The position numbers and the translations under genes are program-made. The notes beneath the pieces were generated by a model that worked only from the letters and a program-made list of their open reading frames with translations, made no database searches and was not told where the DNA came from. From a virus, in the IMG/VR virus record IMGVR_UViG_3300046777_000109, positions 1 through 30,404 of that record: a stretch of 30,404 nucleotides of DNA; one strand, given 5' to 3'. This document shows, one piece after another, positions 1-30,404 of the stretch (within the stretch, counting starts at the first letter, position 1; the number at the start of each line of letters is the position of its first letter).

Positions 1-1
1 C

Positions 2-628
2 TATTACAGAGGCATCAAAGATCAGATGCTTGTGCAAGCGGCTGGTGAACAAATCAGTGCTGTAAACGCCGCTGCAAAGTTAACAAAGTTGTTACAAATA
101 TCGGGAGGGGCTGTCTATTCAGACAACCATGAGGTGGTGGAGTTTGATGTATCACCACGTCTAGCCACCCTTATGGAGGTACTAGATGAGACCGAGCATA
201 AGGTTATTATCTTCGTACCGTTTAAGCACACCATTGAGTTGGTTGCTAATCACTTAACTAACCAAGGAGTCACTAATGAAATAATTAACGGAGAGGTACC
301 CGCTAAAGAGCGGTCAAACATTATCAGTCGGTTTCAAACAACCGAGTTCCCACGAGTTTTAATTATTCAACCACAGTCCGCATCGCATGGTGTTACGCTA
401 ACTGCCGCCGATACAGTAGTTTTCTGGTCGCCGGTCATGAGTGTAGAAACATACTTGCAGTGCGTAGCTCGTATTGATCGTGTCGGTCAGGTTAACAAGA
501 TGACAGTAGTTCATCTACAAGGCTCTGAAATAGAAAGAAAAATGTATCAAATGTTGCAGAGCAAGATAGATAGCCACGAGAAGTTGGTTGATTTATACAA
601 GGAAGAGTTAGGAATAAAAGATGAATAA
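2..628 (+). CDS. SNF2-family DNA helicase/translocase, C-terminal part (5' end outside window)
   Basis: This is the second RecA-like lobe of a superfamily 2, SNF2-type ATP-dependent DNA translocase. The reading frame is open from base 2, before the first ATG at 26, and the preceding residues (YYRGIKDQ) fit the family, so the gene starts upstream of the window. Visible signatures are KVIIFVPF (motif IV region, 200-223), the segment SHGVTLTAADTVVFWSP (motif V region) and QCVARIDRVGQ at 458-490, a good match to SNF2 motif VI with its arginine finger. The ATP-binding lobe with Walker A and B is missing here. The role is inferred: unwinding or remodelling DNA during phage replication or recombination, next to a primase-helicase 1.6 kb downstream. 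The stop overlaps the next gene by 8 bases, so the two are probably translationally coupled. Confidence 0.9.
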   Translation, partial: YYRGIKDQMLVQAAGEQISAVNAAAKLTKLLQISGGAVYSDNHEVVEFDVSPRLATLMEVLDETEHKVIIFVPFKHTIELVANHLTNQGVTNEIINGEVPAKERSNIISRFQTTEFPRVLIIQPQSASHGVTLTAADTVVFWSPVMSVETYLQCVARIDRVGQVNKMTVVHLQGSEIERKMYQMLQSKIDSHEKLVDLYKEELGIKDE

Positions 629-1019
629 TTTAGAAGAATTAGTAAAAGCGTACTTGACAATAAGAACAGAGCGTGAAAAAATTCTTCATGAGTATGAAGA
701 ACAAGATAAGAAATTAAAGGAAGACATGGCCCTCATCGAACAGTCGATGCTTATCGTATGTAATGATACTAATGCAGACAGCATTAAGACTCAACACGGC
801 ACTGTTATTCGCAAACTCAATGAGCGTTTTTATTGCAACGACTGGGACAATTTTAGGCAGTTTGTCCTAGACAACGAAGCCGTTGAACTGCTGGAGCGTC
901 GTATCCATCAGAGCAACTTCAAAGAATTTATGTCCGAGCATCAGCAAGATGGTTTGCCGCCCGGTGTAAATGTAATGCGGGAATTCGGGATAGTAGTCCG
1001 CAAACCCGCCTCTAGTTAA
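621..1019 (+). CDS. conserved phage protein of unknown function, coiled-coil N-terminus (replication module)
   Basis: A 132-residue cytoplasmic protein. Residues 1-45 are charged and predicted to form a coiled coil (repeated K, E, L spacing). They are followed by a compact domain containing HGTVIRKL, a WDNF segment and an acidic ELLERR helix, and a tail with LPPGVNV. This layout (short coiled coil, a segment on toxin-like 'tksGTv' strands, the LERR helix and LPPGvnv) resembles a small family common beside phage replication genes; I know of no proven function for it. The start at 621 lies inside the helicase stop region (ATGAATAA), which suggests coupling. It has no signal peptide and no cysteine cluster. 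Position between a helicase and a putative DNA-binding protein suggests a replication or recombination accessory, which is inference only. Confidence 0.8.
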   Translation: MNNLEELVKAYLTIRTEREKILHEYEEQDKKLKEDMALIEQSMLIVCNDTNADSIKTQHGTVIRKLNERFYCNDWDNFRQFVLDNEAVELLERRIHQSNFKEFMSEHQQDGLPPGVNVMREFGIVVRKPASS

Positions 1020-1039
1020 ATTTAGTTAAAGGAGTAGTC

Positions 1040-1897
1040 ATGAGTACAGAGTTAAGCGTAGTAAATCTAAGTGCCCTAGCAACAACGGGTGGTCTTGACG
1101 AAGATACCCTAGCCGTAGCAGGGGGCAACCGTCAGGGTAATAAGCGCATCTCCATCAAAGGTGGGGTGTTCCGCAAGTATGCTGGTGGCAAAGAAATCGG
1201 TGCTATTGAAGACCGCCATATGAATGTCATCATTGTTAAAATGGCACACAAAGCCTCACGTATGTTTTACGACAAAGGCTACAAAGAAGGGGAGAAAGTA
1301 TCCCCAGCTTGTTGGTCTAGTGACTCAGATAAACCCGATGAGGGAGTTAAAAATCCAGTCGCATCTAGTTGTACAACTTGTCCAAATAGCGCAAAGGGTT
1401 CAGGAGAGAACGGTTTAGGAACCAAGTGCAAGCTGTCATGGCGCACCGCAGTCGTGTTACCGCAAGACCCAGCAGGTGATGTTATGCAGTTAGTTCTCCC
1501 AGCTACCTCAGCGTTTGGCAAGGAAGATAATGGTCGTTGGCCTTTCCGTCCGTACATCCAGCACTTAGCGTCACACAATGTGTCAGCGGGCCGGGTGATT
1601 ACTAAGATGGCTTTCGATACAAAATCTCCTACGCCAAAAGTATTGTTCTCTCCAGTAGGTGCTGTACCTGATGATCAGTTAGATACAATTGCCCGTCAGG
1701 CAAAAAGCGCCGCTGCCGAAGCTGCAATTAAGCTCAATGTTTTCCAAACGGACAGCACTGGGGAAGAGGCAGTTGAGGTGGCACAACCTGATGTACCTGA
1801 GCCAGTTAAGCGTGATTCAGGCGCTCCCGCTGGTGAAAAGGCTAAGGATGTGTCAGATGTAGTCAAAAAATGGTCTAAAAAGACCGCCGCTGTTTAA
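1040..1897 (+). CDS. four-cysteine phage protein, possible zinc- and DNA-binding replication accessory
   Basis: A 285-residue protein with exactly four cysteines, C91, C111, C114 and C130, in the arrangement C-x19-C-x2-C-x15-C within about 40 residues. This looks like a single structural zinc site. The central part (about 35-200) is mixed strand and helix. The tail (about 235-285) is Ala/Pro/Glu/Lys-rich and probably disordered, ending in the basic segment KKWSKK. A strong Shine-Dalgarno (GGAG, 1031-1034) sits five bases before the ATG. I do not recognise a named domain. Proteins with this Cys pattern occur in phage replication modules, sometimes next to primase-helicases, and a single-stranded DNA-binding role would fit the location. 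However, the acidic C-terminal tail typical of SSB proteins is absent, so this is a weak inference. Confidence 0.8.
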   Translation: MSTELSVVNLSALATTGGLDEDTLAVAGGNRQGNKRISIKGGVFRKYAGGKEIGAIEDRHMNVIIVKMAHKASRMFYDKGYKEGEKVSPACWSSDSDKPDEGVKNPVASSCTTCPNSAKGSGENGLGTKCKLSWRTAVVLPQDPAGDVMQLVLPATSAFGKEDNGRWPFRPYIQHLASHNVSAGRVITKMAFDTKSPTPKVLFSPVGAVPDDQLDTIARQAKSAAAEAAIKLNVFQTDSTGEEAVEVAQPDVPEPVKRDSGAPAGEKAKDVSDVVKKWSKKTAAV

Positions 1898-1907
1898 GGA
1901 GTAAGGA

Positions 1908-2219
1908 ATGCCACGGACGTATAGTCAAGAGTTTGTCGACGAAGTAAACAAGCAAAACCCCAATGAACCGGGGATTGCTTTGGCGCAAGCCTGTGTAAAA
2001 GCTAACCTTCCAGCGAAGTATGTAGCAGTTGCACTAAAAGTTACAAGAATGACACTCTATAGCTGGTTCCGTGGCAAACCAATCCGTCACAAGAACAAGC
2101 AGTTAGCCGAAGTATTTACCGATCTAGTCGAAAGCGACACAGCCAAAGGGGTGTTGCCTGCAAAGAGTACCCAAGAAGCCAAGGCTTATATAGAGGAGAT
2201 GATTGGTCAAAAGATTTAA
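1908..2219 (+). CDS. small helix-turn-helix DNA-binding protein
   Basis: A 103-residue protein. Residues about 36-57 (AKYVAVALKVTRMTLYSWF, followed by RGKPIR) have the pattern of a helix-turn-helix: helix, turn at KVT, then a recognition helix that includes the typical aromatic W. The N-terminal segment (EFVDEVNKQNP) and the C-terminal helix (AKAYIEEMI) are conserved features of a small phage family that I recognise only by look. A GGAG-like Shine-Dalgarno overlaps the stop of the upstream gene (TAAGGAG). It probably binds DNA as a transcription regulator, or possibly as an origin-binding accessory. It is the last gene before an intrinsic terminator, a position where a regulator of early expression could act. 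Its operator is not identifiable here. Confidence 0.8.
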   Translation: MPRTYSQEFVDEVNKQNPNEPGIALAQACVKANLPAKYVAVALKVTRMTLYSWFRGKPIRHKNKQLAEVFTDLVESDTAKGVLPAKSTQEAKAYIEEMIGQKI

Positions 2220-2225
2220 ACGGTG

Positions 2226-2236
2226 GGGGAAACCCC
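2226..2236 (+). other. small GC-rich hairpin upstream of the terminator
   Basis: GGGG at 2226-2229 can pair with CCCC at 2233-2236 across an AAA loop, just after the stop of the HTH gene. It is too small to call a terminator alone and has no T-run. It could stabilise the 3' end of the transcript, or it may be chance. Confidence 0.35.
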
Positions 2237-2248
2237 TATTAATTAACC

Positions 2249-2271
2249 AAGGCGGAGCAATCCGCCTTTTT
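2249..2271 (+). terminator. intrinsic (rho-independent) terminator
   Basis: The inverted repeat AAGGCGGA-GCAA-TCCGCCTT forms an eight-pair stem with a GNRA-type tetraloop (stem GGCGGA 2251-2256, loop 2257-2260, TCCGCC 2261-2266) followed directly by TTTTT (2267-2271). It lies in the only sizeable intergenic gap of the window (2220-2284), between the HTH gene and the primase-helicase, and is oriented to stop plus-strand transcription. The downstream gene must be served by read-through, antitermination or an unseen promoter. Confidence 0.85.
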
Positions 2272-2284
2272 AGACTCTGCGCAT

Positions 2285-5128
2285 ATGTTAAAACAATTTT
2301 ACGAGAAAGCATTACCAAAGCAGGGTGTTTATTGCGTTAGCGGAATAGAACAAGAATCTAAAAAAATAACAAACCGTTTTGCTGAAACACTTGAAGATGT
2401 ATTTAAACAAATTGAGAAGATTAAGAAACAAGGATTAAACACTTATGTAGCGTTAGGTTCGTTTGATGGATTTAGTAGGAAGGCAGATAACGGGCTGTTC
2501 TATCGGTCGTTCTTTATTGATCTAGACTGCGGTGAAGACAAAGCCGCCGAAGGCAAAGGTTACGCCAACAAAGACGATGCCCTAGTAGCCTTAGAAAAGT
2601 TTCTTGAGGAATCTGAGTTACCCCCTCCCATAGTCCTAGATTCAGGCACGGGCATCCATGCGTACTGGCTGTTAGAAGAAGACGTTCCTGTCGCTGAATA
2701 TATTCCTTATGCAGAAAAATTTAAGTCTTATGTATTAGCAAGAATCAAAGCTGATGCAGCGGTGATGGCAGATGTGGCACGGATTATGCGTTGCCCTGAG
2801 ACCTTGAACTACAAAACTGACCCCCCGTCAGAAAGTAAGTTTCTTAGCGATGAGATGTTTACCTATAGCTTTGATGCATTCAAAGAGTTCCTTGGTGAGG
2901 CTGAATTAGCGCCTGACGATGTGCTGGCGCATGTAAAGAAGGGTCTAGACGAGGAGACCCGCAAAGCGCTAAACATGGACAACTTTAAGTACGTCTTTGC
3001 GGAAATTGCGGAGAAGAGTCTTAACGGCACCGGGTGTAATCAGATACGTTACATGCTTGAAGAGCCTAATTCTGTGACACGGAATCTGTGGGCTGGAGGC
3101 TTAACCATAGCCGTACATTGCGAAGATGGGGCGACAGCTATCCATCAGATGTCTGAAGATTACGAGAACTATAACTATGATGAAACAGAAAAAACTGCCC
3201 ATTCTTTTAATGCTCCAAGAACCTGTGATTGGTTTTACAAAGAAGACCCAAGTAAGTGTGAAGGATGTCCTCACAGAGGAAGAATCAAAACTCCCATCGT
3301 CCTTGGAAAAGAGTTCCAAGTTGCAGCCTCGCCAAGTAAAGAGGACACAGTTTGGCAGGCACCGACTGCCGAAGAAATTCCTACTTTCCCAGACTTCCTA
3401 AGACCGTTTGCACGGGGTATGCATGGCGGTATTTACTTTATGCCCCCACCCAAGGTAGATAAAAAAGGCGTAGTACACAACCAAGTACCAATACAGATTC
3501 TTCCATACGACCTGTATCCTGTTCAGCGTTTGTACAGCAAGATAGATGGTGAGTGCCTAACAATGCGCTTGGTTCTTCCTAATGATGGCAAACGAGAGTT
3601 CTTACTGCCAATGAAACATGCATATGCACAAGAAGAATTTAAAAAAATCATGATTAGTAATGGTGTTATGCCACAAACCGATCATGTGCCACACCTAATG
3701 AACTATGTAATTAAATGGGAACAATACATGATTAACTTTCAAAAAGCCGAAATGATGCGTATGCAGATGGGCTGGACTGAACCTAAGTTTGATGGAGAAT
3801 GGGAAAAGCGTGCTTTTGTAATTGGCAACAGCGAAATTACAGCTAGTGGAGAGATTATTAAGTCAGCTGCTTCTCCTATGGTGCGGATGATTGCCCGTCA
3901 TTTAAAACCTGTGGGGTCGTTTGACAGATGGAAAGCTGCCGCACAAGAGCTAAATAGGCACGAGCTAGAAGTCCATGCATTTGGCATGCTGTGTGGGTTT
4001 GGTTCTCCGCTTATGGAATACATGTCGACTTCAGGCGTTGTGCTTTGTCTTACCGGCGGTTCAGGTAACGCTAAGACTGGTGCAATGTATGCCGGACTAA
4101 GTATCTTTGGCAATCCAAAAGAACTAAGCGTCTTTGACGCAACTGACAACGGTATGACAGGGCGCTATCTAGGGTTGCACAGCTTAATGCTAGGTATCGA
4201 TGAGATTAGTAATAAAGATGGCAAAGTACTTTCTCAGCTGATACATAAAATATCGCACGGTAAAGCCAAGATTAGGATGCAAGCATCTGTTAACGCCGAG
4301 CGTGAATACGAGCAATCAGCGGCACTTATTGCACTCTTTACTAGTAACCACTCAATCTACGGCAAGTTAGAAGCGGAGAAAGCAAATCCTGATGGTGAGG
4401 CAGCTCGTGTAGTTGAGTTTATGGTTAAGAAGCCCAGCATCCTACAGGGTGAGATGGGAGGTACTTTGGGACGGCAGATATTTGATACGTTCCGTACTAA
4501 CTTTGGGCATGCTGGTTTCCCCTATATCCAAGAGGCGTTAAGGCTTGGCGATAACTATATAGAAGACAGGATTGGCTACTGGCGGGAAAGGTTTGTTAGA
4601 GACTTTGGCAACGATAATACCTATCGCTTTTACGAGAACTTAATAACTGCAGCAATGGCTGGGGGCGACATAGCAACATCCGCTAATTTAATAACGCTAG
4701 AGCTAGATCGTATTTATGACGATACTGTTAATCGTATGATTCACGTCCGTGAGAACATTATTAAGGTTAATAAGATTGACTACGAGTCTATCCTTGGTGA
4801 CTTTATGAACATGCACTTACCTAATACGCTGGTTATTAAAGACGGTAAGATGACGTATGAACCTAGGGGCCAACTCGTAGCGCGCTGCGTCTCTGAAGAA
4901 AGTCTTTATCAAGTGTCTAAAACTAAGCTCAAAGAGTACCTACAGCAAAAGCACATCAACGTGCCTGAGTTCGAGGACTATATGAAGCAGAAGAATATCT
5001 TAGTCGACACTAAGAAGGTAAGACTAAGTTCGGGATGGAAGAGCACAGGCAACGCTGAAAACGTCTGGGCTTACAACTTCAAGTCAACCTTACCTGATAT
5101 ACCGTATGGAACCGACGAAGATAATTGA
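2285..5128 (+). CDS. bifunctional primase-helicase (AEP-type primase, zinc segment, DUF927-like AAA+ helicase)
   Basis: A 947-residue replication enzyme expected to make RNA/DNA primers and unwind the template in the cytoplasm. The N-terminal primase-polymerase domain shows FIDLDC (77-82, metal-binding D79 and D81), LDSGTGIHAYWLL (118-130, the sGxGxH motif with H125) and DVARIMRCPETLNYK (163-177, nucleotide-binding arginines). A likely zinc site uses C251, C314, C325 and C328 (CEGCPH). The helicase domain has Walker A GGSGNAKT (591-598), Walker B LMLGIDE (634-640) and a sensor-1-like LFTSN (684-688). The C-terminal 130 residues resemble a winged-helix-type tail. All key residues seen are intact. 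No strong Shine-Dalgarno precedes the ATG. It is separated from the upstream genes by the terminator at 2249-2271. The next gene starts inside its 3' end. Confidence 0.92.
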   Translation: MLKQFYEKALPKQGVYCVSGIEQESKKITNRFAETLEDVFKQIEKIKKQGLNTYVALGSFDGFSRKADNGLFYRSFFIDLDCGEDKAAEGKGYANKDDALVALEKFLEESELPPPIVLDSGTGIHAYWLLEEDVPVAEYIPYAEKFKSYVLARIKADAAVMADVARIMRCPETLNYKTDPPSESKFLSDEMFTYSFDAFKEFLGEAELAPDDVLAHVKKGLDEETRKALNMDNFKYVFAEIAEKSLNGTGCNQIRYMLEEPNSVTRNLWAGGLTIAVHCEDGATAIHQMSEDYENYNYDETEKTAHSFNAPRTCDWFYKEDPSKCEGCPHRGRIKTPIVLGKEFQVAASPSKEDTVWQAPTAEEIPTFPDFLRPFARGMHGGIYFMPPPKVDKKGVVHNQVPIQILPYDLYPVQRLYSKIDGECLTMRLVLPNDGKREFLLPMKHAYAQEEFKKIMISNGVMPQTDHVPHLMNYVIKWEQYMINFQKAEMMRMQMGWTEPKFDGEWEKRAFVIGNSEITASGEIIKSAASPMVRMIARHLKPVGSFDRWKAAAQELNRHELEVHAFGMLCGFGSPLMEYMSTSGVVLCLTGGSGNAKTGAMYAGLSIFGNPKELSVFDATDNGMTGRYLGLHSLMLGIDEISNKDGKVLSQLIHKISHGKAKIRMQASVNAEREYEQSAALIALFTSNHSIYGKLEAEKANPDGEAARVVEFMVKKPSILQGEMGGTLGRQIFDTFRTNFGHAGFPYIQEALRLGDNYIEDRIGYWRERFVRDFGNDNTYRFYENLITAAMAGGDIATSANLITLELDRIYDDTVNRMIHVRENIIKVNKIDYESILGDFMNMHLPNTLVIKDGKMTYEPRGQLVARCVSEESLYQVSKTKLKEYLQQKHINVPEFEDYMKQKNILVDTKKVRLSSGWKSTGNAENVWAYNFKSTLPDIPYGTDEDN

Positions 5129-5312
5129 ACCTGAATGGCTGTTGCCATTTGAAAATATGGAGATTGGGGATAGTTTCTTTATCCCCACCATGCGTCCGCC
5201 TGAGCTTATTTATTCTATTGACTGTGGTGCCAAGCGTGCCGGCGTCCGTGTAAAGTCATACGTTACAACTAAAGAAGGGTACATCGGCGTACGCTGCTGG
5301 CGCACAGGTTAA
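5106..5312 (+). CDS. small conserved phage protein of unknown function
   Basis: A 68-residue protein that begins 23 bases before the primase-helicase stop. It has a core MEIGDSFFIPT (from residue 18) and the ending GYIGVRCWRTG. This two-part pattern (MeiGdSFfvP ... GvRVWR) is a small family frequent next to phage primase or helicase genes; I know no function for it. An alternative start at the internal Met18 would remove the N-terminal segment, but relatives usually carry a short lead before this Met, so 5106 is kept. It has no membrane segment and a single pair of cysteines (C40, C64 approximately). Its stop overlaps that of the convergent giant gene. Confidence 0.75.
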   Translation: MEPTKIIEPEWLLPFENMEIGDSFFIPTMRPPELIYSIDCGAKRAGVRVKSYVTTKEGYIGVRCWRTG

Positions 5313-8300
5313 GGCTTTAGGCCGTATGCCTCGTATGTTTGTTTCATGTTGTACTTAATAATATTTTGAGATAAAGCATTTACTTTAAGCATTTCAGATT
5401 TATCTTTTGGCGTTAAATTTTGATCGCGTCTAATACGATTAGCTTCTTCACGAAGATCTTTTAGTTGGCTGCCTACAGTGTCTTTATATATTTCAACAAC
5501 GGCTTCTATAAAAGGATCATCAGCTAATATCTTAGAATACAGTTCTGGCTTAGTCTCAGCAGCTGCAAGTTTTCTTTGTTTCTCTTCGATCTTAGCTTCA
5601 AGCTTTTTAAACTCACGGCTATCTACGTTAGGCACGGCGCCAATAAACGAACCAACAAGTGGTAAATCTGTTTTAGCCTTAAATTCTTTTGTGCCACCAA
5701 TTAAATACGAAGCGTTGACAATAGCATCAACAACCCGTGCCGGGCCGTCTATATAACTATTGGCGAGGAAATAAAGAGTATTAGGTGATATATCAATAGA
5801 TCCAGCGCTTGACTCAAATAAATTAGTAGCTAAGATTTTATAAGTCTCTGGAATGTGGTCACTACCAAGATATGCATCCCCCATGCGGCGGTTAGAGTCA
5901 TTGTAGATGTCTTGTCCAAGACCATTCTTATTCATAACAAACTCAACCAAAGGACGTAATGTGCTTGGTGTTAATGAGTCTGCTATCCACGCCGCTGGGT
6001 TATCGCTAATTGGCATACGAGATACTGGGATTGGCACAAAGGAGTCCAGCATAATCTGTGTTGCAAAATTACCCAACGCATCGCCAATTGACTGTTGACC
6101 CGACATAACCCCAGCAAGTTGCGCCCCGCCAGATGCAAACGCGCCAAGTCCAAAGCCCCAAGGCACCTGTAATGGATTTTCAAACCCAGGAATGTAAAAC
6201 CGAGCAAAGCGAGTCCACTGGCTCATGTCATCGTTCATGACCTTGTTTCTGCCCAAGTCATCTTCATCCGCTGCCATTATTGCCATGTAGTAAGCAAGCG
6301 CACCAGCTCCTCCTAAAGCAAGAGTCATGTAACGTGCAGCTTTTTGTCTTGCGGCATAGTTAGCTTTAAATTCAGCCAATGCGGCTGGGTCTTTTGAAAT
6401 TCTTTCTGGCAGCGCAGCAACAACTTTATCTAGATTTTGGAATGCTGGGGCAACAGCCTCAATAGCACGGACGGCGCCTGTAGCAGAAGGACGGAAGAAC
6501 ATAAACGCAGCGCCCATTTCTCTACCGTATTTACCGACTTGCTCAAAGTTAGCTAGATTCTTAGCGTAGGCAGCAGCACGTACCTTGGCAGCAGTTTCAG
6601 TTGCACCATGATCTCTAAAATTCTTCTTAGCGATAGCATACGCTGCGGAGCGGCTAGCCAATTCAAACATATCAGTCCAAATGTCAACTAATCTATTGAA
6701 TTGATCCCAAGTCTTAATTACTCCGCCACGCCCTACTTCTTTATATAGTTTTTCAGCGTTGGACTTTAGCGAGATACCTTGGAGGTACTGCACCATGCCG
6801 CCCTCTTCGATAAACTCAACCATCTCTTTATAGATAGGATCTTTCTTAGCAAGCTCCCTAATCTTGGTGTAGTCTTTGGTTTCATACAGTCTGGCAATCT
6901 TCATGCCCTTACCTAAGCTATTGCCGGTTACTACTTTATTAGCAATTTGCGTAATAAATCTTGCGGCTTCTCCTGGACCCATCTCAGCACCAATTGCCCA
7001 AGCGTTAGTCAATGCGTCACGCACAAAGTTTAGCGGGGCAAAGTTGTAGTTATAGCGGGTATGCATCATACCTAGGCTACTTGTAATCTTATTAGCAACG
7101 TTAGTTAACGAGTTAGTATCCTTATATGTACGGCGAATTGCTTCACGCAAAGACTTATCTCGGATAGCAATAACGTCAATACTTCCATCTTCGTTGTAGT
7201 GGAATATGGTGTTTTCTTTGGGTAGCGCTTTTAAAATGTTCTCGTCTTGACGTTCTTCAAAGGTAATACGCTGTAAGACTTCGCCTTCTAAAAGTCCTTG
7301 TCCGTCAGGATTTAGATCGACTTTCTTGCCGTCAACAGTCTTTGTACTCTTACCTACAGAGTTCTTAATAGCTTGAGTAAGTTCTTTTCTGCCAGCACGC
7401 ATTGCTGCACGTACAGCATCTGACATAGATTGGAGTATTGGATTGTCAGAGACAGACACACGCCCATCAAACCCGTGAGCAACTTCTTGTAACTCTTTAC
7501 CCATCTTGGCGCTGTCAAAATCCATCATTTCGTCAGCTTCGGAATGCTTATCGACACCTTTTAAAGGCACATAGTTTTCAAACCCGTAGAAAGCTACACG
7601 GTTACTAACCGGCTGTGACCAGTAGTTGGCTGCCTTATTAAGGTCCGTAGTAACCCTATGCAGTTCTTTAACTTGTGCAAACACATCATCTACTAAAGCT
7701 TTAATCTTAGGGTCAAGTGCTTCGTATTTTAATCTTTTAGCTCCAGCGGCTTTTGGACTTACGCCGGTTGCGTTGTAATCTTCGTGAGTAGGATCAACAG
7801 TTTTTTTGCCAGACGGGCTAAAACCAGCTGGGGTTACGTATTTAGTATTAGGTATTTGTTTGCCGTTGGCATCCGTTGTGAAGACGATAGTATTTAACTC
7901 AGACCTAAGAGCTCTTGCCTGAGCATCCGTAATAGTCTTAGTGTTTAGGATCTTCATGATCTGCGCACGGCGATCAGCAGCGCTAATCATAGTGCCGCCT
8001 TGCGGTATGTCTTTTATAGTAGACAGCGGTACCGTCATAACGTACTTAGCTAGGCGACGCTCAGGATCGTGTAAGGCTTCTGCAATTCGATGCAGCATAT
8101 CCATGACATCTTTCATTTCCATGCCAGTAGTCTTAGACAACTCATACACGGCGGTATTTAGCTTCTCGTAGGTACCTTCTACAAACTCATTAAATATGTT
8201 CTTGGCGCGGCTAGTACTTAAGGTAAGCTGATCGTAGATGTTATTGATCTTGTTTTTACCTTCGTATATGGTTTTATTAGCTAAGTCATTTAGATCCTGC

Positions 8301-11300
8301 CAACGTTTAATTGGATAGCGCTCGTTTTGTAAGGCGGTGGCAACTCGTCTCCAGCCCTCTTTGGTAAAGAACAAGTTTTTTATGTATTTAAAATCTCTTG
8401 GCTGATGCTCTTCAGACAGCGCATAGGCAGACTCTTTGCCTGGGGTTGGCATGATTTCTTCGTCATCCCGCAACTCAAGTGGCTTCTTAGGCTCTGCACC
8501 AGCTTTTTTGGCTGCAAGAGGCGCTACTTCAATACCAGCTTCAGGCGCAGCTAAGACACGCCCAAATATCTCTGACATCTCTAATAGCAAGTTACCTTCG
8601 TAGCCAGGGAAGGTAGTTAAGAACTTTCTAGCTTGCTTAACTGTCTTTTGCTTTTTAGCTTTTATTTCTGTTTCTTTACCCTCACCCGCTAGAGATGGTG
8701 CAGTAATTGAGCCTAACTCTAATGATTCAATCTCATCTAAAACTGCATTTTGATACAGCTCGTCTGGGTCCATTGAACTATATTCTTTGGCGACTTGCTG
8801 ATACATCTCAGCAGTTAGCTCATTTACTTCAGACTTGGCGCTATATAAGCCAAACATCTTGCTAAGTGCTTGAGTAAATTGCTTCCAAAGCTCCATAGCC
8901 CTGCCTGTATATTTAGCAAGGGGGCGAACCTGCATTTCAGAAAGAGCAATTTGGAACTTATTGTCAGTTAGCGCATAGCTAACAAACTCGTATAGATTTT
9001 CGTATGCGTTCTTAAATCTATTACCCAACCGTTTTTTAGAGAAGTCGTATATCTTCTGTAAATGTTCGGCAGCCTCCCGTTGCTCCGCAGTAAGTTTGGA
9101 AGGGTCAGTTAAAAACTGATTGATAATTTTTACAGTGCCTGCGTGAACAATCTCATGGAGAACAGTAGCCTCATCAAAACCGCCTGGCGTAAAGTAAAAA
9201 GTATCTGTCTTAGGATCGTACTCAGCTAATTTGCCTTCTTTCTCCAAGCGTTGAATAGTCGCATTGTTCGGGTCTGTTACGACTGTAGACGTAAATCTTA
9301 GTTTATTTAACGAGTTAGCTAAGATCCTAAAAGTCAATGCAGTGGCACGTTTACGTAGCTTGGCAAGATGAGCGTATGCCTGACGATAAGTTTTGTCTCC
9401 TCTTTCAGGGCGTAAAGTTTTAAGTCCTTCAGCGCTTGTTATAAGGTCAGATAGAACGCCATTTATATCTCCAGCTATTAACTTAGCTTTTGTTGCTTCA
9501 GATATGGCTTCGCCTTTGCCCTGTGCAGAAGCCTCCGCTGCGGCTTCTTTTGCAATGCGCTCAGCAGCTGTGACTTTAGATACTTCCTCAGTACCTTTTA
9601 ATTGTAGGTTTCTAACACCCTCACGAGATACTCCACGAAGACCTTTACCTTCTTTCTCAAGTTGTGCAGCTACGGCATCAAACCCCGCATCCTGCTCAAC
9701 AGGAGTATTGTTTTTAACTCTGGAGGTATAAGCAGACTGTGCTTCTGGGGACAGTTCACCCCATGCTGGTAAGTCAATAACTAACGCACGTTGATAGGCT
9801 TTACGGCTTTCTTCGTAGCCGTTTACTATGCGTTGTTCAGCTGGTTTAAGACCAGAACCTTTCTTCTGTTCTTTATATGCAGCTAATGCTTTAGCAGCAT
9901 TGTCGTAGTCAGCTAAAACAGCATCGGCGGGTAGTGTCGCTAAATACTTATCTCGTTCATCTAAAGTTAAATCCTTCCATTGAGGTACGGTAACACCCTG
10001 TTCTTTTAACTTAACCCTAGTCTTTTCATATTGTTCACGTATATCGGCGTCGGTTTTAGGCTGAGGTATATTTTCACCAGCAATTTGTTCTAATGCAGCT
10101 TGACGCTCTGCCTCCGCTGCCGCAGCTTGTTCTTGGTCTCTTTTAAGTCCAGCTTCGTATTCTGCAAGATTGGTAGTTGGAAACGCTTCGTTCCTAACAG
10201 GAGGGCCTATTTTTGACTCCTCAAGAGCTGCCCGTGATTGAGCTGCTAAATCTTGTTCTGGCTGAGCATAATAATCTTCACCGGTTATTTCTTTATATCG
10301 TTTAGCCCTTCTAGGCTCAGATTCTTTAATAAACTCATCAAGTTCATCTTGAGCTTTTCGTAGAGCTATTTTTTCTTTACTGTTTTCTGATAGGTCTTCA
10401 GCACGTCTTTCTGCTTTTTCTGCGGCTTTTAGACGCTTTGTTAGTTTCTTTAAAGTTTCTAAATCTTCTTTTCCGCTAGGTTCTAATGCAGGCTGCTGTG
10501 CTCTTGCTCCGTCTTCAGCTGGGCTAATAGCACCTTCAGCGCTAACCACTCCAGGTCGTCCATCAACGGTAGCTCCTGCGGGGGCTCCTCCTGGTGGGGG
10601 TCCTCCAAGAACTTCAGCGCCAACTCCACCTGCCGTAGTGTCAATCGGTTTAGTAACATCTTTACCTCCTTCGGCTAACTTAGCCTTTAGCATTGCTATC
10701 GCATCTACGTTTTTAGTGCCTACTGGGATAGTTATTCCAGCTTCTTTAGCTAGTTTTCTATAGTCGGATTGTTTAATTTGAAGCCCAGCATCAACCGCAG
10801 CTAAGTAAGATGGTAAGTCTGTATATGTAAGGGCAGGCGTAGGGGTGGCAGTAGGGGCTGGCGGAGGCGCCATGTCTTTTTGCAGTAAGTCGCCGGCGCT
10901 ATTAATAACAGGATTTAGTTGAAGCTCTAACTCACTATCAACAACAGGGGGTGGAGCTTGGTTTTGTAGAGTAGCCTCTTGGTTCTTAACCTCTTGGCTT
11001 TTATCTTCATCAGCGATGGTTTTGTTAGCATCAGGTTTGACTTCTGGCGCACCAGGCCCACGGATACCAACAGCCGAGCCTACTAATGCACCAACAGCGG
11101 CATCCCGTGCAGCGGCACCCGCTACACCTTCAAATGTGCCAACATTAAATCCTTCTTTCTGTAAGCCACGGTTAACGGCAAGTTGTTCTTGACCAGCCTG
11201 CACCCCTTCTAGTGGAGCTTCAGCCGCCGCTGCTTTAGTCATGCGACCTACAAGATTAGAACTTAGTTTGGCAGATGCACCGGGGGTAAGCAAATTCTCA

Positions 11301-12007
11301 ACACCAAACCGAGCAGCTACGCCGCCTAATGCGGTACCGCCCATAATGTCTAGGAAGTTAGCGCCAAGGTATTCTTGGGCTTGTTTAGCTTTTGCATCAG
11401 CCTCTTGTTCACTAAGACCAGATTTAACTAGTTCGTTCTTAACGTTATCGTATAGAGAACCTTTTACTGATCCAGCTCCTTGCGCTGCACCTACTACAGT
11501 ATTAAGAGCACGTACCACGGGGGCAGTTAACCTACCAACTGCACCAACTATGCCTGTGCCAACATAGGGAACAATAGAGCCAAGACCTTGTGCCAAAGAT
11601 TGTACTGGGGCTTCGGCTACACCAGCTAGGAAAGTACTTATCTCATCACCAACCGTACCAGTTTTAGCAGCCTGTTGTTGCAAGTCTGCACGACGAGCCA
11701 TCTCAGCTTTACGCGCTGGGGTGTACTCTTCACCTAGTTGATTCTGAATATCGCCTAGCTTTTTAGAGACAACGTTCTCAGCACCAAACACGTCAGTTAG
11801 CGCTTTGGCTGAACCAACAACACCTTGTTTTAATGCAGTAGCGGTATCAGCAAGCGAGAACCCAGCGCTAGGCGGAGGTGGTGGGGCTTCTTCTTTTTGT
11901 TTAACACTAGGTAATATATCTCGCTCAATAGCGTTGATAATGTCCGCTTGTGACATCCCGTCAGGAAAGTTAACTTTCCCAACACCAGGTACATTAACAG
12001 ATGGCAT
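5309..12007 (-). CDS. giant polyvalent virion/ejection protein with HExxH peptidase-like motif and LPD38-like C-terminal region
   Basis: A 2232-residue protein, last gene of the minus-strand operon. Residues 4-32 match a motif shared by internal virion proteins (VPGVGKVNFPDGMSQADI). Next come a glycine/alanine-rich hydrophobic stretch (about 118-185), Pro/Ala linkers (about 325-510) and charged coiled coils (about 510-900). LHEIVHAG gives HExxH at 951-955, with E1007 in YEFVSYAL as a plausible third zinc ligand, as in gluzincins. Around 1640-2060, NFAPLNFVRDALTNAW, a conserved FRPSATG segment and one hydrophobic helix (about 1892-1912) resemble the LPD38-type region of large polyvalent proteins. 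I infer that it travels in the capsid, enters the cell with the DNA and may act on the envelope or on host defences. The start lacks a Shine-Dalgarno and follows the previous stop by two bases. No transglycosylase motif was seen. Confidence 0.85.
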   Translation of the reverse strand: MPSVNVPGVGKVNFPDGMSQADIINAIERDILPSVKQKEEAPPPPPSAGFSLADTATALKQGVVGSAKALTDVFGAENVVSKKLGDIQNQLGEEYTPARKAEMARRADLQQQAAKTGTVGDEISTFLAGVAEAPVQSLAQGLGSIVPYVGTGIVGAVGRLTAPVVRALNTVVGAAQGAGSVKGSLYDNVKNELVKSGLSEQEADAKAKQAQEYLGANFLDIMGGTALGGVAARFGVENLLTPGASAKLSSNLVGRMTKAAAAEAPLEGVQAGQEQLAVNRGLQKEGFNVGTFEGVAGAAARDAAVGALVGSAVGIRGPGAPEVKPDANKTIADEDKSQEVKNQEATLQNQAPPPVVDSELELQLNPVINSAGDLLQKDMAPPPAPTATPTPALTYTDLPSYLAAVDAGLQIKQSDYRKLAKEAGITIPVGTKNVDAIAMLKAKLAEGGKDVTKPIDTTAGGVGAEVLGGPPPGGAPAGATVDGRPGVVSAEGAISPAEDGARAQQPALEPSGKEDLETLKKLTKRLKAAEKAERRAEDLSENSKEKIALRKAQDELDEFIKESEPRRAKRYKEITGEDYYAQPEQDLAAQSRAALEESKIGPPVRNEAFPTTNLAEYEAGLKRDQEQAAAAEAERQAALEQIAGENIPQPKTDADIREQYEKTRVKLKEQGVTVPQWKDLTLDERDKYLATLPADAVLADYDNAAKALAAYKEQKKGSGLKPAEQRIVNGYEESRKAYQRALVIDLPAWGELSPEAQSAYTSRVKNNTPVEQDAGFDAVAAQLEKEGKGLRGVSREGVRNLQLKGTEEVSKVTAAERIAKEAAAEASAQGKGEAISEATKAKLIAGDINGVLSDLITSAEGLKTLRPERGDKTYRQAYAHLAKLRKRATALTFRILANSLNKLRFTSTVVTDPNNATIQRLEKEGKLAEYDPKTDTFYFTPGGFDEATVLHEIVHAGTVKIINQFLTDPSKLTAEQREAAEHLQKIYDFSKKRLGNRFKNAYENLYEFVSYALTDNKFQIALSEMQVRPLAKYTGRAMELWKQFTQALSKMFGLYSAKSEVNELTAEMYQQVAKEYSSMDPDELYQNAVLDEIESLELGSITAPSLAGEGKETEIKAKKQKTVKQARKFLTTFPGYEGNLLLEMSEIFGRVLAAPEAGIEVAPLAAKKAGAEPKKPLELRDDEEIMPTPGKESAYALSEEHQPRDFKYIKNLFFTKEGWRRVATALQNERYPIKRWQDLNDLANKTIYEGKNKINNIYDQLTLSTSRAKNIFNEFVEGTYEKLNTAVYELSKTTGMEMKDVMDMLHRIAEALHDPERRLAKYVMTVPLSTIKDIPQGGTMISAADRRAQIMKILNTKTITDAQARALRSELNTIVFTTDANGKQIPNTKYVTPAGFSPSGKKTVDPTHEDYNATGVSPKAAGAKRLKYEALDPKIKALVDDVFAQVKELHRVTTDLNKAANYWSQPVSNRVAFYGFENYVPLKGVDKHSEADEMMDFDSAKMGKELQEVAHGFDGRVSVSDNPILQSMSDAVRAAMRAGRKELTQAIKNSVGKSTKTVDGKKVDLNPDGQGLLEGEVLQRITFEERQDENILKALPKENTIFHYNEDGSIDVIAIRDKSLREAIRRTYKDTNSLTNVANKITSSLGMMHTRYNYNFAPLNFVRDALTNAWAIGAEMGPGEAARFITQIANKVVTGNSLGKGMKIARLYETKDYTKIRELAKKDPIYKEMVEFIEEGGMVQYLQGISLKSNAEKLYKEVGRGGVIKTWDQFNRLVDIWTDMFELASRSAAYAIAKKNFRDHGATETAAKVRAAAYAKNLANFEQVGKYGREMGAAFMFFRPSATGAVRAIEAVAPAFQNLDKVVAALPERISKDPAALAEFKANYAARQKAARYMTLALGGAGALAYYMAIMAADEDDLGRNKVMNDDMSQWTRFARFYIPGFENPLQVPWGFGLGAFASGGAQLAGVMSGQQSIGDALGNFATQIMLDSFVPIPVSRMPISDNPAAWIADSLTPSTLRPLVEFVMNKNGLGQDIYNDSNRRMGDAYLGSDHIPETYKILATNLFESSAGSIDISPNTLYFLANSYIDGPARVVDAIVNASYLIGGTKEFKAKTDLPLVGSFIGAVPNVDSREFKKLEAKIEEKQRKLAAAETKPELYSKILADDPFIEAVVEIYKDTVGSQLKDLREEANRIRRDQNLTPKDKSEMLKVNALSQNIIKYNMKQTYEAYGLKP

Positions 12008-12009
12008 AG

Positions 12010-14592
12010 TTATTGTGGTGCGTAAGTAAAGGAGCCGTCTTTATTCTGTACTAGTTTACCTCCAGGTGCAGTAGATGTCGGTTTAGCACTAGGTGTAGGT
12101 GTTGTCCCAGTAGCCTGAACTCTAGACATTTGATCTATTAAAGAATTAACTTGTTTGTATTCAGAGAGCAATCCCGATGCTTCTAGTTTTGCATCTAACT
12201 GATCTTGAGCTTTTTTCTTTATTTCGGCAATTCTAGGGCTATTTTCAGGATTAGCCATCTCCGCTTGCATCACAAGTATTTTATTTTCTTTCCTAACGTC
12301 ATTTATTTTTCCTTGAATAGCTGTGCGTCGGGTCATTAAGTTATTTAAAACTTTATCATCACCCCCACCAGTACCTTCAGCCCGCACTTTAGCTGCTTCC
12401 AAAGAACGTTGGCTAGATAGATTGGATGCAGCAAAGGTAAGAACGTTACCAACTTTGCCTTTTAGATCAGCAGATAATTTCTGTTTAAGTTCAGCAGCTT
12501 TGTCAAACTCGCCTGCTCTCTCCAAACGCTCTGCTTTATCCAAGCCAGTAATACTTGCGTCGATGTCTCTAAGAATCTTTTTCTGCTCTTTGGAGTCAGT
12601 AATAAAGTCAGGCACTTTGTTTTTAAGTGCAGTTAAACCAGCAGCAATTGAGTTGCCTGGGGTAGACCCCCACGTTGCAAAGAACTCAGCCATGCGCATC
12701 CAGTTTTGACGAGTAGCTTCTTCTTTAGCGTTAGCCTTCTCAGCCATCAATCTTGCACGCTCTTTTGGAGTGAACTCATCCGGTCCAATGTATGCACGGC
12801 GCTCAGCCGCTATTTCAGAAATAGTTTTTTCTGGGGCGTTTGCTTCTTTAAGAGTACGCTCAAATAATTTGTCAAGCTCAGGATTACCTGTTCTAAGTGC
12901 AGAAGTAATACCAGCAGGAGCGGCGGTTGGAGCAGCAGCTGGAGCAGCAGGAGGTTTAGCAGCTGCTGGAGGAGTTTGAGGTACGTTAGTTTCTGTGCCA
13001 GTACCGGGAACAGTTTTAATACTAGTAGGGGTTGGAGCGGGCGCAGCAGCAACAGGAGCCGGAGTGGGCGCAACGGCTTTAGCCTCATCAGGCGTTGAAT
13101 ACGCTGTAGCGCGTTTTAAATTTTCTTCTTGTGCTTTACCTAAATAATTTTTTAGCTGCTGGTATGGAGTCACTCTATCGGCTTCGGCAGCTTGCCGTTC
13201 ACGATACTCCCGCATAATTTTTTCTTCTTTACTTTCTTCGCGCTCAACTGGTAAGTTACCCTGCGGTAACGTCAAAGTATCTTGTGCAAAAGTTGGTAAC
13301 CTAGATGAACCGCCAGCTTGGAAGGCAATAATCCCACCGCTAGCCTTACCTACCTTGTCACGTAGAACTTTCTCAGCTAAGCGTTTTGCTATTGGGCTAG
13401 AAGATTCTTTAATGTAGTCTTGGAGTTCGTCAGGGCTCATGTCGTAGAGTATTCCTTCTACGTTGTTACTTATGCCACCTTCTCTATACGATTTGATACC
13501 AGTTGTTGGTTTAAACTCACTGGGAAGGCCACCCTCCTTACCGCCTTGGAATACTCTACCAAGCGAACCAAGAGCACCAACAGTACCGATGCCTTGTGTA
13601 AGTGCATTAGGTGCAGCAACATACTGGTTAGTAGTAGCAGACTGCATTGGTAGACCACGCAACATATTAGACATGACGCCAAGTTGCATGAGCGGATACT
13701 GCTGAGTATTAGCCCAGTCTTGAATAGCCTGATTAATCTTCTGTTGCTCCATAGCTTGTTGCTGAGCACCCATTGAATACTTAGTAGCAGCCACATCTTT
13801 TTGAGCCGCTAATTGCTGTGCGCCTAGACTGCCTAAGCCAGCACCAGCTTGTCCCATCTGACCGTAACCCTGCAAGCCAGTTTGTAGCCCTTGCATCCCT
13901 AGTTGAGAACCAAACTGTTGAGCCTGTTGTGCCTGCTGGAACGCAGCTTGACGACCTTGCGCCTCAATACCTTGTAACTGACTTGTTAAATTACGTTGAG
14001 CTTCTGCTTCCATTAACGCTGCACGATTACCACCAAACGCGCCTTGCCCAACACCTTGAGCTTTACGAAGCTGTTGCCCGATGTTGTAGTCACGCAATGC
14101 TTGACCTTTTTGATAGTCAACCACGTTTTGCATGTATGGAGACATATAAGCTTGTTGAGCGGCGGGGCTTGTTGCCATTTGAGCGTATTGTTGTCCAGCA
14201 CCCATTGCTTGTTGCGCTGCACCAAGAGAACCTAAACCTGCGCCTAAAGTGAAATCTGTAGCTGGCGCAAATTGTCCTGGAACTTCTAACTGCCCAGTTG
14301 CTTGCATAGCCTGCTGTTGAAGCGGGCTCATTGGCGCTACATAATCAGATACATTAGTGCTGTAAGGTTGATAAGGACGAAAGCCAGTAATCTCGTTACC
14401 GTCCATCGTAAACAACTGCTTCTGGGTAGCACCCAGCATGGTCTCAACATAAGGCTGGGCATATTCAGGAATGTTGGTCTGGTATGTAGTACCTGTACTA
14501 GTAGTAGAAGCTGGACCGCCGCCACCGCCCCCACCAAAGCTAAGCTTTAGACTGAAAGAAAAAACATCTTTCCAAAATTTAATTAGATTCAT
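12010..14592 (-). CDS. internal virion / DNA-ejection protein, Gln-Ala-rich
   Basis: An 860-residue structural protein. It starts with an amphipathic segment (residues 1-19) followed by a run of seven glycines. A long helical Gln/Ala/Gly-rich region comes next (about 95-330), full of QQAQQ-like runs. Then come the motif ASGGIIAFQAGG (from 417), a Pro/Ala linker (about 495-570) and charged helices to the end. Long Q/A-rich helical proteins placed between a GNAT-fold protein and a giant virion protein are typical of phage ejection proteins that form a channel through the envelope. No enzyme motif was found. The start ATG overlaps the upstream stop (ATGA). The stop is two bases before the giant gene, so the two are probably made together. 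The role is inferred from composition and position. Confidence 0.85.
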   Translation of the reverse strand: MNLIKFWKDVFSFSLKLSFGGGGGGGPASTTSTGTTYQTNIPEYAQPYVETMLGATQKQLFTMDGNEITGFRPYQPYSTNVSDYVAPMSPLQQQAMQATGQLEVPGQFAPATDFTLGAGLGSLGAAQQAMGAGQQYAQMATSPAAQQAYMSPYMQNVVDYQKGQALRDYNIGQQLRKAQGVGQGAFGGNRAALMEAEAQRNLTSQLQGIEAQGRQAAFQQAQQAQQFGSQLGMQGLQTGLQGYGQMGQAGAGLGSLGAQQLAAQKDVAATKYSMGAQQQAMEQQKINQAIQDWANTQQYPLMQLGVMSNMLRGLPMQSATTNQYVAAPNALTQGIGTVGALGSLGRVFQGGKEGGLPSEFKPTTGIKSYREGGISNNVEGILYDMSPDELQDYIKESSSPIAKRLAEKVLRDKVGKASGGIIAFQAGGSSRLPTFAQDTLTLPQGNLPVEREESKEEKIMREYRERQAAEADRVTPYQQLKNYLGKAQEENLKRATAYSTPDEAKAVAPTPAPVAAAPAPTPTSIKTVPGTGTETNVPQTPPAAAKPPAAPAAAPTAAPAGITSALRTGNPELDKLFERTLKEANAPEKTISEIAAERRAYIGPDEFTPKERARLMAEKANAKEEATRQNWMRMAEFFATWGSTPGNSIAAGLTALKNKVPDFITDSKEQKKILRDIDASITGLDKAERLERAGEFDKAAELKQKLSADLKGKVGNVLTFAASNLSSQRSLEAAKVRAEGTGGGDDKVLNNLMTRRTAIQGKINDVRKENKILVMQAEMANPENSPRIAEIKKKAQDQLDAKLEASGLLSEYKQVNSLIDQMSRVQATGTTPTPSAKPTSTAPGGKLVQNKDGSFTYAPQ

Positions 14593-15005
14593 AATTTGAC
14601 TTCCACCAAAATGGCTTTTTCTTCAAAGCCAAAACGTTTCCATAATCTAGCCACTGCCTCTTTTGCCATGCCTTGAATCTTAGTAGCACCATTCCCTTTA
14701 AACACCTCAGACATCTGTGCAAAGGTTTCTGGACTTGTCACTAATTTTCCACCTATTGAGGTAACAAATGCAACTCTATCGTTAGGATAGTTAATAAATG
14801 ACACTGTAGCAGCGCCATGTATTTCTGCGTTCTCATCTGTTGCCACTAGCAGCATCATCTGCCCTGTCACTAAATAAACTTTAATTTGTTCGGTCGTGTA
14901 CTCTGACCCACCAAACTTCTCTTCTGCACTCTTAATAAACGGCTCAACCCTAGACCAAACTTGGTTTACTAGTTGAACCGGTACTGGCTGGACTTTAAAT
15001 GTCAT
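14589..15005 (-). CDS. GNAT-fold protein, T7 gp13-like internal virion/assembly protein
   Basis: A 138-residue protein with an acetyltransferase-like outline: a leading helix (VWSRVEPFIKSAEEKF), strands MMLLVATDE and GAATVSFINY, the strand VAFVTSIGGK, and a C-terminal WKRFGFEEKAILVEVKL that matches the usual 'Y.k.GF.e......k' end of GNAT domains. In T7-like phages a small GNAT-like protein (gp13) is needed for assembly of the internal core, and proteins like this are commonly found just before the large ejection proteins, as here. The acetyl-CoA pyrophosphate loop (R/Q-x-x-G-x-G/A) is poorly kept, with only a GNGATKIQGMAKE segment, so an enzymatic role is doubtful. It shares four bases with each neighbour. 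Confidence 0.75.
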   Translation of the reverse strand: MTFKVQPVPVQLVNQVWSRVEPFIKSAEEKFGGSEYTTEQIKVYLVTGQMMLLVATDENAEIHGAATVSFINYPNDRVAFVTSIGGKLVTSPETFAQMSEVFKGNGATKIQGMAKEAVARLWKRFGFEEKAILVEVKL

Positions 15006-16768
15006 GCAGGCATGTACTTTTTAGGTTTAACTGCAGGAGCCTGCTTCTTCTTACCTGTTCTAGCCATGCGCACTTTGTCCATCATCTCATGCAACTTCTT
15101 AGCGCCAGCGTCCGTAGAGCCATTACCTAAGTGACTAACCACATCAGCTGGAACTACAAACTCACCATCTGCTAGGCGGGCTGGCTGCCTTCTACCAATT
15201 ACTGCTGGGATGTTATCACTCATGCCATCCCCTGGTCCTTTAAGTAAACGAGGGTTTCCACCATCAGCATAACCACCTAAGTTATAACCCATGATTCCGC
15301 CGGATGCGGCCTGCTGTGTTCCGGGTGCAGAAAAGTTAAGTGTGCCCATCGGAGTGGGGCGTGCCATAACAGGACTACCAGTATTAGCTCTTTTACCAAT
15401 TTTGCCTTGACGAATCAAAGTAGCGGTTAAAGCATCCTGATATTTAGTGTCTGGATCGGTATCTTCCATAATCCCTACACTTCTTACCCAAGCTGGCTCG
15501 TCTGGGGCTGTAGGCTTTTTGCCCTCCATCATGGCATGGTAACGTTGAAACTCGCCATAAGAATCTCGCTCTCTTGGTGTGCCTTTTGCAAAGCTGGCAA
15601 TACCACCTTTTGCCATACCAGCAGCACTTACTAGGGGGTTGGAGCGTTGATAAGAAGGCTCAGTCTCCAGCATTTCTAAACTAGCAGGGCGCTGAGTAGG
15701 GACAGCATACTGGGTTTTATCAATCATACCTTGTGGATACAAGCCACCTTGTGGGTTAATTGCCGTATTCATAGCCGTCATACGCTCTACAGGACCACCA
15801 CCGCCTTGCAAAGAGATAATTCCGCCCGATGCATAAGTAGGTCTGTAGACATTAGGTTGACTATAAGGACCAGGTTGGAAGTTGGGCGACATGCTGTACT
15901 GCCCTTTGTAAGTCCTTTTTTGCTCAGGGGTTGCCTGTCCGGTAGGCTGATTAAGCGCTCCTGTCATGCTAAGGGCGGTGTAGCCAAGAACAGCCGACTT
16001 AAATGGGTTTTTGTCTATCCATTCAGTAGCGGAATTAAAGCCTTCCATAAATGGATTTGTAGGAGGTTCACTAACTAAACTAGGAGAGTTTATAGGTACT
16101 TCAGGTGGTGTTCCGGGAGGGGTAGTAGCTAAAGGCTGAGCAGGAGTTACCCCTGTTTCAGCTGCGGTCATTTGTGCTAATTCTGCCCGAGTCATACTAG
16201 TAGGAGACGGGCTAGGGGTTGGGGTTGGGGTTGAAGGATAACCAGCCGCTTGCAATTCAGCCGCACTTAATTGTGTGGGAGGTCCTGGCTGATAGTTCTG
16301 CATCATATTTAAAATAGACTGATCAGACTGGAAACTAGCTACGTCAGATGTAGCTGGGCCGGAAGCAGTTTGAATGCCGGGCTGAGCTACTTGTTCAACA
16401 CCAGCTGGAGGGGTTGGGGTAGCTGGCGCTAAGGGGGTTGCCGGAGCGGGCGGAACAGCAGCTTGACCTACAGTTTCAATACCAGCAGGGGGCAGGGGAG
16501 TTGCTGGAGGTGGGACAACGCCAGGTGCGGCTTGCAAAATACCACTAGCTTCAGGAAGAACAGTCCCTGCAACTTCAGGTAGCGCTGTAGCGGCAACTTC
16601 GGTAATAGCGGGAGCGGCAACAGCAGGAGCGGCACTAGCGGCGGCAGTAGTAGCGGCACTAGCAGCGGCGGCTTCAGCGGCGGCGGTGGCAGCGGCAGCC
16701 ATAGCGGCTTCAGCGGCGGCAATCTCAGCGGCGGTCATTGCGGCTGTACCAGTAGCAACCCAAGTCAT
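15002..16768 (-). CDS. virion structural/injection-associated protein with Ala-rich N-terminus
   Basis: A 588-residue protein. The first 65 residues are extremely Ala-rich (EAAMAAAATAAAEAAAA) and are followed by a Pro/Thr/Ala-rich disordered region to about residue 235. The middle has GGI motifs (ASGGIISLQ from 313, AKGGIASF about 385, ASGGIMGYNLGGYADGG from 488). The C-terminus is the conserved part: GPGDGMSDNIPAVI, then ARLADGEFVVPADVVSHLG, then a basic end rich in KKK. This C-terminal block recurs in structural proteins of many short-tailed phages. I know no proven function; a virion or ejection role is inferred from location. AAGGAG at 16776-16781 is a strong Shine-Dalgarno seven bases before the ATG. 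The DNA of the N-terminal part is locally GC-rich. Confidence 0.85.
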   Translation of the reverse strand: MTWVATGTAAMTAAEIAAAEAAMAAAATAAAEAAAASAATTAAASAAPAVAAPAITEVAATALPEVAGTVLPEASGILQAAPGVVPPPATPLPPAGIETVGQAAVPPAPATPLAPATPTPPAGVEQVAQPGIQTASGPATSDVASFQSDQSILNMMQNYQPGPPTQLSAAELQAAGYPSTPTPTPSPSPTSMTRAELAQMTAAETGVTPAQPLATTPPGTPPEVPINSPSLVSEPPTNPFMEGFNSATEWIDKNPFKSAVLGYTALSMTGALNQPTGQATPEQKRTYKGQYSMSPNFQPGPYSQPNVYRPTYASGGIISLQGGGGPVERMTAMNTAINPQGGLYPQGMIDKTQYAVPTQRPASLEMLETEPSYQRSNPLVSAAGMAKGGIASFAKGTPRERDSYGEFQRYHAMMEGKKPTAPDEPAWVRSVGIMEDTDPDTKYQDALTATLIRQGKIGKRANTGSPVMARPTPMGTLNFSAPGTQQAASGGIMGYNLGGYADGGNPRLLKGPGDGMSDNIPAVIGRRQPARLADGEFVVPADVVSHLGNGSTDAGAKKLHEMMDKVRMARTGKKKQAPAVKPKKYMPA

Positions 16769-17271
16769 AATTTTTCTCCTTCAATCCTCATTAAGTCATT
16801 AACGGACGCTATCAATCCTATGTCTCCATAGTCTGGTGCTATAACTTCCTCTTCGACTTTACTTAAATTTTCTTCCCCAACATGCTCAGTTAAATGTATA
16901 GTTGTCCAGATAGTATCTTCATGCGCATATACGGCACGCTTTAGACCTACTTCTGACACAAATGTACATGGTCCTTCTAACTCTTTCTTGCCAAATTCTG
17001 TAAACACCGTAACGCGCCCTTTTGAGATGATGTTAAGGTGTTGATGCCTATGTATTTTACCTATAACTAAGGAGCCTTTCCGTAAGAGTATTTCTCTGGC
17101 ATAGGTACAGCATCCGTATTTCTCGTCAATTGGAGAGAAGTAATGTTTTAACGGACTATCGTCAGGTACCAATTGACCAGAAGCTACCTTATCTTTAAGC
17201 CCTTTCTCAACAGTTAAGACGTCTTGTCTAAACTTTACTCTGTCTACAGAATTTTGTATAGATGTTGTCAT
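16765..17271 (-). CDS. cupin-fold virion-operon protein
   Basis: A 168-residue protein with a cupin-like core. GKIHRHQHLNIISKGRVTVF (71-90) carries H74, H76 and H78 followed by the turn glycine, then GPCTFVSEVGLKRAVYAHED (100-119) with H117, and a strand with IWTTIH (H126). Such histidine clusters bind a metal in many cupins, but here the function is unknown. The protein belongs to a family that I recognise from phage structural operons. The first 50 residues are outside the fold, and the last 35 form an acidic tail. It overlaps the next gene by four bases and shares one base with the previous one (TAATG). A structural or assembly role is inferred; an enzymatic role cannot be excluded. Confidence 0.8.
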   Translation of the reverse strand: MTTSIQNSVDRVKFRQDVLTVEKGLKDKVASGQLVPDDSPLKHYFSPIDEKYGCCTYAREILLRKGSLVIGKIHRHQHLNIISKGRVTVFTEFGKKELEGPCTFVSEVGLKRAVYAHEDTIWTTIHLTEHVGEENLSKVEEEVIAPDYGDIGLIASVNDLMRIEGEKL

Positions 17272-18671
17272 TATTGCGTTAAGTCATAGAAAGAAATGGA
17301 TCCAACACCGTCTCCAGTAGTAGCTCCAGATATGGTTCTGACTCCCAAAGTGTATATATCACTGACCCCTGCCAAAGAAGCACCGAGCTGAGTGTCCCAG
17401 TTAAATCCTGTTGGGGCTATTGTGCTTGCCTGACCACCACCGCCAGAGTTAGCAATATAGCCAGTCTGAACAATCGTCCCTGCCGTAGCAATAGCGGTAG
17501 CTGCAACGTCAAACTCCACATTAGCGTCCGATGACACAGCACTCCATGAAGCACCCGTCAAAACAGGGTTTTTAATTAGTGCAAGCTCATAGTTTTGGTT
17601 AGTTGTGGGCTGAAACTGAATCCGATTGGGTATCACTACAGCACCTAAAGCACTTGAAGCCAGCCTTATAGAGATCACTGGGAGAAAGTTTGCGGCTGTA
17701 TTAATGGTAGTAAGAATAGTAGTGCGCCTAGCTACGTGTTCAATAGATGTTTGTTCATACCCCCCAGACGAGTACACACTAGAACAAATCTGTTTCATAG
17801 ACGAGCTTGAAGCTGTGCCAGCCGTATTGCTAATCTCGTATCGGACAGGCAGGATAGCCGTGGTCATATAGACCGAAGTGTTTACGTTGTCGTTGTGGAA
17901 GGTATGACAGATAACAAACTGCCCATCAATAAAGAACCCGCACCGTACATCCCCTACCCCTAGCCACTCAAAGTCAATAGCTAGAATCTGACTTTTAGTT
18001 ACATCAATTGTGCGACCGCTTGCCCCAGTACCGTCTAACTTATCTCCGTTCCAGTTGGCTTGGGTAATCGTAGTATCTATAGGCGCACCGCTGGTATAAG
18101 ACCGTAAAACAAAAGCTAGGGTGGTGTCATTTTGCTGGAAAAACACCCCGTTCTGGGTATTAAAGTAACCTACCCGCTGGCGAAGTCCAGTCTTACCTTG
18201 ATTCATTACAAAAGTAGCCAATAGCCCAAGACCCTTGCCTGGTTGGTATGGCATTGTTCGGTAAGATTGACGAACTACCTCAGAACCACTAGAAGTGGTA
18301 ACGCTTAATTGAACGCTTGCCTCGTTAGGAAGAAACGTAGTAGACCCCCCAGTAGCCGTGCTGGTGTCAAACTGATTATCAATAGCATAACGATTTTGAC
18401 TATCAAATAACGTATAAGGTGACGCTGTAACTAAGCGATTAAAAGCATCTACGTTAGTAGGCGGAAAAGTGACATAGGTTGGGTCTGTTATTGTTCCACT
18501 CATGGTTTGTGCTAGCTCCGCTAAAACGTTATCAATCTGGTTAAAGTACAGACGCAACGCATTGTTTAACTGGTCAACATAAAGCTGGGAGTAACTTACT
18601 GGGGCAATGAGTAAGTTAGGCGCTTTTGGCGGCCTAAGCTCCAAGGTTTTAATTTGGGGGTTGACTGCCAT
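17271..18671 (-). CDS. conserved virion structural protein, function unknown
   Basis: A 466-residue protein. The N-terminal helix (SQLYVDQLNNALRLYFNQID, about 26-46, followed by NVLAELAQ) is a feature of phage appendage proteins. The body is beta-rich, with the conserved blocks RQRVGYFNTQNGVFF, ANWNGDKLDGTG, LAIDFEWLGVGDVRCGFFIDG and YMTTAILPVRYEI. These blocks occur together in a widespread family of phage structural proteins. The DFEWLGVG region looks like a jelly-roll or lectin-like sandwich, which would suit surface attachment, but that is inference. There is no signal peptide and no membrane segment. Its start and stop each overlap the neighbour by one base (TAATG), placing it in one translation unit with the stabilisation-like protein before it and the cupin after it. 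Confidence 0.8.
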   Translation of the reverse strand: MAVNPQIKTLELRPPKAPNLLIAPVSYSQLYVDQLNNALRLYFNQIDNVLAELAQTMSGTITDPTYVTFPPTNVDAFNRLVTASPYTLFDSQNRYAIDNQFDTSTATGGSTTFLPNEASVQLSVTTSSGSEVVRQSYRTMPYQPGKGLGLLATFVMNQGKTGLRQRVGYFNTQNGVFFQQNDTTLAFVLRSYTSGAPIDTTITQANWNGDKLDGTGASGRTIDVTKSQILAIDFEWLGVGDVRCGFFIDGQFVICHTFHNDNVNTSVYMTTAILPVRYEISNTAGTASSSSMKQICSSVYSSGGYEQTSIEHVARRTTILTTINTAANFLPVISIRLASSALGAVVIPNRIQFQPTTNQNYELALIKNPVLTGASWSAVSSDANVEFDVAATAIATAGTIVQTGYIANSGGGGQASTIAPTGFNWDTQLGASLAGVSDIYTLGVRTISGATTGDGVGSISFYDLTQ

Positions 18672-20605
18672 TACCTGCGTCCGTCGTTACGAATATCAAT
18701 CCGTGGGCTACCTAACTGCCAAGCCACTCCTAAGCTGTTTGACTCAATCCTAAAGGCAAGCTGACGACCACGTAAGCGGGTATAGACCTGACCAGTAAAC
18801 TCTTGAATGTTATATGTCGGCGCACCTGAAAAGTTATCCGCACTAGTTACTTCTGGGTCATCTGCCGTGCCATAAGGCGCACCTGAGTTTCTACGAGGTT
18901 TAACCTGCATAGTTACATAGGGGTTATTGACATTAGAGCCATTAAAGTTAATGTCAGGCAAAATGCGCCATACGAAGCCAAAGTTGTGTCCATCACCGAT
19001 GTCAAAGTCAGAAGACTGAACATAAGCATTAATCGGCACCGCTGTTCCTCCAGCAACATCATCCACTGCAGCCTCATGGTACAGGATACGATTATTAGCA
19101 TCTGCCGCCATTGGGTATTGACGTAAAGGCGAGTCTAACCAGAAAGTACGCTCCATGGTGCCGTAGTACCAGACACGCTCTAAGTAGTTATAGATCACAT
19201 ACTTATTTATTGTGTTGCTTCCTTGAGAGCAGTAGAACCACCAAACTTCACTATAACTCTCATTACCCCCACAAAATACTTGGAAGGCTTGGTCTTTATT
19301 AATATCGTCAAAAATGTACTGCCACAACGAGCAAGGTAGGGTCTCAACACGACCAGAGTACGTGAAGAACTTATCGACACCCATCCAATAAGTGACGTTG
19401 TTTACCGTAATAGCTGCGTTAGGCGACATGATGGAGATGTTGTCCATCAAAATCTGAAAGCCCCAAATATAAGGAGGTCCAAGGTACTGCATCGAATAAA
19501 TAGCAGAATCGGTCCAAACTAGAATCTCTTGGCGGGTTGCTTTAGCACAGACAATAACCGAACCATTAGTTAATCTAAATTCACCTGACTGATTAGTCAC
19601 CGCAGGTACCCACTCGTAGGGGTTTTCTTGGTCAGACCATCGTACTAGCATTGGGTCAAAGGCAGTCTCTGAGTCCGTTGGGTCGTAAGGATTAGCCCCC
19701 ATACAGACAATAAAACGCTGAATTGCAGACGCTACTACCTGGAAAGTCTTATTTGGAACAAACGTGCCGTCATATCCAGCAGAAGTAGATTGAGTAGCTA
19801 AAGACTGAGCCCTAGTTGTAAGTCCGCCAGCAGTAGCATCAGGATAGGTTTGACCATCGGGCAACCAGTAATACACGGGGCCACCACGGGGCGCTATAAA
19901 GAGCCATTCACCATAGTTGTCATTACTCCAAAGTCGTAACTGATCTTGCACCCCACCACTAAAAGACGAACCCCAAGTACCACGGCTCCAAGGACCAGAA
20001 CCCCAGCCAGTGCCTACTACAGCAAGATCTAGTCCAATAGGATACTCATACTCAATCTTTACAGTAGCGCCACCCTTACTAGTATCCGAAGCGTTTGCAG
20101 TGACTGGGAGGGTTATGGTGTAAGCCGTAGCATTCACAACAGTTGTTACCGTGTAAGTTGTGTTTAAGACGTTAGCCGTGACGTTACCGCCAAGCGTTGT
20201 AGCGCCTGAGATAATAATGTAATCACCGACGCTAGGGTTGTATGTGGCATCAACAACTGTTAGGGAAGACGAGTTAGCCGTAGCCGTAAATGGACCTGCT
20301 GGAGCGCCAAGCAAGTTAGAAGTATGGATTAGCGGGGTAACGTTGTTATAAAAGCCACCAAGTTCAATGTAGTATTTTTTACTTGTGCCAACGCCAAGCA
20401 GATTGCTGCCATCTAATGTGACCCAATTCCATAATGCTCGGCAGGTGCCAATAAACTGATCGGCTGACGCTTGAACCCAACCACCAATCTTTTCAGGAAA
20501 ACCTGAACGAAAACGAATTTTGTCGCCGTCATACCAACCACCCTCGTTAGAGTAGTCTGTACCTTCTCGGTTGAGTCCTGGTCGGAATTGTAGTTTTTGG
20601 AGCAT
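18671..20605 (-). CDS. neck/packaged-DNA-stabilisation-like structural protein
   Basis: A 644-residue beta-rich protein. Its N-terminus has the hallmark pattern FRPGLNREGTDYSNEGGWYD then KIRFRSGFPEKIGGW (residues 7-43), found in a large family of podovirus proteins often annotated as phage stabilisation or structural proteins. Later blocks include WNWVTLDGSNLLGVGTSKKY, RWSDQENPYEW, IYSMQYLGPPYIWGF and WYYGTMERTFW, with repeated short sheets typical of a beta-propeller. In P22-like phages a propeller of this sort closes the portal and connects it to the tail needle. A matching role at the head-tail junction is likely but not proven here. It shares one base with the downstream gene and is separated from the endolysin by 11 bases. 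Lengths of relatives are similar. Confidence 0.75.
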   Translation of the reverse strand: MLQKLQFRPGLNREGTDYSNEGGWYDGDKIRFRSGFPEKIGGWVQASADQFIGTCRALWNWVTLDGSNLLGVGTSKKYYIELGGFYNNVTPLIHTSNLLGAPAGPFTATANSSSLTVVDATYNPSVGDYIIISGATTLGGNVTANVLNTTYTVTTVVNATAYTITLPVTANASDTSKGGATVKIEYEYPIGLDLAVVGTGWGSGPWSRGTWGSSFSGGVQDQLRLWSNDNYGEWLFIAPRGGPVYYWLPDGQTYPDATAGGLTTRAQSLATQSTSAGYDGTFVPNKTFQVVASAIQRFIVCMGANPYDPTDSETAFDPMLVRWSDQENPYEWVPAVTNQSGEFRLTNGSVIVCAKATRQEILVWTDSAIYSMQYLGPPYIWGFQILMDNISIMSPNAAITVNNVTYWMGVDKFFTYSGRVETLPCSLWQYIFDDINKDQAFQVFCGGNESYSEVWWFYCSQGSNTINKYVIYNYLERVWYYGTMERTFWLDSPLRQYPMAADANNRILYHEAAVDDVAGGTAVPINAYVQSSDFDIGDGHNFGFVWRILPDINFNGSNVNNPYVTMQVKPRRNSGAPYGTADDPEVTSADNFSGAPTYNIQEFTGQVYTRLRGRQLAFRIESNSLGVAWQLGSPRIDIRNDGRR

Positions 20606-20616
20606 ACTGGTTTACC

Positions 20617-21093
20617 CTAAGATAAAAATAACGCTCGTTCGTCGTTTCTACGAGTTACCAAGCCTTTCAGTACTTTACCGCCAGCCAGTGTATATTTCAA
20701 GAACTCTTCCGCAGCGCCTTCCATATCCCCACGCAAAACCTTCTGACGGAGGGTGCTTCGCTGAAGCGTTCCCAGACCAACATTAAAGCTAAAACTAACG
20801 AGGGCATCGAACTCTCCTTGAGTAAGTTTGACAGGACAGTAGCGTTCAACGCCCCGTTCAAAGCGGTTAAGATCGTCTCGAAGAATGTCATCTACTTCCT
20901 CCATCGAAAAGGTGCGGTTATCCCGTTCTTCTAGCGGGTAGGCATCCCGTTCATCTATCTTTAAGGCTCCTTGCCGTGGGTAAAGTACATGACCCACCCC
21001 AATCGTCCAGAGCTTGGCTGGACAACGGTAAGGCTTCTGTCTCACACCTTCGTGATGTTTGATCATCTTGATGGCTTTATCGCTTACCTTCAT
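20617..21093 (-). CDS. endolysin, GH24 lysozyme (muramidase)
   Basis: A 158-residue T4/P22-type lysozyme that cleaves the N-acetylmuramic acid to N-acetylglucosamine bond of peptidoglycan at the end of infection. The catalytic Glu-8aa-Asp/Cys-5aa-Thr triad is intact as E15, C24 and T30, within the segments HHEGVRQKPYRC and LWTIGVGHV. The second conserved helix region FDALVSFSFNVGLG and the end GLVTRRNDERALF are also present. It has no N-terminal signal or signal-anchor, so it needs the upstream holin to reach the periplasm. The Cys variant of the triad is common in phage enzymes. The start shares ATGA with the holin stop, a typical lysis-cassette coupling. Lysozyme function is very likely. 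Confidence 0.95.
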   Translation of the reverse strand: MKVSDKAIKMIKHHEGVRQKPYRCPAKLWTIGVGHVLYPRQGALKIDERDAYPLEERDNRTFSMEEVDDILRDDLNRFERGVERYCPVKLTQGEFDALVSFSFNVGLGTLQRSTLRQKVLRGDMEGAAEEFLKYTLAGGKVLKGLVTRRNDERALFLS

Positions 21094-21575
21094 TTCTTAG
21101 AAAATGCCTGAGTCCCGAACCAGAACGCAATAATGGAAGCCAAAATCTGCATCTCGTCACTATCAAAGATCAAGGTAATTGACTCGGCAAAAGCTGCACC
21201 AGACTGCCATGCCCACCAGATCGAGGCGATGTCTACAATGATTAAGAGCAGAACAAACAGGTAAGTCACCATCGGGCGAACCGAGGCACGGAGGTTTACG
21301 ACCCACTGAGAAGCACCCTTACCAATCTCAATGTCGTGTGCATACATAGCCTGACGCTCCTGAGCCTGAGTCTCCATCGCCACTTGCTCGGTGCGGATCT
21401 CTTCTACACGGGCTTGGGCTGCATAACCCGCTTCCATGAGTTTAAGTTCCCTCTCCATCTGCATAGCAGCCATAGCGAGTTCGTGCTTCTTATCGCCCTT
21501 GTCTTGGAAAAAGTCCAGTAGTTTAGGCAGACCCCCCATGAGGAAGGACAGCGCTGTGGATATTAGTGTAAGCAT
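21090..21575 (-). CDS. holin, 3TM / gene-transfer-agent type
   Basis: A 161-residue membrane protein of the family called 'holin of 3TMs, for gene-transfer release'. It has an N-terminal amphipathic hydrophobic segment (1-22), a long charged helix (25-85, many E, K, Q and M), then ASVRPMVTYLFVLLLIIVDIASIWW (97-121, a clear membrane helix) and a C-terminal hydrophobic segment ending LASIIAFWFGTQAFSK (145-160), which carries the family's FWFG signature. It should form the inner-membrane lesion that lets the lysozyme out. It sits directly before the endolysin (four-base overlap) and directly after a small membrane protein (TAATG, one shared base), which strongly supports the call. Confidence 0.88.
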   Translation of the reverse strand: MLTLISTALSFLMGGLPKLLDFFQDKGDKKHELAMAAMQMERELKLMEAGYAAQARVEEIRTEQVAMETQAQERQAMYAHDIEIGKGASQWVVNLRASVRPMVTYLFVLLLIIVDIASIWWAWQSGAAFAESITLIFDSDEMQILASIIAFWFGTQAFSKK

Positions 21576-21835
21576 TATTTCTTTACCCTTTCTTCAAGGA
21601 GTTTGACCCTCACATGAAGGTCTTGGATTTCTTTATGAAGCTCTGCTTTAAGAGCATGACGTTTTTCTGCTGATAATGGGCTATCCGTTGGCACGCCCTC
21701 AGATGTAATTAAGGCTGGCATCTTGCCCTCGATCTGGGTCAAGCGGGTCTGAAATGACGAAACTTGCCCTAAGAGCCACGCTAGAGCAGCCACAATGATT
21801 GGAATTACCGCCTTTAGTATGTCTTGCATATTCAT
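21575..21835 (-). CDS. small membrane protein with coiled-coil tail, spanin-like
   Basis: An 86-residue protein with one N-terminal membrane helix (about 6-25, AVIPIIVAALAWLLGQV) and a hydrophilic remainder with heptad-like L and V spacing at the end (HKEIQDLHVRVKLLEERVKK). The topology (short N-terminus inside, long tail outside) fits an inner-membrane spanin (Rz-like) or a holin accessory. It lies immediately before the holin with a shared base. A partner o-spanin with a lipobox is not visible in any frame nearby, so the spanin reading is only tentative. It could also be an antiholin-like regulator. Start ATG 21835 overlaps the previous stop by four bases. Confidence 0.75.
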   Translation of the reverse strand: MNMQDILKAVIPIIVAALAWLLGQVSSFQTRLTQIEGKMPALITSEGVPTDSPLSAEKRHALKAELHKEIQDLHVRVKLLEERVKK

Positions 21836-22284
21836 TTTTTACTCCCCCATACTATGTAATACGCAATCCAAGCTGCCACTAAAAAGCACCAGAACTGCAC
21901 CCATTTAACCTTTGCCAACTCTGCGTCAAAGTACTTCTGATCTTCCTTCTCTAGCCGTTCTATTTCGGTCTTGAGATCTAGCACCTTTTGCCACTCTTTA
22001 GTGCCATGCTGCTTTATAAAATCAACCCTCAATTTGTACTCTTCATCGCTTATCTTCTTGCGGTGTCGGTACTCCTCAAGGGCTTTGTATATTGCACGTT
22101 CCTTTTTTAGCTCGGCTTCCCTGCGCTCCCGTATTTTTGCTTGCGCTCTTTGCTTTGCTAGGTCTACTGCCTCCTTCTGAACATCCTCGATGTTCTTGCC
22201 AATCTCTTTGCCAGCCTCTCGACCAGTCTTAAACCCTTCGCTGATCCCCTTGGCACCAGCCCCCAATCCGAGTTCGTCTGACAT
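21832..22284 (-). CDS. tail-anchored coiled-coil protein of the lysis region
   Basis: A 150-residue protein with a small glycine-rich N-terminus (GLGAGAKGISEGFK), a very charged central helix (about 35-125) and a single C-terminal membrane helix (128-146, WVQFWCFLVAAWIAYYIVW) followed by GSKK. This is a tail-anchor topology: most of the protein would be cytoplasmic, anchored in the inner membrane. I do not recognise a named family. Its place, first of four tightly linked genes that end with the endolysin, suggests a part in lysis control or envelope disruption. The Shine-Dalgarno is weak. An 18-base gap separates it from the zinc-ribbon gene upstream. Confidence 0.75.
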   Translation of the reverse strand: MSDELGLGAGAKGISEGFKTGREAGKEIGKNIEDVQKEAVDLAKQRAQAKIRERREAELKKERAIYKALEEYRHRKKISDEEYKLRVDFIKQHGTKEWQKVLDLKTEIERLEKEDQKYFDAELAKVKWVQFWCFLVAAWIAYYIVWGSKK

Positions 22285-22302
22285 ATCTCACTGTTCTTTG
22301 CC

Positions 22303-22512
22303 TCAGAGTGTTGACCCACCAAACGACATATTGGCAACCACGATAGCTACGTGCTGTTCTGGTTTTTCAAGGCTATGCCCACAGTCACTGCACATCTTGG
22401 CAGCTAACTCAGCCTCAGAAACGTCGTACCCACAGTTTGGGCAGTAGATCTCAATGGTGTGGCGTGGCTTAAATTCACCGTTATTGATTGAGTCTTGGAT
22501 CTCTTTAATCAT
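22303..22512 (-). CDS. small zinc-ribbon protein
   Basis: A 69-residue protein with two CxxC pairs, C24-P-N-C27 and C41-S-D-C44, 13 residues apart, followed by GHSLEK. This is a typical zinc ribbon (rubredoxin-like knuckles). The longer open frame begins at 22572, but the start at 22512 is preferred because it overlaps the stop of the newly described 58-residue gene (CATGATTAA), the usual coupling pattern here, and because the extra 20 residues would lie antiparallel to nothing and overlap that gene heavily. The function is unknown; nucleic-acid or protein binding is plausible. It lies between the fibre genes and the lysis cassette. Confidence 0.75.
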   Translation of the reverse strand: MIKEIQDSINNGEFKPRHTIEIYCPNCGYDVSEAELAAKMCSDCGHSLEKPEQHVAIVVANMSFGGSTL

Positions 22513-22681
22513 GTTTTGACTCTTCTTTCTCTGTTTGAACAGGCATCCATTTACCACAATACCCCATTGCATCGTTCCTATATCGCACTTGCATTACCAT
22601 GGCACCATTTTCTTTTTGTACCATTTTGAACTCAGGCACTGAGCCTGGGTAGATTCTGCCTTTGCAATATTCAGTTCGCAT
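22505..22681 (-). CDS. very small conserved-looking phage protein (58 residues)
   Basis: A short gene easily missed by length cut-offs. Translation gives 58 residues starting MRTEYCKGRIYPGS, with a middle FKMVQKENGAMVMQVRYRND and an ending YCGKWMPVQTEKEESKHD. It starts with the A of the upstream stop (TAATG at 22683-22679) and ends inside the start of the zinc-ribbon gene, so it fills what would otherwise be a gap in a tightly packed operon. Hydrophobic and charged residues alternate as in a small beta protein. It has two cysteines (C6, C42). I recognise the look (short, YPGS.PEFKMVQ, MQVRY) from hypothetical phage proteins but know no function. Confidence 0.75.
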   Translation of the reverse strand: MRTEYCKGRIYPGSVPEFKMVQKENGAMVMQVRYRNDAMGYCGKWMPVQTEKEESKHD

Positions 22682-22962
22682 TAATATTTACCTTCCGCAA
22701 ATACATTTACAAATACTGTATCGTCCTCTAGTGCTTCAATTTCATGCCATTTACCGCCCAACAAATTAACGGGTTGTGTATTTTTCGTCATAACTAATTC
22801 TTTACCTTCAACACGCAATACACAAGATCCAGAATGACATACCGTTGCATGACTATAAGCGTGTTCATGTTTTGGCAAACCCTGACCTTTATTGGCATGG
22901 TAAACATTTAAAGTAGCCCCATCATAAGTAAATGTATGTTTTGGATTTACTCGTGCAATCAC
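22681..22962 (-). CDS. small cupin-domain protein
   Basis: A 93-residue single-domain cupin. The first motif, LPKHEHAYSHATVCHSGSC (29-47), supplies H32, H34 and H38 and ends in the turn glycine G45. The second, NLLGGKWHEIEALEDDTVF (67-85), supplies H73. These histidines could hold one metal ion. Small cupins of this type bind ligands or act as dioxygenases or isomerases in bacteria, but in phages the function is unknown. It starts with an ATGA overlap with the fibre-accessory gene and ends in a TAATG overlap with the 58-residue gene. A link to fibre maturation or to host metabolism cannot be decided from the sequence. Confidence 0.82.
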   Translation of the reverse strand: MIARVNPKHTFTYDGATLNVYHANKGQGLPKHEHAYSHATVCHSGSCVLRVEGKELVMTKNTQPVNLLGGKWHEIEALEDDTVFVNVFAEGKY

Positions 22963-23213
22963 AAAGTTTGAGTTCCTGTAGAAGTTGGCTCAAAATCAAT
23001 GCTTGGAATAATAGGTGCTACATAAGGTGCTACTTCACCAAACTCACCGTTTTTTGCTCGTTCAAATAAATCACGACCATGAAATTCAACATCATAAGAA
23101 GCCGCCCCAAATGGCATTTCTTCAACAAACTCTTCCCATTTAACAGTCAAAATAATGCAAGTGCCTTCTTCATTATTCCAAATAGGGTCTTTAGCGTATT
23201 CAAGTGTAAACAT
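22959..23213 (-). CDS. small fibre-associated phage protein (third accessory)
   Basis: An 84-residue acidic protein (FTLEYAKDPIWNNEEGT, VKWEEFVEEMPFGA, DLFERAKNGEFGEVAPY). The pattern (LEYAkdP.w.neE, ItVkW.EF, dlf.ra..GefGeIapY) is common directly after phage tail-fibre genes. It follows a 243-residue fibre gene with a 12-base gap and a Shine-Dalgarno (AGGAAA) before the ATG. I infer a tail-fibre accessory or chaperone role from position; no experiment is known to me. The proline-rich end (PYVAPIIPSIDFEPTSTGTQ) is probably flexible. It shares four bases with the cupin gene. Confidence 0.75.
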   Translation of the reverse strand: MFTLEYAKDPIWNNEEGTCIILTVKWEEFVEEMPFGAASYDVEFHGRDLFERAKNGEFGEVAPYVAPIIPSIDFEPTSTGTQTL

Positions 23214-23225
23214 ATATTTTCCTAT

Positions 23226-23957
23226 TTAAGATACTCTACAACCGAGCATATAAGCATCACTACCGCCTGAGTTTACAGTTCCTGACATTACCTTCCAAGT
23301 TCCTGATATTTGATTTGCTCCGCCTGCAGTAGCAAATCCACAAGACTGAAATCCTGACCAAGTGTCTGTAAACGAATAATTAGAACCAGGAGAAAAACTT
23401 CCAGATTTTCTAACAAAACAGTAACTTCCAACGCTGTTAAATGATGGGCAAGCAACAGTTAAAGTTCCGCTAGTAGTAATTGTTCCACCACTAAGTCCGT
23501 TTCCAGTTGCTACGGATGTTACTGTGCCACCACCTGTGGCTGCGATGGTTTGATTTGGGAAAGATCCTGTAACCGTAATTCCAGAGCCAGCAACTAAAGA
23601 AGGTGTTGAAGTACCCGTACCACCCTGAGCTACAGCTAAAGTACCTGCAGTAATACTAGAAGCGTTTACGCCCGAAGTTGGTAAGCGAGCAGAAGCCAAA
23701 GTCCCGCTAGTTACGTTTGACGCATTGATTGCACTTATGGTTGCTCCGTTACCGCTAAAAGCCGCAGTAGCCGTGATGGTTGCGCCTTGAATGTTGCCCG
23801 TATAAGTTACGTTGTTGGCAAAGGTAACGTTTTGATTAGTATCAATGGATAGCGCAGTTACGCCGTTGTTTGTCTGGAACGCTAAGTTACCAGTCGTATC
23901 CGACGTAAGGTTTAGTGCGGTACCCGCCGAGGTTCCTGCTGATATTGTTGATGGCAT
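23226..23957 (-). CDS. tail fibre protein, cassette 3 (cysteine-rich tip)
   Basis: A 243-residue fibre protein. The shaft region consists of short repeats typical of phage fibres (ISAINASNVTSGTLASARLP, then ASSITAGTLAVAQGGTGT and LVAGSGITVTGSFPNQTIAA). The C-terminal 75 residues form a separate tip domain beginning at CPSFNSVGSYCFV and ending with QISGTWKVMSG and YMLGCRVS. This resembles the GTWR...LWxRIS ends of many phage receptor-binding tips. The tip holds four cysteines, unusual among these fibres. It has no long N-terminal anchor domain, so it may be a distal or secondary fibre. Start ATG 23957 follows the stop of the 136-residue accessory by two bases (TAACTATG) with a GGAG nearby. The host receptor is unknown. 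Confidence 0.82.
   Translation of the reverse strand: MPSTISAGTSAGTALNLTSDTTGNLAFQTNNGVTALSIDTNQNVTFANNVTYTGNIQGATITATAAFSGNGATISAINASNVTSGTLASARLPTSGVNASSITAGTLAVAQGGTGTSTPSLVAGSGITVTGSFPNQTIAATGGGTVTSVATGNGLSGGTITTSGTLTVACPSFNSVGSYCFVRKSGSFSPGSNYSFTDTWSGFQSCGFATAGGANQISGTWKVMSGTVNSGGSDAYMLGCRVS
23541..23640 (-). repeat. duplicated fibre-shaft segment, copy A
   Basis: About 100 bases coding LAVAQGGTGTSTPSLVAG and SGITVTGSFPNQTIAA. Comparison base by base with 24721-24820 gives about 85 matches in 100 with no gaps, including a run of 18 identical bases across ACTAAAGAAGGTGTTGAA. The flanks on both sides are unrelated. Confidence 0.85.
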
Positions 23958-23959
23958 AG

Positions 23960-24370
23960 TTATGCTCCTGCTGTAATTGCTTTTAACTGCTCAAGCGTGG
24001 TGGCTGCATCAGCCAGTTGAGTAATATCTCTTAGTCTTTGCTTCTCGGCTACGATTGCGGTGGTGTCTTGGTTTGCTTCTAAGGCACGTTGAAACGCTAC
24101 GTCTTGCGCTTGCAATAAAGGTGTACGCTCTTCCCGTAAACGAGCCTTAGTAATTTCTTTAGCTTTGTCTAAGTTAACTGTAATAGTTGCGCCGTTAAGT
24201 TCCCAAGCGCTAAAAAAATCATTGTGTTCATTAGGTAAACTATCGGCGTCGACAATTAAAGACCCGGCTGGAGTATCTTTAGCCTGTACTTCTTCAATAG
24301 AAAGTTCGCCAGTTGGGACGCAAACAGATACACCCCCATTAGAATTTGTAAAAATTATCACTTGTGGCAT
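23960..24370 (-). CDS. fibre-associated accessory protein, cassette 2 (putative assembly chaperone)
   Basis: A 136-residue protein. The N-terminal half is beta-rich (VIIFTNSNGGVSVCVPTGE, then SLIVDADSLP). The C-terminal half is helical: KEITKARLREERTPLLQAQ, DVAFQRALEANQDT, QRLRDITQLADAATTLEQL and KAITAGA. The pattern 'R.ReeR.pLL..lDv.F.rAlE....... I...kq.LRDit' is common in phage proteins coded after tail-fibre genes, where a fibre-assembly or attachment role is suspected. Its C-terminal KAITAGA resembles the KALTGA end of the 86-residue accessory further upstream. The Shine-Dalgarno AAAGGA lies at 24377-24382. It follows the 245-residue fibre and precedes the 243-residue fibre. Confidence 0.8.
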   Translation of the reverse strand: MPQVIIFTNSNGGVSVCVPTGELSIEEVQAKDTPAGSLIVDADSLPNEHNDFFSAWELNGATITVNLDKAKEITKARLREERTPLLQAQDVAFQRALEANQDTTAIVAEKQRLRDITQLADAATTLEQLKAITAGA

Positions 24371-24376
24371 AGTTAT
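24365..24376 (-). promoter_or_regulatory. recurrent 12-base start-codon context (one of three)
   Basis: The minus-strand 12-mer ATAACTATGCCA surrounds the start of the 136-residue gene (24376-24365), the 243-residue fibre (23963-23952) and the giant 2232-residue gene (12013-12002). In the last two the TAA is the stop of the preceding gene, two bases before the ATG, as expected for termination-reinitiation. All three proteins begin Met-Pro. Confidence 0.6.
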
Positions 24377-24384
24377 TCCTTTAA

Positions 24385-25122
24385 TTAAGCGCTAAAGACC
24401 GCAACGTTGACATAATAATAAAGATTTGTATTGCCGCCAGCACCAAAATAAGCAACAGTTAAAGAACTTGCACTTGGTGGATAATTTCTATCCATACAAA
24501 CAACACCAGCGTTACTTACTCCATTTCGCCATTCTCCCATTCCTGATGCCGCATAATTACCATTAGGCATTGCGGTAGTAAAGTTAAGTGTATAAGTTGA
24601 GCTGTCAATATAAGTAACAGAAGAAATGTTATAGCTTGCTTGGATAGTAACTGGATTAGACCTAGCATCAAATCTTACCCAAGCCTTAACAAGTTGATTT
24701 GTATTGACAGATGAAGTAGCTGCAATTGTTTGATTTGGGAAAGAACCCGAAACCGAAATACCAGAACCTGCTACTAAAGAAGGTGTTGAAGTACCAGTAC
24801 CACCATTAGCTACAGGCAAAGTTCCAGTAACACCAGTAGATAGCGGTAGTCCTGTACAAGAAGTTAAAGTGCCAGACTGTGGTGTGCCAAGAATGGGTGT
24901 TACAAGTGTTGGTGAAGTACTTAATACGTTATTCCCAGAGCCAGTAGTTGCAGTTGCCCCAGTACCACCAAACGCTACGCCAACCGCTGTGTTTTGCGTA
25001 TATATAGTGCCATTTGATACAAGCGGAGCGCCTAAAGTGGCAGACGCATTTGGGACACCAGAGGCTTGAGTAACTCCGTCTGGGTATGTGACCCCGGCTG
25101 TTCCGTTGAGTGTTATTGGCAT
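24385..25122 (-). CDS. tail fibre protein, cassette 2
   Basis: A 245-residue fibre protein. The N-terminus carries the frequent short module MPITLNGTAGVTYPDGV. Shaft modules follow: GTIYTQNTAVGVAFGGTGA, LGTPQSGTLTSCTG, GTLPVANGGTGTSTPS and LVAGSGISVSGSFPNQTIAA. The C-terminal 100 residues (LVKAWVRFDARSNPVTIQAS, then YNISSVTYIDSSTYTLNF and TTAMPNGNYAASG) match a receptor-binding tip module widely seen in phage fibres. About 100 bases of the shaft are nearly the same as in the 243-residue fibre. It follows the 86-residue accessory by one base (stop 25124, start 25122) with an AGGAG upstream. The tip differs from those of the other two cassettes. Confidence 0.85.
   Translation of the reverse strand: MPITLNGTAGVTYPDGVTQASGVPNASATLGAPLVSNGTIYTQNTAVGVAFGGTGATATTGSGNNVLSTSPTLVTPILGTPQSGTLTSCTGLPLSTGVTGTLPVANGGTGTSTPSLVAGSGISVSGSFPNQTIAATSSVNTNQLVKAWVRFDARSNPVTIQASYNISSVTYIDSSTYTLNFTTAMPNGNYAASGMGEWRNGVSNAGVVCMDRNYPPSASSLTVAYFGAGGNTNLYYYVNVAVFSA
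24721..24820 (-). repeat. duplicated fibre-shaft segment, copy B
   Basis: The second copy of the segment at 23541-23640, 1180 bases away, coding LPVANGGTGTSTPSLVAG and SGISVSGSFPNQTIAA in the 245-residue fibre. Same orientation, no gaps. Confidence 0.85.
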
Positions 25123-25123
25123 A

Positions 25124-25384
25124 TTAGGCTCCTGTTAAGGCTTTGATTTCATCGGCTGTTAGGCCAAGTGCAGCTAGTTTATTTAGTGCGGATGTTTTAG
25201 CTTCTATTTTTGCTTGTGCTGCAGCCGCAACTTGCGCTTGAGTAGATTCCCATAAAGCATCAAGTTCTTCTTTGGTTGGTTTTGGTGAAGAATCAAGCCA
25301 TTCTAAACCTTCATAATCTCTACCAACTAATACAAAGTTTTTTCCTACAAAGTTTGTAGTTAATATTAAAGAGTAGTCAATCAT
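25124..25384 (-). CDS. XkdW-like fibre-associated accessory protein, cassette 1
   Basis: An 86-residue protein. The N-terminal half contains FVLVGRDYEGLEWLDSSPKP then TKEELDALW, the hallmark of the XkdW-like family (yeglewld.spkPT..EldaLw). The C-terminal half is an Ala/Lys helix ending LNKLAALGLTADEIKALTGA. Such proteins are commonly coded after phage fibre genes, and a role in fibre attachment or assembly is inferred. It overlaps the 282-residue fibre stop by four bases (ATGA) and is followed after one base by the 245-residue fibre. The C-terminal KALTGA recalls the KAITAGA end of the 136-residue accessory, which suggests a shared ending even though the N-terminal halves differ. Confidence 0.82.
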   Translation of the reverse strand: MIDYSLILTTNFVGKNFVLVGRDYEGLEWLDSSPKPTKEELDALWESTQAQVAAAAQAKIEAKTSALNKLAALGLTADEIKALTGA

Positions 25385-26229
25385 CCTGCAATCTCCATCA
25401 AAATAATGCTAGAAGCACCAGTTTGCTCCCACCCAGTATTACTATTCGCTGGCCTATTTACAAAAGAATAAGCAGAAGAACCACCCGAATTACAAATTTG
25501 AATTTGATAAGAAACAGATGATGTAGTTGCTGGAGAATCTAAATACATAATAAGAGCAGTTCCAATTTCACCACCATCACTTGTTCTCATTGCTGTTGAG
25601 CCAGTTCCGTTATAACCTGACGAATTTCCAACACCAATTACTGTGCCATTTCTTGTTGCACGAAAAAAAGCATTATATGAATTACCTGCTTGTGAAGCTG
25701 TAATATTAGCTATTAGCAAAATTTTGTTAGAACTTGATGCAGGAGTAATTGAAGCAACCATACCCGATATATTTTGATAGGTTGTTTGATTTGCGCTTCC
25801 GTTGCTATATGTATATTGAGTAGTGTCGTTTACAGTCACGACTTGCAACACAGAACCCGCTGGAAGACGAGCGGCTGGCAAAGTACCAGTAGTAATATTT
25901 GAAGCAGAATATCCTGTGCAATTTGTTAGCGTACCTGAAGATGGAGTACCAAGAGCACCGCCAGGAGATACAAAATCAGTGCCAGCTACTGCCGCAGTAA
26001 ACGCAGAAGTCCCGTTACCTTTTAAAACCCCAGTCAAAGTATTAGCACCGGTACCGCCATAAGATACCGCCAAAGTCCCACTAGTAATAGAACTTGCATT
26101 AAGTGGGGTTGTAGTACTAACCAAAGTCCCCGAAGTGGTCGGTAAAGTAAGGACGGTAGTACCCGCTGCGTTGGCAGCTTGTAAGGTACATGTACCCGAT
26201 ACGTCACCTGCAATGACAACTGAAGCCAT
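25381..26229 (-). CDS. tail fibre protein, cassette 1
   Basis: A 282-residue fibre protein. The shaft (about 1-130) begins MASVVIAGDVSGTCTLQAAN and continues with SGTLAVSYGGTGANTL, the very frequent module GVLKGNGTSAFTAAVAGTDF and LGTPSSGTLTNCTG. The C-terminal 150 residues start VLQVVTVNDTTQYTY and contain ASITPASSSNKILLIANI, FFRATRNGTVIGVGNSS, LIMYLDSPATTSSVSYQI and the ending SSIILMEIAG. This is a well-known phage fibre-tip module (ITPsSssnKILv, R.gt.i..g, LDsP.t.....Y, i.l.EI). It follows the 187-residue fibre after nine bases and is coupled to the XkdW-like accessory. Adsorption to the host surface is the likely role; the receptor cannot be predicted. Confidence 0.85.
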   Translation of the reverse strand: MASVVIAGDVSGTCTLQAANAAGTTVLTLPTTSGTLVSTTTPLNASSITSGTLAVSYGGTGANTLTGVLKGNGTSAFTAAVAGTDFVSPGGALGTPSSGTLTNCTGYSASNITTGTLPAARLPAGSVLQVVTVNDTTQYTYSNGSANQTTYQNISGMVASITPASSSNKILLIANITASQAGNSYNAFFRATRNGTVIGVGNSSGYNGTGSTAMRTSDGGEIGTALIMYLDSPATTSSVSYQIQICNSGGSSAYSFVNRPANSNTGWEQTGASSIILMEIAG

Positions 26230-26238
26230 AATGATTCC

Positions 26239-26802
26239 TTATAAAATAACCCAACGGCTGCCCGCTGGAATAGTAACTGATACACCCGCCAAAATGTCAA
26301 TGGGTCCCACGCTCTCGCCGCTATAGCCCGAACTCATGGTGTAGTTTGACCCAACTGTCTGTCTATTCTCATAAACCGCCCCTCCAGCCGCTGCACCTGT
26401 ACCAGAAAACGCCGTATAAAAATTAGTCCCATTACAAAATACTTGGGTTGTAACCCCGTTACCAATCTCAACGGAAGTGCCTGTTGAGCCACGAATATTG
26501 ATAGCAAAACCGCCGGTTGTATCGTTAACAACAATATATACTTTATTAACCAGTGGAGCAATAATGTCTCGGATGGCTGTGTTTGTGCCACTTACCACCA
26601 AAACCGCATTTCTAGCTTCGTCTGAAGCACCGTTCAAATTGGACAGCGTGTAATTGGCATCCGTCATCGTAATGTTCTGAACGCCAGTAATGGCTTGCTC
26701 TAGCAAGGTTCCCAGGTTGGTATTAGTGGTTGTACCCCACGTACCCGCCCCTTCGCCGTTTGCCAGCAACGTTAGTTTTAGCGATTGCGAATATGTTGCC
26801 AT
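26239..26802 (-). CDS. tail fibre/structural protein with conserved N-terminal module
   Basis: A 187-residue protein. Residues 1-135 form a frequent phage module: MATYSQSLKLTLLANGEGAG, TWGTTTNTNLGTLLEQAI, LSNLNGASDEARNAVLVVSG and KVYIVVNDTTGGFAINIRG, then IGNGVTTQVFCNGTNF. The C-terminal 40 residues (VGSNYTMSSGYSGESVGPID, then AGVSVTIPAGSRWVIL) closely resemble the end of the 766-residue fibre, so the two probably share a small C-terminal domain. It is likely part of the tail or fibre network; whether it binds host receptors is unknown. It follows the 226-residue repeat protein by eight bases and precedes the first fibre cassette by nine bases. It has no cysteine-rich or enzymatic motif. Confidence 0.83.
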   Translation of the reverse strand: MATYSQSLKLTLLANGEGAGTWGTTTNTNLGTLLEQAITGVQNITMTDANYTLSNLNGASDEARNAVLVVSGTNTAIRDIIAPLVNKVYIVVNDTTGGFAINIRGSTGTSVEIGNGVTTQVFCNGTNFYTAFSGTGAAAGGAVYENRQTVGSNYTMSSGYSGESVGPIDILAGVSVTIPAGSRWVIL

Positions 26803-26810
26803 ATTTCTTC

Positions 26811-27491
26811 CTAATCAAAGCCCGAAGGCACCAATACTCTAGTCCAGTTTGGAGATTGACTTGGCGTTATATTAGACCAATTTGGTGTCTGCGCCGTGTC
26901 TATTATTCCCCATACATTGACTACCTTAAGTTTAACAACTGCTTTTACTCCTGTCACGTTTGCGTCGATGCTAATTGCAACAGAAACCGTACCAACCTGT
27001 CCTACCGCATAGACCCCAGTAACATCAATAAAGGAGTCTACTTGTACATCTACGCTATTTAACAGAACCGGTATTGCAAACCCTGTTACATCTATATAGT
27101 TATCGGACTGGGTGGTTACGTTACCTAGCAGTACTGGTACTGCAAAACCCGTCAAATTAACTACTGCACCGCCTGTTACATCAACGTTACCAATTCGCCC
27201 TACAGCGTATACACCGGTTAGGTCTACAGTCGCATCGGCCTTAGCATCTACGTTTCCAACCAATACTGGGGTAGCGATACCCGTCAAACCTACATTGGCA
27301 TCCGCCGTTACAGCTACGTTACCAACCCGTCCTACTACATATACGCCTGTTAAATCAACAGTACAGCCAAGACTTACATCAACAGTCCCTACTACCCCGA
27401 CCGCCGATACCCCAGTAACAAAAACCGTTACATCAGGGTTTATACCTAGTGATGCGAACGGGGCACCGGAATACGGTGAGTCCGCAAACAT
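26811..27491 (-). CDS. 22-residue-repeat protein (probable beta-solenoid fibre component)
   Basis: A 226-residue protein built of seven complete 22-residue repeats (residues 26-179) and one partial copy (to 195). The consensus is TGVYAVGRVGNVDVTADANVDL, split here into TGVYAVGRVGNV and DVTADANVDL. Some units instead start TGFAVPVLLGNV, and the two types alternate irregularly. The regular spacing and the V/G-rich strands suggest a beta-helix or trimeric fibre shaft. The C-terminal end has the doubled motif TPNWSNITPSQSPNWTRV, seen in other phage structural proteins, and the N-terminus MFADSPYSGAPFASLG is also a known phage look. It begins immediately after the stop of the 766-residue fibre. 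I infer a fibre or appendage role; no receptor domain is visible. Confidence 0.8.
   Translation of the reverse strand: MFADSPYSGAPFASLGINPDVTVFVTGVSAVGVVGTVDVSLGCTVDLTGVYVVGRVGNVAVTADANVGLTGIATPVLVGNVDAKADATVDLTGVYAVGRIGNVDVTGGAVVNLTGFAVPVLLGNVTTQSDNYIDVTGFAIPVLLNSVDVQVDSFIDVTGVYAVGQVGTVSVAISIDANVTGVKAVVKLKVVNVWGIIDTAQTPNWSNITPSQSPNWTRVLVPSGFD
26907..27416 (-). repeat. seven and a partial 66-bp coding repeats (22 residues each)
   Basis: Complete units, in order, begin TGVSAVGVVG, TGVYVVGRVG, TGIATPVLVG, TGVYAVGRIG, TGFAVPVLLG, TGFAIPVLLN and TGVYAVGQVG, followed by a shortened TGVKAVVKLK. Each complete unit is exactly 22 codons, so length is kept while sequence drifts. The repeats lie in the 226-residue gene. 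Confidence 0.9.
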
Positions 27492-29792
27492 TTACAGTAC
27501 TACCCAACGACTCCCCGAAGGGAGGGTTACTGAAGCTCCCGATCCCACAACTACAGGTCCCACAGAGCTGGCTGAATACCCAGAAGGTACAGAAAAACTA
27601 GAACCCACCGTCATGTTGTTAACAAAAAGCCCGTTGCTTGCCACCATATTTGGGGCAGTTAAAGCATTGGTACCTGGATTAAATGTCAGTTCCGTGGACG
27701 ATACGTTAGCCGCACTAATTGATCCGCTAGTTGCCGTAGTAAATACTGGGTAGAACGAAGCGTTTGTGCTGGTGTCGTTGGTAATCGTAATACCGGCAGT
27801 AATAGTGCCCCAAGAGGTATTAGACCCGTCAGTAGTTAGGTATTTACCATTGTTACCTGTTTGGCTAGGAGCCAAGGCATTAAACGCCCCGTTAGCTGTA
27901 GTTTGCCCAGTACCACCATAAAGAATAGCTACTGTATTACCCTGCCATGTGCCGGAAGTAACTGTACCTACCCCAGTAATATTAGCGTACGCCCCAGACA
28001 CATAAGCAGACCCAATAGTCCCAGCAGAAATATTGGAAGCGTTAATTGAGGTAATTGATAAACCACCACCGCTAAGATTTGTAGCGTTTACAACGTTGGC
28101 GTCAAAAGACCCGTTAGTATCACGAAGCACAATAGTGGAAGCACCATTGGCAGAAGAAGCAGTAGTCCTGGCATTTGATATAGTCCCCGAAGTAATGTTT
28201 GAGGCATTAATGTCCGTAATGGTCGAACCATTACCAGCAAAGTTTGCAGTAACCGTGTTGGCTGAGAAGTTACCACCAGAGTCCCGCTGAACAATCGTTG
28301 ATGCCCCGTTAGCAGAAGCTGCCGTAGTTCTTGCGTTGGCTATGGTTCCACTTGAAATATTACTGGCGTTGATAGCCGTAATAGCCGTACCGTCTCCACT
28401 AAACGAAGAAGCAGTAATGACGTTAGAGCCAAAGTTTCCAGAGGAGTCACGCAGCACGATGGTGCTTGCACTGTTTGCTGTATTCCCAGTAGTACGGGCA
28501 TTATCTAGGGTTCCAGATGTAATGTTTGAGGCGTTAATTGCCGTCAGAGCTATGCCGTTACCTGAGATGTTGGTTGCATTAACCGTAGTTGCGTTTACAG
28601 TATTAGCCGTAAAGTCGCCGTTTGAGTCACGAGCTACGATGGTAGAAGCACCGTTAGCTGAGTTAGCCGTGGTTCTTGCATTAGCTAAAGTACCAACAGT
28701 AATGTTAGATACGTTAATAGCCGAATTAGAAGCAGAAGTTAACTGGCCTTGAGCGTTGACTTCAATAACCGATACATTTGCGGAATCGCCATAAAGACCA
28801 GAAGTTACAGTCGTATTAGCTATGCTAAATGTTAGGTTGGAAAGATTAAGGCCTGTCCCCGCTGCATAAATCTGAGCAGTGCTAATTTGAGCAAAGGTAA
28901 TATTTGACGAGCCAAAAGTAATTGTGCCTTGGGTATTACAGACATAAGTCTCGCCCGCACCAGTATCACCGTCCTGAACAAAGAACGCATCACCAGCGCC
29001 TAATGTATTGGGGTTGGCTAAACCAAAAGTATCGGCATCAGTTGCACGAGTCAAAACCCACTGTGCAGAAGCATTACCTGGATTAGTAACTGTATAAACA
29101 CCGTTATGTACTGCATTTGATTGGGTGTAGACTAAAACACGAGCTGTATTGGATAGCGTTACACCATCAATGACAAGAGCTACGTTAGCGCCATTGTTTG
29201 TAAGCGTCGCACCCACACCGTTACCAGCACCATTAGGCTGGACATAGACGGCATTTAAAGCGGTTGGCGACTCTACTAAAACAGGCTCGTGGTATGAAAT
29301 ACCTGTGGAAAAAAGCCCATCAACATACTGCTTGTTAGTAATGTCGGTATTGTTTGACGCATTGGTTGTTATGGTTCCGGCAGTCAGAGTTACCGTATTT
29401 GCAACTAGGTTTGTAGTATTTACTTGTGTAAATGTAACGACATTCGCACCATTACCCGAAGTGTTAATGACGTTGCTTGCATTTGTATATACTGCTTTTT
29501 CAGCTGGCTGAGTAACAAATACATCCTTTGTACCTGCTGAAAAATTGACCAAAGAACCGCTATTACTAGAGGCTAAAACAGTATCTCGACTTAATTGATC
29601 GGGCGAAGTGTACGTGCCGATACCTACTTCCCACTCAGTCCCAGCTTGAGACGCAATGGTGTAGTAACACGTATTTCCACTACCAATGGCGGAAAAAGAC
29701 TGATACCCAGCAACAGCACCCAAAAGGGTAGCCGTACCCGTGCTGGTTACAGCAGTGGTTTCTTTAACCCTATCTTTTAAGATGAGAGCCAT
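27492..29792 (-). CDS. main tail fibre protein (766 residues, modular, repeated shaft)
   Basis: The largest fibre. Residues 1-100 are a common N-terminal attachment module (MALILKDRVKETTAVTSTGT, YQSFSAIGSGNTCYYTIAS, WEVGIGTYTSPDQLSRDTV and LASSNSGSLVNFSAGTKDVF). A second module follows with TALNAVYVQPNGAGNGVGA, VLVYTQSNAVHNGVYTVTN, RATDADTFGL and GAGDAFFVQDGD. The shaft (about 359-582) has four repeats of 54-60 residues (INASNITSGTLDNARTT, ANGASTIVLRDSSGNF). Then come a distal GGTGQTTANGAFNAL region and the C-terminal end SSVGPVVVGSGASVTLPSG then SRWVVL, shared with the 187-residue fibre. AGGAG overlaps the previous stop (29799-29803), six bases from the ATG. It probably anchors to the tail and carries the first contact with the host. 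Confidence 0.88.
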   Translation of the reverse strand: MALILKDRVKETTAVTSTGTATLLGAVAGYQSFSAIGSGNTCYYTIASQAGTEWEVGIGTYTSPDQLSRDTVLASSNSGSLVNFSAGTKDVFVTQPAEKAVYTNASNVINTSGNGANVVTFTQVNTTNLVANTVTLTAGTITTNASNNTDITNKQYVDGLFSTGISYHEPVLVESPTALNAVYVQPNGAGNGVGATLTNNGANVALVIDGVTLSNTARVLVYTQSNAVHNGVYTVTNPGNASAQWVLTRATDADTFGLANPNTLGAGDAFFVQDGDTGAGETYVCNTQGTITFGSSNITFAQISTAQIYAAGTGLNLSNLTFSIANTTVTSGLYGDSANVSVIEVNAQGQLTSASNSAINVSNITVGTLANARTTANSANGASTIVARDSNGDFTANTVNATTVNATNISGNGIALTAINASNITSGTLDNARTTGNTANSASTIVLRDSSGNFGSNVITASSFSGDGTAITAINASNISSGTIANARTTAASANGASTIVQRDSGGNFSANTVTANFAGNGSTITDINASNITSGTISNARTTASSANGASTIVLRDTNGSFDANVVNATNLSGGGLSITSINASNISAGTIGSAYVSGAYANITGVGTVTSGTWQGNTVAILYGGTGQTTANGAFNALAPSQTGNNGKYLTTDGSNTSWGTITAGITITNDTSTNASFYPVFTTATSGSISAANVSSTELTFNPGTNALTAPNMVASNGLFVNNMTVGSSFSVPSGYSASSVGPVVVGSGASVTLPSGSRWVVL
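28047..28718 (-). repeat. four 54-60-residue coding repeats in the main fibre shaft
   Basis: Four units of 60, 55, 54 and 55 codons begin INVSNITVGTLANARTT, INASNITSGTLDNARTT, INASNISSGTIANARTT and INASNITSGTISNARTT, and each contains a ASTIVxRDxxGxF core. A fifth, shortened INASNISAGTIG follows below 28047. Length changes occur only in the linker after the core. Confidence 0.9.
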
Positions 29793-29802
29793 TTACAGCT
29801 CC

Positions 29803-30234
29803 TTAGCTAGCGGTCAGACGAATAATTGCATTGCTTGCATCAGCAGTTGGGAAATTAACAGCAAAAGTTCCGTTAGTCGATGTCTTATCTCCACCAAACG
29901 CTAATACACAAACTGCGGCATTAGATTTGCTGTTGTTATAAATAAGAGCACCGTTAGCGGTAATCGTCGAGTTAGCCCAAGAAGTGTTAGCAAACGAAAT
30001 ATAAGCTACGTTGCCAGAGTTTGTTGGGGTCACAGACACCGTTAAAGTATTGCCACCAGCAGTGTAATTGCCAGTAGCAGCGACTTCGTTGGTTGCTGAG
30101 TATGCAGTTGTATTTTCATTCAAAGTAGCTGAGCTGGTGTACAGGGCTAGCTTAAATGTATCTGCTGAAAAATTTTGGGTTCCATTCAAGAGTTCAACCT
30201 TGAAGGAAGTCGCCATTGCTTGGGTAATTGCCAT
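29803..30234 (-). CDS. small conserved virion protein preceding the fibres
   Basis: A 143-residue beta-rich protein. The pattern TSFKVELLNGTQNFSADTFK, then LALYTSSATLNENTTAYS and TNEVAATGNYTAGGNTL, a central ANGALIYNNSKSNAAVCVLAF and the end FPTADASNAIIRLTAS, is a recognisable phage family (FK.ElL.G...F..dtFK.ALYtssA ... TaYs.tnEv). The function is not established; it is usually coded next to tail or head-decoration genes. AGGAG at 30241-30245 lies six bases before the ATG, and its own stop overlaps the Shine-Dalgarno of the main fibre. It has no membrane segment. A structural role is inferred from location and family. Confidence 0.8.
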   Translation of the reverse strand: MAITQAMATSFKVELLNGTQNFSADTFKLALYTSSATLNENTTAYSATNEVAATGNYTAGGNTLTVSVTPTNSGNVAYISFANTSWANSTITANGALIYNNSKSNAAVCVLAFGGDKTSTNGTFAVNFPTADASNAIIRLTAS

Positions 30235-30248
30235 ATAAAACTCCTAAA

Positions 30249-30404
30249 TTATCTAACAGGCCCGGGTACGGGCAGCCTAAGTTGTCCATCACGGTATGCG
30301 CTTCTTCTATCTTTACCATCACCCAAGTCTTTGAGCAACGCTAAGGATTCTTGATACTTCTGCTCGTAGTAATTCACCATGTCTTGCTCACCTTTTTGGT
30401 AAAT
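30249..30404 (-). CDS. C-terminal end of a virion protein (start outside window)
   Basis: An open frame running in from the right edge gives 51 residues ending in a stop at 30249-30251: a helical, charged part (YQKGEQDMVNYYEQKYQESL, ALLKDLGDGKDRRSAYRDG) and the tail QLRLPVPGPVR. The pattern 'YyeqkY.esL.lLKdLGDGk.RrdayRdGqlR.p' is one I associate with C-termini of phage structural proteins, but it is too short to name the gene. It is 14 bases upstream of the next start and belongs to the same minus-strand operon. Confidence 0.75.
   Translation of the reverse strand: MYQKGEQDMVNYYEQKYQESLALLKDLGDGKDRRSAYRDGQLRLPVPGPVR

Follow-up and report, generated by a model that had tools for sequence, protein, structure and literature searches.

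Zincins have been noted in the ejected giant proteins of phages since 2017. Iyer et al. 2017 (PMC5512222) describe zincin MPTases as a hub of phage polyvalent proteins and propose processing or effector roles for them; the zincin of the N4 vRNAP is placed at aa 2130-2448, LPD38 is listed as phage-only, and 12 MPTase clades are given. A 2021 review repeated the zincin MPTase assignment for other Schitoviridae (PMC8472413), and the N4 vRNAP structure paper noted the HExxH in region C1 of this ejected protein (PMC12633501). No mention of a peptidase was found in the available parts of the text of two ejection-protein papers (PMC8954989, PMC11440229).

The DNA analysed here, referred to as the window, is a 30,404-base IMG/VR virus record. 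The giant ORF of 2232 aa, with an ATG start, was present at 5309-12007 as in the preliminary description, and was found to lie on the minus strand, which had been left unstated; all features of the giant given below are on that strand. The giant gene is the final gene of a leftward late operon, with an 860-aa gene of the DNA ejection protein family phrog_4287 (12010-14592, minus strand, E 5e-10) directly upstream, and the virion structural genes and a lysozyme further upstream. A primase/helicase-type gene (DUF927; 2285-5128, plus strand) is located downstream of the giant in a convergent orientation and borders the late operon as context outside the system. The arrangement is alike in the N4-like records, where the vRNAP gene comes last and the replication genes are convergent. 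In phage DSL-LC04, the protein at the corresponding slot is annotated as a 'DNA transfer protein', and the neighbouring virion protein is 71% identical. By its gene order and neighbours, the locus of the giant is that of an ejection operon. The PHROGs search placed the C-terminal half in phrog_14770, an unannotated giant family, and aa 764-1071 in phrog_2206, a virion RNA polymerase family. An NCBIfam search of the giant returned no match, and a Kyte-Doolittle scan for membrane helices showed no 19-residue window above 1.5. The giant is probably a polyvalent protein of the internal virion (ejection) type from a tailed phage of aquatic origin, and would be packaged in the head and delivered with the DNA; the earlier proposal of an ejection-type polyvalent protein is supported by the homology and the gene order.

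Two further genes in the window were noted. A 138-aa protein between the ejection-type genes (14589-15005, minus strand) appeared GNAT-like by eye and had no Pfam or PHROG match. A 466-aa virion protein (17271-18671, minus strand) showed 43-46% identity to structural proteins of Synechococcus cyanophages and 71% to that of the freshwater phage DSL-LC04.

The C-terminal backbone of the giant (aa 1190-2232; 5312-8440) is conserved and mostly helical. A fold search of this half against the PDB gave no credible match, with rows only for the last helices (Z up to 6.2). The LPD38-like region that had been proposed from the sequence was identified as Pfam PF18857 at aa 1926-2102 (5702-6232), with an E value of 5e-20 and a score of 72.8 bits, above the curated cut-off of 27; the domain was found in 19/19 relatives scanned. 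The long linkers were also recovered, as low-confidence stretches at approximately aa 1044-1135 and 1155-1190 of the AlphaFold model. The N-terminal motif FPDGMSxxxIxxAI, previously regarded as an internal-virion motif, did not hold up: it is present in only 5/66 relatives with a complete N-terminus, is absent from every other ejected giant that was examined, and is therefore not a marker of the family. The N-terminal module itself (aa 1-510; 10479-12007) is common to the relatives L001 and L002 and is unrelated in L004, L006 and L009, which match only from approximately aa 611 onward, indicating that this module has been exchanged too. A relative with a different upstream region (L016, ORF 5316-12359) carries MORN repeats from residue ~571 (Pfam E 2.5e-18), upstream of the zincin and in a region missing from the window protein, which is a further sign of modular N-terminal halves. 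In the window protein, two helical segments with the pattern PxW..L......Y were observed at aa 640-810 (~9578-10090), ahead of the zincin and within the exchangeable cassette described below; the pattern suggests a degenerate tandem repeat.

The preliminary description placed a gluzincin-like site at HEIVH (aa 951-955) with E1007 in YEFVSYAL, and both were located exactly there. The HEIVH (9143-9157) comprises H951, E952 and H955, the predicted zinc ligands and general base, and E1007 (8987-8989) is the predicted third ligand. It is the sole HExxH in the 2232-aa protein, where ~0.008 would be expected from the composition. The family was collected with the C-terminal half (aa 1190-2232) as the query, which yielded 236 relatives among viral contigs; 80 of them were retained. 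Together with those found earlier, and including L114 and Vibrio phage 1.205.O (L023) as distant members, 78 distinct giants had enough upstream sequence to judge, and the central zincin was present in every one of them (78/78); the zincin played no part in how most of these loci were collected, some came from a zincin-region query and others from a type B region query. The giant of Vibrio phage 1.205.O has 3133 aa and bears both the zincin and the backbone. With the zincin window in each locus placed by HMMs built from HExxH-bearing sequences, H951, E952, H955 and E1007 were invariant in 78/78, and a loss of HExxH in close relatives, named at the outset as an argument against the site, was never seen among these 78. 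The only other fully invariant zincin column was F1008. The restriction of invariance to the predicted catalytic residues and one phenylalanine across 78 proteins gives strong comparative support to the importance of the active site. The zincin domain is under purifying selection, with a dN/dS of 0.04-0.20 over 23 close pairs. In bacterial genomes, the C-terminal half query matched one MAG contig only, so the family seems to be largely non-prophage; a plasmid search gave one weak Acinetobacter match (E 0.01).

Structure prediction of the metallopeptidase region returned a zincin fold at approximately aa 836-1166 (8510-9502), with a low-confidence insert at ~1044-1135, in agreement with the profile matches. 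In the AlphaFold model, the elements follow one another as in zincins (helix, sheet, HExxH helix, glutamate helix), and the core pLDDT is ~70-90. The top VIA-align rows were lethal-factor-type zincins (Z 7.7) and the C1 region of the N4 vRNAP (9pnt, residues 2124-2373; Z 7.6), with PPEPs at Z 5-6; the rows were zincin-fold proteins down to rank 33, with middling values (Z 5-7.7). Foldseek alone gave no significant match for the zincin model. The lethal-factor-type and PPEP zincins share the predicted fold and the metal site of HExxH plus E with the giant; however, the identity was only 8-14% over the aligned part, and the common fold says nothing about the substrate.

Homologues of the zincin were searched with profiles and by tblastn. 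A profile of 17 close relatives matched phiKMV gp37, the Schitoviridae vRNAPs, a Pradovirus internal virion protein, a Limnohabitans autographivirus giant, a Grimontviridae giant and a crAss-like giant, with i-E values of ~1e-10 to 1e-3. In hhalign, the zincin scored 98.6% against the N4-like (Schitoviridae) group and 98.8% against the phiKMV-like group, compared with 0.7% for an unrelated control. Against PDB sequences, the profile matched 9sfn chain G, an internal virion protein of 1337 aa (E 3.6e-8), which single-protein phmmer did not match. By these profile comparisons, the domain is homologous to the zincins of the N4-like vRNAPs, phiKMV gp37, the crAss-like giant and other internal virion proteins, a lineage that spans phages of Pseudomonas, Vibrio and Xanthomonas and a crAss-like gut phage. 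In the crass-like phage cr55_1 (L029, 7543-13566), the 2007-aa protein with this zincin adjoins an ORF of more than 4500 aa; related crassvirus RNA polymerase-associated giants have been found in virions by mass spectrometry (PMC10172136). On the homology, the fold and the invariant metal site, from which activity is predicted, the central domain is most likely a catalytically competent MPTase-class zincin of ejected giants.

The most informative point, invisible from the sequence alone, is that this zincin is a cassette that near-identical phages have traded for a divergent version. The exchangeable cassette covers aa 511-1170 (8499-10478). The nearest relative, L001, has ~86-88% DNA identity on either side of the cassette and none detectable within 8499-10478. 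The slot in L001 holds a divergent zincin (hhalign 96.7%) that has an HEVSH and a KEFAAEF of its own. In L001, identity to the window protein is 86.4% over the backbone and 25.9% over the zincin; in another relative, L051, the values are 51.2% and 75.9%, respectively. Near-identical proteins bearing two divergent zincins constitute a natural experiment. The 78 giants divide into 60 with type A and 18 with type B zincins, each assigned to whichever of the two type HMMs scored it higher; the split is supported by the single type change required on the zincin tree. The backbone tree required 10 type changes, eight of which are forced by well-supported branches, and IQ-TREE analysis of 24 rows gave seven changes on the backbone (six forced) versus one on the zincin tree. 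The incongruence of the trees shows that the zincin cassette has been swapped between phages as a self-contained unit. At aa 1170, its right border lies near the point where the zincin fold stops.

A sub-threshold WHEP-TRS match was present at residues 1205-1244 of L001 (26.4 bits; cut-off 32.5). It lies in a charged insertion that separates the HExxH of the type B zincin from its glutamate helix; the insertion is missing from L033-L035, and the matching stretch is probably a coiled coil.

On the predicted fold and the homology, the domain is most likely an active zinc peptidase that, once delivered, acts either on the chain it belongs to or on proteins of the host. The giant, packaged in the head, would enter the cell together with the DNA, and the peptidase would work in the envelope or cytoplasm. 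Our first choice is that the zincin cuts its own chain at the flexible linkers carried in the cassette, which may separate the LPD38 and N-terminal halves or help to dissolve the ejection complex. As the exchanged unit includes the neighbouring linkers, the enzyme and its cut site could travel together, and the presence of the zincin in all of the giants suggests a core delivery step rather than an optional effector. The relatives offer no established precedent for self-cutting, as PMC5512222 reports that the N4 vRNAP goes into the virion unprocessed and that ArdC and TraC1 are passed on at full length. The exchange of divergent zincins fits changing host targets equally well, and the choice of self-cleavage is held with modest confidence. 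The complete account, comprising an ejected giant, a competent zincin, post-delivery action with self-cleavage as the first choice, and cassette exchange, is put forward tentatively, with a likelihood somewhat short of even.

Host-protein cleavage is a close rival to self-cleavage. The zincin may act as an effector, injected to cleave a host protein of defence, transcription or the envelope, with the swapping reflecting a switch of host or target, and we regard this as possible but on balance doubtful. At least eight divergent-type exchanges are forced on the backbone tree with the active site unchanged throughout, the fold neighbours include substrate-specific secreted peptidases, and the possibility is listed by Iyer et al. 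(PMC5512222). However, a presence in 78/78 would be unusual for an accessory effector, one zincin lineage occurs across very different hosts (those of the Pseudomonas, Vibrio, Xanthomonas and crAss-like gut phages), and no host substrate is known. A more specific idea, which we consider unlikely, is that phages of this group keep interchangeable variants of a metallopeptidase that is injected into the host, that these alleles differ in substrate, and that they replace one another at one set position in an ejected carrier protein; if true, that position would be a delivery site for host-targeting peptidases.

A role as a maturation peptidase, with the giant or other proteins of the head cleaved ahead of packaging or in its course, appears improbable. 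P1 DdrB, which has a C-terminal MPTase, is processed before packaging (PMC5512222), but the unprocessed packaging of the N4 vRNAP argues against this role, and so may the sequence of PDB chain 9sfn G, the phiKMV-type homologue, which has the full 1337 residues. That the zinc site is structural or inactive, with the domain serving only folding, packing or interaction, is very doubtful: no activity report was found for any member in the available literature on these domains, the N4 structure paper gives only the motif and reports autoinhibition of the polymerase by the CTD that includes C1, a non-proteolytic role (PMC12633501), but E952, the general base, is no less invariant than the ligands (78/78), and a purely structural zinc would not need it.

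Among the known systems, the N4-like vRNAP (gp50, Schitoviridae) resembles the window protein in its homologous C1 zincin and in being a giant whose gene closes the late operon, next to replication genes in convergent orientation. It differs in that the window giant has no RNA polymerase match in Pfam and carries LPD38. A vRNAP with a hidden RNA polymerase was considered and rejected on the same Pfam result; PF00940 was absent from 11 related records of 60-67 kb, some of which may be fragments. The phiKMV gp37-type internal virion proteins (at the T7 gp16 position in Autographiviridae) are likewise internal core proteins with a homologous zincin, but have 1337 aa compared with 2232 in the giant, and no LPD38 was found in them. 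A relationship of the C-terminal half of the giant to N4 C2 (hhalign 0.3%) or to the remaining C-terminal half of gp37 (hhalign 0.1%) was unsupported, and these regions are unrelated.

The polyvalent proteins of Iyer et al. 2017 are similar in their general zincin class (HExxH plus a downstream E), their LPD38 and their multidomain giant architecture. The suggestion of an undescribed effector was not sustained, as the zincin belongs to the MPTase hub described there (PMC5512222) and the solved N4 vRNAP structure (PMC12633501; PDB 9pnt) already contains this domain. In the passages of PMC5512222 consulted, there was no mention of cassettes moving among near-identical backbones. Since the zincin hub and LPD38 were both described in that work, the kind of protein is known; what is added here is a large new family and repeated cassette swapping. 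The family also shows a single zincin lineage that links several otherwise unrelated ejection proteins, of the N4-like, phiKMV-like, crAss-like and LPD38 types.
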